Shown: in pieces, positions 1-64,000 of the stretch | How positions within the stretch are numbered: position 1 is the first letter of the stretch | Layout: the number at the start of each line of letters is the position of its first letter | Source: Nitrospirota bacterium | Lineage (GTDB): Bacteria > Nitrospirota > Thermodesulfovibrionia > UBA6902 | Length of the DNA stretch: 64,000 bases | Reading direction: 5' to 3' | Assembly: GCA_016234115.1 (NCBI GenBank) | Contig: JACRHD010000008.1 | Span: 62,001 to 126,000, forward strand | Program-made: the position numbers and the translations under genes | The notes under the pieces: generated by a model | The model's database searches: none | What the model saw: the letters and a program-made list of their open reading frames with translations, nothing else | Told to the model about the DNA's origin: nothing

Positions 1-105
1 GGCCTGGCAAACGTGCAGCGTATCGTCAGCCGCCACGGCGGCAGGGTATGGGCGGAGAGCGAAGTGGGAGACGGGGCGACGTTTTATTTTACGTTGCCTA
101 AATAA
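1..105 (+). CDS. Sensor histidine kinase, C-terminal end (partial)
   Basis: Frame 1 reads 34 residues to a TAA at 103-105. It opens with GLANVQRIV and ends with a GATFYFTLP strand. This is the G2 box and last strand of a HATPase_c ATP-binding domain, so the gene is the 3' end of a histidine kinase whose start lies left of the window. The next gene of the same logic is the single-domain receiver at 813, which belongs to the class usually encoded directly after phytochrome-like or PAS/GAF kinases. The two are therefore probably partners, now separated by the DUF559 cassette. Input domains cannot be seen. Confidence 0.85.
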
Positions 106-110
106 CAGCT

Positions 111-262
111 TTATTCCCCCTTAGTAAAGGGGGGGGAAGGGGGTTGTTTTAATAAATTGTTATACCTTAGAAAAAGCAGGAGAGGGTTGATTTATTAGAA
201 CAACCCCCCTACCCCCCTTTACTAAGGGGGAATAGAGTTCGCCCCCTTTTGAAAGGGGGAAT
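111..262. repeat. C-tract/G-tract palindromic repeats left of the DUF559 gene
   Basis: Two oppositely oriented copies, 111-150 and 198-235, each hold a CCCCCTTAGTAAAGGGGG-like core next to a second G- or C-tract and a TTGTT or AACAA end. A shorter third copy lies at 241-262. Together they can fold into a long hairpin. The same family recurs at 630-800, inside the genes at 49935 and 61577, and at 61621-61656. Confidence 0.85.
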
Positions 263-268
263 TTAACA

Positions 269-643
269 ATGAAAATACAATACGACCCAAAACTGAAACA
301 TAGATCAAGAGAACTCAGGAAGCAGGGTGTTTTTTCAGAAGTTCTGCTTTGGACATATCTGAAAGGCAGACAAATGCTTGGCCATCAGTTTATGAGACAA
401 AAGCCGGTAGGAAATTATATTGTTGATTTCTATTGCAGCAAACTGCAATTGGTTATAGAAATAGATGGAGAAAGTCATAATGGCAGATTTGATTACGATG
501 TGGACCGGCAGCAATTCCTTGAGTCTTTGGGATTGACCGTTCTAAGATTTAACGATGTGGATGTGAAGAGGGATTTAGAAAGTGTTGTTATGGCAATCGA
601 GAGGTGGATTGATGGAAGGGTAAACAACCCTATTCCCCCTTAG
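269..643 (+). CDS. DUF559 / Vsr-like endonuclease-fold protein
   Basis: This 124-residue protein has the DUF559 signature: an N-terminal SRELRKQGVFSEVLLW stretch, then GHQFMRQKPVGNYIVDFYC, LVIEIDGESH and VLRFNDVDV. The family is related to very-short-patch-repair and restriction-endonuclease folds, and the acidic residues of VDFYC and IEIDG are the presumed metal ligands. No substrate is established. The gene sits between the kinase tail and its likely receiver, with palindromic repeats on both sides. Its last codons (NNPIPP) and its stop lie inside the right-hand repeat, so gene and repeat form one unit. An ATG at 269 follows a G-rich stretch usable as a ribosome site. It could be a homing or repeat-mobilising nuclease, or only a passenger. 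Confidence 0.8.
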   Translation: MKIQYDPKLKHRSRELRKQGVFSEVLLWTYLKGRQMLGHQFMRQKPVGNYIVDFYCSKLQLVIEIDGESHNGRFDYDVDRQQFLESLGLTVLRFNDVDVKRDLESVVMAIERWIDGRVNNPIPP

Positions 644-800
644 TAAAGGGGGGGAAGGGGGGTTGTTTAAATAATTACCTGAGTTGCTTTATCTAAACAA
701 CCCCCTTGATCCCCCTTTACTAAGGGGGAATAGAGTTTGGACTTCCCCCGGTTTAACGGACACCTCGAAAGGTTAGTTGCCCCCTTTACTAAGGGGGAAT
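630..800. repeat. C-tract/G-tract palindromic repeats right of the DUF559 gene
   Basis: Copies at 630-669 and 694-735 face each other like the left-hand pair, and a short copy lies at 780-800. The stop codon of the DUF559 gene lies within the first copy. The layout mirrors the left flank, so the gene is bracketed by near-identical inverted units. Confidence 0.85.
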
Positions 801-812
801 TAAAGGATCTGC

Positions 813-1268
813 ATGGAGCTGAAACGGATATTGCTGGTTGAGGACAACCCGCATGATGTTGAGCTGGCGCTTGTGAACCTGACCGAGTACAACATCGCCA
901 ATGAAATAGAGGTCGTAAATGACGGGGTCGAGGCCCTCGATTACCTTTACCGGCGCGGCAGGTTCGCTGAACGCCAGGAGGGCAACCCGGCAGTGGTGCT
1001 TCTGGACCTCAAGATGCCGAAGGTAGGAGGCATCGAGTTGCTCAGGGCCATAAAGGAGGACGATAACCTGAAGTTCATACCCGTCGTGTTTCTCACCTCC
1101 TCGCGCGAGGAGTGCGACCTTGTAGAATGCTATAAGCTCGGGGCCAATGCTTACGTCGTAAAGCCGGTCGATTTTCATGAGCTTGCACACGCCATCAAGA
1201 GTCTCGGTATGTTCTGGGCGATCATCAATGAGCCTCCGCCGGGGAGTATCATTAAGCCTAAGGGTTAG
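813..1268 (+). CDS. Rcp1-like single-domain response regulator
   Basis: This 151-residue receiver carries the acidic pair in LLVEDNPHDVEL, the phospho-acceptor Asp in VVLLDLKMPKVGG, the switch Thr/Ser in VFLTSS and the Lys of VVKPVDF. There is no output domain. The extended insertion around residues 40-55 (LYRRGRFAERQEG) is typical of receivers paired with phytochrome-like or PAS/GAF kinases (Rcp1 class). They act as phosphate shuttles or by protein contact. The partner is most likely the kinase ending at 105. ATG 813 is preceded by AAAGGATCTGC, a plausible ribosome site. Confidence 0.9.
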   Translation: MELKRILLVEDNPHDVELALVNLTEYNIANEIEVVNDGVEALDYLYRRGRFAERQEGNPAVVLLDLKMPKVGGIELLRAIKEDDNLKFIPVVFLTSSREECDLVECYKLGANAYVVKPVDFHELAHAIKSLGMFWAIINEPPPGSIIKPKG

Positions 1269-1298
1269 AAGGAGTCTATCAGCAAAGACTCTCAACGT

Positions 1299-1382
1299 GT
1301 CATTCCCGCAGTCCGTAAGCGGGAATCCAGAAGCAGTTCATATTAAAGAAACTGGATTCCCGATAAAAACCTCGGGAATGAC
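1299..1382. repeat. Dispersed palindromic repeat (GTCATTCCCG family)
   Basis: GTCATTCCCGCAGT, a GCGGGAATCC segment, a spacer, then the inverted counterpart ending CGGGAATGAC. It is one of about nine copies in the window and fills the gap between the receiver gene and the small Cys protein. Confidence 0.85.
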
Positions 1383-1421
1383 AAACCGTGAGACCTCGCC
1401 TGAGAATTAATCAGAAAAGAG

Positions 1422-1604
1422 TCAACGCGGTTTCTGTTTTTTGAGTTTAAACTTGAGGCACTGTATTCCGGAGGATGCGTAGACGAGGGACGAGGGCATT
1501 TGTCTTGTCTTGAAGCCCATCGCCCTGCAGCCGCGCGGTAATTTTTCATCCCACGTAATGAAGTAATGAGCACAGTTAAAACAGTTGATCCTGTCTTCTT
1601 TCAT
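1422..1604 (-). CDS. Small conserved cysteine protein
   Basis: This 60-residue product has a CFNCAHY motif at residues 9-15, an ITWD, a PRGCRAMGFKTRQMPS block and a late SSGIQCLKF. I recall this pattern (CxxC, ITWD, GC.A.GFK, PS, SSG..C..F) as a widespread small protein family of anaerobes, sometimes mislabelled as uracil-DNA glycosylase. Four cysteines suggest a zinc or Fe-S site. It lies downstream of ftsY on the same strand, separated by a palindromic repeat. Its function is unknown. No strong ribosome site precedes ATG 1604. Confidence 0.65.
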   Translation of the reverse strand: MKEDRINCFNCAHYFITWDEKLPRGCRAMGFKTRQMPSSLVYASSGIQCLKFKLKKQKPR

Positions 1605-1614
1605 GCTAAGAACA

Positions 1615-1717
1615 AGTGAGAAGTAAGAAGTGGGAAGGGAGAAGTAAAAAAAAATCGCCTGACGGCGCTGTTACGATGCCTTCACTTCTCACTTCTTACT
1701 TCCCACTTCTCACTTTT
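1615..1717. repeat. Dispersed inverted repeat (AAGTGAGAAGT family)
   Basis: The left arm is built of GAGAAGT/AAGAAGT/GGGAAG units and the right arm is the complementary ACTTCTCACTTCTTACTTCC. They form a long imperfect hairpin. The right arm abuts the ftsY stop codon. Other copies are at 2671-2767 and 28222-28316. Confidence 0.8.
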
Positions 1718-2621
1718 ATTCGAACAACGCCTCAATAAACTCCGCCGCGTCGAAGTCCTGCAGGTCTTCAACTGCCTCGCCTACCCCGATCAGCTTCACC
1801 GGAATGTTGAGCTCCTTGTTTATGGCCAAAATAATGCCTCCCTTTGCAGTGCCGTCGAGTTTCGTCAGGGCTATCCCCGTGACCCCTACCGCCTCATTGA
1901 ATATTTTGGCCTGGTTGATGGCGTTCTGCCCTGACGTGGCGTCAACGACGAGGAGGACTTCATGGGGCGCAGATGGAGACTCCCTGCTGATAACGCGCTT
2001 GACCTTTTTCAGCTCTTCCATAAGGTTGCTCTTCGTATGGAGTCTTCCCGCCGTGTCGATTATGACCACGTCGATATTCTTGGCCTTGGCCGAGGCCACC
2101 GCATCATAAGCGACTGCCGCGGGGTCCGAGCCGCTTCTGTGTTTAACGATCTGTGCCCCGGCCCTCTGCGCCCATATCTCAAGCTGTTCAATGGCCGCGG
2201 CCCTGAAGGTGTCCCCGGCAGCGAGCGTCACGGAAAACCCCTGGTCCGTAAAGCGTCTCGCGAGCTTTCCGATCGTGGTCGTCTTTCCCACCCCGTTGAC
2301 CCCGATCGTGAGCACGACATACGGCTTTTCACCGGCGCACATTATTTTTGGTCCGGTCCTGAGGCCCTTTCGCATCTCCTCTTTAAGCGCGGCCTTGAGG
2401 TCCCTTGAACTGAATGCCTTTCCGTTTTTTATTTTTTCTCTCAGGGAGTCGGTTATGTCCGAGGCCGCCTGCGGCCCTACATCAGCCATTATCAGGTTCT
2501 CTTCAAGCTCCTCAAGATGAGCCTCGTCAACGACCCCTCCGCGAAAAAGGGCCTCCGTATTTTCAACAAGCAACTTTCTCGTCTTTGCCAGCCCCTGCCT
2601 CAGTTTGTCGAAAAATCCCAC
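1716..2621 (-). CDS. ftsY: Signal recognition particle receptor FtsY
   Basis: This 301-residue SRP GTPase docks SRP-ribosome complexes at the inner membrane for co-translational insertion. The N domain (about 1-85) is followed by the G domain with the P-loop GVNGVGKTT at 107-115, DTFRAAA at 137-143, DTAGR at 189-193 and TKLDG at 253-257. The end, LIGVGEAVEDLQDFDA, is the normal FtsY closing motif. The acidic A domain seen in enterics is absent, as in many bacteria, and the short N-terminal amphipathic helix (MGFFDKLRQGL) probably binds membrane. The start is GTG 2621, preceded by AAAGGAGA. The stop runs into a dispersed repeat. Confidence 0.97.
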   Translation of the reverse strand: MGFFDKLRQGLAKTRKLLVENTEALFRGGVVDEAHLEELEENLIMADVGPQAASDITDSLREKIKNGKAFSSRDLKAALKEEMRKGLRTGPKIMCAGEKPYVVLTIGVNGVGKTTTIGKLARRFTDQGFSVTLAAGDTFRAAAIEQLEIWAQRAGAQIVKHRSGSDPAAVAYDAVASAKAKNIDVVIIDTAGRLHTKSNLMEELKKVKRVISRESPSAPHEVLLVVDATSGQNAINQAKIFNEAVGVTGIALTKLDGTAKGGIILAINKELNIPVKLIGVGEAVEDLQDFDAAEFIEALFE

Positions 2622-2648
2622 GATGTATCTCCTTTACGAATAACATTA

Positions 2649-2793
2649 ACCACAGAGACACGGAGAAGAATAAAAGTGGGAAGTGAGAAATAAGAAGTAG
2701 GAAGTTTGTCAGTTTTCTTATCTCTTTGCGAACCAACTTCTTACTTCCAACTTCTCACTTCTCACTTGATTCCGTGCCTCCGTGGTTTTCTTT
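2649..2793. repeat. Nested dispersed repeats between ftsY and the cold-shock gene
   Basis: An outer inverted pair, ACCACAGAGACACGGAG at 2649-2666 and its counterpart CCGTGCCTCCGTGGTT near 2774-2790, encloses a complete AAGTGAGAAGT-type inverted repeat (2671-2767). One repeat family has apparently inserted into another. Confidence 0.75.
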
Positions 2794-2957
2794 TCTAAAA
2801 ATTTTAACAGTTTTCAACGGAAAATTGCTTCCCTGCCTGTGGCCCCTCAGTCATGTGGAGCCGGGGCCCTTCGATAAACTCAGGACAGGGCTCATTGACA
2901 GCAGGGTGGGGATGTGTTATGCTCCTTTCAGGATTTTGGAAGTTTTTGTCGTTTATG

Positions 2958-2992
2958 AGGCCACAAAGATTTTTGACTTTGTGGCCTTTTTT
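2958..2992 (+). terminator. Intrinsic terminator upstream of the cold-shock gene
   Basis: A perfect 11-bp stem, AGGCCACAAAG (2958-2968) with CTTTGTGGCCT (2977-2987), is followed by six T. No plus-strand gene lies between 1268 and here. It therefore ends either an unannotated transcript or acts as an attenuator in a long cold-shock leader. Confidence 0.75.
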
Positions 2993-3044
2993 AATTGATT
3001 AGACCTTCTGAGATTTTAATTTAAGATAAGGAGGTAAAAAAGAA

Positions 3045-3245
3045 ATGAACCAGGGAACTGTAAAATGGTTTAACGACGCAAAAGGTTTCGGCTTTATAGC
3101 GTGTGAAAACGGAGGCGAAGCATTTGTTCATCATTCGTCCATCCAGGGCGACGGATTTAAATCCCTTGCTGAAGGTGACGCCGTAAGCTTTGATACTGAG
3201 AGCGGCCCGAAAGGCCCCAGAGCTATCAATGTAGTCAAAATGTAA
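3045..3245 (+). CDS. Cold-shock domain protein (CspA family)
   Basis: This 66-residue OB-fold RNA chaperone has RNP1 as KGFGFI (13-18) and RNP2 as EAFVHHS (25-31). It binds single-stranded RNA and melts secondary structure in the cytoplasm. ATG 3045 has a strong AAGGAGG site seven to eight bases upstream. It is monocistronic or nearly so: a good terminator follows at 3256-3284 and another hairpin lies 50 bases before the start, which may contribute to leader-based control. Confidence 0.95.
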
Positions 3246-3255
3246 AAAGACAGAG

Positions 3256-3284
3256 AAGGCCCCTTCCCGGTGGAGGGGCCTTTT
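3256..3284 (+). terminator. Intrinsic terminator of the cold-shock gene
   Basis: AAGGCCCCT pairs with AGGGGCCTT and ends in a short T run, directly after the cold-shock stop. The next gene has its own AGGAGG site only a few bases further on, so some read-through is likely. Confidence 0.8.
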
Positions 3285-3298
3285 CACTCAGGAGGAAC

Positions 3299-3655
3299 AT
3301 GTTCAGTAAAAACAGGCAGGCAAAGATAGAAAGAAATCAGGAAAGGGTCGACTCGGGCTTTATGTCCAAACACTTTCCGGACGTTACAAGCGTCGTTATC
3401 AGCATAATGTACAAACAGAGGGGGGCAAAATCGTTACTCCGGATCCTGAATTTTTCCTCGGACAGTTATGCTTTTTTCAAGGTGTCCTGCCTGAGTAACG
3501 ACTGTGTCAACGGCGGGTTTGATCTGACCCGAATTATAACCTCTATGATCAGAAACCACAGCGAGGCGTCAAAAGGAGAACTTGGTTGTGACGACAATGG
3601 TCCTCGTCCCGGTCACTCCAATATCGTCTACGAAGTCGCCATACAGTATACATAA
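3299..3655 (+). CDS. Conserved hypothetical protein downstream of csp
   Basis: This 118-residue cytoplasmic protein has no membrane segment. ATG 3299 follows GGAGGAAC, a good ribosome site, which supports it as a real gene. Seen motifs are HFPDVTSVVISI, a SCLSNDCVNGGFDLTRII block and a basic N terminus. I cannot assign it to a named family. It follows the cold-shock gene by 53 bases across a terminator, so it may be a low-level read-through product of that transcript. The cysteine pair in CLSNDC could bind metal, which is only a guess. Confidence 0.6.
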   Translation: MFSKNRQAKIERNQERVDSGFMSKHFPDVTSVVISIMYKQRGAKSLLRILNFSSDSYAFFKVSCLSNDCVNGGFDLTRIITSMIRNHSEASKGELGCDDNGPRPGHSNIVYEVAIQYT

Positions 3656-3888
3656 GAAAAGAGACCGGGGGCAAAATATCCGATGGCGCGGGCAGCGCGG
3701 CCCTGCAATATCGCCCCGCGTTCAGGGCCCGCCGCAACAACTCTTCGTCATTATGCCGCTTTCATTGCCTTACACAAATTATCACTTCTGAATTCCCGGC
3801 AGGCAGCCGATTTTATGATAGCTGTCGAATAGAAGCGCTGCACTGAATTCCCTTGCTATTAAATCACGGGGGGCCTACAATAATACAT

Positions 3889-4038
3889 ATGAAAGAAACA
3901 AAAATATATTGCGAGGACTTGGAGAAAAGGATTTATGAAGACGGGTGTTATGATGCCAAAGGTTCAACGATCTGCAAAGCCTGTTTAAAGAAGCCGGTCC
4001 GTAAAAAAGTCATCTGCATTGGTAAAGCTAAAAAATAA
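3889..4038 (+). CDS. Small Cys/Lys-rich hypothetical protein
   Basis: This 49-residue frame starts at ATG 3889 (MKETKIYCEDLEKR). A longer frame from 3853 has no ribosome signal. Four cysteines, including ICKAC, and a very basic tail ending IGKAKK suggest a small metal-binding or nucleic-acid-binding protein. No Shine-Dalgarno sequence is close, and I do not recognise the family. It may not be a gene. Confidence 0.35.
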   Translation: MKETKIYCEDLEKRIYEDGCYDAKGSTICKACLKKPVRKKVICIGKAKK

Positions 4039-4119
4039 GTTAAAAAAGCCGGGGCATCCGCATCTCTCCCGGTCTTTCCCGCTTCGCTTCCGGTCTGATC
4101 ATTTGCGCCATCGCTGCAA

Positions 4120-4156
4120 ATAAATAAAAAGGAAGACGGGATTTACCCCGCCTTCC
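4120..4156 (-). terminator. Intrinsic terminator of atpE
   Basis: On the minus strand a GGAAGGCGGG / CCCGTCTTCC stem (4131-4156 on the plus strand) ends in TTTTTATTT. It lies 32 bases after the atpE stop and closes the atpB-atpE unit. Confidence 0.85.
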
Positions 4157-4187
4157 CCGAGTGATATCTGAACTACCTCGTGCGGCA

Positions 4188-4541
4188 TTAGAAGCCGAAC
4201 GGTTTTGCAAAGAGAACGATCAAGACGACAACAAGGGCGTAAATACAGAGGGACTCAATCATCGCGAGACCGATAATAAGGGTCGTAGTGATCTTTCCCG
4301 ATGCGCCCGGGTTTCTCGCTACACCTTCCGCAGCCTTGCTGAGACCGATTCCCTGACCGATGCCGGTCCCGAATGCGGCAAGTCCGATTGCCAGACCGGA
4401 GCCGAGGACCGCCCATCCGAAATATCCCATCTTCGCGTCAGACGCCGCTCCTTCAGCAGCAGCCTCTTCCGCCATCGCAATGGGGGCCATAAGACAGATC
4501 AGGGTGAGAGACAATAGAATTGCTGTCAGTATCCTTTTCAT
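4188..4541 (-). CDS. atpE: ATP synthase F0 subunit c
   Basis: This is the 117-residue proteolipid of the rotary ring. ATG 4541 is chosen because AAAGGAGG sits directly before it; an ATG 15 bases further upstream lacks such a site. The N terminus (1-24, MKRILTAILLSLTL to AMA) looks like a cleavable signal peptide, seen in some c subunits. Two hairpin helices follow with the loop ARNPGA. The ion-carrying Glu is E96 in helix 2 (GLAMIESLCIYALV). Gln63 in GIGQG, Ser97 and Tyr101 match ligand positions of Na+-binding c rings, but the Thr after ES is Leu98. Coupling ion is therefore uncertain. It is transcribed after atpB. Confidence 0.95.
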   Translation of the reverse strand: MKRILTAILLSLTLICLMAPIAMAEEAAAEGAASDAKMGYFGWAVLGSGLAIGLAAFGTGIGQGIGLSKAAEGVARNPGASGKITTTLIIGLAMIESLCIYALVVVLIVLFAKPFGF

Positions 4542-4581
4542 GCTTCCTCCTTTCATCTGAACTTTTATTGCAAAAACTTAT

Positions 4582-5268
4582 TTAGTGTGCTTCTTCAACT
4601 GCACCGGCAAGATACAACGTCGTAAGCAATACAAAAACAAAGGCCTGTATCACGGAAACGAGCACACCCAGCGCCAATATCGCCGACGGCACTATCGCCG
4701 GGGCCAGCAGTCCCAGTATAAGGATTATCTTGTGCTTCGCTATCATATTGCCGAATAACCGGACTGATAATGTCAGAGGCCTTGCAAGGTGACCGATAAG
4801 CTCGATGACGAACATGAGAATCATCAGCGGCAATGCCGGAAGCGACCGGATGGGGCCTACAAAGTGTTTTATATAAGCGAGCTTGTGTTCCCTGATCCCG
4901 TAGTAATGTGTGGTAAGGAATACAGGCAGCGCAAGCGCTACGGTTGTGTTTAAATTGCTTGTGGGGGCCTCGCAGCCGGGGATAAGTCCCAGGAAATTGC
5001 ATACGAGGATATAAATGCCGAGGGTCGCAATCAAAGGTACGAAGGTCATGCCCATGTGCCCGATGGAAGTTTCAGCGAGGTTTATAAAAAATTCCAGGAT
5101 AACTTCCATAAAGTTCTGGATCCCCGACGGGACCATCTTCAATGACGACCTCACCATGAGCGCGACAACGATGATGATCAAGGTGGCGACCCAGGAGAAA
5201 GCCACATAGGGTGGGATACCCATGGCTATGACAATATTTAATGGAAAGATTATAGGGGCTTCGTGCAT
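4582..5268 (-). CDS. atpB: ATP synthase F0 subunit a
   Basis: This 228-residue membrane subunit forms the ion half-channels against the c ring. The essential Arg is R170 in LTLSVRLFGNM. The FGNM motif, the conserved VIELIGHLARP segment (with E156) and the final VFVLLTTLYLAGAVEEAH are typical. Five to six transmembrane helices are visible. It is first in a two-gene unit with atpE, 40 bases apart. F1 genes, subunit b and AtpI are not adjacent, a split layout known from several deltaproteobacteria and relatives. A good sigma-70-like promoter lies at 5309-5338. Confidence 0.97.
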   Translation of the reverse strand: MHEAPIIFPLNIVIAMGIPPYVAFSWVATLIIIVVALMVRSSLKMVPSGIQNFMEVILEFFINLAETSIGHMGMTFVPLIATLGIYILVCNFLGLIPGCEAPTSNLNTTVALALPVFLTTHYYGIREHKLAYIKHFVGPIRSLPALPLMILMFVIELIGHLARPLTLSVRLFGNMIAKHKIILILGLLAPAIVPSAILALGVLVSVIQAFVFVLLTTLYLAGAVEEAH

Positions 5269-5308
5269 TGGGTTCCTTTTATTTTTTAAAATTGAAAAAG
5301 CAGTGACA

Positions 5309-5338
5309 ATAATAATCGAGCATATGTTCTCATGTCAA
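5309..5338 (-). promoter_or_regulatory. Sigma-70-type promoter of atpB-atpE
   Basis: Read on the minus strand, TTGACA (5333-5338) and TATTAT (5309-5314) are 18 bp apart and lie about 40 bases before ATG 5268. Confidence 0.7.
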
Positions 5339-5369
5339 GCACCAAATTTATGAATTTAAATTTTTTATA

Positions 5370-5428
5370 GTAGCGCCCTCATTTATTGGGGGCGGCCTTT
5401 TTCGTCGGGGATAAACCCCGACGCTACG
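5370..5428. repeat. Dispersed repeat (GTAGCGTCGGGGTTTATCC family)
   Basis: A 59-base unit with two small hairpins (GTCGGGG-CCCCGAC and a CCCCCAATAAATG-side arm). A near-identical copy in the opposite orientation lies at 33353-33412 upstream of the tetrahaem cytochrome gene. Confidence 0.75.
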
Positions 5429-5436
5429 AAACACAT

Positions 5437-5476
5437 AAAAAAAAGAGGACCCGGCTTTGGACCGGGTCCTCTTTTT
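5437..5476 (-). terminator. Bidirectional terminator after the 5S rRNA
   Basis: An 11-bp perfect stem, AGAGGACCCGG with CCGGGTCCTCT, is flanked by A and T runs on both sides. On the minus strand it ends in eight T about ten bases after the 5S 3' end. Confidence 0.85.
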
Positions 5477-5486
5477 ATAATTTAAT

Positions 5487-5600
<114 letters not shown>

Positions 5601-5620
5601 AAAATTCTATGGCGAGAAAA

Positions 5621-5650
5621 ATAATAACACCATTGGATGATAAAATGCAA
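5621..5650 (-). promoter_or_regulatory. Probable promoter of the orphan 5S rRNA
   Basis: On the minus strand, TTGCAT (5645-5650) and TATTAT (5621-5626) are 18 bp apart. The start would fall about 15 bases before the mature 5S 5' end. Confidence 0.5.
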
Positions 5651-5708
5651 TACCCTTAAAATACTTTTTGCAATTTAACATTTTATTGGTACAATTATAT
5701 ATTACTAA

Positions 5709-5844
5709 GGCATTCATAAGCAAAGACACATAAATTAGCGTCATGCCCGAATTCTTAACCGGGCATCCAGTTATTTTAATGCCCTCCGGGTTCCCGCTTA
5801 CTGACTGCGGGAATGACAAGTTATGGAGCCCTGCTTATGAACTC
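5709..5844. repeat. Full-length GTCATTCCCG-family element with terminal inverted repeats
   Basis: The ends are GGCATTCATAAGC and its inverse GCTTATGAACTC. The interior holds the GTCATGCCCG and GCGGGAATGAC arms. The same architecture, in reverse orientation, is at 13539-13701. This looks like a miniature inverted-repeat element and not a simple REP. Confidence 0.7.
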
Positions 5845-5888
5845 ATCGTTAAATTACGTTTCATGGACCTGTAATATTCGGGGAATTA

Positions 5889-8798
5889 ATGGGAACACGC
5901 ACATACAGTTTACTTCTGTTATTCACCCTGCTTTGCGCGGGATTAATTCTTCCGTGCCCCCCGCAAGCCTTCCCGGCGGCCATCGATCCTTCTTTCAGGT
6001 TCTCAACCATAGAGACGGAGCATTTTTCCATCCACTTTCATCAGGGCGAAGACGAGCTTGCAAACAGGGCGGCTTCCGTCTCGGAAAACGTCCACGGAAG
6101 ATTATCGGAAACTTTCCTGTGGTCTCCCGCTGAAAAGACGCAGATCGTGCTCATTGACAGCACGGATTTCGCCAACGGCTTTGCCAATGTCCTGCCCTAT
6201 AACGTCATTTATATTTATGCCGCGCCCCCGCTTCCCGATTCGCCTCTTTCGGAATATGACGACTGGCTTGAGTACATCATTTTGCATGAATATACCCATA
6301 TTCTTACGATGGACCCCTCAAGTGGTCATTCCGCCGTAACAAGGAGCGTCTTCGGCAAGCCCCTGCCGGGGGCCGACCCGCTGTCTTCTCTGCTGTTTTT
6401 GGCGGCCGCGCCCCCTAATGTCTTCATGCCGGACTGGTGGCTTGAAGGCGTCGCCACCTGGGCGGAAAGTGAATACACCGGGGCGGGAAGGGGAAAGAGC
6501 GCATATGTAGAGATGATATTCAGGATGGCGGTCCAGGAGGACGCCATCCCCGGAGTAGACCGGATAAACGGGGACGTGCCTTTCTGGCCGGCCAGGAGTA
6601 TTCCATATATCTACGGCATGCTGGTTGAAAAGCATATCGCGCAAAAATACGGAGAGGACAGGATAGGCGAGCTCAATAAAGCGCACTCAGGCCGCTTCCC
6701 TTTTTTTATAAGCGGGCCGCCGGGAAGACTCCTTGGAAAGGATTATGCCCGCCTCTACAGGGACGCCGTAAGGGAACTTAAAGACGACCAGGACAAAAAA
6801 ATCCGGCAGCTCAAGGCCCGACCGCTGACTGAATACACGAGACTTGAAATTGAAGGGGAAAGGACCACAAACCCGCGCCTTTCCCCTGACGGCAGGTATC
6901 TCGCCGTCAACAGAAAAGACCCGCACCGCCATGAAGAGATCGCCGTAATCGACCGTGTGACGCTGAAAGAAGTTTACACCGTCAGGAAATTGCCCTCTGA
7001 TTCCGGCCTTTCCTGGTCGCACGACAGCCGGAAAATATATTTCACGCAGGCAGACCTTGTAAACACCTACAATCTCTACCAGGATATTTATTCATACGAC
7101 CTTTCAGAAAGGTCCGTTAAGAGAATTACAAAAGGTCTGAGGGCGAAGGACATAGACGTATCTCCCGACGGCAGGCGGATTGTGTTTGTAAAGGTAGAGA
7201 CCGGGCGGCAGAATATCGCTGTCATGGATACGGAAGGCGGCAGTGAACGGACGCTTTCCGGTTTCCGGGATGCGGTCCTGTCGTCCCCGGGATGGTCGCC
7301 TGACGGACGGCTCGTGGTTTTTTCAATGCGAGACAATTCAGGACTGACATCGGTGGGGCTGCTCGACGCCGGGACAAACAGCGTTGAGACCCTGCTCATG
7401 GACGGCCACAATAACGTTTCACCCACATGGTCGCCTGATGGAGATTTCATCATATTCGCATCGGACAGGACCGGCGTATTCAACCTCTTCGCGTATTCCC
7501 TTTCCCGCAAAAAACTCTACCAGATAACGCATGTGTTAGGAGGGACTTTTCATCCGGAGGTGTCGCCGGACGGGAAAAAAATATTGTTCACCGGTTACAG
7601 TTCAAAAGGCTTCTACGCGGCGGAAATGCCCTTTGATGCCTCGGGGTGGTCTGAAACTTCAGGCCCCCGGATTGATATTACGTGGGACAGCGGGAAAAAG
7701 GACGGCGCCGGGGCGCCTGCTGCAGCAGCAGGGGCCTCCGGAAAAAAGCCCTATTGCCCGGCGTCAACGCTCGCGCCCCGCTTCTGGATGCCCGCGCTGT
7801 CCTTTGATGATGACGGGGCGGTAATAGGCGCGTTTACCGCTGCGCAGGACGCGCTCGGGTATCACACCTATGCCCTTCAGGGAGGATACGGAACGGGAAG
7901 CGACAGGACCTATTTTAATCTGAATTATGTTTATGACCGATGGTATCCGACTTTTTCGCTCAGGTGGTATTCCCTGCCTGTTTTCTATCCGGAATTTTTT
8001 GAAGACGGCGACAATTTTTATGAGCGGCGCAGCGGGTTCACCGCCCAGGTATCGCTCCCCGTTTACAAGACACTTGAATCAAGGTTGAGCCTTGTCGCGG
8101 GCTACAACCCGGAATCGTTGAAACACCTGACCGGCATAGAAGGAAGGACGGTCGAAGACCATCCGGTGTTTGAAGGTAAAAGGGGCAATGTCTTTGCCGG
8201 GCTGGAGTTTGCAAACGCGCTGAAATACCCCTATTCAATAAGCAGGGAAGAGGGAAGGAGCATTTCCTTTCTTTATAAAAACTACTCTGAGGCGGCCGGG
8301 AGCGATTTAAGCCGGCAGGAGTACCTCCTGGACTACAATGAGTATATCGGGACAGGGACGCATCAGGTTGTTTATTTGAACGCCAGGGCCGCGGCCTCCG
8401 GCGGGGACGTTATAGCGCAGCAGGCCTTCAGGCTCGGGGGAACGCCGGGAAACGAATATTCTCTCAGGGGCTTTCCTTCCGGATTCCGGACCGGCGAGCA
8501 CATTGCGAGGGCGTCTGTCGAGTACAGGTTCCCCGTTAAATATATCTTCAGCGGATGGAGCACAAAACCGTTCTTTTTCGACCGGCTCCATGTCGCTGCC
8601 TTTGCCGACGCCGGAAACGTCTGGGGCCGGGGGAAAGGGTCTGACGGGGAAGACATATCCGCGGGCGTCGGCGCCGAGGCGAGACTGGATATGGTGCTGG
8701 GTTACAAGTTGAAGCTCACCCCGGCCTTAGGCCTTGCGCGCGGCCTGACGGAGGACGGCGATACACAGGTCTATTTAACGGTTTACACCGGGTTGTGA
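5889..8798 (+). CDS. Secreted metallopeptidase-like / beta-propeller / outer-membrane barrel protein
   Basis: This 969-residue protein has a signal peptide (1-30). An N-terminal peptidase-MA-like domain follows with HEYTH at 133-137 and a later WWLEGVATWAE that supplies Glu186, so the gluzincin zinc site looks intact. Residues about 310-590 form a TolB/WD40-like propeller with repeated SPDGR, SPGWSPDG, SPTWSPDG and SPDGKK blades. The last 330 residues are rich in alternating aromatic strands and end in a LYF-poor but barrel-like VYLTVYTGL, with an FRLGG.PGNEYSLRGFP motif typical of BamA/Omp85 surface-antigen domains. The substrate is unknown. It probably sits in the outer membrane with the peptidase and propeller in the periplasm. 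It is monocistronic, with a weak ribosome site. Confidence 0.85.
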   Translation: MGTRTYSLLLLFTLLCAGLILPCPPQAFPAAIDPSFRFSTIETEHFSIHFHQGEDELANRAASVSENVHGRLSETFLWSPAEKTQIVLIDSTDFANGFANVLPYNVIYIYAAPPLPDSPLSEYDDWLEYIILHEYTHILTMDPSSGHSAVTRSVFGKPLPGADPLSSLLFLAAAPPNVFMPDWWLEGVATWAESEYTGAGRGKSAYVEMIFRMAVQEDAIPGVDRINGDVPFWPARSIPYIYGMLVEKHIAQKYGEDRIGELNKAHSGRFPFFISGPPGRLLGKDYARLYRDAVRELKDDQDKKIRQLKARPLTEYTRLEIEGERTTNPRLSPDGRYLAVNRKDPHRHEEIAVIDRVTLKEVYTVRKLPSDSGLSWSHDSRKIYFTQADLVNTYNLYQDIYSYDLSERSVKRITKGLRAKDIDVSPDGRRIVFVKVETGRQNIAVMDTEGGSERTLSGFRDAVLSSPGWSPDGRLVVFSMRDNSGLTSVGLLDAGTNSVETLLMDGHNNVSPTWSPDGDFIIFASDRTGVFNLFAYSLSRKKLYQITHVLGGTFHPEVSPDGKKILFTGYSSKGFYAAEMPFDASGWSETSGPRIDITWDSGKKDGAGAPAAAAGASGKKPYCPASTLAPRFWMPALSFDDDGAVIGAFTAAQDALGYHTYALQGGYGTGSDRTYFNLNYVYDRWYPTFSLRWYSLPVFYPEFFEDGDNFYERRSGFTAQVSLPVYKTLESRLSLVAGYNPESLKHLTGIEGRTVEDHPVFEGKRGNVFAGLEFANALKYPYSISREEGRSISFLYKNYSEAAGSDLSRQEYLLDYNEYIGTGTHQVVYLNARAAASGGDVIAQQAFRLGGTPGNEYSLRGFPSGFRTGEHIARASVEYRFPVKYIFSGWSTKPFFFDRLHVAAFADAGNVWGRGKGSDGEDISAGVGAEARLDMVLGYKLKLTPALGLARGLTEDGDTQVYLTVYTGL

Positions 8799-8843
8799 GA
8801 CGGATTTCCGATACTCCACTGAACAAAAACCTGAAAGAGGGCA

Positions 8844-9191
8844 TTACTCCCCCACAAGTTTTTTTATCGTCTTTTTCAGTTCGCCCAGGTCCGACGACTT
8901 TACGATATACGCCTCGGACGCCCATACCGCGAAATCGTCCCTGTAATCATATGCCGTCGACATTATGATCGGAATATTTGAGCGCTGTTCCTTCATCTTC
9001 CGCAAAAGGCTTATCCCGTCGATGTCCGGCATCAGAATGTCGAGCGTGACGATATCGAAGGTCTCTTTTTCGAAGATCTCCATCGCCTCTTTTCCTGTGG
9101 CCGCAATGGTGACGTCATATCCCTCGTCCTCCAGTTCTTCTTTATAAAGGCGCTGTATATTCAAATCATCGTCAACAACAAGAATCTTCAT
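8844..9191 (-). CDS. Single-domain response regulator
   Basis: This CheY-like protein has 115 residues. Acidic residues are in LVVDDDLNIQR, the phospho-acceptor Asp is in IVTLDILMPDIDG, and the switch Thr is in IMSTAYDY. The usual Lys-Pro near the end is replaced by VKSSDL: the Lys is kept and the Pro is lost. There is no output domain. It lies 75 bases downstream of the large sensor kinase on the same strand and is probably its receiver. ATG 9191 follows an AAAGGAGAAG site. Confidence 0.93.
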   Translation of the reverse strand: MKILVVDDDLNIQRLYKEELEDEGYDVTIAATGKEAMEIFEKETFDIVTLDILMPDIDGISLLRKMKEQRSNIPIIMSTAYDYRDDFAVWASEAYIVKSSDLGELKKTIKKLVGE

Positions 9192-9265
9192 ATTACTTCT
9201 CCTTTCCCTATAATTATCAGTTTATTCAAAAATATTTTCCTGTCCAAAGTTCAAAATAGTTGTGT

Positions 9266-12200
9266 TTATTCCTTATTGATCTCCACCGGCAGATATATCC
9301 TGAAAACCGCCCCGCTGCCCCAGACGCTTTCCACCTTTACTTTACCGTTATGCTCCTGAATGATCTTGTGGGTCACCGCAAGGCCGAGCCCCGTGCCCTG
9401 GGGCTTGGTCGTAAAGAAAGGGTTAAAGATATTTTTCAGGTCTTCCGGCCTGATGCCGCAGCCGTTGTCGGACAATTCAATGACCGCTTCATTGTCTTCA
9501 AGTCTCGTCCTTATGGTTATTGTACCGTTGTCGGTGGCCTGGGAAGCATTGGTAATAATGTTCAGCAGGGCCTCCTTTATCCTGTCGGGGTCTATGGCCG
9601 CCATCAACGGCGCGTCGGACAGCTCTTTTATCATCGTGTTCTGTTTCTCAAAAATCAGGGGCGCTATAAAATCGGTGATGTTGTTCACCAGATCGTTGAT
9701 GTTCATCCTTACCTTATTGACGCGCGAGCTCTTGACAAAGCCCAATATCTCCTTGAGGATATTTTCAAGCCTGCTGACCTCGTTGACGATAATCCTCGCG
9801 TATTCCGACGAGTCGTCCGACAGTTTCTTCTCGAGTCTCCGCGCAAAGCCCCCTATGGAGATGAGGGGATTTCTTATCTCGTGCGCCACCCGCGCCGCCA
9901 GCTCGCCTAAGGCCGCCATCCTCTCGGAGTGGGTGACCCGCTCTCTCAGGGTGCGCAGCTCCGTTATGTCCCGGGATATATGGACCGTCCCCACGATGTT
10001 GCCGGAGGGGTCTATGATGGGTGAATTGGAGACGACGAACGTGGCCCCCAGGTAAGGGTCTTCTATCTCGCCTACGAAGGACTTTTTGAAGCTCACCGAC
10101 TTGGAATGGGGACATGCGTCCCAGGGCTCTTTTTTCCCGTGAAATATTTCATAGCACTTTTTCCCGACAATCTCCTCTTCGGGTTTCCCGATCCTCCGGA
10201 CGACTGCCTGGTTGACGCGCTTGATCGTATATTCATTATCGGTAAAATAGACCATATCGGACATGGATTCAAAGATGTTTTTGAGCTCGGCCCTGGCAAG
10301 AGACACATTCTCGAAGAGCCTCGCGTTCTCAATGGCCGATGCGATGTGGCTCGAAAAGCCCATCAGGAACTGCAGGTCTTCATCCTTGATGGGTTTGCCG
10401 GTGAAAAGGTTGTCTACCCATATAAGCCCTATTACCCGGTCTCTCGACACGAGCGGCACTATGCCGAAGGCCTCGGCCCCGATCATCTGGATCATATAGG
10501 GCGTCACCAGGGGCTCCGCCTTGGCATTCTGGATATTGAAAGGCCGCTTCTCCCTGATACAGCGGCTGAGTATGCAGTCCGAATCAAGGTCTATCCTCAG
10601 GTTCTGGCTCAGCCTGTCAAGATATGAATCAAGAAGAACAGGCCCCCTTTCAATATCTTCAATTATCGCCCCGAGGCTCTTGCCCTCCATGGAAAGCCAT
10701 ATGTTCTTTGCCTCATCGGGGCTGCCGGGCCCCACGCCCATAATACCGTTGAGCGCGCTGCCGGAACTATCGACAAGAAAGAGAATGGCCCTGTTAAAGC
10801 CGAGGCCGTCTCCCATGGTCACTACGGTGAGCACCATCTTGAGGAGCTTGTCCAGCTCAAGGGTGCTCCTTACGACCGAGTTGATAAAGAAGAGCCTCGC
10901 CAGCTCCTGGTTCTTTCTTATCAGCTCCTTTTCCACCATCTTCTTTTCCGAAATGTCCCTGGAAATCCCGCTTATCCCGGTCACGCTCCCCGCTGAATCG
11001 AGTATCGGCGAAAGGGTGAGACTCACCTCGATAAGCCTTCCGTTTTTGGTCTGCCTTATCGTTTCGAGGTTTCTGAGCGTCTCTTTCTGTTTCAGCTTCC
11101 CTATGAAGGCCTTTTCTTCTTCCGTCAGGAAGGGCGGGACCATGGGCAGGAACTTCCCTATGACCTCATCTTCCCTGAAGCCGTAGATTATCTCGGCCCC
11201 CTTGTTCCAGGACGTAATGATGCCGTCCAAATCCGAGGTGATTATCGCGTCCGCGGAATTTTCGATGAGGCTCTTCAGGTAATCCTTGGTCTGCGTGACT
11301 TCTTTTTCCTTTTCGATTTCAGTCCTGTACAGCCTGGCATTTTCTATAGCGATCGAACAGGCGGAGGCAAAGGTCATCAGCGTATTGACGTCGTCTTTCG
11401 TAAAGACCGTCACTCCCCATTCGTCCCTTTTGTCGTAAAGCCCCAGCGTGCCGATAATATTTTCGCCGATAGTAAGCGGCACGCACAGCACGGAGGTGGC
11501 GTGGATCTCCGGGACTCGCAGGTTTTCCGGCATCCGCGAGACGTCGTCTATGACCAGAGGGTCGCCTGTAAGCGCGACATGTCCCGCAATGCCCTCTCCC
11601 AGGCGGAGCCCCGTTTTCTGCTCGAGCGAATCCGGCAGGCCGAACGAGGACCTGATCCGGAGGGTCTCTCCTTCGACGAGTCTCAGGACGCATCCCGTCA
11701 CGTTAAATACCTTCGACACCTCTTCGCAGATATAGGGAAGGAGCTCGTCGATATTCAAAATGGACGTGATCGCCTTGCCGACTTCATGAATGACTTTCAG
11801 TCCGTCAAGCTGTGACTTTACGCTCCTGTACAGCTCGGCATTGCGTATGGCGGCGCTGATATTGTGGGAAACAATGGTGAGCATGCTGATTTCATTCTCA
11901 CCGTAGACATAAGGCCCCCTCGTCCGGACCATGAGGATCCCCGCGATGGAATTGCCCATCGGGACAGGCAGGGCCAGCAGCGAAAGCATTTCGTCCGCTT
12001 CAGGGTTGATAATGGCATTGGCGGAGGGGTCGTTTCTTACATCTTCAACGACAAGGGGGCTGAGGTCTTTGAACAGATCGGAAATAAAGTCGTTATCATC
12101 ACGGATGCAGTAAGTGGCTTCGGCCCCCCCTGAAGCGCCTTTGGCGGCCTCGATGCAGATCAGCTTTTTCCCCGGCTTAAGGAGGCAGATCGAACAACGG

Positions 12201-12349
12201 TCCTTGTCAAGGATATCCGCGACGACGCGCGAGACGGTTTCGAGTATTTCCCTCAGCTCCAGGGTCGAACTGACAGTCTGGGCGACCCTGCTCAGGACTT
12301 CCGTTTCCAGGGACTTTTCCATTTGCTGTTTATTCGCTGTCTCAGACAT
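9266..12349 (-). CDS. Multi-sensor histidine kinase (GAF-GAF-PAS-GAF-PAS)
   Basis: This soluble kinase has 1027 residues counted from ATG 12349; a TTG seven codons upstream is less likely. Domains in order are GAF (about 10-170), GAF (190-345), PAS (355-480, with SWNKGAEIIYGF), GAF (495-680), PAS (690-800, YFTDNEYTIKRVN), HisKA (805-870; the phospho-His is in VAHEIRNPLISIGG) and HATPase_c (905-1015; DNGCGIRPEDL, FNPFFTTKPQGTGLGL). There is no transmembrane helix, so signals are cytoplasmic: small ligands, haem, FAD or redox state. The kinase type is NtrB/AtoS-like. The receiver at 8844 follows and is the probable partner. Confidence 0.95.
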   Translation of the reverse strand: MSETANKQQMEKSLETEVLSRVAQTVSSTLELREILETVSRVVADILDKDRCSICLLKPGKKLICIEAAKGASGGAEATYCIRDDNDFISDLFKDLSPLVVEDVRNDPSANAIINPEADEMLSLLALPVPMGNSIAGILMVRTRGPYVYGENEISMLTIVSHNISAAIRNAELYRSVKSQLDGLKVIHEVGKAITSILNIDELLPYICEEVSKVFNVTGCVLRLVEGETLRIRSSFGLPDSLEQKTGLRLGEGIAGHVALTGDPLVIDDVSRMPENLRVPEIHATSVLCVPLTIGENIIGTLGLYDKRDEWGVTVFTKDDVNTLMTFASACSIAIENARLYRTEIEKEKEVTQTKDYLKSLIENSADAIITSDLDGIITSWNKGAEIIYGFREDEVIGKFLPMVPPFLTEEEKAFIGKLKQKETLRNLETIRQTKNGRLIEVSLTLSPILDSAGSVTGISGISRDISEKKMVEKELIRKNQELARLFFINSVVRSTLELDKLLKMVLTVVTMGDGLGFNRAILFLVDSSGSALNGIMGVGPGSPDEAKNIWLSMEGKSLGAIIEDIERGPVLLDSYLDRLSQNLRIDLDSDCILSRCIREKRPFNIQNAKAEPLVTPYMIQMIGAEAFGIVPLVSRDRVIGLIWVDNLFTGKPIKDEDLQFLMGFSSHIASAIENARLFENVSLARAELKNIFESMSDMVYFTDNEYTIKRVNQAVVRRIGKPEEEIVGKKCYEIFHGKKEPWDACPHSKSVSFKKSFVGEIEDPYLGATFVVSNSPIIDPSGNIVGTVHISRDITELRTLRERVTHSERMAALGELAARVAHEIRNPLISIGGFARRLEKKLSDDSSEYARIIVNEVSRLENILKEILGFVKSSRVNKVRMNINDLVNNITDFIAPLIFEKQNTMIKELSDAPLMAAIDPDRIKEALLNIITNASQATDNGTITIRTRLEDNEAVIELSDNGCGIRPEDLKNIFNPFFTTKPQGTGLGLAVTHKIIQEHNGKVKVESVWGSGAVFRIYLPVEINKE

Positions 12350-12452
12350 ATTATCAAGGTCAAAAATCAAAGATCAAAAATCAAAATCGCGGTCATTTTT
12401 ATTTAATGATCTCCTTAATTTTGAATTTTAAATTTTACATTTTGAATTGTCT

Positions 12453-13445
12453 TCATATCTCCGCTTCCCTCATAAATCTTGCCGCTTCTTCCGGGGGCGT
12501 GGGATTGATATAGAAACCGGAGCCCCATTCAAACCCGGCAATCTTTGTGAGCTTGGGCAGTATCTCGATATGCCAGTGATAATATTCATTCGTCTCATTC
12601 TTGAAAGGGGACGTATGGATCATCATATTGTACGGCGGCATATCGAGGACCCTGTCGATCTGTCTCAGCGTCCTCTGAAGTATATGCGCCATCTGCTGGA
12701 CCCTGCCGTCGGGCGAAAAGCTGGATTCGTGCCGCTTCGGCAGGATCATCGTCTCAAAAGGCGCCCGGGGCGCAAAAGGGGCCAACGCGATATAATCATC
12801 ATTTTCCGAGATCACCCTCGCCTTGTTCGTCCTCTCCTGGTGTATGATGTCGCAGAAGATACATCTCTCCTTGTAGTCATGGTACTGTTTGGCCTGCTGT
12901 ATTTCCTCCTCGACCAGATGCGGGACGATAGGGAGGGCTATAAGCTGTGAATGCGTGTGCTCAAGGGTGGCGCCCGCCTCGTCTCCTTCATTCTTGAAGA
13001 CAAGGACATACTTGAAGCGAACGTCTCTCTTCAGGTCCGTAATCCTGTGGTGGAACGCCCATAGAGTGTCCTCAACCGATTTCAAAGGCATCGATGAGAG
13101 GGTAAGATTGTGGTCGGCGCACTCTACGATTACTTCATGAGCCCCTACGCCGTTCATCCTGTCGAATATGCCGTCGCCGGTCCTGTTGAGACTTCCTTCA
13201 ACGTTGAGGGCGGGGAACTTATTGGAGACCACCCTGAGCGTCCAGCCGGGTGTATTGGGTCTGCTGCCGTCCGGCCTGAAGGCCAGTATTTCAGGCGGGG
13301 TGGTGCGTTCGTTCCCTTCGCAGAATGCGCAGAAACCGCCTTTCTTGGCTGAGACCCTCATGGCGAAATCAGACGGCCTTTTTCCTCTTTCAACAGATAT
13401 GATGACCCATCGTCCGGATACGGGATCCTTCCTTAACTCAGGCAT
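12453..13445 (-). CDS. galT: Galactose-1-phosphate uridylyltransferase
   Basis: This 330-residue HIT-superfamily nucleotidyltransferase exchanges UMP between UDP-glucose and galactose-1-phosphate, or a related sugar phosphate. Zinc-type cysteines are C39/C42 (FCAFC) and C195/C198 (CIFC). The catalytic segment is LEHTHSQL (H163, H165, Q167). The C-terminal half has the second HIT-like motif YHWHIEILP. N-terminal LRKDPVSGRWVII is a family hallmark. It is encoded after no obvious partner, and the kinase gene follows on the same strand. It could feed UDP-sugars to the glycan cluster at 37-49 kb. ATG 13445 is preceded by GGAGG. Confidence 0.92.
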   Translation of the reverse strand: MPELRKDPVSGRWVIISVERGKRPSDFAMRVSAKKGGFCAFCEGNERTTPPEILAFRPDGSRPNTPGWTLRVVSNKFPALNVEGSLNRTGDGIFDRMNGVGAHEVIVECADHNLTLSSMPLKSVEDTLWAFHHRITDLKRDVRFKYVLVFKNEGDEAGATLEHTHSQLIALPIVPHLVEEEIQQAKQYHDYKERCIFCDIIHQERTNKARVISENDDYIALAPFAPRAPFETMILPKRHESSFSPDGRVQQMAHILQRTLRQIDRVLDMPPYNMMIHTSPFKNETNEYYHWHIEILPKLTKIAGFEWGSGFYINPTPPEEAARFMREAEI

Positions 13446-13538
13446 TCAGTCCTCCATCTCTTAAGATATCAATAAATACTCCGTCGGAAATTATATAATA
13501 TATATCAATTGTCACTGATAACAAACTTAGCTACTAAT

Positions 13539-13701
13539 GAGTTCATAAGCAGGGCTACATAGCTCGTCATTCCCGCAGTCAGTAAGCGGGAATCCAGAAA
13601 GAATTAAAAAAACTGGACGCCCGATTAAGCCTGCCCTCGAAGGTCTTAGTCGGGGGAACTTCGGGCATGACGCTGAGTTATGTATCTTTACTTATGAACT
13701 C
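13539..13701. repeat. Full-length GTCATTCCCG-family element with terminal inverted repeats
   Basis: Ends are GAGTTCATAAGC and GCTTATGAACTC-like CTTATGAACTCC. The interior contains GTCATTCCCGCAGTC and CGGGCATGAC arms. It occupies most of the 366-base gap between galT and the hydrolase gene. Flanking AGCTA/TAGCT sequences extend the symmetry. Confidence 0.7.
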
Positions 13702-13811
13702 CTTAGTATTAGCTGTTAGTTGTCAGACAAAAACTAACAATTAACAACTAAAAACTGTTTTAGAATTTAAGCGTTGGCTTTATTATATCACTAAATAACC
13801 TATAATTTTCC

Positions 13812-14792
13812 ATGAAACCGTCTTTTCACGCAAGGCTGATCAACGGCCCCTTTGAAGACCCTGGCCTTTATGTAAGGGTGATAAGGGAGGGGCGCGCGCT
13901 TATGTTCGACCTCGGGGACACTGCCGGCCTTTCCGCAGGGGACCTCCTTAAAATTTCCGATATCTTTATTTCGCACGCGCATGTCGACCACTTCATCGGC
14001 TTCGACAACGTACTGAGGACCGGCCTGAAGAGAGAGGCCCCCCTGAGGCTCTACGGGCCCGAGGGGTTTATCGACCGCGTAGAGGGGAAATTGAGGGGCT
14101 ATACGTGGAACCTCATCGCGGATTATCCGCTCGTGCTCCAGGTCTCGGAGGTCTCCGGCAGCTCTGTAAAGAGGGCTTCCTTCAGGGCGGGAAACATATT
14201 TAAACGGGAGGACGGGGAGACGTGTCCTTTCAGGGGGACACTCCTGAAGAATTCCTTTTTCAGCGTTTCAGCTACAGTCCTCGACCATCAGATACCCTGC
14301 CTCGCTTTCAGCCTTGACGAGGACTACCATATCAACATCGATAAGGACAAACTGAACAGGCTGGCCCTTCCGGTAGGACCGTGGCTGAACGAATTAAAGA
14401 CGGCCATACGGGAGAATACGCCCGAGCGGATTTTTTCAGTCGATGGAAAGACGTTTACATTAGATGAGCTGAGGCACGTCGCAGCCATAACGAGGGGGCA
14501 GAAAATCTCATATGTCGTCGACGCGCTGGGCAGCGAGGAAAATATAGTCAAAATAATCAGTCTCGTCAAAGGCTCCGATGTCCTGTACATAGAAGCATAC
14601 TTCCTTGACGAGGACAGGGACAGGGCAAAAGACAGGTTCCATCTTACCGCCGCGCAGGCCGGCCGCATCGCGAGAGAGGCCGGGGCGGGGAGGCTGGAGC
14701 CGCTTCATTTTTCACCGCGATATTCCGATAATCCTGAAAGTCTCTTAAAAGAGCTGGAGAAGGAATTCGGAAAAGCTGCGAACAGGGAATAG
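13812..14792 (+). CDS. RNase Z-like metallo-beta-lactamase-fold hydrolase
   Basis: This 326-residue protein has the zinc motif ISHAHVDH at about 55-62, an early FDLGD, a later TVLDHQIPCLAF and a C-terminal HLTAAQAG / EPLHFSPRY. This fits the RNase Z (tRNase Z / ElaC) branch: the LHFSPRYS end resembles the motif after which RNase Z ligands close. An HEAT-type exosite is not clear, so it may be an RNase Z paralogue and not the housekeeping enzyme. No ribosome site is visible. TATAAT at 13801-13806 ends five bases before ATG, which suggests a leaderless mRNA. Confidence 0.85.
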   Translation: MKPSFHARLINGPFEDPGLYVRVIREGRALMFDLGDTAGLSAGDLLKISDIFISHAHVDHFIGFDNVLRTGLKREAPLRLYGPEGFIDRVEGKLRGYTWNLIADYPLVLQVSEVSGSSVKRASFRAGNIFKREDGETCPFRGTLLKNSFFSVSATVLDHQIPCLAFSLDEDYHINIDKDKLNRLALPVGPWLNELKTAIRENTPERIFSVDGKTFTLDELRHVAAITRGQKISYVVDALGSEENIVKIISLVKGSDVLYIEAYFLDEDRDRAKDRFHLTAAQAGRIAREAGAGRLEPLHFSPRYSDNPESLLKELEKEFGKAANRE

Positions 14793-14818
14793 AGACTGTT
14801 TAAGAACTCGACATAAAG

Positions 14819-14978
14819 ACGTCATTCCCGCGGTCTTTTAAGCGGGAATCCATGGTTCGACAAGCTCGCCATGACAAGCTGTGTCACCCTGAGGCCTGAG
14901 CTTGCCGAAGGGTCGAAGGGTGGATTCCCGATTGCTACCCCCGACTACGACATTCGAGGGCAGGCCTCGGGAATGACG
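14819..14978. repeat. GTCATTCCCG-family repeat with internal TTCGACAAGCTC arms
   Basis: Outer arms GTCATTCCCGCGG and CGGGAATGACG enclose a second palindrome made of GGTTCGACAAGCTCG and GAGCTTGCCGAAGGGTCG. The TTCGACAAGCTC motif recurs near 2878 and 58160-58206. Confidence 0.75.
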
Positions 14979-15022
14979 ATGTATTTTCGGGTCAATGACG
15001 AACAACAGATAATAACTTTTAT

Positions 15023-16006
15023 ATGGCTGACGAAAACAACACATTCACCCAGGACGAGCTGCTGTCGATGGTCCGGCAGTGGGTGCCCGAAGAGAGGGTA
15101 CCGCGCCGGATACGCGTTAAAGATACGTCCGATTTCTTCCGGGTCGACTATGACGACGTGGTGGTCCTTGAAGGCATTCCCTACCTGGTAAGAAACAATG
15201 AACGGGAGGGAAGGTTCGGCATCCCGGACGCCCAGAAATTCTGGGTCAAACGCGCGATAGACCTCATCACCGGGAAGGTCAAGATACTTAAATGGTCATT
15301 CCGGGAGCAGTTCCGGAGCAGGATCGGCGATATGGTGTTTGAATGTGTCCGGAGCCCTCAAAAGGAGGCGAGGATCCTCGAAATCGTACGGGGCAGGCCC
15401 GACTTCATGCAGGGTGAGTCTGTCAAGGACTCGGCCGACAACGATCTCAGGATCGTGGATTATATCCGCGGCAAGACCATCGAAGAGGTAACTCTCTCCT
15501 CGGGCAAAGGCCATGAAGATTTTTTTTTCAACCACTACCCGTCCCTGCTTTCCGATTTTATGGCCTCGATCCGGGCGATACGCTTCCTCCACGAAAACGC
15601 TGAAAAACACGGCGACATCAGGCGGGACCACCTTATCAGGGACAAGACGACGGGGACATACCGCTGGATAGACTTTGATTATAACTACCGTCACGGGGCC
15701 AGCAGGTTCGGGTATGATCTTTTCGGGCTGGGCAATACGCTGATTTTCATCACGGGACGCGGCGACGTCACAACACACTCTCTCTTCATTGACAAACCGG
15801 GTATATTTGATAAACTCGCAGAAGAAGACCTGAACATCGTGTTCAACAACCGGGTGGCAAATCTCAAAAAGGTGTATCCGTATGTGCCGGATTTTCTGAA
15901 CCGTATCCTGATGCATTTTTCCATCGGGGCGCAGGTATATTATGAAGATACCCGGGAGTTGCTTGAAGACCTGGGAGAGGCGCTTGAGAGGCTTAGAGGA
16001 AAATGA
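15023..16006 (+). CDS. Protein-kinase-like protein
   Basis: This 327-residue cytoplasmic protein has kinase hallmarks in its second half. HGDIRRDHL at 196-204 corresponds to the HxDxxxxN catalytic loop, with His replacing Asn. WIDFDYNY at 216-223 corresponds to DFG, read as DFD. A Lys-containing strand, KVKILKWSF, precedes it. The glycine-rich loop is not recognisable. It may be an atypical Ser/Thr or small-molecule kinase, or a pseudokinase. It lies just upstream of a universal stress protein gene. There is no ribosome site before ATG 15023, while GATAAT lies ten bases upstream. Confidence 0.65.
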   Translation: MADENNTFTQDELLSMVRQWVPEERVPRRIRVKDTSDFFRVDYDDVVVLEGIPYLVRNNEREGRFGIPDAQKFWVKRAIDLITGKVKILKWSFREQFRSRIGDMVFECVRSPQKEARILEIVRGRPDFMQGESVKDSADNDLRIVDYIRGKTIEEVTLSSGKGHEDFFFNHYPSLLSDFMASIRAIRFLHENAEKHGDIRRDHLIRDKTTGTYRWIDFDYNYRHGASRFGYDLFGLGNTLIFITGRGDVTTHSLFIDKPGIFDKLAEEDLNIVFNNRVANLKKVYPYVPDFLNRILMHFSIGAQVYYEDTRELLEDLGEALERLRGK

Positions 16007-16020
16007 GACACCCTGAGTCT

Positions 16021-16094
16021 GTCATGCCCGAAGTTTTTTATCGGGCATCCAGTGCCTCTTATCTGGATTCCCGCTTAAGAACCGCGGGAATGAC
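16021..16094. repeat. Dispersed palindromic repeat (GTCATTCCCG family)
   Basis: GTCATGCCCGAAG, GCATCCAG, then CTGGATTCCCGC and CGCGGGAATGAC. It fills the gap between the kinase-like gene and the stress protein gene. Confidence 0.85.
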
Positions 16095-16124
16095 GGCAGA
16101 AGGCTATCGGATGGAAATCTAATT

Positions 16125-16601
16125 ATGAATAACGGACCAAACAATAAACCTCACGACAAGCATCTCCTTATCGCCGTTGACAAGTCGGAAGAGGCCAAGA
16201 GGGCTGTTCTGTACGTTGCGGATTTTATCGGGGGCTTTCCCGGATTCAGGGTCACCCTTATGAGCATCGTGCAGGCGCCTGAAGCGGATTTCTTTGAAAA
16301 TGAGAAGGAGCGCGCCGAATGGCTGGAAAGAGAAAGACAGGACATCAGGCATAACCTTGAAACCTACCGCGAGATACTGGTCCAGTCCGGGTTCCCGGAA
16401 GAAAAGGTCGACATCAGGATGTGCAGGAACGACAGGAAGTCCCTCTCCGATGCGATCCTGTCCTTTCAATGCGACATGAGCTGTTGCACCGTCGTGGTAG
16501 GAAGGCAGCACAAGTCAAAGGCGGAGGAATTCCTCTTCGGCAGCGTATCGAGCCAGCTCATCCACGGGGCAAAAAACTGCGCGGTCTGGGTGGTGGAGTG
16601 A
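16125..16601 (+). CDS. Universal stress protein (UspA fold)
   Basis: This 158-residue single-domain USP has an N-terminal LLIAVDKSEEAKRAVLYVADF, a central helix region and VVVGRQHKSKAEEFLFGSVSSQLIHGAKNCAVWVVE at the end. In the final block the nucleotide-binding G-x2-G-x9-G(S/T) pattern is changed (GRQHKS...FGSVS), so ATP binding is doubtful. It follows the kinase-like gene across a repeat and may share its physiology. ATG 16125 lacks a strong ribosome site. Confidence 0.85.
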   Translation: MNNGPNNKPHDKHLLIAVDKSEEAKRAVLYVADFIGGFPGFRVTLMSIVQAPEADFFENEKERAEWLERERQDIRHNLETYREILVQSGFPEEKVDIRMCRNDRKSLSDAILSFQCDMSCCTVVVGRQHKSKAEEFLFGSVSSQLIHGAKNCAVWVVE

Positions 16602-16611
16602 CAAAAAAATT

Positions 16612-16699
16612 GAACCGCAAAGGCGCGAAGAGCGCAAAGAACCATAGCGTTAAATCAAATAATTACTTCGCGTCCTTGGCGCCTTCGCGGTTTAATTTT
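16612..16699. repeat. Inverted repeat (ACCGCAAAGGCGCGAAG family)
   Basis: ACCGCAAAGGCGCGAAG and GCCTTCGCGGTTT face each other around a 30-base loop, and GCGCAAAG/CGCGTCCTTGGC extend the arms. The right arm encodes the last eight codons of the FmdE gene. Confidence 0.8.
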
Positions 16700-17274
16700 T
16701 CCGGTTTGTAATACCCTCCGTAAGCGCAGGGCCTGCACAATACTTTTTCACCCCGGACGACGTCCCTCATGTCCTGGACATACTCGCCGCATTTTTCACA
16801 ACGTACCCTCCTCAGCGGGCGTCCGGGCATGTCCTCGGGTTTTATCTCTACCCTGACGTCCATCACGTCGAAAAGCTCTTCATCGGACATGATCTTGTAC
16901 GCCTCAAGCTGCGCCCTGTACTTGTCCCCGATGTCGGGAAAGCATTTTTTCGCCTTGCCCCTTGAATCTTCTTTTGCGATTACCCTGACAGCCTTTCCTG
17001 TCTTAAGGTTCACAAAGGTCGCCGCCATCTTGCCGTAGTCCATGAATTTCATCGACCTGCGTCCGAGACTGCATCCCGTGACGGACTGCACCGCGTCAGC
17101 AGCGCACCTGTCCATCTCCACAAAGACAATAATATTCTTCCTGTCCCTGCCCTTCGGGTCTTCTATTCCTGTTTTCTTAAGACCGAGCACGGACATCTTT
17201 ACCCCTAACACCTGACCGGGACAGAGATGGCCGTGGATTCTTGCGGATTCTTCGAGAAGGGATTCAAAATTCAT
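16663..17274 (-). CDS. FmdE-family protein with C-terminal zinc ribbon
   Basis: This 203-residue protein has the FmdE domain (about 1-140), named after a protein of molybdenum formylmethanofuran dehydrogenase operons. It carries HGHLCPGQVLGVKM, the EMDRCAADAVQSVTGCSLG block and KAKKCFPD. A zinc ribbon follows (RCEKCGEYVQ at about 158-168, VLCRPCAYGGYY). FmdE homologues occur in many bacteria near molybdenum or tungsten enzymes. Its location 0.3 kb from the molybdoenzyme regulatory genes fits a role in metal or cofactor handling, but this is inference. The last residues, LNREGAKDAK, are translated from a dispersed repeat. Confidence 0.85.
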   Translation of the reverse strand: MNFESLLEESARIHGHLCPGQVLGVKMSVLGLKKTGIEDPKGRDRKNIIVFVEMDRCAADAVQSVTGCSLGRRSMKFMDYGKMAATFVNLKTGKAVRVIAKEDSRGKAKKCFPDIGDKYRAQLEAYKIMSDEELFDVMDVRVEIKPEDMPGRPLRRVRCEKCGEYVQDMRDVVRGEKVLCRPCAYGGYYKPEKLNREGAKDAK

Positions 17275-17350
17275 TATTCGTCATAAAGTAACAGATATAA
17301 AATGCGCCTGTCAATCCGCCGGATTCTCCCCGGATTCACCATCAAAAGAC

Positions 17351-17489
17351 AAACCACAGAGACCACAGAGGGAAAAAATAAATATTAATCCACAGATTAC
17401 ACTTATTAACACAGATGTATTTAGAAATATTCTTTCAATCTGTGTAATCTGCGGATTAATTAATCTGTTCTCTGTGACCTCTGTGGTTA
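17351..17489. repeat. Nested inverted repeats (ACCACAGAG / CACAGATTAC family)
   Basis: AACCACAGAGACC and GACCTCTGTGGTT form the outer arms. ATTAATCCACAGATTAC and GTAATCTGCGGATTAAT form the inner arms. Related copies are at 2649-2793, 29490-29689 and 37979-38093. It lies in the FmdE / binding-protein intergenic region. Confidence 0.85.
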
Positions 17490-17546
17490 GGTGGTGGATT
17501 CCGGATTCTCTATATCGATTGTGGACAGGGGTCATGATAATTTATA

Positions 17547-19271
17547 ATGAACGTCGGAGACATTCCCGGAGCCATGAGTAAAATTAATCAGAAGGCATTC
17601 TTGATTCTTGCTTTAATTCTTTTATGTCTTCCCGGCAGTTCTTTCCCCCGGCAGGACAAATCGGTGAAGATCGGCGTCTCTTCCATGATCACGCCGGTTG
17701 ACACGGTAAAATATTACCAGGATGTCATCGATTATATCGGGGAGCAGATCGGTCAGCCGGTCCATATGGTCCACCGGCGGTCCTATGAAGAAATGGACTC
17801 GCTGCTTGAGAGCGGAGAAGTTAAAGTGGCCTTTATCTGTTCCGCTCCCTATATAAGAGACCGCGAGAAATTCGGGGTCGAGCTCCTCGTCGCGCCGAAA
17901 GTCAACGGAAGCCCCACATATAATTCATATATAATCGTTCATAAGGACAGCGCCGTCAAATCCTTTTCGGAGCTTAAAGGAAAAGTATTTGCTTTCACAG
18001 ATCCCTTATCGAACACAGGCAAGCTTTATCCCACCTATCTCCTGAAAACCATGGACCAGTCGCCGGAGAAATTTTTCATGAGGTTCCTCTACAGCTTCAG
18101 CCATAACAAGTCGGTCGAGATGGTGGCCAAACGGATTGTGGACGGCTCCGCAGTGGAGAGCATTGTATATGAGCACATGCTGAAGACCGGGTCTCCGTAT
18201 GCAAAGGAGGTAAAGATAATAAAGCGCTCTCCCGCTTACGGCATCCCTCCCGTTGTCGTTACCAATGACATTAATGCCGCACTCAAGGAAAAACTTCGTG
18301 TTGCCTTCCTCGGAATGGACAGGACCGTCAAGGGCCGGGCGATCCTCGACGCCATGATGATAGACGGTTTCGTCGAGGCGCCCGATAAGAACTATGATTC
18401 GATACGGGAAATGGAAAGGGTCATTGTCGGCAATTTCGGGCCTTCAGAGAAGACACGGGACAGGAAAGTCGTGCATTTCGGCGTCATACCGAAGGACAAC
18501 CCGAGGATTATGTATGAGAAATATCAGCCCCTCCTCGATTACCTTTCCGAGAAGACGCATTACCCCTATGAACTCGTACTTAAGAAAACCTATGAAGAGA
18601 CGATAACCGCCCTGGGCAGCGGAGAAACGGATGTCGCCCTGCTCGGGCCCCTTGCCTACCTGGAAGCCCACGCCAGATATGGCGCAACAAGCATTTTAAA
18701 ATCCAAAGGAGCGGACGGCACGACTAACTATAAGAGCGTTATCATCAGAAAAAAGGGTTCGCCTGTCAGGGGCCTTTCCGATCTCAAAGGCAAAAGTGTC
18801 GCCTTTGCCTCCACAAAATCCACTTCGGGGAACCTCATGCCCCGCTATCTCCTGGCAAATTCGGGAATACACCTCAACGATCTCAGCGGGTATGCCAATT
18901 TCGATTATCATGATTCAGTGGTCAAGTCGGTCCTGAAAGGACAATACGCCGCCGGCGCCGTTCGGGATTCGGTCGCAAGGAAATATGCAAAGCTCGGTAT
19001 AGATGTCCTTGCCGGGTCCGGCCCCATTCCCACCGGACCGCTCGTGGCCGGCCCCGGCACACCCTTTTCAGTTACCGAAGACATAAGAAAAGCGCTTCTT
19101 TCTTTAGACCCCGACACCGTTGACGGCCAGAAGGTGCTCAGGCGTCTTGACGAGGATTTCAGAAACGGCTTCACCGGGGCCGACGACGGGGACTATGCCG
19201 ATATCCGGACGAAAATCAATGCCGTCCCCCAAACCTGCGGTAAAAGCTGTCATCCGAAGATAAAGCTATGA
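17547..19271 (+). CDS. Tandem PhnD-like periplasmic binding protein (oxyanion sensor candidate)
   Basis: This 574-residue protein has two phosphate/phosphonate-type substrate-binding domains in tandem, at about 40-300 and 305-560. Each starts with a KIGVSSM or HFGVIPKDN strand and carries the TNYKSVII / FSELKGK...FTDPLSNTGKLYPTYLL signature. A hydrophobic signal peptide precedes them; ATG 17574 (nine codons in) may be the true start and gives a cleaner signal. PhnD-like proteins serve as periplasmic sensors in TtrS and in ArxX-type arsenic systems. The histidine kinase overlaps its stop by four bases, so both are co-translated. The C terminus contains CGKSCH, a CX3CH sequence. Function proposed: ligand recognition for the kinase. 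Confidence 0.85.
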   Translation: MNVGDIPGAMSKINQKAFLILALILLCLPGSSFPRQDKSVKIGVSSMITPVDTVKYYQDVIDYIGEQIGQPVHMVHRRSYEEMDSLLESGEVKVAFICSAPYIRDREKFGVELLVAPKVNGSPTYNSYIIVHKDSAVKSFSELKGKVFAFTDPLSNTGKLYPTYLLKTMDQSPEKFFMRFLYSFSHNKSVEMVAKRIVDGSAVESIVYEHMLKTGSPYAKEVKIIKRSPAYGIPPVVVTNDINAALKEKLRVAFLGMDRTVKGRAILDAMMIDGFVEAPDKNYDSIREMERVIVGNFGPSEKTRDRKVVHFGVIPKDNPRIMYEKYQPLLDYLSEKTHYPYELVLKKTYEETITALGSGETDVALLGPLAYLEAHARYGATSILKSKGADGTTNYKSVIIRKKGSPVRGLSDLKGKSVAFASTKSTSGNLMPRYLLANSGIHLNDLSGYANFDYHDSVVKSVLKGQYAAGAVRDSVARKYAKLGIDVLAGSGPIPTGPLVAGPGTPFSVTEDIRKALLSLDPDTVDGQKVLRRLDEDFRNGFTGADDGDYADIRTKINAVPQTCGKSCHPKIKL

Positions 19272-20764
19272 GGAAGCTGGTGCCCTCATTCGCCCGGCTG
19301 GGCCTGCAGTACAAATTCATCTTTATCACCACCTTCGCGATCATAGCAGTCATGAGCATAGTGGGGTTCCTTGCAGTGGAAAGAGAAACAAAAATCCTCT
19401 ACGCTGAAGTTGAAAAACAGGGCCGTCTGTTAGGAGAGACCCTTGCTATTCCCATCATAAATGACCTCATATATGAAAGGCTCGGCCTTGTGGAAGAAGG
19501 AGGACTTCTTGATAACTATATCCTCGAGATCTTCAACAGGCAGGACGCCGACCTGCTTTATATTGCGATCCTGAATGAAGAAGGCATGGTGGTTTCCCAT
19601 AACAATATAACCGAATATGGAAAAGTCTATGCCGACCCCCTGACAAAACAGGCGCTGGAAACCGACATTACACTCGTACAGCGTTTTTCAAAAGATGGGC
19701 ATAACGCCATTGATTTCGGCGTCCCTCTATCTATCGGTAAAAAGAGATGGGGGACCCTCAAATTCGGAATTTCCCTTGAAAAAGTCGAGCATGAAATATT
19801 AGCGACTGTTGAAAGGATCATCGTCCTGACGATAGCGCTCCTTATAGCAGGTTTTGCGATCATACTTCTGTTAAGCAGACGGTTCATCAGCCCCATCATT
19901 CAATTAGCCAATGCCATGGACAGGGCAAGGGGTGATGATCTTGATCTGAAAGTCGATGTAACGGGGCATGATGAGCTTGCGGTCCTCGGAGAGAGGTTCA
20001 ACAGCATGCTCGACAGGATACGACAGGCGAATGAGGAATTGCGGAAGGCGCAGGAGAGACTCATCCAGTCGGAAAAACTCGCTTCAGTCGGAATACTCGC
20101 CGCAGGCGTCGCGCACGAAATAAATAATCCCCTCGGCGGCATCTTTAACTGTCTCCAGATACTCAGACAGAACAGCGGCAATCCGGAGCTCAGGGTGAAA
20201 TATCTGGATCTCATGAATGAGGGACTGGACAGAATCGAAAATACCGTCAGCAAGCTGTTGTGGATGTCGCGCAAAGGCGAGCACTCCCCTGTCGCTGTGA
20301 ACATCAGAAACACAGTGGACAGTGTATATTTCTTCCTTGAATATAAAATGAAAAAAGCCGGGGTCTCGTTCAGCAACGAGGTCCCGGATGCCCTGCGCAT
20401 TACCTGCGACCTGCACGATTTTCAGCAATTGCTGCTCAATCTCTTCATAAATGCCGTTCACGCCATGCAGGACGGCGGGCTCCTGGAGATCAGGGGACAC
20501 AGAAAAGAATCATCGGTCCTGATAGAGGTCATTGATAACGGCTGCGGGATCGGGCCGGGGCATATCGGCAAAATATTCGACCCCTTTTTCACTACCAGAC
20601 CGGCCGGCGAAGGGACCGGTCTCGGACTCTGGTTGACATATGAAATAGTCAGGAACTACAATGGTGAAATTACGGTAAGCAGCGAGGAGGGCAAAGGCAG
20701 CAGATTCATGTTGCGTTTCCCGGTAAACCCGGACAATGCAGACATTGCTCAGAAATATATTTAA
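19268..20764 (+). CDS. Membrane histidine kinase (partner of the PhnD-like protein)
   Basis: This 498-residue kinase has TM1 at about 16-37 and a periplasmic sensor of about 145 residues. TM2 (IVLTIALLIAGFAIILLL) is near 180-198 and is followed by HAMP. HisKA has the phospho-His in GVAHEINNPLGGIFN. HATPase_c has LLLNLFINAVHAM, DNGCGIGPGH and FDPFFTTRPAGEGTGLGL. The HEINNPLGG box is typical of kinases that feed NtrC-type regulators. It overlaps the binding-protein gene (ATGA) and precedes the sigma-54 activator at 20910. The three genes form one sensory unit, probably controlling the molybdoenzyme operon that follows. Confidence 0.95.
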   Translation: MRKLVPSFARLGLQYKFIFITTFAIIAVMSIVGFLAVERETKILYAEVEKQGRLLGETLAIPIINDLIYERLGLVEEGGLLDNYILEIFNRQDADLLYIAILNEEGMVVSHNNITEYGKVYADPLTKQALETDITLVQRFSKDGHNAIDFGVPLSIGKKRWGTLKFGISLEKVEHEILATVERIIVLTIALLIAGFAIILLLSRRFISPIIQLANAMDRARGDDLDLKVDVTGHDELAVLGERFNSMLDRIRQANEELRKAQERLIQSEKLASVGILAAGVAHEINNPLGGIFNCLQILRQNSGNPELRVKYLDLMNEGLDRIENTVSKLLWMSRKGEHSPVAVNIRNTVDSVYFFLEYKMKKAGVSFSNEVPDALRITCDLHDFQQLLLNLFINAVHAMQDGGLLEIRGHRKESSVLIEVIDNGCGIGPGHIGKIFDPFFTTRPAGEGTGLGLWLTYEIVRNYNGEITVSSEEGKGSRFMLRFPVNPDNADIAQKYI

Positions 20765-20909
20765 CTCGATAAATTTTTATTAAATTATGCATATGTCTTT
20801 GAACAATAGTATGCACTGGTATATTATTTAAAATCACGTTGAGGTATCGAAAAATATATATCTTCCCAACATCTGCATTATCCAATAGCTTTTTTGGTAA
20901 TGAGTCCGT

Positions 20910-22250
20910 ATGAAAGAAAACATACTCCTGATAGAAGACGACAGGCTCATGCGCATCAGTCTTGAAGACGCACTGAAAGGCACAGGATACGACGTCATGT
21001 CATTTGAGAGCGGAACGGACGCTCTGAGAGCGCTGAAGCTCTATTCCTTCAATGCCGCGGTGACGGACTTCAGGCTGCCCGACATCGACGGATTTGAAGT
21101 TGTCCGGGGAATAACGGAGCGAAGCGACATGCCGGTAGTAGTAATGACCGCGTACGGGACCATAAAAGACGCTGTTGAAGCCATGAAGCTCGGGGCCTTT
21201 GATTATATAACCAAGCCTTTTTCCCTCGATGAATTTCTCCTGCTTATCAACAGGGCATTGAAAGCGAGGAGGCTGAAGGAAGAAAACATAAGGCTTAAAA
21301 ATGACCCGGCCGGGTATTGCCTCGCCCCCAATATAATCGGTAAAAGCGCGGCGATGGAAAAAGTGTTTTCCCTGATTGAGAAGGTCTCGGCCTCGGATTC
21401 AATGGTCCTTATCCACGGGGAAAGCGGTACGGGCAAAGAGTTGATCGCCACTACCATCCATTATCAGAGCGACAGAAAAGTCAGGCCCCTGATCAAGGTC
21501 AACTGCGCCTCGCTTCCGGAGGGGCTTATCGAGAGCGAGCTCTTCGGATTTGAAAAAGGGGCCTTTACGGGCGCGGTAAGGAGAAAGCCCGGCAGGTTCG
21601 AGCTTGCAAACAGGGGGACGATCTTCCTCGATGAGATCGCGGACCTGCCTTTATCGACCCAGTCCAAGATACTCAGGGTATTGCAGGAGAAGACCTTTGA
21701 AAGGCTCGGAGGGACAGACACGATGTCCATTGATGTGAGGGTCCTTGCCGCGACAAATAAAAAGCTTGAAGCAGAGGTCGGAAAAGGCGCTTTCAGAGAA
21801 GACCTGTACTACAGGCTCAATGTAATACCCGTCTTCCTGCCTCCTCTCAGGGAGAGAAAAGATGATGTCCCTCTTCTCATTGATTTCTTCCTTGAAAAGC
21901 GCAGAGACAGAAATTCAAAGAACATCAAATTCTCAAGAGACGCTATGAACGAGCTTCTTGCATATGATTATCCCGGGAATGTACGGGAGCTCGAAAATAT
22001 TGTAGAGAGATGCACAACGCTGTCTTCAACCGATACGATTCATAAAGAAGACCTCCCTCCCTTCGTGCTCAGGAAGCCCGGGGAGAACAGACAGCCTACC
22101 CTTTCGGATGTTTCAACCGGGGCGGCTAAGGCGCATATAATAAATGTCCTGAAGGCCACTAACGGCAATAAGACAAAGGCCGCCGAGCTGCTCTGCATAA
22201 GCAGAAAGACATTGTGGGAAAAGATGAACACTTATGGGATAGACACGTAA
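20910..22250 (+). CDS. Sigma-54-dependent NtrC-family response regulator
   Basis: This 446-residue protein has a receiver (1-120; acidic IEDDR, phospho-Asp in AAVTDFRLPDIDG, Lys in ITKPF). The AAA+ domain has Walker A GESGTGKE, the GAFTGA loop in LFGFEKGAFTGAVRR, Walker B IFLDEIADLP and an arginine-finger region (REDLYYRLNV). A Fis-type helix-turn-helix at the end reads NGNKTKAAELLCISRKTLWEKM. The intact GAFTGA means it can contact sigma-54 RNA polymerase. A perfect dyad and a -24/-12-like element follow immediately downstream, in front of the molybdoenzyme gene, so that operon is the obvious target. Confidence 0.97.
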   Translation: MKENILLIEDDRLMRISLEDALKGTGYDVMSFESGTDALRALKLYSFNAAVTDFRLPDIDGFEVVRGITERSDMPVVVMTAYGTIKDAVEAMKLGAFDYITKPFSLDEFLLLINRALKARRLKEENIRLKNDPAGYCLAPNIIGKSAAMEKVFSLIEKVSASDSMVLIHGESGTGKELIATTIHYQSDRKVRPLIKVNCASLPEGLIESELFGFEKGAFTGAVRRKPGRFELANRGTIFLDEIADLPLSTQSKILRVLQEKTFERLGGTDTMSIDVRVLAATNKKLEAEVGKGAFREDLYYRLNVIPVFLPPLRERKDDVPLLIDFFLEKRRDRNSKNIKFSRDAMNELLAYDYPGNVRELENIVERCTTLSSTDTIHKEDLPPFVLRKPGENRQPTLSDVSTGAAKAHIINVLKATNGNKTKAAELLCISRKTLWEKMNTYGIDT

Positions 22251-22254
22251 AAAA

Positions 22255-22272
22255 TGTTACCTTATCGTAACA
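22255..22272. promoter_or_regulatory. Candidate upstream activator dyad for the NtrC-type regulator
   Basis: TGTTAC-N6-GTAACA is a perfect 6-6-6 inverted repeat located five bases after the regulator's stop and about 130 bp upstream of the -24/-12-like element. This is the usual geometry for a bacterial enhancer. A further half-site-like GTTACA occurs near 22354. Confidence 0.55.
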
Positions 22273-22401
22273 CATGTCAATTCAACACGAATCCATAATC
22301 ATTCAGTAAAATCAGACTGTTTTGCCTTACACCTCTTTCCACCGTTTCTTTTTCGTTACACCACCTGAAAAATTATCTCTTTAAATTCAGATAATTATGG
22401 C

Positions 22402-22417
22402 TGGCAAGAAAATTGTA
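22402..22417 (+). promoter_or_regulatory. Candidate sigma-54 (-24/-12) promoter of the molybdoenzyme operon
   Basis: TGGCAA-N5-TTGTA matches the consensus TGGCAC-N5-TTGCA with two changes, including GT instead of GC at -12. It lies 0.2 kb before the oxidoreductase start and right after a sigma-54 activator gene. A palindromic CCCTCTCC/GGAGAGGG repeat has landed in the leader (about 22470-22512). Confidence 0.55.
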
Positions 22418-22619
22418 TATATTATTTGGAATTTTTAATGTTTTTGTCTCATCACCCTTCCCCTTGCCACCTCCGGGTGACAGACCCTCTCCCTGGAGAG
22501 GGTCAGGGTAGAGACGCAGTGGTGCAGTTTTAGATAAGGAAGAAAACAGTGAAAAAAACAAGATTCCATAGTGTCACTTGGAGTTACTTCGTTAATTCAA
22601 AACGACAGGAGGTAAAAGG

Positions 22620-25199
22620 ATGAGAATCAGGAGAAGAGACTTTCTCAAGGCAGGCGCTGCCCTCGGGGCGGTTGCTGCAACAGGCATGCCGACACTGAAT
22701 GCGTTTGCCGCCGGCAGCGACCAGAAGGCCGGGGGCATGGGTACGGAGCCGGGAAAATGGATAGCATCCACATGTCAGGGATGCACCACATGGTGTCCAG
22801 TTGAAATTTTTGTCCAGAATGGCAGGGCGGTAAAGGTCAAGGGGAACCAGTATTCAAAGCAGAACGACGGTTATGTATGTCCGAGGGGGCATATGTCCCT
22901 CCAGCAGCTTTACGACCCTGATAGGGTCAAGGTGCCGATGAAGAGGACGAATCCTGTAAAGGGCAGAGGCGTGGATCCCAAGTTCGTTCCCATTACCTGG
23001 GACGAGGCGCTGAACACTGTTGCCGACAAGATGATGGAACTGAGGAAAAACAACGAGTCTGAAAAGTACATGCTTTTACGCGGCAGGTATTCGTATATGA
23101 GAGATGTCATCTATGATGTAATGACAAAGGTATACGGCTCACCGAACAACATATCCCACAGTTCACTCTGCGCAGAAGCGGAAAACTTCGGCGCATATTA
23201 CACCGAAGGTATGTGGGGATACAGGGACTATGATGTATCCAATTCAAAATATGTCGTGATCTGGGGCTGCGACCCCACAAACTCGAACAGACTGGTCCCA
23301 GCGATGATCAAGCGGTTCGGCGATGTGTTAGATACAGCCACTGTTGCGGTTGTTGATCCGAGGATGCAGACTACAGCCACAAAGGCCCAGGAATGGCTTC
23401 CGATAATTCCGGGACAGGATGGCGCACTTGCAACAGCTCTGGCCCACGTAATCCTCACGGAAGGACTCTGGAGCAGGGAATTCGTCGGCGACTTCAAGGA
23501 CGGTAAAAATCTTTTCAAAGCAGGACAGACAGTTGATGAAGCGGCATTTGATGAGAAAGAGACACACGGCATTGTGAAGTGGTGGAATATCGAACTCAAG
23601 GACAGGACGCCTGACTGGGCCGCGAAGATCACCGGCATCTCTAAAGAACAGATCATAAGAGTCGCAAAAGGCATGGGGAAGGCTGCGCCTCATGTGGTGG
23701 TATGGATGGGGCCTGGCGCAGCAATGCATGTAAGAGGCGGCTACAGCGCCATGGCGGTAAATGCGCTGAACGGGCTTCTCGGCTCCATTGACAATGTGGG
23801 CGGCACCCTCGCCGGAGCAAAACAGGCCGCAAACAGCATACCTAAGCTCGACAAATATCTGGATGAAGTGGCCCAGAAGCACGGCAAGATGAAGAAGATA
23901 GACCAGAGGGGGACCAAGGCATTACCTTCGCTTAACGAAGGGAAGTCGGGCGGCGGTTCTATCGCAAATAACGTTGCTACCGCTATGCTGGCTAAAGACC
24001 CTTATGATATCAAGATGGCCATCGGATACATGAACAACTTTACCTTCTCATGCACTGGGGCCCAGAGATGGGAAAAGGCGATGGAGCAGTTGCCCTTTTA
24101 CGTCCATATCACCACGAACGTATCGGAGATGACCCAATACGCGGACATCGTCCTTCCCGCAAGGATCACCATGTTTGAGAAATGGGCGTATGTGAAGCAG
24201 AAACAGAACAGGTATGCACATGTATCCCTCATTCAGCCTGTTGTGGAGCCTATGTGGGATGTAAGGCATGACGAGACTGAGATCCCCTTCCTGATCGCTG
24301 AAAAGCTGAAAGAGAGAGGTTTCTCCAATCTGCACGAGTGCCTGGTTAACGAGTACAAAGATCCCGAGACCGGCCTTCCTGCGAGGACAGGTGAGGAATT
24401 CGCCCTTTATTCCGTCAAATACTACACACACCCTGCATGGAGCGAAAAAGGCGCAACTATGGGTGACAGGATAAACGGCTGGGAAGATTACAGACAGCGC
24501 GGCGTATGGAACTCGAACCCCTACAAATATAAAAGCAGGTGGGGCGGCAAGTTCGGCAAGGACGAGGAAACAGACGGCAAGACGACCACCAAAGGCACGG
24601 TAAGTCATAAGTTCGAGTTCTACAGCGAGACCCTTAAGAAGGCGCTTACGGGCCATGCGGAGAAGCACAAGACCGACGTGGACGACATTCTTAAGGCCTG
24701 TAACTATACGGCAAAAGGAGAGCTTGCCTTCGTGCCTCACTACGAGCCCCCGTTCCGGTATGGAGATGAGAAGGAGTATCCATTCACCTTCATTGATTAT
24801 AAGTCAAGGCTGAACAGGGAGGGCAGAAGCCAGAACTCTCCATGGTATTACGAATTTCATAAGGTTGATTTCGGCGATGAGAGCCACGAAGACATGCTCC
24901 AGATAAACCCTTCGGACGCATCAAAACTCGGTGTCAAAACCGGAGATATGGTTAAAATAACTACAGTTACCGGCAGCTATATGCTGAAGGTGAAACTATG
25001 GGAAGGCGTTCGTCCGGGGACTGTTGCCAAATGCTACGGCCAGGGACACTGGGCATACGGCAAAGTAGCGTCAAAGGAGTTCGGCAAAACCCCGAGGGGT
25101 GTCAATAACAACGAGATAATGCCCTTTGACACAGAACGTCTGAGCGGCGCCAATGTAAGAAACGGCGGGTTCACCGGCGTTAAAATCGAGAAGGCTTAA
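22620..25199 (+). CDS. TAT-exported molybdopterin oxidoreductase, ArrA/TtrA/PsrA family
   Basis: This 859-residue DMSO-reductase-superfamily catalytic subunit has a twin-arginine signal, RRRDFLK (4-10), with cleavage near AFA-AG. A [4Fe-4S] site follows as C52-x2-C55-x3-C59-x27-C87. The molybdenum ligand is Cys184 in ISHSSLCAEAE. Length and sequence (LRGRYSYMRD, EGMWGYRDYD, WGCDP) resemble respiratory arsenate reductase ArrA (about 850 residues) more than the larger tetrathionate reductase. Residues at offsets I recall for arsenate contacts in the Shewanella structure are present (R156, Y157, H180, S181, Y201), but the Lys position is Asn189. The substrate is therefore uncertain: arsenate/arsenite, or a sulfur oxyanion. 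It forms an operon with the Fe-S subunit 19 bases downstream. ATG has an AGGAGG site. Confidence 0.9.
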   Translation: MRIRRRDFLKAGAALGAVAATGMPTLNAFAAGSDQKAGGMGTEPGKWIASTCQGCTTWCPVEIFVQNGRAVKVKGNQYSKQNDGYVCPRGHMSLQQLYDPDRVKVPMKRTNPVKGRGVDPKFVPITWDEALNTVADKMMELRKNNESEKYMLLRGRYSYMRDVIYDVMTKVYGSPNNISHSSLCAEAENFGAYYTEGMWGYRDYDVSNSKYVVIWGCDPTNSNRLVPAMIKRFGDVLDTATVAVVDPRMQTTATKAQEWLPIIPGQDGALATALAHVILTEGLWSREFVGDFKDGKNLFKAGQTVDEAAFDEKETHGIVKWWNIELKDRTPDWAAKITGISKEQIIRVAKGMGKAAPHVVVWMGPGAAMHVRGGYSAMAVNALNGLLGSIDNVGGTLAGAKQAANSIPKLDKYLDEVAQKHGKMKKIDQRGTKALPSLNEGKSGGGSIANNVATAMLAKDPYDIKMAIGYMNNFTFSCTGAQRWEKAMEQLPFYVHITTNVSEMTQYADIVLPARITMFEKWAYVKQKQNRYAHVSLIQPVVEPMWDVRHDETEIPFLIAEKLKERGFSNLHECLVNEYKDPETGLPARTGEEFALYSVKYYTHPAWSEKGATMGDRINGWEDYRQRGVWNSNPYKYKSRWGGKFGKDEETDGKTTTKGTVSHKFEFYSETLKKALTGHAEKHKTDVDDILKACNYTAKGELAFVPHYEPPFRYGDEKEYPFTFIDYKSRLNREGRSQNSPWYYEFHKVDFGDESHEDMLQINPSDASKLGVKTGDMVKITTVTGSYMLKVKLWEGVRPGTVAKCYGQGHWAYGKVASKEFGKTPRGVNNNEIMPFDTERLSGANVRNGGFTGVKIEKA

Positions 25200-25218
25200 G
25201 GAAAGGAGGATATGACAA

Positions 25219-26007
25219 ATGCCTAAGTACGGAATGGTTATAGATTTACAGAAATGTGTGGGCTGCGGCGCATGCGCCCTTGCCTGCAAGACCGAGAACA
25301 ACACTCAGGACAGGGCTGACGGACAGACTTTCAACTGGGCGGATTTCCTGATGAAGGCAGAGGGAAAGTTCCCTGATGCCAAGTTTACCGTAAGGCCCGT
25401 TCTCTGCAATCACTGTACGAACGCGCCGTGCGTAGAGGCGTGTCCTGTGACCCCAAAGGCCATGTTCAAGACGGCCGACGGAATTACCATGCACAGCGAC
25501 GCGAGGTGTATCGGCTGCCAGAATTGCCAGAGGGCCTGCCCTTACAGCACCACTGATGTGGAAAAGGACCAGGCCGCTTACAGCGTTCTCAGCTTCAACG
25601 CCCACGGAGGGACCGTTCATCCGTTCTACCATGACAAGACAGAGGTTGTCCCCGGCTGCACATCCTCCGGAGCAGAGATCGCTCAGAAGGCCGGCGATAC
25701 GCCCCCGCACCGCACTCTCTACAAACACCCCGAATATGAGAGTGTAAGGAGAAGCGGCATATCGGAGAAGTGCATCTTCTGCGAGCACAGGGTGAAGAAC
25801 GGCGAAAAGCCTAACTGCGTTGTGGCATGTCCTGCAAGCGCACGGGTCTTCGGCGACCAAAATGACCCGAACAGTGAGATAAGCCAGTTGCTCAAAAAAC
25901 ACAAGGCAGTTCAGCTTAAGAACAATAAAGGCGATCTTTTAAAAGCAGGTGAGAAGGGCACACAGCCCAATGTTTACTATATCAGGAGCTTCTCTGTCAG
26001 GAAGTAA
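25219..26007 (+). CDS. Four-cluster ferredoxin electron-transfer subunit (ArrB/TtrB/PsrB-like)
   Basis: This 262-residue protein starts MPKYGMVIDLQKCVGCGACALACKTEN without a signal peptide, so it is exported by hitch-hiking with the TAT-tagged catalytic subunit. Four [4Fe-4S] motifs are seen: CVGCGACALAC (13-23), CNHCTNAPCVEAC, CIGCQNCQRAC, and CIFCEHRV with NCVVAC. The ending YYIRSFSVRK matches the family. It passes electrons between the catalytic subunit and the membrane quinone or cytochrome pool. No NrfD-type membrane anchor is encoded here, as in two-subunit ArrAB. GGAGGAT precedes the start. Confidence 0.95.
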   Translation: MPKYGMVIDLQKCVGCGACALACKTENNTQDRADGQTFNWADFLMKAEGKFPDAKFTVRPVLCNHCTNAPCVEACPVTPKAMFKTADGITMHSDARCIGCQNCQRACPYSTTDVEKDQAAYSVLSFNAHGGTVHPFYHDKTEVVPGCTSSGAEIAQKAGDTPPHRTLYKHPEYESVRRSGISEKCIFCEHRVKNGEKPNCVVACPASARVFGDQNDPNSEISQLLKKHKAVQLKNNKGDLLKAGEKGTQPNVYYIRSFSVRK

Positions 26008-26021
26008 CTGTAACACTTAAT

Positions 26022-26112
26022 ATCGAGTGATGGAGTGATGGAGCAGCGGTTAAAAAGCCGTTTGCTCCTTCGCTCCGATTTTTTCTCGATACTCAATTCT
26101 CCAACACTCGAA
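26022..26112. repeat. Palindromic repeat (CGAGTGATGGAG family)
   Basis: ATCGAGTGATGGAGTGATGG and TCTCCAACACTCGAAT, plus GGAGCAGCGG against CCGTTTGCTCC, form an imperfect cruciform between the Fe-S subunit and the chaperone gene. Transcription probably continues through it. Confidence 0.6.
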
Positions 26113-26125
26113 TATAGAGGTGAAT

Positions 26126-26782
26126 GTGAATATTTCGCAGCAACTTATAGCAATTGAACGGGCAAGGAGTGAATGCTACAAGCTCCTTGCCGCCTGCTTT
26201 TACCAGCCTCAAAAAGAAACCTTTATGGAAGAAAGACTGTTCGAAAATCTTTCTGCGCTCCTGAGGCGGGCCTGTCCGGAGGCATCGGTATTCTCTGAAA
26301 GAATGGGGCAGGCAATTTTAAAATGCAGCAATGAAGACCTTCTTGTTGAATATGCGAAACTCTTTCTGGGGCCTTACGAGCTCAAGGCGGCGCCTTACGG
26401 CTCTGTATATCTGGATGACGGCAGAAAGGTCATGGGAGACTCCACAATGGAGGTCTTTAAGATATATAAAGAAGAAGGGCTTTCCATTGACGAAAATTTC
26501 AAAGAGCTGCCCGACCATATCGCCGTTGAACTTGAATTCATGTATTATCTGATATTCAGAGAGATAGAGGCCCTTGAAAACTTTGATAGTGAAAAGGCCG
26601 CTCATTTTATCGATGTTCAGTCCCGGTTTAAGGGCGGGGTTCTCTTACAATGGGTCAGGCCTTTTTGCGATAAAATAACCGGGGGAACAGATAATGAGTT
26701 CTACAAGGCCCTTGCCGGTTGTCTGTCAACGTTTACCTTGAAGTCTGCTGTTCCGGAGGACCTTAGGGCGCTTGTATTATAG
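26126..26782 (+). CDS. TorD/DmsD-type redox enzyme maturation chaperone
   Basis: This all-helical protein has about 218 residues. The family core is visible as EYAKLFLGPYELKAAPYGSVYLDDGRKVMGDST and LPDHIAVELEFMYYLIFREIEA. Such chaperones bind the TAT signal of one molybdoenzyme and hold it until cofactor insertion. Its place directly after the catalytic and Fe-S genes identifies the partner. GTG 26126 is preferred because GAGG lies five bases upstream; GTG 26120 is the alternative. Confidence 0.9.
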   Translation: MNISQQLIAIERARSECYKLLAACFYQPQKETFMEERLFENLSALLRRACPEASVFSERMGQAILKCSNEDLLVEYAKLFLGPYELKAAPYGSVYLDDGRKVMGDSTMEVFKIYKEEGLSIDENFKELPDHIAVELEFMYYLIFREIEALENFDSEKAAHFIDVQSRFKGGVLLQWVRPFCDKITGGTDNEFYKALAGCLSTFTLKSAVPEDLRALVL

Positions 26783-26852
26783 TCTCCCCTCCCCCGTCAA
26801 GGGGGAAGGAATAATTGAAACCCTGCAGCAGGCTTCGGGAATTTAACGTAAT

Positions 26853-27842
26853 ATGCTCAAAGATAAAGTAATAGACAGGCTTGCGGAGGCGGCGGAGCCG
26901 ATATGCGCCGACAGATCGAGATGCCTGAGAATGCGTTTCAACAGAAGTGAATGTTCTCAGTGTACCGGCGTCTGCCGTTCAAACGCCATAAGAGTTCAGG
27001 ACGATGTATCGATAGATTTCAGGCTGTGCTCAAAGTGTATGCTCTGCGTATCCGCATGCCCTTCAGACTGCTTCGACATAAAGGGGTTCGACTTTCTCTC
27101 CGTGCTTGCAAAGGTAAAAAAGATCAGGGACTCGGGCGTGGTCCCTGTCCTGGGGTGCAATATGAAGCCTTCTGTTCAGGCGCACGTAACGACCCCTTGT
27201 CTCGGATTTCTGTCGCTGGAGCATCTGCTGGCGCTTTCTGTAATTCCTGAAGCAACGGTCCATATCAACATGACTGAATGCGGGGACTGCAAGAACGACT
27301 TTATCGCTGATAAAGTCAGGGAGACGGCGGGAAGCCTTAAGGTCGTCATCATCAAAGAAAAAAAAGACCTCGGCTACCTCGACATCCCGTACGGCCGCAG
27401 GGAATTTTTCAGCGCTGTTAAAAACCTGGCATTTCTTCAGGCCGCTGAGATTTTCGAAAGTAACGATCCGGACATGACATCAAAGGCATATTCGGCAAAA
27501 AAGGTCCCACTTAAGAGAGACTTGCTGAACAGGGTCTTTGTTTTTTTAAACGGGAAGGGCAACGACTTATTGAAAGGTTGCTATTATACAATCAAGTTAA
27601 GCCGGGGCTGTAATAACTGCTTTGCATGCGTGGGGATGTGTCCGGGAGGCGCCCTGCAGATCGGCAGGGCGGATGATAATTCAGACTCATATTTGTCATT
27701 TAACTCTTCATTGTGCAACGGCTGCGGCCTCTGCAGGGATTTTTGCTTTAAAGACGCCGTGCATATAGAGAAGGGGTTTGCAGGCCCGAATCCCTTTGAA
27801 TTTGTTCCTCTGTCGCCTTGCCCCTTGTCCCCTGACCCTTGA
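26853..27842 (+). CDS. Double 4Fe-4S dicluster protein
   Basis: This 329-residue protein has a Cys-rich N terminus (CSQCTGVCRSNAI and CSKCMLCVSACPSDC, about 34-70), a 150-residue middle domain with TECGDC, and a C-terminal dicluster (CNNCFACVGMCPGGA, CNGCGLCRDFC). It has no signal peptide and no membrane helix. Related proteins occur beside TorD-type chaperones and molybdoenzymes, possibly as cytoplasmic electron donors or cofactor-assembly factors; the exact role is unknown. The last dozen residues (PLSPCPLSPDP) come from a dispersed repeat of CCTTGCCCC/CCTGACCC units, so the natural end was probably earlier. Confidence 0.85.
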   Translation: MLKDKVIDRLAEAAEPICADRSRCLRMRFNRSECSQCTGVCRSNAIRVQDDVSIDFRLCSKCMLCVSACPSDCFDIKGFDFLSVLAKVKKIRDSGVVPVLGCNMKPSVQAHVTTPCLGFLSLEHLLALSVIPEATVHINMTECGDCKNDFIADKVRETAGSLKVVIIKEKKDLGYLDIPYGRREFFSAVKNLAFLQAAEIFESNDPDMTSKAYSAKKVPLKRDLLNRVFVFLNGKGNDLLKGCYYTIKLSRGCNNCFACVGMCPGGALQIGRADDNSDSYLSFNSSLCNGCGLCRDFCFKDAVHIEKGFAGPNPFEFVPLSPCPLSPDP

Positions 27843-27856
27843 CCCCTTCTTATCAG

Positions 27857-27886
27857 TGGACAGCGTTAGGCAAATATGTTATAACG
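27857..27886 (+). promoter_or_regulatory. Promoter with overlapping ModE-like operator
   Basis: TGGACA (27857-27862) and TATAAC (27880-27885) are 17 bp apart. The dyad CGTTA-N13-TAACG (27864-27886) spans the spacer and -10, and resembles the CGTTA...TAACG ends of the E. coli modA operator. The predicted start of transcription coincides with the GTG codon at 27892. Confidence 0.5.
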
Positions 27887-27891
27887 ATAGC

Positions 27892-28224
27892 GTGGAGATT
27901 CGGTCGAAGATATGGATTGAGGTGAATGGGCAACCCGTATTCGGCAATGGAAGACAGGACCTGCTCCATGCCATTGACGAACACGGCTCGATAAACAGGG
28001 CGGCGAAGGAGGTGCAACTATCGTACAGAAAGGCATTGAGTTATATACAGGCAATGGAGGAAAGACTGGGGACTGCTCTTGTGGAAAGAAAAACCGGCGG
28101 CAAAGACGGCGGCGGGGCGAGGCTGACGGACAGGGCCAGGGACTTTCTGAAAAAGTATGACGAGCTTGAAGAAGGGGTAAATGAATTTGTGGACAGGAAG
28201 TTCAGGAAGACGTTCAAAAAATAA
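27892..28224 (+). CDS. ModE-like N-terminal helix-turn-helix regulator
   Basis: This 110-residue protein starts at GTG 27892 and is a single ModE/LysR-type winged helix. Motifs are IWIEVNGQPVFGNGRQDLLHAIDEHGSINRAAKEVQLSYRKALSYIQAMEERLG, then a wing with KTGGKDGGGARLTDRARDFL. The molybdate-binding TOBE/MopI domains of full ModE are missing, as in many anaerobes. It should control molybdate uptake or cofactor genes, here probably the moeA-like and moaA genes downstream. There is no ribosome site: the promoter places the RNA start at the GTG, so a leaderless mRNA is likely. Confidence 0.88.
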   Translation: MEIRSKIWIEVNGQPVFGNGRQDLLHAIDEHGSINRAAKEVQLSYRKALSYIQAMEERLGTALVERKTGGKDGGGARLTDRARDFLKKYDELEEGVNEFVDRKFRKTFKK

Positions 28225-28316
28225 GTGGGAAGTGAGAAATGAGAAGTAAGAAGTTAACAGCTAAAAAGAAGAAAAGGGGTTTTACTTCCTACTTCCCACT
28301 TCTTACTTCTTACTTT
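28222..28316. repeat. Dispersed inverted repeat (AAGTGAGAAGT family)
   Basis: AAGTGGGAAGTGAGAAATGAG against CTACTTCCCACTTCTTACTTC. It fills the gap between the ModE-like and MoeA-like genes, and the left arm starts at the ModE stop codon. Confidence 0.8.
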
Positions 28317-28332
28317 CCTTTTTGGAGAAGCT

Positions 28333-29484
28333 ATGTGCGACATTGACAGTTCCGATACAAAAAATATGACAGGGACCATGACGGTCCCTGTGACGGATGC
28401 GGCAGGGATGGTATTGGCCCATGATATTACGGAGATCCGCAAAGATGAATTTAAGGGGCGGGCCTTTAAGAAAGGGCATATCGTCAGACAGGAAGATATC
28501 CCTCACCTTCAGAAGCTCGGCAAGGAACGTCTTTTTGTATTGAGCATAAGCGATGACGAAGTGCACGAGAACGACGCGGCCTATGCCCTCGCTGAGGCAA
28601 TGATGGGAGAAGGTGTAAAAATGGAAGGAGAGCCGAAGGAAGGTAAAATAGACATACTTGCCGACAGGGACGGTCTCCTCAAGGTTAATAAGGACGCCCT
28701 CATGCAAATAAACATGCTGGGGGAAGTAATGTGCGCAACCCTCCACAGCAATACATTGGTTAAAAAAGGGCGCCTCGTTGCAGGCACAAGGGCCATACCT
28801 CTGGTGGTGAAGAAGGCGGTCGTGGAAGAGGCGGTAAAGATACTGAAAGGGGCCAGGGGCAGGGGGCAAGGGGCAGGGGAAGAAGCTGTTATTGAAGTTA
28901 AAGGGCTGAGGAAGCCGAAAGCGGGGATTGTAATTACGGGCAATGAGGTTTATTACGGAAAGATAAAGGATGCCTTTGCCCCTGTGATTACAAAAAAGAT
29001 AGAGGCTTTGGATGGAGAGATCGTAGGAATATACTATGCACCTGACGATGAAAAGTTTATAGAGGCGCGATTAAAAGAGCTGATCGACGCGGGCGCCGAT
29101 TTATTAATTACAACGGGCGGCATGTCGGTTGATCCGGACGATGTTACAAGATTCGCAATAAGGAACCTCGGCGTTTCGGAAATAAATTATGGCTCGGCGG
29201 TGCTTCCGGGAGCAATGTTTCTTGTAGCCTACCTTGAAGACAGTAACAAGTCACAAGTAACGAGTAACGAGATAAAACATGAAGAAGAAAACTCGTCACT
29301 TATCCCTGTCCTCGGTATTCCCGCATGCGGGATGTACAACAATATCACGATACTAGATCTCGTGCTGCCGAGATTGTTGACAGGCGAGAAAGTCGGCAGG
29401 AAAGAGCTGGCCGAATTAGGGCACGGCGGGTTGTGCCTGAAGTGTGGAGAATGCCGGTACCCGGTTTGCCCGTTCGGGAAATGA
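28333..29484 (+). CDS. MoeA-like molybdopterin-binding protein
   Basis: This 383-residue protein has an N-terminal segment with PVTDAAGMVLAHDITEI, a MoCF_biosynth core with AGIVITGNEVYYGKI, DLLITTGGMSVDPDDVT and ILGIPACGMYNNIT, and a Cys-rich end, CLKCGECRYPVCPFGK. The MoCF fold binds molybdopterin for adenylation or metal insertion. The order of domains fits a MoeA/CinA-related family of anaerobes and not full MoeA. Two tracts look repeat-derived yet stay in frame: GARGRGQGAGEEA near residue 176-190 and SNKSQVTSNEIKHEEENSS near 304-320. They probably form surface loops. ATG follows GGAGAAGCT. Confidence 0.82.
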   Translation: MCDIDSSDTKNMTGTMTVPVTDAAGMVLAHDITEIRKDEFKGRAFKKGHIVRQEDIPHLQKLGKERLFVLSISDDEVHENDAAYALAEAMMGEGVKMEGEPKEGKIDILADRDGLLKVNKDALMQINMLGEVMCATLHSNTLVKKGRLVAGTRAIPLVVKKAVVEEAVKILKGARGRGQGAGEEAVIEVKGLRKPKAGIVITGNEVYYGKIKDAFAPVITKKIEALDGEIVGIYYAPDDEKFIEARLKELIDAGADLLITTGGMSVDPDDVTRFAIRNLGVSEINYGSAVLPGAMFLVAYLEDSNKSQVTSNEIKHEEENSSLIPVLGIPACGMYNNITILDLVLPRLLTGEKVGRKELAELGHGGLCLKCGECRYPVCPFGK

Positions 29485-29489
29485 CTATT

Positions 29490-29689
29490 CATCCACAGAT
29501 TACGCAGATTGCACAGATAAAAAATAATTTGCCGACAGAGTCACGGCGACACAGAGAAAGACAGGCTTGTGAAAGATCGTCATTCCCGAGGTAGTAATCG
29601 GGAATCCAATTCCCTGTAATACATGGATTCCCGCCTTCGCGGGAATGACGTTTATCAGGTCATATTCTTTGTGAAAATCTGTGGATAAG
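29490..29689. repeat. Nested repeats upstream of moaA
   Basis: The outer pair is ATCCACAGATTACGCAG and AAAATCTGTGGATAAG (CACAGATTAC family). A complete GTCATTCCCG-family palindrome (29579-29649) lies inside it. It occupies the gap between the MoeA-like gene and moaA. Confidence 0.8.
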
Positions 29690-29691
29690 AA

Positions 29692-30684
29692 ATGAGCATG
29701 TCTGAGTTAAAAGACACCTACAACCGCACCATCGATTATCTCCGGATATCTATAACGGACAGGTGCAATCTCAAGTGTGTATATTGCAGGCCGAAGAAGA
29801 CGCTGAAGAATTTCAGGGAATCGGAAGTCCTGACCTCTGAGGAGATTGAAAGGATCGCGCGCGTTGCCCATAAGCACGGCGTGAGAAAGGTCAGGTTTAC
29901 CGGGGGCGAGCCTCTCATGAGAACAGATATCACCCGGCTGATCTCGTCGGTCAAGAAAATAGGCATACCTGATTTGAGTCTGACCACCAACGGCGTCATG
30001 CTGTCGGGCCTTGCGCGGGACCTGAAAAAAGCAGGTCTGGACCGGGTAAACATAAGCCTCGATTCACTGAAGTCGGAGAGATATAAGGCGATAACGAACG
30101 GAGGGGACATCGGTGATGTCCTGAATGCCGTAGATGCTGCGGAGAAGGCCGGGTTTTCACCGGTGAAAATAAATGTGGTCCCCATTCGCGGCTTTAACGA
30201 TGACGAGATATTAGCTTTCGCGTCGCTTACCCTTGATAAAGACTATCACATAAGGTTCATAGAGTTTATGCCTGTAGGCTGCAATGAAATATGGGAGAGG
30301 GAAAAATGCATAGGGGCGGCCGAGATTACGGATAAGATTTCAGCGCTCGGTGAACTGAGCTGTCTTGAATTCAGGGGCAGGGGTCCCTCAAGGAATTACA
30401 GGATAAAAGGCGCAAAGGGTATTATAGGAGTCATCAGCCCCGTGACCGATCATTTCTGCAATTTCTGCAACAGGCTCAGGCTTACAGCCGATGGAAAACT
30501 CAGGCCGTGCCTCTTCTCCGACCTTGAGATCGATATCAGGACGCCGATGAGAAACGGGGCCCCTGATGACGAGATCGACAGGTTGTTCTGCAATGCGGTC
30601 AGGTCAAAGCCTGAGAGGCATTTGCTGGATAAGGCCGCGTCCCCGGGCAAATTTCTCCGGGCGATGTCAAAGATAGGCGGATAA
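29692..30684 (+). CDS. moaA: GTP 3',8-cyclase MoaA
   Basis: This 330-residue radical-SAM enzyme catalyses the first step of molybdopterin synthesis (GTP to 3',8-cH2GTP, then cPMP with MoaC). The SAM cluster is CNLKCVYC (C25, C29, C32), and the substrate cluster is C256, C259 (FCNFCNRLRLT) and C273 (LRPCL). The C terminus ends in the catalytic Gly-Gly (MSKIGG). With the MoeA-like and ModE-like genes upstream it supplies cofactor for the neighbouring molybdoenzyme. MoaC, MoaE and MoaD are not in the window. Confidence 0.97.
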   Translation: MSMSELKDTYNRTIDYLRISITDRCNLKCVYCRPKKTLKNFRESEVLTSEEIERIARVAHKHGVRKVRFTGGEPLMRTDITRLISSVKKIGIPDLSLTTNGVMLSGLARDLKKAGLDRVNISLDSLKSERYKAITNGGDIGDVLNAVDAAEKAGFSPVKINVVPIRGFNDDEILAFASLTLDKDYHIRFIEFMPVGCNEIWEREKCIGAAEITDKISALGELSCLEFRGRGPSRNYRIKGAKGIIGVISPVTDHFCNFCNRLRLTADGKLRPCLFSDLEIDIRTPMRNGAPDDEIDRLFCNAVRSKPERHLLDKAASPGKFLRAMSKIGG

Positions 30685-30701
30685 TGCATCGAAAAGAAAA
30701 G

Positions 30702-30774
<73 letters not shown>

Positions 30775-30802
30775 TGTTTGCACTTCTAAAAGTGTAGTAT
30801 AG

Positions 30803-30831
30803 AGTTTAATGAAGAACACTATTTTTTTCAA
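30803..30831 (-). promoter_or_regulatory. Promoter of tRNA-Ala
   Basis: On the minus strand, TTGAAA (30826-30831) and TAAACT (30803-30808) are 17 bp apart. They would start RNA about 20 bases before the mature tRNA. Confidence 0.6.
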
Positions 30832-30903
30832 CTGGCATAGGCCGCTCCCGCAGGGCATTGGCCCTTGCGACTTGCCCCCTGACCCTTGACCCTTCTTTTG
30901 GGG

Positions 30904-32889
30904 CTATGCCTTCACCCTTGTCAGCCTCATAGCATTGGATATTACAAGAAGGCTCAATCCCATGTCCCCTATTCCCACGGCGACCCACAGGTTGATCAGG
31001 CCGAGCGACGCCAGGACGGTGAAACTGCCTTTGATCAGGACGGAGACCACGACATTTTGCCGGACAACGCTCATCGTCTTCCTGCTGAGCCTGATGAGGT
31101 ACTCTATCCGGGACAGATCATCCTGCATCAGGGCTATGTCGGCGGTTTCTATGGCAGCATCGGAGCCGATGGTCCCCATCGCGATCCCGACGCCGGCAGC
31201 GGCAAGGGCAGGGGCGTCATTCACCCCGTCGCCGACCATGGCTACGGAGCCGAAACGTTGTGAGAGTTTTTCAACGACCTTCACCTTGTCCTCAGGCAGC
31301 AGTCCCGCGTGATGCTCGTCGATGCCAATTTTTTGGGCCAGGGCAGAGGCGACCCTCTTATTGTCGCCTGTAAGCATCTCCGTCCTTATATTCAATTCCT
31401 TCAGGTGAGAAATAATTAATTTCGCGTCGTCCCTAACCTTGTCACCAAGCGCTATGACGCCTACCGCCTCAGTCTCGCTGGAAATAAAGATCGCCGTCTT
31501 GCCCTCAGTTTCAAAGCGCGATAATTCCTCGTGATAAGAGACATCAGCAGGGAGCTCGGCGGTCAGGTCTCCGAAAAGGTTTCTCGAACCGGAATAATAG
31601 GTCTTGCCCCCGATCCTGCCCTCAAGCCCCTTTCCCCTTCTGTACTTGAACCCGGTCGTCTCTCTTAGCGTTATATTGTCCGAATGGGCCTTCCTGAGCA
31701 CGGCCTTTGCAATAGGATGCGCGGAGCGGGACTCAAGGGACGCGGCAATGGAGAGCACTTCCTCCCGGGAATGACCGCTGAAGCCGATGATGTCCAGCAC
31801 CTCCAGCCTGCCCCTGGTCAGGGTGCCGGTTTTATCGAAGGCGCAGGCCTTGATCCTGTTCATCTCTTCAAGGAACCCGGCGCCTTTTATCAATACGCCG
31901 TGTCTTGCCGCGCTCGTTATCGCGGAGACCATGGCGACCGGCGTGGATATGGCCATCGCGCAGGGGCATGAGACTACCAACAGCACAAGCGCCCGGTAAA
32001 ACCAGACCTGCCAGTCATATCCCAGGATAAAAGTCGGTATCAAAAAAGCCGCGAAGGCCAGGCCGATTACCGAAGGCGTGTAGTAATGGGAAAACCTGTC
32101 GATGTACTTCTCGGTCTTTGATTTCTTTTTCTCAGCGTCTTCGACCAGCTTGATGATCTTTGCAAGCAGGGTGTCCTCCGCTTTTTTCCCGACCTCCACC
32201 TCGAGATAGCCGTCCTCATTCATGGTGCCGGCAAATACTGCGTCACCTTCCACCTTTTCTATGGGCAGAGATTCTCCGGTGATGGTGGATTCGTCGATGG
32301 CAGAATGCCCCGACGTTACCTTCCCGTCCAGCGCAATCCTCTCGCCGGGCCGCACAATAAGTGTGTCCGCTATTTGAATTTCATGGACGTGCAATTTGAT
32401 CTCTTTGCCTGCCCTTCTGACCCTTGCGGTCTCGGGGGCGAGACTCAGCAGCCGGCTTATCGATCTCCTGGCGTTGTCCGAGGCGTAATCTTCCAGAAAC
32501 TCCGCAACGAAAAACAGAAATATTACCGACGCGCCCTCCTCTCCATGACCGATGAAGAAGGCCCCGACAGAGGCGATGCTCATAAGGCAGTTCATATCGA
32601 GGCGACGTTTGAGAATGGACCGGCCGGCCTTTTTAAAGATGCCCCTGCCGGCTACCGCGACTACGGCAACGAACATCAACTGCGATGCCAGGTGGTACGG
32701 CGTCAGGAATTCAGTTGCAAGGCCCGCTGTCAGGAGTATGGTTGCGGACACTGCGGTGAGCAGATTCTCGCGCTTCCAGAAAGAGGGCTTTTCCTCGAAG
32801 AAATCGACTGCGCAGCATGAGCAGGTCTTGTCGTCCGCGGCGCAACTGTCGACGCCGACTTTTAATAATTTGATCTTACTCTCTGACAT
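30904..32889 (-). CDS. Heavy-metal P1B-type ATPase (Zn/Cd/Pb class)
   Basis: This 661-residue inner-membrane efflux pump has the ion-binding CPC of TM6 (SC308PC310AMA), the phosphorylation motif DKTGTLTRG, SRSAHPIA (the class HP motif), TGES and GDGVNDAPAL. There is no HMA domain, but the N terminus has a small Cys cluster, C16, C23, C25, C26. CPC with the HP locus and a late ISNAMRL end fits the Zn2+/Cd2+/Pb2+ ZntA/CadA type. The regulator gene upstream overlaps by 14 bases, so the pump is expressed in a metal-responsive operon. Confidence 0.95.
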   Translation of the reverse strand: MSESKIKLLKVGVDSCAADDKTCSCCAVDFFEEKPSFWKRENLLTAVSATILLTAGLATEFLTPYHLASQLMFVAVVAVAGRGIFKKAGRSILKRRLDMNCLMSIASVGAFFIGHGEEGASVIFLFFVAEFLEDYASDNARRSISRLLSLAPETARVRRAGKEIKLHVHEIQIADTLIVRPGERIALDGKVTSGHSAIDESTITGESLPIEKVEGDAVFAGTMNEDGYLEVEVGKKAEDTLLAKIIKLVEDAEKKKSKTEKYIDRFSHYYTPSVIGLAFAAFLIPTFILGYDWQVWFYRALVLLVVSCPCAMAISTPVAMVSAITSAARHGVLIKGAGFLEEMNRIKACAFDKTGTLTRGRLEVLDIIGFSGHSREEVLSIAASLESRSAHPIAKAVLRKAHSDNITLRETTGFKYRRGKGLEGRIGGKTYYSGSRNLFGDLTAELPADVSYHEELSRFETEGKTAIFISSETEAVGVIALGDKVRDDAKLIISHLKELNIRTEMLTGDNKRVASALAQKIGIDEHHAGLLPEDKVKVVEKLSQRFGSVAMVGDGVNDAPALAAAGVGIAMGTIGSDAAIETADIALMQDDLSRIEYLIRLSRKTMSVVRQNVVVSVLIKGSFTVLASLGLINLWVAVGIGDMGLSLLVISNAMRLTRVKA

Positions 32890-33238
32890 GTTTTAGTCCC
32901 TCATTAAATAATGTCTCGATATGCCCGTCGTCAAGCGAGTAATACACCATCTTGGACTCTTTTCTGAATTTGACCAGCCGCATGTTCCTGAGGACCCTCA
33001 ACTGGTGCGAGATGGCCGAGACACTGACGCCGATTACAGCCGAGATATCACAGACGCAGAGCTCTGCCTGTGAGAGGGCATGGATTATCCTCGTGCGCGT
33101 AGGATCAGCCAGCACGCTGAAGGTCTCCGACAACCTGCCTGCCTCCTCCCCTGTGAGCATCCCCTTCCTGACGGCGGCGACTCTCCTCTTGTCCACCGTT
33201 CTTACCTCGCAGATGTCATTATGTTTATTCCTGATCAC
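32876..33238 (-). CDS. ArsR/SmtB-family metal-sensing repressor (CadC-like)
   Basis: This is a winged-helix repressor of about 120 residues. The DNA-recognition helix is VSVSAISHQLRVLRNMRLV. The metal site ELCVCDIS matches the alpha3 CxC pair of CadC/ArsR sensors, and an N-terminal Cys (NDICEVRT) could supply the further ligand seen in CadC. Start GTG 33238 is chosen because AAGGGA lies six bases upstream and it leaves the operator free; GTG 33256 would lie inside the operator. The ATPase gene overlaps its end. Expected behaviour is release from DNA on Cd/Pb/Zn binding. Confidence 0.92.
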   Translation of the reverse strand: MIRNKHNDICEVRTVDKRRVAAVRKGMLTGEEAGRLSETFSVLADPTRTRIIHALSQAELCVCDISAVIGVSVSAISHQLRVLRNMRLVKFRKESKMVYYSLDDGHIETLFNEGLKHVRE

Positions 33239-33253
33239 GTTGCGTCCCTTTCT

Positions 33254-33275
33254 CACTTGAATACTTGTTCAAGTG
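33254..33275. promoter_or_regulatory. CadC/SmtB-type operator
   Basis: CACTTGAA-N6-TTCAAGTG is a perfect 8-6-8 inverted repeat, very close to known ArsR/SmtB-family operators. It overlaps the -10 region and the predicted transcription start of the repressor gene. Confidence 0.8.
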
Positions 33276-33300
33276 TAACATGTATAAAGACGCATGTCAA
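33272..33300 (-). promoter_or_regulatory. Promoter of the metal-efflux operon
   Basis: On the minus strand, TTGACA (33295-33300) and TACACT (33272-33277) are 17 bp apart. The -10 overlaps the operator palindrome, so bound repressor would block polymerase. Confidence 0.75.
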
Positions 33301-33352
33301 AGTTCACAGGAAGGGAAACTGAAACTGTATTCAGCCGCGGATTTTCGACGTA

Positions 33353-33412
33353 CCGTAGCGTCGGGGTTTATCCCCGACGAAAAGGCCGCCCCCGGTAAAT
33401 GAGGTCGCTACC
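33353..33412. repeat. Dispersed repeat (GTAGCGTCGGGGTTTATCC family)
   Basis: Inverted second copy of the unit at 5370-5428. It lies in the 435-base gap before the tetrahaem cytochrome gene, which also holds an ATTTCGGG/CCCGAAAT hairpin near 33446-33468. Confidence 0.75.
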
Positions 33413-33499
33413 GGTGCGATTAAAGGATGTTAAATAAGGGACCGATTTCGGGAAGGATTCCCGAAATACACGTGCTTGTCTCCCATGCACCGGAAAACG

Positions 33500-33548
33500 G
33501 CCTGAACGGCTTGAACCGCTTGAATCGGTTTAATCGGCTTGAGCGGTC
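33500..33548. repeat. Degenerate decamer tandem repeat (CGGCTTGAAC)
   Basis: About five imperfect copies of a 9-10-base unit, CGGCTTGAAC / CGCTTGAATC / GGTTTAATCG. A shorter related tract, GGTTTGAAC twice, lies at 57664-57690. Confidence 0.7.
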
Positions 33549-33673
33549 TGTACAATTCAGCTCGCGGCATTGTTGAAAAGAATGTCCAGATTGGTAAAAT
33601 AGCGTGTGCAAAAGTTCACAAAAAATTCATTCACCGGCAGGTATAATAAGAATAATTTGGCGACAACTATTTT

Positions 33674-34855
33674 ATGAAAATACGTGTACTTCTGATTAAC
33701 CTCTTGCTGCTGACCCTCTTCTCTCCGTTGCCCGCGAACGGAAAAGAGCGTGTCCTGAACATCCTGTACACGGGAAGCCTGCAGGGCGAGCTTGAGCCGT
33801 GCGGCTGTTCCCCGAAGATCGACATCGGAGGGGTTGCAAGGCTTTCAGGATATCTGAAGGAAAATAGAAAAGGACTTTCGCCTTATCTCCTGATCGACGC
33901 CGGCAATTTCAGCGGCGATGACACGCCGCAGGGCAGACTCAAGACCGAGACCCTGCTGAGGGCTTACGGCATCATCGGTTATGACGCGGTGGCTTTCAGG
34001 GAAAGGGAAGCGGCCCTGCCGGAAGATTTTCTGTCCCAGGTCTCGAAACAAAACAAGATACGTGTAATAATCGACTCTCCTCATTATACAAAGTCTCTGT
34101 TGACAAGCAGGGACAAAGTGAACATTAATATCGGCACAAACACGGACGGGCACGAGAAAGGCAGGCTCAATATACTTCTCTCCGATGCCCCGCTGTCGGA
34201 CGTCGAAAAAGGCATCAAAGAGTGGGATGTGATAATATTATCTTCAGGAGAAGAGCTTGAGGGACCTCTTAAGTCAAACGGGACTATTATTGTCTCGGGT
34301 TCCCTGAAAGGCAAAAAGCTGGGGATACTGACCCTGCAGCTTGATAAGTCCGGAAATATCAGGAATTACAGGCACAGGTGGTTGCCGCTGGGCAGCGATA
34401 TAAAGGAAGACCCTGTCGTCCGCGGCATCTTAAATGATTACGACTCACGGGTAGCAAGGCTTTTTCAGGAAGATACGGCGCTCGCCGCTGAAACCGACTA
34501 CCTTGGCGCGCAGAAATGCGCCGAATGCCACCAGCCCTACGCGGAAAGCTGGAAGAAGACGAGACACGCCGCTGCATTTGCTCATCTGGAACAGACGGGG
34601 AAGTCACTCGATCCCGAGTGCGTAGGGTGTCATTCGACAGGTTTCGGGGAGACAGGCGGCTTTCACAATATTAAATCGACGCCGGGACTCGCGGACGTTC
34701 AGTGTGAAGAATGCCACGGCGCGGGAAGAGGACATTTGGCCGATCCCGAGAAACCGCTGCGGCCAGTGAAGGAGTCGGTGTGTTTAAAATGTCATACAAA
34801 AGACAGGAGCCCGGATTTCAACTATCCGGTCTATCTGGAAAAAATTAAACATTAG
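33674..34855 (+). CDS. Tetrahaem cytochrome c with UshA-like N-terminal domain
   Basis: This 393-residue periplasmic protein has a signal peptide (1-23). Residues about 27-260 resemble the metallophosphoesterase N-domain of 5'-nucleotidase-like proteins (ILYTGSLQGELEPCGCSPKIDIGGVARLSGYL). The usual metal residues are mostly lost, and an intact esterase is unlikely. The C-terminal third carries four CXXCH haem sites: CAECH (282), CVGCH (316), CEECH (344) and CLKCH (370), in the arrangement of cytochrome c554-like proteins. It shares a transcript with dsbA 18 bases downstream. It probably moves electrons in the periplasm, but the partner is unknown. Confidence 0.88.
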   Translation: MKIRVLLINLLLLTLFSPLPANGKERVLNILYTGSLQGELEPCGCSPKIDIGGVARLSGYLKENRKGLSPYLLIDAGNFSGDDTPQGRLKTETLLRAYGIIGYDAVAFREREAALPEDFLSQVSKQNKIRVIIDSPHYTKSLLTSRDKVNINIGTNTDGHEKGRLNILLSDAPLSDVEKGIKEWDVIILSSGEELEGPLKSNGTIIVSGSLKGKKLGILTLQLDKSGNIRNYRHRWLPLGSDIKEDPVVRGILNDYDSRVARLFQEDTALAAETDYLGAQKCAECHQPYAESWKKTRHAAAFAHLEQTGKSLDPECVGCHSTGFGETGGFHNIKSTPGLADVQCEECHGAGRGHLADPEKPLRPVKESVCLKCHTKDRSPDFNYPVYLEKIKH

Positions 34856-34873
34856 CCGAGCAGGAGGAAGAAA

Positions 34874-35509
34874 ATGACGGCAGCAAGATTTTTTATGGTC
34901 ATGTTTTTTTTGGTCGCAACGCCGTTTTATATTAACGCCGCGGCGGCGGAAGAACCGGATATCAGGGGAGAATACATCACGGTGCCGCCTTTTAAGTTTA
35001 TTTTTGACGGGCAGCAGGTTGAGGTCATGGAATTTTTCAGCTTTTATTGCGGGCACTGTTATCAGTTTGAGAAATCAATAGCCGTAATCAAGGGAAACTT
35101 CCCTAAAAAGATCAAATGGAGATATATGCCGGTATACTGGGGAAAGGGCTCGTCAAAGCCCGGAGAGGCCTACATGATCGCGGAAGAAATGGGAAAGGGC
35201 GAGCAGATGAAGAAGGCCCTTTTCGAGGCCGCCTTTCTTGAAAAAAGAGACATCGGCGATTTAACGGTCCTGGAGAGTCTCGGAGACAGGCTGGGGCTCG
35301 GTTTTGATTTCAGCCGCAAGCTCAGGGGGGGCGAAAAGGCCAGGGAGGCAAACGCGCTCCTGATAATGCTGGAAACGTATAAAATCGAAGAGACCCCATC
35401 GATCATCATCGCGGGCAATATAAAGGTTACCCCGCATATGACGAATGACAGTATGGAGCTTTTCAGGGAAAATATAATTACGATCATCAAAAGCATTCTA
35501 AACAGGTAA
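34874..35509 (+). CDS. dsbA: DsbA-type thiol:disulfide oxidoreductase
   Basis: This 211-residue periplasmic protein has a signal peptide (1-25) and a thioredoxin fold with the active site C59-G-H-C62 (EFFSFYCGHCYQFE). The inserted helical domain and the cis-Pro loop EETPSIII are present. It donates disulfides to exported proteins. It lies directly behind a multihaem cytochrome gene, whose cysteines depend on the periplasmic thiol system. GAGGAAGAAA precedes ATG. Confidence 0.92.
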   Translation: MTAARFFMVMFFLVATPFYINAAAAEEPDIRGEYITVPPFKFIFDGQQVEVMEFFSFYCGHCYQFEKSIAVIKGNFPKKIKWRYMPVYWGKGSSKPGEAYMIAEEMGKGEQMKKALFEAAFLEKRDIGDLTVLESLGDRLGLGFDFSRKLRGGEKAREANALLIMLETYKIEETPSIIIAGNIKVTPHMTNDSMELFRENIITIIKSILNR

Positions 35510-35554
35510 GGGCGAGACAGTGCTGTTGAAAGAACTGAACGGGATGTAAAATAT

Positions 35555-35685
35555 GTCATTCCCGCAGTCCTTAAGCGGGAATCCATGGTTTGAAAAAGTT
35601 GGATTAGATAAACTTCACGCTTTGACAGGCCCAACCGGTAGTCTGTCAGAGTGTGGATGCCCGACCAAAAAACTTCGGGCATGAC
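35555..35685. repeat. Dispersed palindromic repeat (GTCATTCCCG family)
   Basis: GTCATTCCCGCAGTCC arms and a CGGGCATGAC partner enclose a 90-base middle. It lies in the dsbA-tsaB gap. Confidence 0.8.
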
Positions 35686-35726
35686 AAGGTTCTTGCAACA
35701 TTATATAAGAGCTAATTTAAAATCAT

Positions 35727-36413
35727 ATGAAAATCCTCGCAATTGAAACCTCAACCGTCGCCGGCAGCGTCGCCATATTCGACGACAGCTCCGGGCTGAT
35801 AGGAGAAGTCAGGGTGGACGTCAGGATCGCCCACGCAGAGAGGCTGATGCCGTCCATTGAATGGCTCATGAAGGCGTCCGCCGTATCCATCCACGACATC
35901 GACGCCTTTGCGGTGTCGATAGGTCCGGGTTCTTTTACAGGACTCAGGATCGGCCTCAGCACCGTGAAGGGGTTTTCATACGCTGCCGGGAAGCCTGTGG
36001 TCCCCGTGCGGACCCTTGACGCCTTTGCAAGGACGCTGCCTTTCTGTTCATACCAGATATGTCCTATGTTTGATGCAAGAAAGAATGAGGTATACGCGGC
36101 GCTGTACAAGTGGGAAGACAACACCTGCAAAAAGGTCCTGCCTGAGACGGCGCTCGGCCCTGCGGAGTTGATGAAGGAGATCCATGAGCGCACTGTGTTT
36201 ATGGGAGACGGCGCCCGGCTATACGGGGAGATCATCTCCGGCGCGCTGCATGACAACGCGGTGTTTGCTCCTGGCTCGAGAATGTCTCCTTCGGCCTCTG
36301 CCGTGGCGGAAATAGCGGTTGAACATATAGGGCAGGGACTGATCGCCGACCCCGTTGGTCTTACACCTTTTTATTTGCGCAAATCCGAGGCGGAGATCCG
36401 TTGGAAGAGATAA
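35727..36413 (+). CDS. tsaB: tRNA threonylcarbamoyladenosine biosynthesis protein TsaB
   Basis: This 228-residue ASKHA-fold partner of TsaD/TsaE is needed for the t6A37 modification. Motifs are ILAIETST at the start, HAERLMPSIEWL, and SIGPGSFTGLRIGLSTVKGF. The C-terminal part is complete. It overlaps rimI by 13 bases, a common bacterial pairing. TsaD is not adjacent. Confidence 0.95.
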   Translation: MKILAIETSTVAGSVAIFDDSSGLIGEVRVDVRIAHAERLMPSIEWLMKASAVSIHDIDAFAVSIGPGSFTGLRIGLSTVKGFSYAAGKPVVPVRTLDAFARTLPFCSYQICPMFDARKNEVYAALYKWEDNTCKKVLPETALGPAELMKEIHERTVFMGDGARLYGEIISGALHDNAVFAPGSRMSPSASAVAEIAVEHIGQGLIADPVGLTPFYLRKSEAEIRWKR

Positions 36414-36871
36414 TAATCAGAAAAATGAGGCCTGACGACCTTGAGCAGGTCCATGACCTGGAAGTCGTGTGTCACCCGACTCCCTGGTCGGTCACTTCGT
36501 TCAGATTTGAGCTTGAAAACAGGGACGCAATCCTGAAGGTGGCTGTATCGGAAGGCCGTGTCATCGGTTATGTATGCGTGAGGACAATTCTCGACGTCAC
36601 TCATCTCCTGAATATCGCGGTCCTGCCGGGGGCCCGGCGAGAAGGGGTCGGAGGCATGCTTCTGAGGAACGTCCTCGATGAACTGAAGCGGCTGAAACCG
36701 GGCATATGCCTCACCCTTGAAGTAAGAGAGGCTAACGCCGCTGCAAGAAGATTGTATGAGAAATTCGGTTTCAGGGCGACCGGAAGGCGAAAGCGTTATT
36801 ATCAGGAGCCTGAAGACGATGCCATATTAATGGAGCGTAGGGGCGACCCGCCGGGTCGCCCCTACGGTTAA
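36401..36871 (+). CDS. rimI: RimI-like N-acetyltransferase
   Basis: This 156-residue GNAT enzyme, by homology, acetylates the N terminus of ribosomal protein S18 or other proteins. The acetyl-CoA loop is VLPGARREGVGGML, and NAAARRLYEKFGF is the typical C-terminal motif. The start is TTG 36401 inside tsaB. The last nine residues (GDPPGRPYG) are read from a perfect palindrome, so the original stop was lost to a repeat insertion or extension. Confidence 0.9.
   Translation: MEEIIIRKMRPDDLEQVHDLEVVCHPTPWSVTSFRFELENRDAILKVAVSEGRVIGYVCVRTILDVTHLLNIAVLPGARREGVGGMLLRNVLDELKRLKPGICLTLEVREANAAARRLYEKFGFRATGRRKRYYQEPEDDAILMERRGDPPGRPYG
36836..36867. repeat. Perfect palindrome at the rimI 3' end
   Basis: GTAGGGGCGACCCG and CGGGTCGCCCCTAC flank a two-base centre. 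It provides the rimI C-terminal codons and separates convergent genes, so it may also act as a transcription block. There is no T run. Confidence 0.8.
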
Positions 36872-37962
36872 TAACAGCTCATCAGAAACCTTTCATACAT
36901 CAGCGCGATCTCATCCCACAGGAACCCGGAGGCGTACTTCCGTCCCTTATCGCCAAGTTGTTCCCTTAAACTTTTGTCCTCTAAAAGCACGGAAAGCTTG
37001 TCGGCCAGGTCCTGCGGGGAACCGCTCCTGAATGTGAGACCTATCCCGTTGTCCGCGATGTACCTTAACTCCGGTATATCGCTTGCGATGACGGCCTTGC
37101 CGCAGGCCAGGGCCTCAAGGATGCTTACAGGATGCGCCTCATGCCTGGACGGCAGAACAAATACCTTTGCCTTTGACATCAGCTTGACCTTTTCTTCACC
37201 GACGACAAACCCCGCGTAGCTGACCCTTTCTCTCAAACCTTCGGGCAACTTCCTGATAAGCCCGGCCACGCTGTTGAATTCATATCCGGCAAGGACCAGC
37301 TTCAACCCTTTGAATCTGCCGGCCACCGGCACAAAGGCATCCATCAGGATATCAAGGCCCTTTGTATAACTGTCGATCCTGCTTAAAAAGAGGACATAAT
37401 CTCCCTCTTCCGGTCCGACCTTGAGAAGTCCCCGGTCTATGCCGTTTGGTATTACCGCGCTCCGCCGGGACCTTTCCTTCAGCCTGTCCATTCCTACGTC
37501 CGTTACGAATATGAAATTATCGTATAAATGAGGATACACAGTCTCCACTATGTACATCGGCAGGCTGTAGAGGGGATTATATTTTTTAAAAGCATGGGGT
37601 CCTGTGATGCCCTGCACCTGGAGTATCGAAGGCGTCTTCGATCTAAACCTGCTGAGAAACGGCGTCATCGGGATGAAATTCTCTACGATGACGTCGAAGT
37701 CGTTCCCGTATCTCTTTACATATTCGGAGGCCTTCAGTGTATAGGCAAGGACACTCAATGTAAGATTCTTGCTCTCCGTTCCGACAAACACATGTCTCAG
37801 CCCCTGTATCTCGCCGTCCTTTGCCCCGGGGTATCTCATGCAGACAAGTGTAATGTCGTGCCTTTCCTTCAACCTGCCGTAAATCTCATACGCCCTTACA
37901 GTGCCCCCTCCGGAGCCGAAGGGATTGCCGAGACTTTCATAGATGAGCTGGAGTATCTTCAT
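36868..37962 (-). CDS. Glycosyltransferase family 4 protein
   Basis: This 364-residue GT-B enzyme has a VRAYEIYGRLKERHDITLVC N-terminal domain and a C-terminal donor site with VLFLSRIDSYTKGLDILMDAF, the HEAHPVSILEALACGKAVIASDIPEL acid-base block and a final DKGRKYASGFLW. It is last in the minus-strand glycan cluster and converges on rimI. It is a close paralogue of the next gene (38095-39210), sharing the YPGAKDGEIQGLRH segment, so a tandem duplication is likely. Donor and acceptor are unknown. Confidence 0.9.
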   Translation of the reverse strand: MKILQLIYESLGNPFGSGGGTVRAYEIYGRLKERHDITLVCMRYPGAKDGEIQGLRHVFVGTESKNLTLSVLAYTLKASEYVKRYGNDFDVIVENFIPMTPFLSRFRSKTPSILQVQGITGPHAFKKYNPLYSLPMYIVETVYPHLYDNFIFVTDVGMDRLKERSRRSAVIPNGIDRGLLKVGPEEGDYVLFLSRIDSYTKGLDILMDAFVPVAGRFKGLKLVLAGYEFNSVAGLIRKLPEGLRERVSYAGFVVGEEKVKLMSKAKVFVLPSRHEAHPVSILEALACGKAVIASDIPELRYIADNGIGLTFRSGSPQDLADKLSVLLEDKSLREQLGDKGRKYASGFLWDEIALMYERFLMSCY

Positions 37963-37978
37963 GAAGTTCTAATCATAA

Positions 37979-38093
37979 TCCTCAGATTACACAGATCAAC
38001 GCAGATTCCTTTTTATTGTTTTTTCTTAATATGTGGAATCTGCGAAATCTGTGGATTAAATTAATTCTTTCTCTGCGCCCTCTGTGGTTAACT
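37979..38093. repeat. Inverted repeats (CACAGATTAC / ACCACAGAG family)
   Basis: AGATTACACAGATCAACGCAG against CTGCGAAATCTGTGGATTAA, followed by a lone CTCTGTGGTTA arm. It lies between the two glycosyltransferase paralogues. Confidence 0.75.
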
Positions 38094-38094
38094 G

Positions 38095-39210
38095 TTATTC
38101 CTTTCTTATTACTTTTTCCAGAAAGGCCTCAAACCGCAAAGCTGTTTTGTCCCATGTGATGTCCTTTACCAAAGCCCGCCCCCTCTGTCCCATCTCGCGG
38201 AGGTCTTTTCCTGAGGCAAGGTCTTTCATGGCGCGGGCAAGGGCTGCGGCATTCCCCGTGGTGAAAGAGACGCCGGCCCTGTTTTCCGTTACATAACTCA
38301 GTTCAGGGATATCGCTTATGACAATCGCCTTCCCGCAGGCCAGCTCCTCGAGGACGGCTATGGGCTGGACCTCATGTCTTGAAGGCAGGACAACGAACAG
38401 CGCCCTTCTTATAATTTCAATCTTTTTATCGCCCGACACCCAACCCGGCAGTTCTATGCCCCCGCGCAGATCATCGGGCAGCTTCACAAGCATGTCTTTA
38501 AACTCTTCCATTTCCCTTCCGTCTCCGGCGATGACAAGCCTGATGCCGGGAAAGGACCCGTGAAAATCCTTATACGCCTCGACAAGGGTATCGAGCCCTT
38601 TTGCGTAGATATCGATCCTGCCGAAATAAAGGATGTAATTATCTTCTTCGGGCACGGCGTTCAACAGGGCGGGAGAGATGCCGTTTGGAATAATCTCGAT
38701 GCGCCCTCCCGGTCCCCTCTTCGGCAAAAACCTGTTGACGGTCTCCTTGCTTATAAAAATAAAATTGTCATAAAACAGGGGCCGCAGCTTCTCCAGGAAA
38801 TACAGCGTAGAGGCATAGGCGGGATTGTATTTTCTGAAATAGAGCCCCCCCGTATGTCCCTGTACCTGCAGGACTACGGGTCTCTTTGTGAAGCAATGCA
38901 GGAAGGTGGGAACGGCAGGGGAGAATTCTTCGATTATGACGTCGAACTCATCGCCGTATTTCGCGACAAAGACGGCGGCATTACAGGCATAAGACAACAG
39001 CGCCTTCGTAAAGTTTTTGCTCTCCGCTCCGGCGAATATGTGCCTCAGTCCCTCTATCTCTCCGTCCTTCGCGCCAGGATATTTCCTGCACAAAAGCGTT
39101 ATCTCATGGCGGTCCTTCAGACGACCGTAAATCTCATAGGCCCTCGTTCCGACCCCGCCGACGCCGAAATAATCACCCTTGCTTTCATAGAGGAGATGGA
39201 GGATTTTCAT
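38095..39210 (-). CDS. Glycosyltransferase family 4 protein (paralogue)
   Basis: This 371-residue GT-B enzyme counted from ATG 39210; a TTG nine bases earlier is less likely. It shares the layout of the previous gene: TRAYEIYGRLKDRHEITLLCRKYPGAKDGEIEG, IIPNGI, YFGRIDIYAKGLDTL and HEVQPIAVLEELACGKAIVISDIPEL. It is encoded five bases after wecB. It adds an unknown sugar in the same glycan. Confidence 0.9.
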   Translation of the reverse strand: MKILHLLYESKGDYFGVGGVGTRAYEIYGRLKDRHEITLLCRKYPGAKDGEIEGLRHIFAGAESKNFTKALLSYACNAAVFVAKYGDEFDVIIEEFSPAVPTFLHCFTKRPVVLQVQGHTGGLYFRKYNPAYASTLYFLEKLRPLFYDNFIFISKETVNRFLPKRGPGGRIEIIPNGISPALLNAVPEEDNYILYFGRIDIYAKGLDTLVEAYKDFHGSFPGIRLVIAGDGREMEEFKDMLVKLPDDLRGGIELPGWVSGDKKIEIIRRALFVVLPSRHEVQPIAVLEELACGKAIVISDIPELSYVTENRAGVSFTTGNAAALARAMKDLASGKDLREMGQRGRALVKDITWDKTALRFEAFLEKVIRKE

Positions 39211-39215
39211 ATCTT

Positions 39216-40331
39216 TCAACAGATATTGTTTATCAGAATCTCTCTTATTCTCCCGGAGGCCTTGCCGTCTCCGTACGGGTTTACCGCCTTTGCCATCCGC
39301 TCATACGCTTCTCTGTCGTCAAGCAGGTTTGAAACCTCTTCAACAATCCTGTCCGTATCGGCGCCGACAAGCTTTGCCGTGCCCGCTGCAATTCCCTCTT
39401 TCCTCTCTGTGACGTCCCTCATCACCAGGACGGGTTTCCCCAGGGAAGGGGCCTCTTCCTGTATCCCTCCCGAATCCGTAAGGACCAAATAACTCCTGCT
39501 CATTAAAAACACGAAAGAGGCATAATCCAGGGGCGCTGTAAGGTGAATATTGGATATTCCTTTGAGCATGTTTAAAACAGGCCTTCGTACATTCGGGTTG
39601 AGATGAACAGGGTAAACAATCTCTACTCCTTTATTCCGGGCTATTACTTTAAGCGCGTTGCATATATTCTCGAAGGGCCTTCCGAAGCTCTCGCGTCTGT
39701 GACCGGTCACAAGGATTATTTTTTTGTTGAAATCGACCCCCTTCAAGGGTCCAAAGCGACCGGCGTCCCAGGTTGAAATCCGTTTCAGGCAAAGGGAAAG
39801 TGCGTCTATACCCGTATTGCCGACTACGAATATTTTACTCTCCGGCACGCCCTCCTTCATCAGGTTCTCCCCGGCCAGAGCGGTGGGGGCAAAGTGCATA
39901 TCCGACAGGTGGGTTGTCAGGACCCTGTTTATCTCTTCGGGAAAAGGGGCATGCTTATCAAAGCTCCTCAGTCCCGCCTCGATATGGGCGACTTTGATTT
40001 TTTCATAAAAGGCCGCAAGCGCCCCGGCAAAGGTCGATGTCGTGTCCCCCTGAATGAACAGCCATGAAGGTCTGCAGTCGAGTATGATTCTTTTTATGCC
40101 GTTAAGCGCTTCAGCCGTAATATCAAAAAGGTCCTGCCCGGGTTTCATGATATTCAGGTCATAATCGGGCCTGATTTCGAAAAAGTCCAGGACATGGTCC
40201 AGCATCTCCCTGTGTTGGGCGGATACGCATATCCTGACGTCAAAATGCCCCGGATATTTCCGCAGCTCCCTTATCAGGGGGGCCATCTTTACGGCCTCCG
40301 GTCTTGTCCCGAAAAAGAAAAGAATTCTCAT
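39216..40331 (-). CDS. wecB: UDP-N-acetylglucosamine 2-epimerase (non-hydrolysing)
   Basis: This 371-residue enzyme converts UDP-GlcNAc to UDP-ManNAc. Motifs are FFGTRPEAVKMAPLI at the start, VQGDTTS as IQGDTTSTFAGALAAFY, HIEAGLRSF, PFPEEINR, VTGHRRESFG and LTDSGGIQEEAPSLGKPVLVMRD. It supplies an activated amino sugar to the neighbouring transferases. WecC is not seen, so ManNAc itself, or an unlinked dehydrogenase, is used. Confidence 0.96.
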   Translation of the reverse strand: MRILFFFGTRPEAVKMAPLIRELRKYPGHFDVRICVSAQHREMLDHVLDFFEIRPDYDLNIMKPGQDLFDITAEALNGIKRIILDCRPSWLFIQGDTTSTFAGALAAFYEKIKVAHIEAGLRSFDKHAPFPEEINRVLTTHLSDMHFAPTALAGENLMKEGVPESKIFVVGNTGIDALSLCLKRISTWDAGRFGPLKGVDFNKKIILVTGHRRESFGRPFENICNALKVIARNKGVEIVYPVHLNPNVRRPVLNMLKGISNIHLTAPLDYASFVFLMSRSYLVLTDSGGIQEEAPSLGKPVLVMRDVTERKEGIAAGTAKLVGADTDRIVEEVSNLLDDREAYERMAKAVNPYGDGKASGRIREILINNIC

Positions 40332-40391
40332 GGGGTCTCCCCTTTAATTTTAGATATCATCATTGTCTTTCGCAAAAGGGATAGAAAATAT

Positions 40392-41546
40392 TCATGTTGC
40401 AAGAAGCTCTTCATAAGCGCCTATGAGTTTGTCACAAACCTTGTCCCAGTTATTATCATTTTTATATCTGTCAAAGCCGAAGCTGTTTTTGACTTCAAAT
40501 ACTTCCCTGACGCCCCTCTGCAGATCGTGAGCGTCCTCCGGCCTAACCACAATACCAAGATCATATGCCCTCACAGTTTCTCCGATTCCTCCCACATCGG
40601 AAACAATGCACGGCCTTTCATAACCGACAGCGAGATTCAGCACGCCGCTCTGGGCATGAAAGGTCTTCTTATAGGGAAGGACAACTGCGTCCGCTATCTT
40701 AAACACCTCCCGGCATTCCTCTTCCGATATATATCGATTGACCCAACGGACTGAACCATTGACGCCGTTTTTCACAATCAGGTCCTCATAATGCCCGACG
40801 GGTCTTTCCGACGCCCCCGCCGTCTGCCCTGCTATCAAAAGGAAGAAATCTTTCTCGATTCCCGGCATGACATTCAAAAGTACGTCCAGTCCCTTGTTGT
40901 CCCTGATAGAGCCGAAAAACAGGAGCACCTTTTTGTCAGAAGGTATGAAGTATTTTTCTTTAAGGGCGGTTATGGCGAGAGGGCTCTGCGGGACTGAAAA
41001 GAAACCATGTGGAACAACACGTACCTTGACGTGATCTATAGCAAATGCATCCAGGAGTTCATCCCTGAGAGAATCGCTATGGACCAGTAATAAATCAGAT
41101 TTATCGTACATGCACTTTAAAATCTTCCTGTCCGCCATCCCGCCCAAAAAAGGCCTGTGCGGGATGACTTCGTGGACTGTCAGGATAACCCTGATCCCTC
41201 TCTTTCCGAGCCTCCTGACAGTAATAAAGTCCGCGAGGTAAAACGGGAACAGCAGGTGGGCGACTTTAATATTCCCTTCAGGTCTGATGGCCAGGGCGTT
41301 ATGGAAATACTTCAAGAGATGATAAAGATACTTCAATACCCTCACCCTCAGGAAAGCGGGACTTGTAGAGGGGTCTTTCAGGGTTTGCCTGCACCACGAG
41401 CTGTTTTTAATACCGGTCCGCCCCCCCTCGGGCAGACAAAACATCACCGGGTATTGTTTTTTCCCCAGCGCGTCCGCCAGATGCTGTAAATAAAGCACAG
41501 AGCCTCCGACGCCGTACGGTGAGATAATGAGAGTTTCCGCCTTCAT
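40392..41546 (-). CDS. Glycosyltransferase family 4 protein
   Basis: This 384-residue GT-B enzyme has ISPYGVGGSVLYLQHLADALG at the start, VVPHGFF, VLLFFGSIRDNKGLDVLLNVM and a donor block, VVLPYKKTFHAQSGVLNLAVGYERPCIVSDVGGIGETV. It lacks the strict EAMA-type acidic block, with sequence closest to WbaZ/MshA-like transferases. It is four bases from the next gene in the minus-strand cluster, so expression is coupled. Confidence 0.88.
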   Translation of the reverse strand: MKAETLIISPYGVGGSVLYLQHLADALGKKQYPVMFCLPEGGRTGIKNSSWCRQTLKDPSTSPAFLRVRVLKYLYHLLKYFHNALAIRPEGNIKVAHLLFPFYLADFITVRRLGKRGIRVILTVHEVIPHRPFLGGMADRKILKCMYDKSDLLLVHSDSLRDELLDAFAIDHVKVRVVPHGFFSVPQSPLAITALKEKYFIPSDKKVLLFFGSIRDNKGLDVLLNVMPGIEKDFFLLIAGQTAGASERPVGHYEDLIVKNGVNGSVRWVNRYISEEECREVFKIADAVVLPYKKTFHAQSGVLNLAVGYERPCIVSDVGGIGETVRAYDLGIVVRPEDAHDLQRGVREVFEVKNSFGFDRYKNDNNWDKVCDKLIGAYEELLAT

Positions 41547-41550
41547 CCGT

Positions 41551-42399
41551 TTACGATAATTTCATTCCTTTCAACTTCAGTCTCGCATTATAATAATTCC
41601 GTAATCCGAACTTGTATAATTTGACGGCTGCAGCGCGCAGCAGGCCGGGTCTCAGGAAACCGTAAATAATTTCCTCTCTTGAAGGCCCATTTCCCGAAAC
41701 AAGCCGTTCAAAGCCGTGTCGTCTTTGCACAACAGATATTTCTTCTTTCATCTGATCCATATGTTTCTGTGTTTTTGCGTCTTTATGAAACGTGGCTTCC
41801 GCCCATATCTTTCCGACACCATAAAATTCGTAATCAGTGACAACTTTTAAATAAAAATCCAGGTCGAAGCAAAAATGCAGCTCCTCATCCAGCGGCCCGT
41901 ATTTTTCCCAGGCCTTTCTTGAAAAATAACATGCCGGTTGAAATAAATGCCCTTCAAAGCCCCATGAAGCCAGCTTGTTCCGGACAAGTCCCCTGGGCAC
42001 ATTGGTCTCCAGCAGGTTGCCTGCCGCGTCAACGATATTGCAGCATCCCGCCCATACTCCCGCATCCGGGGCGGCGCGCACCGCCGCAGCCACCGAAGCC
42101 AGCGCATTCGGCGTCAGCCGGTCGTCACTGTTAAGCCAGTTCAAAATATCGCCTGAACACCTGTCAAACCCTTTATTGATGGCATTCGACTGTCCTTTAT
42201 CCTTCTCGCTCACCCAGTATAATAGATGCTTTTCATATTTATTTATGACGTCAACGCTTCCATCGGTTGAGCCTCCATCGATGATAACGTATTCCAGGAA
42301 AGGATAGTTTTGATCAAGGACGGACAGAATTGTTTCTTCCAAAAATGCAACCTGGTTATAGGATAAAGTGACTATGGATATCCTGGGCAATTTCAACAT
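41551..42399 (-). CDS. Glycosyltransferase family 2 protein
   Basis: This 282-residue GT-A enzyme has ISIVTLSYNQVAFLEETI, the IIDGGSTDGS nucleotide block, WVSEKDKGQSNAINKGF and the DxD-like LNSDDRL. A paralogue of the gene at 45322-46248 (shared KGQSxAxNKGF and YWVSEKD). It acts on the inner face of the membrane as part of the glycan cluster. Acceptor unknown. Confidence 0.9.
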   Translation of the reverse strand: MLKLPRISIVTLSYNQVAFLEETILSVLDQNYPFLEYVIIDGGSTDGSVDVINKYEKHLLYWVSEKDKGQSNAINKGFDRCSGDILNWLNSDDRLTPNALASVAAAVRAAPDAGVWAGCCNIVDAAGNLLETNVPRGLVRNKLASWGFEGHLFQPACYFSRKAWEKYGPLDEELHFCFDLDFYLKVVTDYEFYGVGKIWAEATFHKDAKTQKHMDQMKEEISVVQRRHGFERLVSGNGPSREEIIYGFLRPGLLRAAAVKLYKFGLRNYYNARLKLKGMKLS

Positions 42400-42428
42400 G
42401 TATACCTTTCAGGCCGGCAGAGAAACGG

Positions 42429-43592
42429 TCAAGGCGCAGATTTTTTGCGCTCATGGCCTGAGACAATAAATTTACGGAAAAAATGGTAAAGGCGGCTGAA
42501 TCTCTGTTCATGGTGTAAATAAAAATTATGGAGCCGCAGCTTGCGCAGGAGAGAAACAAGGGCCGCTTTCACTATCTCCTCAGAATAGGAACCGGATGAT
42601 TCACGAAACAGGTCCGGATTCATTTCCAGTATCTTTCGCAACTCTTTTCTTTCCCAGTTGAAAAGACAACTTGTTTTATAGGTTTCGAGCAGCTTGTCGC
42701 CGTATATTCTTATTTCGGCGAGTGAAGGGACAGATTGCATATAGATATCCTTTTTAAGTTCGACAAGGGCCTCATCGTACCCCATCCGGCTGAAGGGATA
42801 TGTCCCCATAACTCCGAGCATGGAGTTAATTTCATCCGCTGAAAGCGCCTGCTTCCACCGATCAACCGATTTTTGATGAACTCCGCCGTGTTCAAGAATT
42901 TTCTTGTCCCCGAAAATCGATTTTCTCATTGACGAGATCAATTCTTTATTCTTGCCGTAATTCAACATTTCCTCCTCAAAAGGAATATTGCAGAACCGGC
43001 ATAACTTCTCCGTCTCATCCTGTGTGTTATATACAATATCTTCGTATTTAATTTCATAGTGATACGCCGACTTGTGATCAAAATACTCAATGAGATTATG
43101 CAGTCCGATCGTAAAATCAAAAGAGGACGGCTCCAGTATTTTTCCGGACAGGACATCGGTCCCTATGCCCCACGTTTTCTTATATGACGCTAAGACGTCC
43201 AGGGGGTTTCTTTTGAGCCAGATCTTGGCAGCCTTCGGGAACAAGGCGTCGATCAACGGCAGGATATGATAGTACCTGGGGGTTTTATCCGCAAATATGT
43301 TCTTGCCTGCGGTCTTGAGGGCATAGTTATACGCTGTAACGGCAAACGCTCTCGCGCTTTCTGTAAATGCCTCATCAGTCAAAAATGATTTGGTGGCGAT
43401 TGCAGCAAAGTAACCATCATAAACACTTCGGAAGGAATAACTGCCGCGCATCTCAGAGAGCTTCAAAAGAAGCCATGGCTCCGGCGGGCAATGAACGGAC
43501 CTGCTGTTATCCAGGATCGCGCTTAATAATGTCGAGCCGGAGCGGGGCAGAGACAGAATAAAAATCAGGTTTTCCCCTTCATTCGTAATCAT
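42429..43592 (-). CDS. PAPS-dependent sulfotransferase
   Basis: This protein has about 387 residues counted from ATG 43592, which has GAGGAGAGGGGG upstream. The 5'-phosphosulfate loop is SLPRSGSTLLSAIL near the N terminus, and the 3'-phosphate site fits WLKRNPLDVLASYKK. IKYEDIVYNTQDETEKLCRFC is a typical later block. It should sulfate a sugar or amine of the exported glycan, using PAPS. No intact cysC is present beside it, only a remnant at 47633. Confidence 0.85.
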   Translation of the reverse strand: MITNEGENLIFILSLPRSGSTLLSAILDNSRSVHCPPEPWLLLKLSEMRGSYSFRSVYDGYFAAIATKSFLTDEAFTESARAFAVTAYNYALKTAGKNIFADKTPRYYHILPLIDALFPKAAKIWLKRNPLDVLASYKKTWGIGTDVLSGKILEPSSFDFTIGLHNLIEYFDHKSAYHYEIKYEDIVYNTQDETEKLCRFCNIPFEEEMLNYGKNKELISSMRKSIFGDKKILEHGGVHQKSVDRWKQALSADEINSMLGVMGTYPFSRMGYDEALVELKKDIYMQSVPSLAEIRIYGDKLLETYKTSCLFNWERKELRKILEMNPDLFRESSGSYSEEIVKAALVSLLRKLRLHNFYLHHEQRFSRLYHFFRKFIVSGHERKKSAP

Positions 43593-43631
43593 CTGTAAAC
43601 CCCCTCTCCTCATATTCCGCAGAGAATTCCC

Positions 43632-45332
43632 TCAGTTGATCAACCCCACATCCTGCCCTGCAATAAAATTGATCCTGTCGGATAATTTCCTTTCCAATAC
43701 AATTCTGCGATCAACCGGGAGGTCGCTTATCATCATCCGGAAATTGCCGAACAGCTTTCTATAATTATCAATATGATTCTGTTTTGAAATATTATGAACT
43801 CCCCCGGGATGTATTCTGTATTCTACCTGGGGTTCCGGACAATATACTGCCTTGTAATTTTTGGCCAGCCTCAGGCAAAGATCAAAGTCCTCGTACAGTG
43901 TCATATCGTGTCTGAAAAAACTTATCTTTTTTAACGCCTCAAGATAGACCATCTGGTTTCTGGGGGCGCTGCCGAGCATCGTGACCAGGACGTCAAGAAT
44001 ATAGCCTGCAGGAGGACTGTTATAGCGAGCGCCTTTCCTGTTGCCACCGGCATCAATGATATCGACCTGCGAATAGGCCCACCCGGCCCCCGGATCTTTA
44101 AGGAGGGCGGTCAACTCGGTCTCCAGCTTTTCAGGCTTGTAACGATCATCTCCGTCAACCCAGGTGACGAGTTCCCCTCGCGCTCTTTCAAGCCCCGAAC
44201 TGCGATTTCCTGAAATTCCCAGATTCAGTTCATGGAATATTCCCTTAACCAGGCCGGGATACTGTTTTTCATATTCTTTGATCAATTCCTGCGATCCATC
44301 TTTCGAGGCGTCATCGCAGACTAAAATCTCGCAGGGGAGAAATGTTTGATTAACGACACTCTCAATAGCTTCACGCAGGTATTCTCTCTGGTTATATGAA
44401 GTAATTACTACGCTGATCAGCTTTCCCTGTTTACTCCCGTTACGGATAGACGGCTTAGCTTCATTTCGCTTTAAAGCGGGGGGCTGTTTCTTTTCCCGGC
44501 ATAGTCTTGCCAGTCTTCGAATGAAATTTTTGTAAACCAGCAAAAAGGCCTTCAGTTTATATTCGCGGGGAGCGGCAAGGAGGACCATGTTCCCCCAGTA
44601 TAAGGTGCTGTATGCCGTCTTCCTGGAAACGAAATGGTTATAAAACAACTCTCTCAAAGTTTTTGAATTGTCCACATGCATTCCCGTGCTTGACCGATCG
44701 ACATATACATGGCTGCATTTCGAAATTATCAGCTTGCAGCCTCTTCGTTTCGCCCTGTATGTATACTCCAGATCAGACAAGTACTGAGGCAGGAGCACGG
44801 GATGGAGAGGGCCCAGAGATTTGTAGGTGAGAAAATACATGTAAAGCCCGCGGGTAGTTATGGCGTCAGGCTCCTCCCCTGCCTGCAGCTTCTTAAATTG
44901 CAGAGTAGGCCAATGAATAGAGAAGCCCCTTTCAATAAAGTCCGAATTGATATCGTGTCCCGGCGATATTATCAGCGACCCTGCAGCAAGATCGGGATCA
45001 TTAACGACTCTTTCAAAATAGTCCGGATCAAAGACGCTGTCATCATTGTTAATCCAGACTAAATCATCATCCCTTGCCTTTACCTTTGACAAGTGCCCGT
45101 AGGCTTTTGTAAGGGCCCCCGCCCACCACAAATTACCGCTGCCGCGCAGAACGGTCAAATTTTCTATCTGCTCTCCGACATATTCCGCCGTACCGTCTGT
45201 TGACCCGTCGTCGACCAGGATTAAATGATAGTCTTTGTACGTCTGGCCCTTAAGGCGGTCGATGAATTTTCTGGTAATGTTGATTCTATTGTGGACCGGC
45301 AGGACAATGTATATTTTCGGATTATTTTTCAT
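43632..45332 (-). CDS. Double-domain family 2 glycosyltransferase
   Basis: This 566-residue protein has two GT-A domains. Domain 1 (1-260) has YIVLPVHNRINITRKFI, LVDDGSTDGTAE and WINNDDSVF, like rhamnosyl or dTDP-sugar transferases. Domain 2 (about 300-560) has ISVVITSYNQREYLREAI, VCDDASKDGS and TWVDGDDRYKPE. A linker with basic residues (KKQPPALKRNEAK) joins them. The arrangement suggests two linkages made by one polypeptide. It overlaps the next gene by 11 bases. Confidence 0.88.
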   Translation of the reverse strand: MKNNPKIYIVLPVHNRINITRKFIDRLKGQTYKDYHLILVDDGSTDGTAEYVGEQIENLTVLRGSGNLWWAGALTKAYGHLSKVKARDDDLVWINNDDSVFDPDYFERVVNDPDLAAGSLIISPGHDINSDFIERGFSIHWPTLQFKKLQAGEEPDAITTRGLYMYFLTYKSLGPLHPVLLPQYLSDLEYTYRAKRRGCKLIISKCSHVYVDRSSTGMHVDNSKTLRELFYNHFVSRKTAYSTLYWGNMVLLAAPREYKLKAFLLVYKNFIRRLARLCREKKQPPALKRNEAKPSIRNGSKQGKLISVVITSYNQREYLREAIESVVNQTFLPCEILVCDDASKDGSQELIKEYEKQYPGLVKGIFHELNLGISGNRSSGLERARGELVTWVDGDDRYKPEKLETELTALLKDPGAGWAYSQVDIIDAGGNRKGARYNSPPAGYILDVLVTMLGSAPRNQMVYLEALKKISFFRHDMTLYEDFDLCLRLAKNYKAVYCPEPQVEYRIHPGGVHNISKQNHIDNYRKLFGNFRMMISDLPVDRRIVLERKLSDRINFIAGQDVGLIN

Positions 45333-46248
45333 TGGAAGAGAAGAATACTTTTATTATTCCGGGAATCTTGTCCAGTTTCTTTCTCAATTTCCTGTTTTCC
45401 TCTTTCAGGGAGCTCAATTCATCGAGATAATTCTCTCCCCACTTATGCAGAATTCTCCTATCCTGCTGCCAATCATAGCCAATTACCAGGCGCTGCCTGT
45501 CTATGTCCTGAAAATTGTTCCCGTATTTGCTTTTGTAGCGGTCCAAAACAGCGGAAGCCTCTGCATAATATTTGTCCAGGTCGGCGGATTTCTGGTTCCC
45601 GTGTCTTCTGAATCCGCCGAGCGGCACGTTTATTCCAACAAGTTCGGAATGTTCATAAAAGCGCGCCCACAGCTCGAAATCCATTGCGTATCTGTAGTCT
45701 TCCGCTATATGCCCCCCCGATTCATCCCAGAGACTTCTTTTCCAAAAAGTTACTTCCTGCATTATCCAGCCTATATGCCGGTCGCAGCATCCAAGGGTCC
45801 TTCCGGAATAGAATGCGTGACGGGTAAACCCGTGCTTGGGGTCGTTTACAATGGGTTCACCCGATCCGTTCCATACAACAGGTCTGAGGGAAGTGAGCCA
45901 CCTTATCGAAGGGAAATCAGAAAAAGACGAAACGACTGTCCTGAACGTCCATGGACAATAAAGGTCGTCTGAGTTCAGATATGCCATTATTTCGCCCGTG
46001 GTCTTTTCAAACCCCTTATTAAGGGCATGTGACTGGCCGCGGTCTTTTTCACTGACCCAGTAGTGCAAATATTTTTCATACTTGCGAATTATGTCGACGC
46101 TTCCGTCGTCGGAGCCGCCGTCAATTATTACGAATTCAAGATTGGGGTATCCCTGGCTGATTACCGAGAGAATTCCCTGCTCCAGAAATGCCGCCTGATT
46201 TAAAGACGGCATAACAATTGAAAGCTTCGGGTATATATTCTCTTCCAT
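45322..46248 (-). CDS. Glycosyltransferase family 2 protein with C-terminal coiled coil
   Basis: This 308-residue protein has a GT-A domain with LSIVMPSLNQAAFLEQGI, IIDGGSDDGS, YWVSEKDRGQSHALNKGF and AYLNSDDLYCP, then a later RHGNQKS. The end (LSSLKEENRKLRKKLDKIPGI) is a short predicted coiled coil. It resembles the protein at 41551 closely enough to be a duplicate. Confidence 0.9.
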   Translation of the reverse strand: MEENIYPKLSIVMPSLNQAAFLEQGILSVISQGYPNLEFVIIDGGSDDGSVDIIRKYEKYLHYWVSEKDRGQSHALNKGFEKTTGEIMAYLNSDDLYCPWTFRTVVSSFSDFPSIRWLTSLRPVVWNGSGEPIVNDPKHGFTRHAFYSGRTLGCCDRHIGWIMQEVTFWKRSLWDESGGHIAEDYRYAMDFELWARFYEHSELVGINVPLGGFRRHGNQKSADLDKYYAEASAVLDRYKSKYGNNFQDIDRQRLVIGYDWQQDRRILHKWGENYLDELSSLKEENRKLRKKLDKIPGIIKVFFSSNEK

Positions 46249-46294
46249 TATCTGATTATCAGTACTGTCCCGGCCCGCTTGATTTACGTCCTGA

Positions 46295-47461
46295 TTATTT
46301 CTTGATAAAGAAATCCATTATTGCCCGGACAGGCGCGGTCATCTTCCAGCTTTTTGAATTAAGGATGTTCCTGATGCGCCTTGCCCTGTTCTCCATCTCC
46401 AGCTCAAACCTCTTTCTCTCTGTCTCCCATTCTTTTCTGGCGGAGCCCAACGCCTCGGATAATGACTTGATCTCTTCAACCTGCAGCCTGTGAGTCTCGT
46501 CTTTCTGCCTGATTTCTCTCTCCAGTCGCCGCCTCTCTGCGTCTCTCTCTTCCAGAAGGGCTGCAATTTCCCCTTCCCGCGCAGCACGTTCCGAAGATCG
46601 GGTGACAGGCCCTCTCTGAATTCCGCTTTCTTTTTCTTCCGCGATCTTCTGCAACCTGCTGATTTCAGTTCGCATGGCAAAAGACATGGTCTCTATTTGT
46701 TCTTTCTTCTGCTTCAGTAAATCGTTCATGCTGCCCAATGCCCGGCAAAAAACCTCGCGCAATAATCTGGAGTTGCATCCCGGAGCGCTGCTTTCCTTTA
46801 AATATCCCAGGCCTTTCAGCCAGTCGCCATGGAGCGCCGAGAAGACTTCCATATCATCGCCCGCCAGCCCCTTTTCGCTTATTTCCCTGTCGCCGCTTCT
46901 AAAGAAGAAAGGATTAACATTATGAAACGATTTAAAATCATTCAGCCATCCCCCAACAATATCGAGCCCCAGGAAATCCGCGATCCTCCTGCTCTCATCT
47001 TCCGGCCTGGTCAAGAGATCTTCGTATTTTATCAAAAGAGTGTCGGGGCGGCGCAAAGGGTCCCATGCATCCAGATGACCGCCCCATGAGCCGAACAGAA
47101 CGTTTCCGGCCGCTAAATCAATAAAGGGACAGTCTTTGCCGGTGAAGTCTTTCAGGTAATGCCGGTAAGAGACGATCGCCGCGCAGCCGTTTCGCACAAC
47201 GTAAATACACTTTGAATCATCCCCCGGCCCGTCATGTGTTTTCACAAAGAACAAGTTGCCGGACTCCTTCATAGTCCGGTATGCGATTTCCCATTCGCCT
47301 TCATACTTTCTATGCCCGACCAGCTCCGTCATCTTCCGGTCAGCGCCGATATCGGCCAGGTCATTGTATTTGGAATATGTTTCATGGCCGAATACGGACT
47401 TCAATATCATTCTCGTCAGTGTATTGCCCGACCTCGGATATGACGCAATCCAAACAATCAA
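46295..47461 (-). CDS. Sulfotransferase with long C-terminal coiled coil
   Basis: This 388-residue protein has a sulfotransferase domain (about 1-230): IASYPRSGNTLTRMIL is the 5'-phosphosulfate loop, CIYVVRNGCAAIVSYRHY the 3'-phosphate site, and LLIKYEDLLTRPEDESRRIADFLGL is conserved. The remainder (245-370) is a charged heptad-like coiled coil rich in E, R and Q. It ends in NSKSWKMTAPVRAIMDFF, a tail also common on glycan-cluster transferases. A second PAPS user beside the one at 42429 implies a sulfated glycan. Confidence 0.85.
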   Translation of the reverse strand: MIVWIASYPRSGNTLTRMILKSVFGHETYSKYNDLADIGADRKMTELVGHRKYEGEWEIAYRTMKESGNLFFVKTHDGPGDDSKCIYVVRNGCAAIVSYRHYLKDFTGKDCPFIDLAAGNVLFGSWGGHLDAWDPLRRPDTLLIKYEDLLTRPEDESRRIADFLGLDIVGGWLNDFKSFHNVNPFFFRSGDREISEKGLAGDDMEVFSALHGDWLKGLGYLKESSAPGCNSRLLREVFCRALGSMNDLLKQKKEQIETMSFAMRTEISRLQKIAEEKESGIQRGPVTRSSERAAREGEIAALLEERDAERRRLEREIRQKDETHRLQVEEIKSLSEALGSARKEWETERKRFELEMENRARRIRNILNSKSWKMTAPVRAIMDFFIKK

Positions 47462-47632
47462 TGAATTAGAATCCTTTCAACTCTCATATGATGTTTTTTC
47501 CCGCTGCTCCGCCCTTTCGGTTACATTTTTGCCGCTGAACCCCTCTCCGTTTTTTTCAAAACGGGCGAGTATATTTTTATCGAGCCGTTACCTTAATAAC
47601 TGCTATTTGCATCCGGTTCCCGGACGCATGCT

Positions 47633-47806
47633 TTATATCAACAGTATAAATTCTTTCCTGCCGAGCAGATCAAGAACACTTTGCACCGAGCGTTCAACAT
47701 TCATTTTCTCAGTGCCGATAACGACTCCGCTGCGATGCTTGTTTAACCTGTTTCTCTCCTGGGTTGTAACAAGCCTTTCATGCCATACAATATGCGGGTC
47801 CTTCAT
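47633..47806 (-). pseudogene. Internally deleted adenylylsulfate kinase (cysC) remnant
   Basis: The frame reads KDPHIVWHERLVTTQERNR, then an HRSGVV that matches the N terminus of CysC just before its WFTGLSGxGKST P-loop. It then jumps to TEKMNVERSVQSVLDLL, which matches the very end of CysC. The whole kinase core of about 140 residues, including P-loop and catalytic region, is missing, yet the frame stays open over the junction. An active CysC makes PAPS, the donor for the two sulfotransferases next door. The remnant is therefore a decayed member of this cluster. It cannot be catalytic. Confidence 0.75.
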
Positions 47807-47896
47807 AGCAAATATAACTCCTTGCTCCAACGCGGCGCCCAGAGTGCTCTTTTTATCAAAGGTTGCGAATTTTTATATTCGATTGCCTTCCCTGTG

Positions 47897-48649
47897 CTAT
47901 CTCCTGTCGCCGTTTAAACTCTTCACGTAGAAATCCACGACCTCCGCGCTGTTGCCTTCAAAGGCGATCTTTCCATGCTCCAGGCAGACAGCCCTGTCAC
48001 AGAGCCTCTTGATATCATTCATGCTGTGCGAGACAAAAAGTATCGTCACTCCCCTCTCTTTAAAGCTCTTTATCCTGGCGTCGCATTTATTCCTGAAATG
48101 CTCGTCCCCTACGGACAGGATTTCATCTATGATCAATATGTCGGGGTCCACCTCCGTCGCTATGGAAAAGCCGAGCCTCGCCACCATACCTGATGAATAA
48201 CTCTTCAGGGGGCTGTAAATGAATTCGCCCAACTCCGAGAATTCGAGTATCCTGCCGAACCTGCCGTCTATCTCTTTTCGTGAAAGGCCGAGGATGGCGG
48301 AATTGAGATAGATGTTCTCCTTGCCGATGAGCTCCGCGTTGAAGCCCGCCCCGAGCTCGATCAAAGGCGCGATCTTGCCGTTTACCGCGAGCTCGCCCTG
48401 CACCGGTATCAGGATGCCCGCTACGACCTTCAGCAGGGTGCTCTTGCCCGCGCCGTTGGGGCCGATCAGGCCGAGGGTCTCGCCTTTACGGACTTCAAGA
48501 TTTATGTCCCTCAGCGCCCAGAAGTCTTCATAGTTCACCCTCTTGCCCTTCAGTCTCCGGACTATAAATTCCTGAAGGGTGCCCGGTCTTTCCCTTGCAA
48601 GGCGGTACTTGAGAGAAACACCGTCAATTTTTATCATCAGGTCATTCAT
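47897..48649 (-). CDS. wzt: O-antigen/teichoic-type ABC exporter ATPase
   Basis: This 250-residue nucleotide-binding subunit has Walker A GPNGAGKSTLL, signature SSGMVARLGF, Walker B ILIIDEILSVGD and the His switch HSMND. It stops shortly after the ATPase, so the C-terminal carbohydrate-binding domain of some Wzt proteins is absent. It is paired with the permease gene 12 bases upstream, and together they would export the lipid-linked glycan made by the cluster. Confidence 0.95.
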   Translation of the reverse strand: MNDLMIKIDGVSLKYRLARERPGTLQEFIVRRLKGKRVNYEDFWALRDINLEVRKGETLGLIGPNGAGKSTLLKVVAGILIPVQGELAVNGKIAPLIELGAGFNAELIGKENIYLNSAILGLSRKEIDGRFGRILEFSELGEFIYSPLKSYSSGMVARLGFSIATEVDPDILIIDEILSVGDEHFRNKCDARIKSFKERGVTILFVSHSMNDIKRLCDRAVCLEHGKIAFEGNSAEVVDFYVKSLNGDRR

Positions 48650-48661
48650 GGCAATGTCCGA

Positions 48662-49435
48662 TCAAAGGTAATATACAATCCTGTCCCTGTTTCTGTTGTA
48701 GAAGATCCATCCGGCAATCAATGTCAGGATTGAAAATAAAAAGCCGTAAAGAAGTTTTTCCGGCATAAAGGGGACCTCCGGAGACAAGGCCGCCCTGAAT
48801 GTGCTCAAGTAATAATAATTGGGGTTTAAATGGAATATGAAACTGAACTTCCCGGGTATAATGGATTCGGGATAAAAGACCGGCGTCATATACATCCATG
48901 CCAGCAGGGACACCTCGTATATATATTTTGTGTCGTGGAAAAAGACGGTCAGGGTCGAGACTATAAGAGAGACGCCGAAGGAAAAAAGGGCGATCATTAT
49001 CAGCACGACAGGAAGAAGAAGGAGATAGGGGCTGAAGTTTAAGCCCGTGATGGAAAGGATTATGAACAGGGGTATGAGGGAAAAGGCGAAATTGACCATT
49101 GCGGACAAGATCACTGAAAGGGGGAAAATCGCCTTGGGCAGATAGACCTTTTTGATAAGGTTGCTGTTGTTTATAAAGCTGCCGAGGGCCGTGGATGTGC
49201 TTTGAGAGAAAAAATTCCATACGATAATGCCTGAAAGGATGTAGACGACGGAAACCTTGAAGAGGGTGGAAAAAACGATATAGAGGACGAGCATGATGAG
49301 AAGGGGATTGAGCATGACCCAGATGAACCCGAGGACCGACCTCTTGTACCTGACCTTTATGTCCGTCGATACAAGGTTTCTCAGGAGCTCTTTATACCTC
49401 AGGATCTCTGAGACTTCTTTTAAGGAGTTATACAT
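48662..49435 (-). CDS. wzm: O-antigen/teichoic-type ABC exporter permease
   Basis: This permease has about 257 residues and six predicted membrane helices. The N-terminal KVRYKRSVLGFIWVMLNPLL and the later NLIKKVYLPKAIFPLS are ABC-2 polysaccharide-exporter hallmarks. ATG 49435 follows AGAGGAA; a TTG 11 codons earlier is not supported. It is the first gene of the exporter pair, and the 466-base gap to its right should hold its promoter, although repeats occupy part of it. Confidence 0.94.
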   Translation of the reverse strand: MYNSLKEVSEILRYKELLRNLVSTDIKVRYKRSVLGFIWVMLNPLLIMLVLYIVFSTLFKVSVVYILSGIIVWNFFSQSTSTALGSFINNSNLIKKVYLPKAIFPLSVILSAMVNFAFSLIPLFIILSITGLNFSPYLLLLPVVLIMIALFSFGVSLIVSTLTVFFHDTKYIYEVSLLAWMYMTPVFYPESIIPGKFSFIFHLNPNYYYLSTFRAALSPEVPFMPEKLLYGFLFSILTLIAGWIFYNRNRDRIVYYL

Positions 49436-49632
49436 TTCCTCTTTATTGGCGGCAGGCCGCCCCTCCAAATCGCGAAACCATGTTTATTTTAGCGGATTAC
49501 CCTGTCAAAAAGCCAAATCATCCGATAGTTATATTGTTGCAAAGAATACCGGAGAGCGCCCGATACATGACATCATATTCAAACATTGGGCTCATCGCGT
49601 CAGAGTGCAGGTTAAAACAGCTTGTAAGCAAC

Positions 49633-49804
49633 GTCATTCCCGAAGTTTTTAATCGGGAATCCACCGCCTTAAGAAGCAAATGCTTCCGCCTGTCCGCTCT
49701 TTTAATTGCCCATCTTCTTGAATAAGCTTTTATTATCATCTACTCTTTTAAAAGAAATTTATCTATATTCAGTGGATTCCCGCTCAACAGACTGCGGGAA
49801 TGAC
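49633..49804. repeat. Dispersed palindromic repeat (GTCATTCCCG family), spread copy
   Basis: GTCATTCCCGAAG ... GGGAATCC (49633-49665) and GGATTCCCGC ... GCGGGAATGAC (49773-49804) are the two arms, here 108 bases apart. The rest of the 466-base wzm / TPR gap shows no gene I can support. Confidence 0.75.
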
Positions 49805-49934
49805 GCGTTTTTTTCTGAAATCACCCACACTCTTACGCGATGACCCAAACATTGTAAAGAACTTCCCGGTTTAAATATAATAATCACGAGTCACAGGTTG
49901 ACTATTTCTTCATTCAAGAGAAAAGCCTGCGGTT

Positions 49935-51968
49935 ATGAAAGAATCAAAGGGAACTGATATCATGGGAGGAATTGCCGGGAAACCATTTGTTCCTCTTCTC
50001 CTCATAGCGATCATAGGTTCTCTGGCCTATTCAAACACATTCAGCGCGCCCTTTGCCTTTGATGACTTCGGCAACCTGGCAGACCCTCCCCTGATAAAAA
50101 GTCTCAACAACTTCTTTTTTCCCGAGGGTGGATACAAGGGTTACCTTCCGAGGGCGGTCGCATTCTTCACCTTTGCCCTGAATTATCACTTCGGGGGATT
50201 TGACGTTGCCGGCTATCATGCAGTCAATCTTGTTATCCACATAACCAATGCCCTTCTGGTCTACTTCCTTGTCGTTCTCACTTTCAGGACTCCGTATATA
50301 GTGGGGCAAGGGTCAGAGGGCAAGGGTCAGGGGGCAGGAGTCATCGATACCATCCCTCTTTCCCCCCTTAAATTAAGGGGGGATGAAGGGGGGTTATCTT
50401 CTCCTCGGTTTATCGCCCTTTTCTCCGCCCTTATTTTTGTGGCCCATCCCGTACAGACGCAGGCTGTGACATATATAGTCCAGAGGCTGACCTCGCTTGC
50501 CGCGATGTTTTACCTCTTCTCCATGGTGATGTATGTAAAGGCGAGGCTTTTAACGGCAGAGTCAAGAGTCAAGAGTCAAGAGTCAGACAACCCCCCTTTC
50601 TCCCCCCTTAAGTTAAGGGGGGAAGGGGGAGTTACCAAACTCTTAACTCTTAACTCTGTACTCTTTTACTCCCTGTCCCTCCTCTGCGCCGTTCTTGCGA
50701 TGCTGACAAAGGAAATGTCCTTCACTCTGCCGATAATGATAATCCTTTATGAGTTTACTTTTTTCAGGTCCTCGCTGAAAAAAAAGCTCCTTTTCCTTCT
50801 GCCTCTCTTGCTTACCCTGACAATCATCCCTCTTGGCATAATGGGCACGGAAAAGCCCCTCGGAGAGGTCCTGTCGGACCTGAGCGACAGGCTCAGGGTC
50901 CAGACGCGGATGTCGAGATGGGATTACCTCTTTACGCAATTCAGGGTGATAACCACATATATAAGGCTCCTGCTACTTCCCGTAAACCAGAACCTCGACT
51001 ATGATTATCCGGTTTATCATTCGTTCTTCACCCCGCCCGTATTTCTTTCTTTCCTCCTGCTGCTGTCGATTTTCGGGGTCGCGGTGTATGTGATGCGCAA
51101 AGCCGGAGCGGTCAGCAGTCAGCAATCAGCAATCAGCAATAACCCCCCTTTATCCCCCCTTAATTTAAGGGGGGAATATCGTCTCATCTCCTTCGGCATC
51201 TTCTGGTTCTTCATAGCGCTTTCCGTCGAATCGAGCTTTATACCCATTGTCGATGTGATATTTGAACACAGGGTCTACCTGCCGTCTGTGGGGGCCTTTA
51301 TCGCCGTGACAGCCGCCCTCTTTCTCATCGCGAATAAAATCAGTGACCGCCGGCAGGTTGCAGGCAGGGCGCTCATCTCCGCGCTTGCAGCAGTTGTAAT
51401 CGCCTTCTCAGGAGCTACCTATGCGAGAAATATTGTATGGCAAAGCGAGGAGGGTCTGTGGGAAGATATTGTAAGAAAGTCTCCGAATAATGCCAGGGCC
51501 TGGAACAACCTGGGCTATGTATATCTCGGCAAAGGTCTTGTCGAGGACGCCGCGGGATATTTTAAGTTTGCCCTGAGGCTGAACAATAATTATGCGGACG
51601 CCCATACCAATTTAGGCGTCGCTTACTACGGCAAAGGACTTACAGATAATGCGATACGACAATTTCAGATGGCCCTGAAGCTGTCAAATGTACCGGCGCT
51701 CGTTGCGAAGGCGCGTCATAATCTGGGGATAGCGTATTCGAGAAAGGGGATGCTCGATGACGCGCTGAGAGAGCTTGGGTCCGCCCTCAGGACAACTCCG
51801 GACGACCCGGAGATATACAGCGATCTCGGGGTGACGTACATGAACAAGGGGCAGTTTGATAAAGCAATAGAGGCCTTCCGGACCGCTCTGAAGCTGAAGC
51901 CCGACTATGACCTTGCGCGTCTCAATCTCGGCATAGCCCTGAAGCTTAAAGGCCGGACAGAGGGTTGA
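49935..51968 (+). CDS. Membrane protein with C-terminal TPR repeats (TMTC/O-mannosyltransferase-like)
   Basis: This 677-residue protein has an N-terminal multi-helix membrane region (about 20-500). Its motifs, AFDDFGNL, GYHAVNLVIHITNALLVY, HPVQTQAVTYIVQR, HRVYLPSVG and a YPVYHSFFTP loop, resemble the TMTC/GT-C family that transfers sugars to proteins on the outer face. Five or more TPR units (WNNLGYVYLGKGLVEDAAGYF onward) follow. Three loops contain repeat-derived peptides (near residues 124-155, 210-235 and 392-416). A dolichol-phosphate-mannose-synthase-like gene follows, a likely donor supplier. The exact activity is inferred. Confidence 0.8.
   Translation: MKESKGTDIMGGIAGKPFVPLLLIAIIGSLAYSNTFSAPFAFDDFGNLADPPLIKSLNNFFFPEGGYKGYLPRAVAFFTFALNYHFGGFDVAGYHAVNLVIHITNALLVYFLVVLTFRTPYIVGQGSEGKGQGAGVIDTIPLSPLKLRGDEGGLSSPRFIALFSALIFVAHPVQTQAVTYIVQRLTSLAAMFYLFSMVMYVKARLLTAESRVKSQESDNPPFSPLKLRGEGGVTKLLTLNSVLFYSLSLLCAVLAMLTKEMSFTLPIMIILYEFTFFRSSLKKKLLFLLPLLLTLTIIPLGIMGTEKPLGEVLSDLSDRLRVQTRMSRWDYLFTQFRVITTYIRLLLLPVNQNLDYDYPVYHSFFTPPVFLSFLLLLSIFGVAVYVMRKAGAVSSQQSAISNNPPLSPLNLRGEYRLISFGIFWFFIALSVESSFIPIVDVIFEHRVYLPSVGAFIAVTAALFLIANKISDRRQVAGRALISALAAVVIAFSGATYARNIVWQSEEGLWEDIVRKSPNNARAWNNLGYVYLGKGLVEDAAGYFKFALRLNNNYADAHTNLGVAYYGKGLTDNAIRQFQMALKLSNVPALVAKARHNLGIAYSRKGMLDDALRELGSALRTTPDDPEIYSDLGVTYMNKGQFDKAIEAFRTALKLKPDYDLARLNLGIALKLKGRTEG
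50304..50394. repeat. In-frame repeat insertion 1 in the membrane TPR gene
   Basis: GGGGCAAGGGTCAG units are followed by TTTCCCCCCTTAAATTAAGGGGGG, split here as a C-tract arm and a G-tract arm. It encodes QGSEGKGQGAG and PLSPLKLRGDEGG in a loop between membrane helices. Confidence 0.85.
50556..50666. repeat. In-frame repeat insertion 2 in the membrane TPR gene
   Basis: AGAGTCA units, a CCCCCCTT...AAGGGGGG palindrome and the complementary ACTCTTA units form a nested inverted repeat. It encodes NPPFSPLKLRGEGG. Confidence 0.85.
51111..51177. repeat. In-frame repeat insertion 3 in the membrane TPR gene
   Basis: CAGCAATCAGCAAT units are followed by CCCCCCTTTATCCCCCCTT and AAGGGGGGAA arms. It encodes NNPPLSPLNLRGEY in a third loop of the same protein. 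Confidence 0.85.
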
Positions 51969-52003
51969 CGGTCAGGTTTGTGGAAAAAAATATATAATAA
52001 ACT

Positions 52004-52705
52004 ATGAAACGGTGTCTTGTAATAATACCGGCCCTTAATGAAGAGGGATTTGTCGCCCCGGTGATAACGGGTATCAGAAATGTCGATGGAAACCTCGACA
52101 TACTTGTCGTCAACGACGGCTCCAGGGACAGGACAGCGGAGTTGGCCGAAGGGTCCGGCGCGATGGTCGTCAACCACACTTACAACCTGGGATACGGCGC
52201 GGCGCTGCAGACGGGTTTCAGGTTTGCGGCAGACAGGGGCTACGACCACGTTATAACAATGGATGCGGACCAGCAGCATGACCCGGCGTCGATCCCTGAA
52301 CTGTTCAGGGGCCTCAACGCGACGGCTGCTGATGTCGTCATAGGGTCCAGATTTTCAGACGGCACTTACAGGATGGGGGTTGCAAGGCGCATCGGCGCAT
52401 GGATTTTTGCCGCTGTTGCAAGGGCCTACACCGGATACAGGTTTACGGACCCTACCTCGGGTTTTCAACTGCTCAACCGTTCGGCCTTTACATGCCTCGC
52501 CGTTGAGGAGAGCTATCCCCTCGATTATCCCGATGTCAACATCATTATGCTCCTTCACAAGAAACGGTTCAAGGTGGTGGAGTCGCCCGTGCATATGAGT
52601 TTAAATATGAAGAGCGACACGATGCACAGCGGGATAAAACCGTTTGTGTATGTAATAAGGATGCTCCTTGCAATTACCATGATTTTGTTACGAAAGGAGG
52701 ATTGA
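52004..52705 (+). CDS. Dolichyl/polyprenyl-phosphate mannose synthase-like glycosyltransferase
   Basis: This 233-residue GT2 enzyme has VIIPALNEEGFVAPVI, VVNDGSRDRTAELA, the DxD region TMDADQQHDP and SGFQLLNR. It transfers a hexose from NDP-sugar to a polyprenyl phosphate at the inner membrane. The next gene starts one base after its stop, and DUF2304 proteins are regular partners of such enzymes. The product probably feeds the TPR membrane transferase upstream. Confidence 0.93.
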   Translation: MKRCLVIIPALNEEGFVAPVITGIRNVDGNLDILVVNDGSRDRTAELAEGSGAMVVNHTYNLGYGAALQTGFRFAADRGYDHVITMDADQQHDPASIPELFRGLNATAADVVIGSRFSDGTYRMGVARRIGAWIFAAVARAYTGYRFTDPTSGFQLLNRSAFTCLAVEESYPLDYPDVNIIMLLHKKRFKVVESPVHMSLNMKSDTMHSGIKPFVYVIRMLLAITMILLRKED

Positions 52706-52706
52706 C

Positions 52707-53057
52707 ATGCCTATTTCAGCGCGACTGATTATACTGTTTGCGGGCCTCGGCTTTTTCCTCGTGGTGCTCGAGCTCGTCAGGAAAAAGAGGTTCAGGGAAG
52801 AACTCTCTATAATATGGCTCTTCTTCTCCCTGAGTATCGCGGCGAGTTCGGTCATTGATCTCGTCATCGACCCTTTGGCCGGGATGCTTCATATCTCTTA
52901 CCCTCCGGCCTTTGCGTTCATGCTCATCAGCATCGTAATGATAATATCACTGCTCTACTTTTCACTGGTAACATCAGACCTCAAAAGCAGGGTGAAGGAG
53001 CTTACCCAGAAGGTGGCCCTTCTTGAATTTGAATTTAAGTCGAAGAAGCAGGATTAA
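52707..53057 (+). CDS. DUF2304 family membrane protein
   Basis: This 116-residue protein has three predicted membrane helices (about 5-20, 32-50 and 68-90) and a short coiled-coil tail (KSRVKELTQKVALLEFEFKSKK). The RKKRFREELSIIWLFFS motif is typical of DUF2304. The family commonly follows polyprenyl-phosphate glycosyltransferases and may be a flippase or a membrane anchor. Its start overlaps the ribosome site region of the preceding gene, GGAGGATTGAC, so translation is coupled. Confidence 0.88.
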   Translation: MPISARLIILFAGLGFFLVVLELVRKKRFREELSIIWLFFSLSIAASSVIDLVIDPLAGMLHISYPPAFAFMLISIVMIISLLYFSLVTSDLKSRVKELTQKVALLEFEFKSKKQD

Positions 53058-53208
53058 CCATAGAATTTCCGACCTGTGGCAGGCATGGCTAAAAAAACAT
53101 TATCCGGTTGTTGTTCAACAATAGCTCAAAGGTTGCACAAAAAGTGGATTAACAATAGTTGAGCTGCTTTTGAACTATTGTTGAACTACTTAAGACATGC
53201 GGGTTCGA

Positions 53209-54096
53209 TCATGCCTTGCAGATCAGAACTGAACACCGGCAATGATTAAGAATGCGTCTTGAGACGCTGCCCATCATCCCCCGGATTCCCCTCATCCCGC
53301 TGCTGCCGACGGCAATGATGTCTGCGTTCAATTCCGCCGCCACGTTCAGTATTTCTCCGGAAGGATCTCCGGCCCGGGTAATTTCCTCTATCTTTGAAAA
53401 CCTGTCCTCCAGATAGCCGCGCACCTTCTTCGTGATTCTTCCTGATTCCGTTAATTCTTCCGCGCGCGCGCCTGCGGCCAATTTTTTAATTTTATCATCC
53501 AGCTCCAGGGCAAACCTCTCCGGGATTTCCGAAAGCACGGGGAATATGACGTTAAGGACGACAACTTCCGTATCTTCAGGGAAGGGGATTTTTGACAGGG
53601 TCTTCCCCACCGCGTCAGAGTGGCCGGAGCCGTCCGTGGCAAAGAGAATTTTCAATTTCCCGGCCTTTTCCTGCTGTGGGGGATTGATAATGAGGACGGG
53701 TCCGGCAGCCTGTATAGCCACTCCCCTGGTCACGCTGCCGACCAGATAAGAGCCGAGGCCCCTCACTCCGCCGGCGCCCATAACAATGAGGTCGGCGGCC
53801 CTTGCGCTTGCCTCTTTGACGATGGCCTTGTCGGGAAAGTCTTCGACAAACATGCTGCTTACCTTTGCCTTCACTCCCTTTAGAATATCTTCGGTCGCGC
53901 CTAAAATCCTGGGGACGACTTCCCTCCTGATATCTTCGAAATCAGGGTAATAAGTCTCCAGTTCACTGACAACCGGCATCCAGTTTACAGCGTACAGGAC
54001 AGCGATCTCGTCCTGCGGGCCCAGCCTGAAGCGCGTCAGGAATTGAGCGGCCGACAGGGAATGTTCCGAACCGTCTGTGGCAAGCAGTATCTTCAT
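53209..54096 (-). CDS. Tandem universal stress protein
   Basis: This protein has about 295 residues and two USP domains. Domain 1 (1-145) has ILLATDGSEHSLSAAQFL and the G-x2-G-x9-GS pattern GAGGVRGLGSYLVGSVTRG. Domain 2 (150-295) has ILFATDGSGHSDAVGKTL and GSSGMRGIRGMMGSVSRRI. Both nucleotide motifs are intact, so ATP binding is likely. ATG 54096 is chosen, with GGGGTGG just before it. The role is stress tolerance, unknown in detail. Confidence 0.93.
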   Translation of the reverse strand: MKILLATDGSEHSLSAAQFLTRFRLGPQDEIAVLYAVNWMPVVSELETYYPDFEDIRREVVPRILGATEDILKGVKAKVSSMFVEDFPDKAIVKEASARAADLIVMGAGGVRGLGSYLVGSVTRGVAIQAAGPVLIINPPQQEKAGKLKILFATDGSGHSDAVGKTLSKIPFPEDTEVVVLNVIFPVLSEIPERFALELDDKIKKLAAGARAEELTESGRITKKVRGYLEDRFSKIEEITRAGDPSGEILNVAAELNADIIAVGSSGMRGIRGMMGSVSRRILNHCRCSVLICKA

Positions 54097-54214
54097 AACC
54101 ACCCCAGGGAACTATAAAAGGGTTCAAGGGTATAGGGTTCAAGGGTTCGAGGGACTCTGCGCCAGTCTTTTCACTTGACACCTCGGACCCTTTTTAATAT
54201 TATATCACGTTTTT

Positions 54215-54661
54215 TTAATATGCCAAAATTATAAAATCCAGCCTGTCCCTGTCCCATCCATAGCATTTTATATCGTGGACCTTCCTGTCGATGACCGACA
54301 CCACGACATGCGCCGCGTCGGGGAATTCGGGTTCGCCGAAGACAGTCTGGGCGGCAGCGTCCTCAGCGGAAAAATAAGCCTCGTGTTCGGGATGGGAATG
54401 ATAAAACGCGACAACTTCATTCCCCTGCGTCTTCGCGCGGACGATGATGTCCTCAAATTCCTTCCTGTCTATTACGTATGCAGTGCGGGCGTCCCTCGGA
54501 AATCTCTCCGGGTCCTCCGCGTGAAGACTGTTCTGGATATTATTGCACCTGTGGACGGTCTGCCCGTGTTCGCCGCCGGTTATAATGCCGCAGCATTCCT
54601 CCGGGTAGGTCTCAAGGGCGTGCTTACATATTTCTTCTATGATGTCTTTATCAAGTTTCAT
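54215..54661 (-). CDS. JAMM/MPN-type metalloprotease (Mec-like)
   Basis: This 148-residue protein has the full JAMM site: Glu in YPEECCGII (21-27) and FYHSHPEHEAYFSAED, giving H88, H90 and D101. Bacterial members near cysteine synthases (Mec type) cleave a sulfur-carrier protein (CysO) from newly made cysteine. The gene lies directly upstream of two cysteine synthase genes on the same strand, which points to that pathway. A CysO/ThiS-like carrier gene is not visible in this window. Confidence 0.9.
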   Translation of the reverse strand: MKLDKDIIEEICKHALETYPEECCGIITGGEHGQTVHRCNNIQNSLHAEDPERFPRDARTAYVIDRKEFEDIIVRAKTQGNEVVAFYHSHPEHEAYFSAEDAAAQTVFGEPEFPDAAHVVVSVIDRKVHDIKCYGWDRDRLDFIILAY

Positions 54662-54703
54662 TTCCACAATCTTGAATTTTGAGTTTTGAATTTTGTGTTG
54701 TTT

Positions 54704-55618
54704 TTATATCTCATGGCTCAGATAACGGTCGCCGCCGTCGGGGAAGACGGCCACTATTGTCCCCTCCTCCATTGTTTTTGCAACGCGCAGCGCGGCAACA
54801 AGCGCGGCCCCCGACGAGTGTCCCACAGGCAGGCCCTCGACAGTGATGATCTTCTTTACCATGTCATAGGCTTCTTCGGTGTTCACGCAGACGGTCTCGT
54901 CGGGAAAATCAGGATCATATATCGCGGGGACTATCGAGCTTTTTATGTGCTTGAGCCCTTCTATACCGTGCATGGCGTCATCCGGCTCAACGGCTATCAC
55001 CCTGACGGCGGGATTGAACTCCTTCAGGGCCTTTCCCGTTCCCATGATAGTCCCGGTCGTGCCGAGGCCCGCTATAAAATGCGTGACCCCCCCCTTTGTC
55101 TGAGTGAGGATCTCGGGACCGGTCGTCAGATAATGCGCCCTCCAGTTTGAAGGGTTGCCGTACTGGTCGGGCATGTAGTATTTTTCAGGCCCTTCCTCGT
55201 AAATATGCCTCGCAAGCCTGATGGCCCCGTCAGAGCCTTCAAACGGGCTTGAATACACGATTTCAGCCCCGAAGCCCGCAATTATCTTCTTGCGTTCGAT
55301 GCTCGCGTTTTTGGGAAGGACTATCCTGGTCTTATAGCCTTTGACGGCCGCTATCATTGCGTACGCGATCCCCGTATTGCCCGAGGTCGAATCTATGATG
55401 ACTTTGTCTTTCGTCAATTCTCCGGACTCTTCCGCGTCCCTGATCATCTGAAAAGCCGCCCGGTCTTTGACGGACCCGCCGGGATTGTAGCATTCAAGCT
55501 TTGCGTAGATCTTTACGTTTTTACTAATCCCGCCGGTGACTTTGCTCAGGCGGAACAGGGGGGTCTTACCGATCGTATCAAGGATGCTGCCGTCGACTAT
55601 AGCGATAATTTTTTTCAT
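54704..55618 (-). CDS. Cysteine synthase family protein (CysM-like)
   Basis: This 304-residue PLP enzyme of fold type II has the Schiff-base Lys51 in NPGGSVKDRAAFQMI, the STSGNTGIAYAM phosphate/asparagine loop, GLGTTGTIMGTG and SSGAALVAAL. It differs from the neighbouring CysK-like enzyme (55638) and lacks the typical C-terminal end of E. coli CysK. It lies 43 bases from the JAMM gene, as in CysM-Mec pairs that use a thiocarboxylated carrier and O-phospho- or O-acetyl-serine. The substrate is inferred. Confidence 0.92.
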   Translation of the reverse strand: MKKIIAIVDGSILDTIGKTPLFRLSKVTGGISKNVKIYAKLECYNPGGSVKDRAAFQMIRDAEESGELTKDKVIIDSTSGNTGIAYAMIAAVKGYKTRIVLPKNASIERKKIIAGFGAEIVYSSPFEGSDGAIRLARHIYEEGPEKYYMPDQYGNPSNWRAHYLTTGPEILTQTKGGVTHFIAGLGTTGTIMGTGKALKEFNPAVRVIAVEPDDAMHGIEGLKHIKSSIVPAIYDPDFPDETVCVNTEEAYDMVKKIITVEGLPVGHSSGAALVAALRVAKTMEEGTIVAVFPDGGDRYLSHEI

Positions 55619-55637
55619 AGTAAATTATATCCGTAGA

Positions 55638-56585
55638 TTACACAGATGAAAAATCAAACAGCCTCGTGCTCAAATACCTCTCTCCCGTGTCCGGGAATAC
55701 AGTAACGATTTTTTTCCCTTTCCCGAGCCTTTCGGCGATGCGCAGCGCCGCAAAGAAATTGGCCCCCGAGGAAATGCCGCATAATATCCCTTCTTCACGC
55801 ATCAGTCTCCTCGTCATTTCATACGCGTCATCATCCGGGACCCGGATGATCTCATCAATAACGTTTCTGTTCAGGACCTCAGGTATGAACCCCGCGCCGA
55901 TCCCCTGTATTTCATGACGTCCCGCCTTCCCCCCGGAGAGAACAGGGCTTGCGGCCGGCTCGACGGCGATTATCTCCACATGGCCACCTGGTCCCTTTTT
56001 CAACGCCTCACCGACCCCCGTGATTGTACCCCCCGTGCCCACGCCCGCTACAAACGCGCTCAGGTCCGGCATCTGCCTTAAAATCTCGGCAGCCGTGGTC
56101 CTCCTGTGGGCCTCCGGGTTTGCGTGGTTCCTGAACTGCTGCGGTTGAAAAAAGCCTTTATCGCGCGCCAGCTCCTCCGCCTTCTCGACCGCGCCGGTCA
56201 TGTCCCTGCCGCCCGCAGTGAGGATAAGCTCGGCGCCGAAGGCCTTAAGCATTATCCTCCTCTCAATGCTCATTGTTTCGGGCATAGTGAGGACCAGCCT
56301 GTATCCCTTTGCGGCACAGACAAACGCAAGTCCTATCCCCGTGTTGCCGGAGGTGGGCTCGACAAGCGTGTCCCCGGGTCTGATTTTTTTCTCCTGCTCC
56401 GCTGATTCCACCATCGCCCGGCATATCCTGTCCTTTACCGACTTGCAGGGATTAAAGAATTCCAGCTTCGCGTAAATATCGGCGTGGTCTTCCGGAACGA
56501 GTTTATTGATCCTCACCATCGGCGTATTGCCGGTCAGGTCCAGGGCGGAATCTACGGGTTCAGAGTAAAAAAAGGGCTCTTCCAT
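55638..56585 (-). CDS. cysK: Cysteine synthase A
   Basis: This protein has about 315 residues counted from ATG 56585 ([13 protein letters not shown]); a GTG 17 codons earlier reads into a hydrophobic stretch with no family match. The Lys51 site is [34 protein letters not shown], the [12 protein letters not shown] motif and [10 protein letters not shown] follow. It makes cysteine from O-acetylserine and sulfide. Two different synthases in one unit suggest separate sulfur sources. Confidence 0.94.
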
Positions 56586-56640
56586 TATTTTGTGTCTTAT
56601 ATGATACAAAAAAAGCCCTGCAAAAAAAACGGCCACCCGG

Positions 56641-56833
56641 CTTATTCATAAACTCCGGGAGGTATGATTCAAAAACATGTTGCCGCAATCCCTTATCCGG
56701 AATTTTCGCGTGGTGTAAAAAGTACACTCCGAAAAGCAATAACTTAAAGAGCGAAAAGTCCTTACAAATAATCTCATTGCTTTCAAGATGTTTTTGAATC
56801 ATGCCTCCCGGAGTGCGATATTTGTGAATAATC
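56641..56833. repeat. Candidate miniature inverted-repeat element
   Basis: The left end (56641-56679) and the right end (about 56786-56833) share CTCCGGGAGG-T/C-ATGATTCAAAAACAT in inverted orientation, plus TTATTCATAAA/TTATTCACAAA outside it. Length is about 190 bases. The interior encodes no recognisable transposase. It fits a non-autonomous element and lies in the cysK / DUF2059 gap. Confidence 0.6.
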
Positions 56834-56944
56834 GGGTTAAAACGGTTGGGACCGTCCGAACAGTCCTTTTAACGGGGGGATATGTGCCTGGGGCCGTATC
56901 TGCCGGACGGTACTTAACCCTGTCCCGCGACGGTCTTACAGTTC

Positions 56945-57472
56945 TTATAAACGGTTACTGCCGCCCTGATTTTTTTTTAATTGTCTCGCCCTTAATTCAT
57001 CAATCATTTCCACATTTATCTGCTGGGTCTTATTCATCAACCCCGGTATCTTCTTTTGAGATATTATTATTTCTTCCTGCATAAGCATGGGCATCCTGTC
57101 AAGAAACTCCTGGCCCGCCGGCGCATTATAGGACGCGGCCATTGCCTTTAATTCGTCTTCGGTATACCTGTTTGTATAGGTCTCGATAAAATCATCTTTT
57201 ACTTTTTCCCAGTCTATTTCCGCTTCCAGAACAATGAGAAGTATATTCTTGTATCTTTTCAATACCGGCCTTTCAGAATCCGGCATCTCCATCTTGATAA
57301 ACTGCCGGTCCAGCACCTGCTCCATCTGGCCGTATAACTGCCCGACAACTTCCTTTGTATGCATTAATTCTATCAATTTCTCGGCAGCCGCCCGATGCGA
57401 CGCCTCGTCCGGATAAGCAAACGAGCAAAGAACAAATAGAAGATTGACAAGAACGCCCAAAAATAATCTCAC
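56945..57472 (-). CDS. DUF2059 family exported protein
   Basis: This 175-residue protein has a signal peptide (1-19, LFLGVLVNLLFVLCSFAYP). The body is helical, with the DUF2059-type AAEKLIELMHTKEVVGQL start, DFIETYTNRYTEDELKAMAASYNAPAGQEFLDRMP and a late IISQKKIPGL. These features match the family, known only as a periplasmic protein of unknown role. It is monocistronic, and no promoter is evident. Confidence 0.9.
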   Translation of the reverse strand: MRLFLGVLVNLLFVLCSFAYPDEASHRAAAEKLIELMHTKEVVGQLYGQMEQVLDRQFIKMEMPDSERPVLKRYKNILLIVLEAEIDWEKVKDDFIETYTNRYTEDELKAMAASYNAPAGQEFLDRMPMLMQEEIIISQKKIPGLMNKTQQINVEMIDELRARQLKKNQGGSNRL

Positions 57473-57758
57473 TCGCCCTCCCTTCAGAAATTATCGTCTG
57501 TAGTAATGCAAATAGTCTCACACTCAGGTTTACATGTCAACCTGCAAACGTTTAATAATTACCTGACGAGACAACGTTTAATCTTACAGAATGATCTAAA
57601 ATGAATGCAAGGGAAAAATTATGTTATTAGTGTCCCTCATATGGGTAGTATTATCCATTGAAATCCGGTTTGAACGGTTTGAACAGTTCTTTTAAATAAT
57701 GCTGCCTCCGGCCAAGGGGGAAAGACCGGCGACAGCTTTATTTTTCGAACTGTCTTGC

Positions 57759-58040
57759 CTACTCAGTCACGATCAGGTCTTTTATCTTCGCGAAAATTTC
57801 ATCTCCTATTCCCTTGACGTTTTTGACCTCATCGATGCTCTTGAATTTGCCGTTCTGCTCCCTGTAGCTTATTATCGCCTCGGCCTTCTTCTTGCCGAGA
57901 CCCGGAAGCGCCGTAAGCTCCCTGACCGCAGCCTGATTTATATTCACCGGAGGTTTTTCACCCTCGGCAAATGCAGTTGCGGTGAAAAGGAATACCGCGA
58001 TCAACATAAGAGTTACCATACGAACAAAGTTACTTTCCAT
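57759..58040 (-). CDS. Secreted helix-hairpin-helix protein (ComEA-like)
   Basis: This 93-residue protein starts at ATG 58040 with a GGAGGG site upstream. It has a signal peptide to about residue 24 (FLFTATAFAEG), then two helix-hairpin-helix motifs, VNINQAAVRELTALPGLGKKKAEAIISYREQ and FKSIDEVKNVKGIGDEIFAKIKDLI. It is the DNA-binding domain of ComEA without the membrane anchor and linker. It may bind DNA in the periplasm for uptake or for nuclease protection. No competence gene is nearby. Confidence 0.88.
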   Translation of the reverse strand: MESNFVRMVTLMLIAVFLFTATAFAEGEKPPVNINQAAVRELTALPGLGKKKAEAIISYREQNGKFKSIDEVKNVKGIGDEIFAKIKDLIVTE

Positions 58041-58128
58041 GCCATGTCCCTCCTCTGATTGGTTGTAGTTGTCCCCCTTATTTGTCCCTTTACCTGCAGT
58101 CATTTGTGAAGCGTCATAATCGCTATCC

Positions 58129-58210
58129 GTCATGCCCGAGGTCGTAATCGGGCATCCATCCTTCGACAGGCTCAGGATGACAAGATTGTCATGGTGAGCT
58201 TGTCGAACCA
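58129..58210. repeat. GTCATTCCCG / TTCGACAGGCTC composite repeat
   Basis: GTCATGCCCGAGGTCG plus TTCGACAGGCTCAGGATGACA and the inverse GAGCTTGTCGAACCAT. It lies in the 499-base gap upstream of the XRE gene, which otherwise holds only the elements listed below. Confidence 0.75.
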
Positions 58211-58420
58211 TAGTTCTTCGTTATTTATGACTGAAAACCCAGCCGTCCCCGCTGAAGTGAGATTATTCTATACAAAAGCCCCCGGGCTTGTCCAGAGTTT
58301 TTCTTCATGGATGTTTTTCTTCATGGAAATTCACCTTGAAAATAAAGAGATGGCTTGCTTATGATATTGGACAGAACCCGGGCTCGACTCTATGTTTCAG
58401 TTGAATCAGAATAAAAAGGT

Positions 58421-58448
58421 AGAGGTGTCGCAAATTGCGACCACCTCT
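58421..58448. promoter_or_regulatory. Near-perfect palindrome upstream of the XRE gene
   Basis: AGAGGTG-TCGCAA and TTGCGA-CCACCTCT are mirrored arms with no T run, 90 bases upstream of the XRE start. It may be a regulator site or the arm of a structured leader. Confidence 0.4.
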
Positions 58449-58484
58449 AAAAGCTGAAGTATTCTCCAATCATGGCCATAATTA

Positions 58485-58522
58485 TTGAAGTCCGCCTTTT
58501 AATGTTGTATGATAATTACAAC
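58485..58522 (+). promoter_or_regulatory. Promoter and operator of the XRE/ImmA pair
   Basis: TTGAAG (58485-58490) and TATGAT (58508-58513) are 17 bp apart. GTTGTA-N7-TACAAC (58504-58522) is an inverted repeat over the -10 and the start site, the expected position for an autoregulating XRE repressor. Confidence 0.6.
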
Positions 58523-58539
58523 AGAAGGAGGGTAAGCAT

Positions 58540-58902
58540 ATGACGTTTGGAGAATTCTTCAATATAAAAAGAAGGGACCTCGGATTGACTTTGAGGGAAT
58601 TTTGCAGACAAAACGGATTCGATGTAGGAAACATGAGTAAAATGGAACGGGATTTATTGTCGCCGCCGCAGGACAGAGAAAAACTTGAAACGTACGCAAA
58701 GGCATTGAAGATAAAAAAGGGTACTGACGACTGGATCAATTTTTTTGATCTTGCCAGTGTGTTCAGCGGCAGAATACCTGAAGACATTATGAGGGACGAA
58801 AAGATTGTGTCTGCGTTACCGCTTCTTTTCAGGACCATTAAAGACAAGGCTGTAACTGAAAAAGATTTAGATGACATCATTAAAACATTGAGAGACGAAT
58901 AG
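58540..58902 (+). CDS. XRE-family HTH regulator
   Basis: This 120-residue protein has an N-terminal helix-turn-helix (RRDLGLTLREFCRQNGFDVGNMSKMERD) and a helical C-terminal part. It precedes an ImmA/IrrE-type protease by one base after its stop, a coupled pair found in mobile elements, toxin-antitoxin-like units and stress switches. ATG 58540 has GGAGGG upstream. An inverted repeat covers its promoter, so it probably represses itself until the protease removes it. Confidence 0.88.
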   Translation: MTFGEFFNIKRRDLGLTLREFCRQNGFDVGNMSKMERDLLSPPQDREKLETYAKALKIKKGTDDWINFFDLASVFSGRIPEDIMRDEKIVSALPLLFRTIKDKAVTEKDLDDIIKTLRDE

Positions 58903-58903
58903 A

Positions 58904-59521
58904 TTGGAAAGTCTTAAAGCGCCTATTCTGAATTACGAGCAGATATATCAGGAAGCTGAAAAGTTTCTAAAAGATAATCATCCTCAGAGAACTTTGCCGG
59001 TTCCCATCCATGAAATAATAGACATTAAGCTCGGCATACATGTAGTTCCCAAATTTATGATGGAGAAAAATATAGGTCTCGTAGGCTTCCTGTCAAACGA
59101 CTTTTCCACTATATATATCGATGAGAATGTTCATGACTATCAAGAGGCCCGTTTCCGCTTTACCCTTGCCCATGAAATTGGACATTTAATGCTTCATAAA
59201 AACATGTATAAGAATTTAGCCTTCAGAACGCCGGAGGAATGGAAGTCCATACAGTTGAGGCTGAAGGATGATGTCAGGAAATGGTTTGAATGGCAAGCCA
59301 ACTGTTTTGCCGGTCTTGTGCTTGTTCCAAGGGATGAACTCGGCAATCATGTCAACAATTGCATAAAAGCTATTGACGAAGAAGGAATCGGCTTAAACGA
59401 CAACTGGGATTTTGCATGGGAAAGCATAGCCGATTACCTTGCGAGAGAGATATTCAGCGTGTCCCCGGAAACGATACTGAGCAGACTGCACTATGACAGG
59501 ATTAGGGAACGGTATAAATAG
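58904..59521 (+). CDS. ImmA/IrrE family metallopeptidase
   Basis: This 205-residue protein has the zinc motif H90-E-I-G-H94 in FTLAHEIGHLML, an ANCFAGLVLVPR block near 132-143 that carries the usual third part, and a helical C terminus. Family members cleave a paired XRE repressor under stress. The start is TTG 58904, inferred from position and from the absence of a better in-frame codon; the ribosome site is weak, so translation is probably coupled. Confidence 0.9.
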   Translation: MESLKAPILNYEQIYQEAEKFLKDNHPQRTLPVPIHEIIDIKLGIHVVPKFMMEKNIGLVGFLSNDFSTIYIDENVHDYQEARFRFTLAHEIGHLMLHKNMYKNLAFRTPEEWKSIQLRLKDDVRKWFEWQANCFAGLVLVPRDELGNHVNNCIKAIDEEGIGLNDNWDFAWESIADYLAREIFSVSPETILSRLHYDRIRERYK

Positions 59522-59589
59522 AGACTCTTATACTCTACCCACAGCCTTTTTTTCGTCATAAAGCGATTTATTTAATGCTACAATATTAA

Positions 59590-63391
<3,802 letters not shown>

Positions 63392-63696
63392 TTTGCCGGG
63401 AGTGATTACGGCCAGGCATTCCGCTGAAACTCTTAGCGGTCAACAAATCATATGCATCTTCATAAATCTTTCTTATATAAGCATTTTTCGCTCTTGACTT
63501 CCCCCCCTTCAAGGTGTAATAAAAAATTACAATATCCTCGTCCTCGTCTGCTCGTGACTACCTTCATCGGCAAAGGGGACAACGGGAGAAATATCGGAAT
63601 GACAGGGCAGAGGATACGTATCAGGCAATCAGCGGGCGGCCTTATTGTCGCCATTCAATAGATAATATCATCAACACAAAATCAGAAGGAGGAGGT

Positions 63697-64000
63697 ATGC
63701 GAATATTCGGAATTATTCTGGTCTTGCTCTTATTAGCGACGCCGGCACTGACCTTTGCGGAAAAGGCGAAGACTGTCGATGAGCTTGCCGCAATGTATGA
63801 CGTCGGCCCGTGCAAGGATTGCCATGCAAAGATTTTTGATGAATGGTCCAAATCCATTCACTCCAGGTCCCTTGTCGGCACCGGCTCCACAATGGGGGCC
63901 ATGAAAGGCATGATCGATCCCGCTCTCTTGAAGACTTTCACACAGTCGGGGGCAAAGGACATCAAAGACATAAAGGTGGAGCACTTTGCCTTCTGTTTTA
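63697..64000 (+). CDS. Cytochrome c family protein (partial)
   Basis: The gene starts at ATG 63697 with AAGGAGGAGGT just upstream and runs past the window end. The N terminus (MRIFGIILVLLLLATPALTFAEK) is a signal peptide. The first haem site is CKDCH at residues 46-50, in YDVGPCKDCHAKIFDEWSKSIHSRSLVG. That pattern resembles the first haem of multihaem cytochromes of the c554 or NrfA-associated type, but the rest is missing, so the class is open. The 305-base gap before it holds no gene I can support. Confidence 0.85.
   Translation, partial: MRIFGIILVLLLLATPALTFAEKAKTVDELAAMYDVGPCKDCHAKIFDEWSKSIHSRSLVGTGSTMGAMKGMIDPALLKTFTQSGAKDIKDIKVEHFAFCF

Follow-up and report, generated by a model that had tools for sequence, protein, structure and literature searches.

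The gene at positions 49935-51968 of the window (the whole stretch of 64,000 nucleotides that was analysed) encodes a membrane protein and contains three copies of a C-tract/G-tract palindrome within its coding sequence. How can one gene hold repeat DNA three times and stay open from end to end? We propose, with a probability of about 0.8, that repeat DNA was inserted at all three stretches and is translated, and that repeats occurring throughout the genome persist in genes where a loop is free and the frame is open. Judging from the coding sequence, short repetitive DNA is apparently translated here as extra protein loops.

Three composite inserts in one membrane protein

The host gene and its inserts are as follows.

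49935-51968, + strand: host gene, an intact ORF of 677 aa with a polytopic, possibly GT-C-like membrane domain and C-terminal TPRs
50303-50396, + strand: insert 1 (residues ~124-154, loop 1), a degenerate GGGGCAA/GGGTCAG array and a nested C/G palindrome
50362-50382, + strand: palindrome core 1, CCCCCCTTAAATTAAGGGGGG, encoding SPLKLRG
50558-50664, + strand: insert 2 (residues ~208-242, loop 2), an array, a nested palindrome and an inverted array
50558-50585, + strand: AGAGTCA x4 array, the left part of insert 2
50602-50622, + strand: palindrome core 2, CCCCCCTTAAGTTAAGGGGGG, encoding SPLKLRG
50638-50664, + strand: right-hand inverted array of insert 2, with AACTCTT/AACTCTG heptamers
51107-51174, + strand: insert 3 (residues ~391-413, loop 3), a heptamer array and a palindrome
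51107-51140, + strand: CAATCAG-type array of insert 3, with a period of 7
51154-51174, + strand: palindrome core 3, CCCCCCTTAATTTAAGGGGGG, encoding SPLNLRG

In each insert, a heptamer array came first and a nested C-tract/G-tract palindrome (AACCCCCCTTTNTCCCCCCTTAANTTAAGGGGGGA..) came next; one of the three also contained an inverted array. The original prediction had placed the palindrome family three times in this gene, in frame and each time behind a different short tandem sequence. This was borne out; the ORF was intact, with cores at 50362, 50602 and 51154, and the three arrays differed in sequence and shared a 7-base period. The unit was larger than first described, comprising an array, a palindrome and at times an inverted array, and the inverted array to the right of insert 2 had been overlooked. 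In that inverted array, a perfect third unit would create an in-frame TAA, whereas the real sequence was GTA. The array of insert 1 was degenerate, and its bounds (~50303-50343) were set by eye. The predicted peptide at the repeat included the residues NPPFSPLKLR.

Close matches to CCCCCTTAANTTAAGGGGG occurred three times in the window, all within this gene, compared with 0.04 expected from shuffles. The exact 21-mer had four copies in the 3.50-Mb genome, three of them in this gene. At the in-gene rate of the genome, 0.009 palindromes would be expected in one 2-kb gene, and the P value for three was 1.1e-7, or ~4e-4 after correction for 3300 genes. The three exact 21-mers out of four and the three palindromes of the same class in this single gene suggest local copying. 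The original prediction had also treated the three in-frame copies as separate events. The TTAANTTAA core was open in only one of three frames on each strand; therefore, the shared frame and the shared SPLKLRG/SPLNLRG peptide are forced once a copy survives and do not represent three independent choices. At the RNA level, insert 2 folded as a single long hairpin (z = -6.5), whereas the folding of inserts 1 and 3 was less unusual (z = -1.5 and -2.9, respectively). Rfam yielded no match of note, and none came close to the gathering score.

TPR family matches covered residues ~505-675, and the membrane domain comprised residues ~15-500. Pfam gave this domain no name, and a profile search against solved structures matched TPR proteins alone. 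In a Foldseek search, the solved structures closest to the membrane part were Pmt4, STT3/AglB and ArnT, all of which were weak matches (E 0.008-0.06, TM-score 0.33-0.47). The AlphaFold model of the 677-aa protein had a pLDDT of 87 and a pTM of 0.90. Its pLDDT fell below 50 at residues 1-7, 129-152 and 223-231 and was 55-68 at ~391-410; except for the N-terminus, these low-confidence parts were the inserts, modelled as disordered loops. Each insert lay between one pair of predicted helices (91-116/157-170, 181-216/239-256 and 367-399/411-432). The predicted peptides, predicted helices and low-pLDDT regions agreed with the original prediction of SPLKLRG- or SPLNLRG-type peptides in inter-helix loops.

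In folds of the Pmt4/STT3/ArnT type, an acidic motif in the first loop points away from the cytoplasm; in the present protein, we take this motif to be FDD. The conserved flanks of the insert-bearing loops were rich in Arg and Lys (e.g., YIKxRL and YRSR). Considering the positive-inside rule, these flanks suggest that the loops are probably located on the cytoplasmic side.

Repeats at the same loops in homologues

An alignment with homologues had been set beforehand as the test of insertion against native sequence. Among 64 homologues, residues at the three insert sites were present in 0-20% of proteins, and the flanks were present in nearly all. The stretches are therefore insertions, and native sequence was ruled out because they were gaps in most homologues. 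The opposite outcome, i.e., the same residues at the same loops, did not occur; many homologues carried different repeats there. The few with residues at these sites mostly bore NPPSPPFDKGGMGGF, NSPLIKGGYRGV, SQQSAISDQQS or CLLPTACYF peptides, which were encoded by different palindromes and heptamers. In one same-genus genome (G008), the orthologue was 58% identical, and each of the three loops contained distinct heptamer-type sequences; it carried GAGTCAG/CAGTCAG arrays, CACGAAT x4 and a palindrome of its own in loop 1. An assembly artefact was also considered unlikely, since random mis-joins would break frames and dozens of independent assemblies showed the pattern.

Array and palindrome hits were mapped across 93 homologue genes; of the 100 in total, nearly all lay in five loops (residues 119-156, 204-246, 281-284, 387-416 and 467-487), and none was found in the TPR domain. 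The repeat-bearing loops were open in 87 cases and broken in 4 (96% in frame; p = 1.7e-36 against the one-third expected without selection); since the homologues are related, such p-values are optimistic and the number of independent events is overstated. Broken frames were found in 4 of the 91 repeat-bearing loops and in 2 of 448 other loops (Fisher p = 0.009). An orientation filter was also evident: arrays in the stop-poor orientation, with fewer stop frames on the sense than on the antisense strand, outnumbered the others by 59:1. For example, AGAGTCA and CAATCAG are free of stops in all three frames, and their complements are closed in every one. Many homologues had no insert at all, and the sequence, length and presence of inserts varied freely among close relatives and paralogues.

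In a paralogue from the genome analysed (L183, G000:C44; minus-strand ORFs 3290-3814 and 3781-5451), the frame break coincided with loop 1 and fell within a heptamer array of the GGGGCAA type. In a homologue from a Geobacter MAG (L037, 4829-4945), a long heptamer array of 117 bases with GGATCGA/GGTTCGA units was present, indicating that the repeat pattern reaches outside Nitrospirota.

Repeat density in the gene family

Runs with a period of 7 numbered 57 in 649 kb of homologue loci, compared with 0-10 for control periods. Array density per 100 kb was 24.8 in the family of the 49935 gene, 2.8 in other ORFs (a ~9-fold difference) and 7.0 between ORFs. The corresponding palindrome densities in these loci were 5.1, 0.26 and 3.0. 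Array density in the family thus exceeded even that of inter-ORF space (p = 4e-4), which hints at something beyond passive tolerance alone, such as preferred insertion, slow loss or retention, or use. We also asked whether such density is a property of any membrane protein. This was rejected, as other polytopic ORFs had 4.5 arrays per 100 kb (two arrays only) versus 23.4 in the family, a difference of ~5-fold.

Spread through the genome

The pattern CCCCCTT(N1-7)AAGGGGG had 99 copies in the genome and 1 for the reversed control, and the AGTCA-type heptamer pattern had 173+153 matches compared with 12+10 in the control. In samples of 61 palindromes and 29 arrays, with in-gene calls made from ORFs and family matches, ~11 palindromes lay inside convincing genes (including the three in 49935-51968) and 18 arrays lay inside ORFs of at least 150 aa. 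The low fraction of palindromes inside convincing genes indicates that palindromes strongly avoid genes overall. In-frame palindromes were found in at least six other genes. Curated families identified hemH (330 bits) and proS (702 bits) as hosts of arrays or palindromes, and each had a single copy above the cut-off in the genome. The repeat-spanning predicted peptides were ESGVKSQELSSK in HemH and EPSPFVKGGDLEIPPLTK in ProS; the ProS palindromes fell in residues 243-286, between two parts aligned to PDB 2j3l. Further hosts with in-frame repeats were a fabF-type ketosynthase, waaA, lpxK, a P-type Ca ATPase, an acyl-CoA dehydratase activase, DinG/YoaA and ArsA. The pattern first seen in the 49935 gene is both family-wide and genome-wide and not peculiar to one copy.

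Empty, filled and differently filled sites in sister species

The proS loop was compared across ten same-genus genomes. It was empty (69 bases) in five, contained C/G palindromes in three (G000, G005 and G007), and held a different in-frame repeat containing GTAGGGGCA in G004 and, in a shorter form, in G001 (L225, L226). Between the empty site of G008 and the filled site of G007, ~9 bases were replaced by ~39, a net gain of 30, and this one diverged pair showed no evident target-site duplication.

The two sites in hemH were followed across the order. All readable lengths were multiples of three (30/30 and 31/31, 61 in total). Together with the 87 open frames against 4 broken ones and the 59:1 orientation bias, these lengths give good support to the part of the original prediction that concerned tolerated loops and a frame filter. 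At site 2, 16 of 31 genomes had the empty length of 48 bases and 11 had exactly 63. Recognisable heptamer arrays were present in 9 of these 11 versions, with seven different units (CTCCAAA, ACGCTCA, GTTCCAA, ATTTCAA, TCAGGGG, GCCTCAC and ATTCAAG; L233-L263). Both hemH sites carried the same unit in G000, and likewise in G008. One possible but rather doubtful explanation is that heptamer arrays are rewritten in place to the current unit of the genome with their length kept; on the poorly resolved tree of the 31 hemH cores, many separate gains at a constrained length are an alternative to a single array origin with rewriting. If rewriting does occur, it would represent a new conversion process, with coding sequence in concerted evolution with other repeats.

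Weighing the explanations

This genome and its relatives carry many degenerate 7-base arrays, with a genome-specific unit, and ~45-base nested C-tract/G-tract palindromes, often joined in the order array, palindrome and inverted array. Such repeats may arise, expand or land at many places. We postulate that, within a gene, a copy survives only if it alters the overall length by a multiple of three, can be read through without a stop and places its peptide in a loop able to take it. In the family of the 49935 gene, the permissive places would be the Arg/Lys-flanked, probably cytoplasmic loops between helices, which are apparently set apart from both the TPR domain and the conserved motif on the periplasmic side; these loops therefore seem to be refilled repeatedly in different lineages. 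Purifying selection would retain in-frame, stop-free copies there. The selection seen is purifying, and we infer that the insert peptides themselves are tolerated passengers. The suggested local copying within the 49935 gene falls outside this explanation.

Other explanations were weighed against this reading. If the repeats were contingency loci, array slippage would shift the frame and switch a surface-glycan-type protein on and off by phase variation. The 7-base unit is not a multiple of three, the gene family is an array hotspot, and broken frames, although few, are commoner in repeat-bearing loops and include the paralogue of the same genome. However, the arrays are short (3-5 units), degenerate and mostly in mid-gene loops rather than close to the start of the gene; the frame is kept in 96% of repeat-bearing loops, and palindromes do not slip. 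Arrays are also present in lpxK and in the single-copy hemH, two genes for which an off-state should be harmful or lethal. On this comparison, which rests on one genome per species, phase variation is quite improbable. An active small element of the MITE or REP kind, targeted to these loops and moved by a transposase, would account for the ~99 similar palindromes with a defined nested structure and for the presence of both empty and filled sites, and the genome contains six Y1-transposase (Y1_Tnp) matches. No palindrome lay within ~1.5 kb of these six genes, and RAYT mobilisation was rejected on this basis. Moreover, the one close empty/filled pair at proS, with ~9 bases replaced, showed no target-site duplication, the heptamer arrays lack element ends, and the recurrence of unrelated repeat families at one proS loop points to a permissive site more than to a targeting enzyme; we therefore consider such an element unlikely.

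Two further explanations concern the fate and use of the inserted sequence. The repeat RNA might be skipped by splicing or ribosome bypass, so that no peptide is made. Known bypass elements contain hairpins, and insert 2 is able to form a long one. Under skipping, frame and stops would be irrelevant, yet 87 of 91 loops are in frame, orientation is stop-poor by 59:1, the unit that would create a stop is altered, and Rfam gave no match of note; skipping is thus a very remote prospect. Alternatively, the loops may be functional, with repeats recruited because they serve as linkers or interaction tails or, as RNA hairpins, set the pace of membrane insertion. The density in the family, which is above that between ORFs and ~5 times that of other polytopic proteins, is consistent with such a role. 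However, sequence, length and presence differ freely among close relatives and paralogues, and many homologues are insert-free, which makes recruitment for a function improbable. Translated, tolerated insertion remains the preferred reading.

Relation to known repeat systems

Rickettsia palindromic elements (RPE) are short palindromes that lie in frame in unrelated genes, including metabolic ones, and are thought to be translated (PMC10969869; PMC3733652); they are ~150 bp long, have been described from Rickettsiales and have also been reported in Wolbachia. The present palindromes resemble RPE in being dispersed in many unrelated ORFs, with in-gene copies that are in frame, stop-free and gaps in homologues, a likeness of description and behaviour rather than of compared sequence. 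They differ from RPE in being ~45 bp (~100 bp with arrays), combined with heptamers, found in another phylum and concentrated in one membrane family.

Heptamer repeats are known from several bacteria. TAACTGA arrays of Beggiatoaceae occur in some ORFs and yield LSVISYQ peptide repeats, with in-ORF copies mainly at protein ends and in the stop-poor orientation (PMC4679880). In Nostoc, roughly a third of the heptamers lie within genes (PMC4692102), and polymerase slippage has been proposed for heptamer repeats (cited in PMC4679880). Like cyanobacterial STRRs, Beggiatoaceae TAACTGA and the GGGAATC-type repeats of Xanthomonas and Nostoc, the present units are dispersed 7-base tandems far above chance. 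Unlike TAACTGA, they are internal and in frame, occur in conserved single-copy enzymes and are paired with palindromes and inverted arrays; their unit also differs between sister species at one site. REP/RAYT and MITE sequences are also small dispersed palindromes, some of them inside ORFs (PMC3733652; PMC10969869); for the present palindromes, no link to a RAYT gene was found, and one diverged proS pair showed no target-site duplication. Phase-variable simple sequence repeats are similarly intragenic tandem units with a length that is not a multiple of three, whereas the present arrays are short, degenerate and nearly always in frame, in housekeeping enzymes too. Within the part of the literature covered, we found no description of in-frame composites of palindromes and heptamers in this lineage, of a hotspot in one membrane family or of same-site unit turnover.

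In-frame selfish or slippage-born repeats in essential enzymes have so far been known mainly from Rickettsiales, and the present case adds another phylum and many genes. The sister species offer empty, filled and differently filled states of one site; thus, the gain of loops by repeats can be tested, as can the origin and unit change of 7-base arrays and the question of which protein sites tolerate insertion. Caution is also needed with protein models and alignments from these genomes, which include repeat-derived loops.

Other repeat-bearing sites

A further in-frame copy of the palindrome family was located in the window.

61635-61653, + strand: palindrome of this family, in frame and close to the N-terminus of the predicted product of ORF 61577-63388, a second multi-pass membrane protein

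This ORF apparently contains another G-rich repeat further in. At positions 116-797 of the window, six C/G palindromes lay within ~700 bases, outside long ORFs. In lpxK (L197, 1267-2310), an AAGAGTC array and its inverted partner AACTCTT were ~50 residues apart in one gene.
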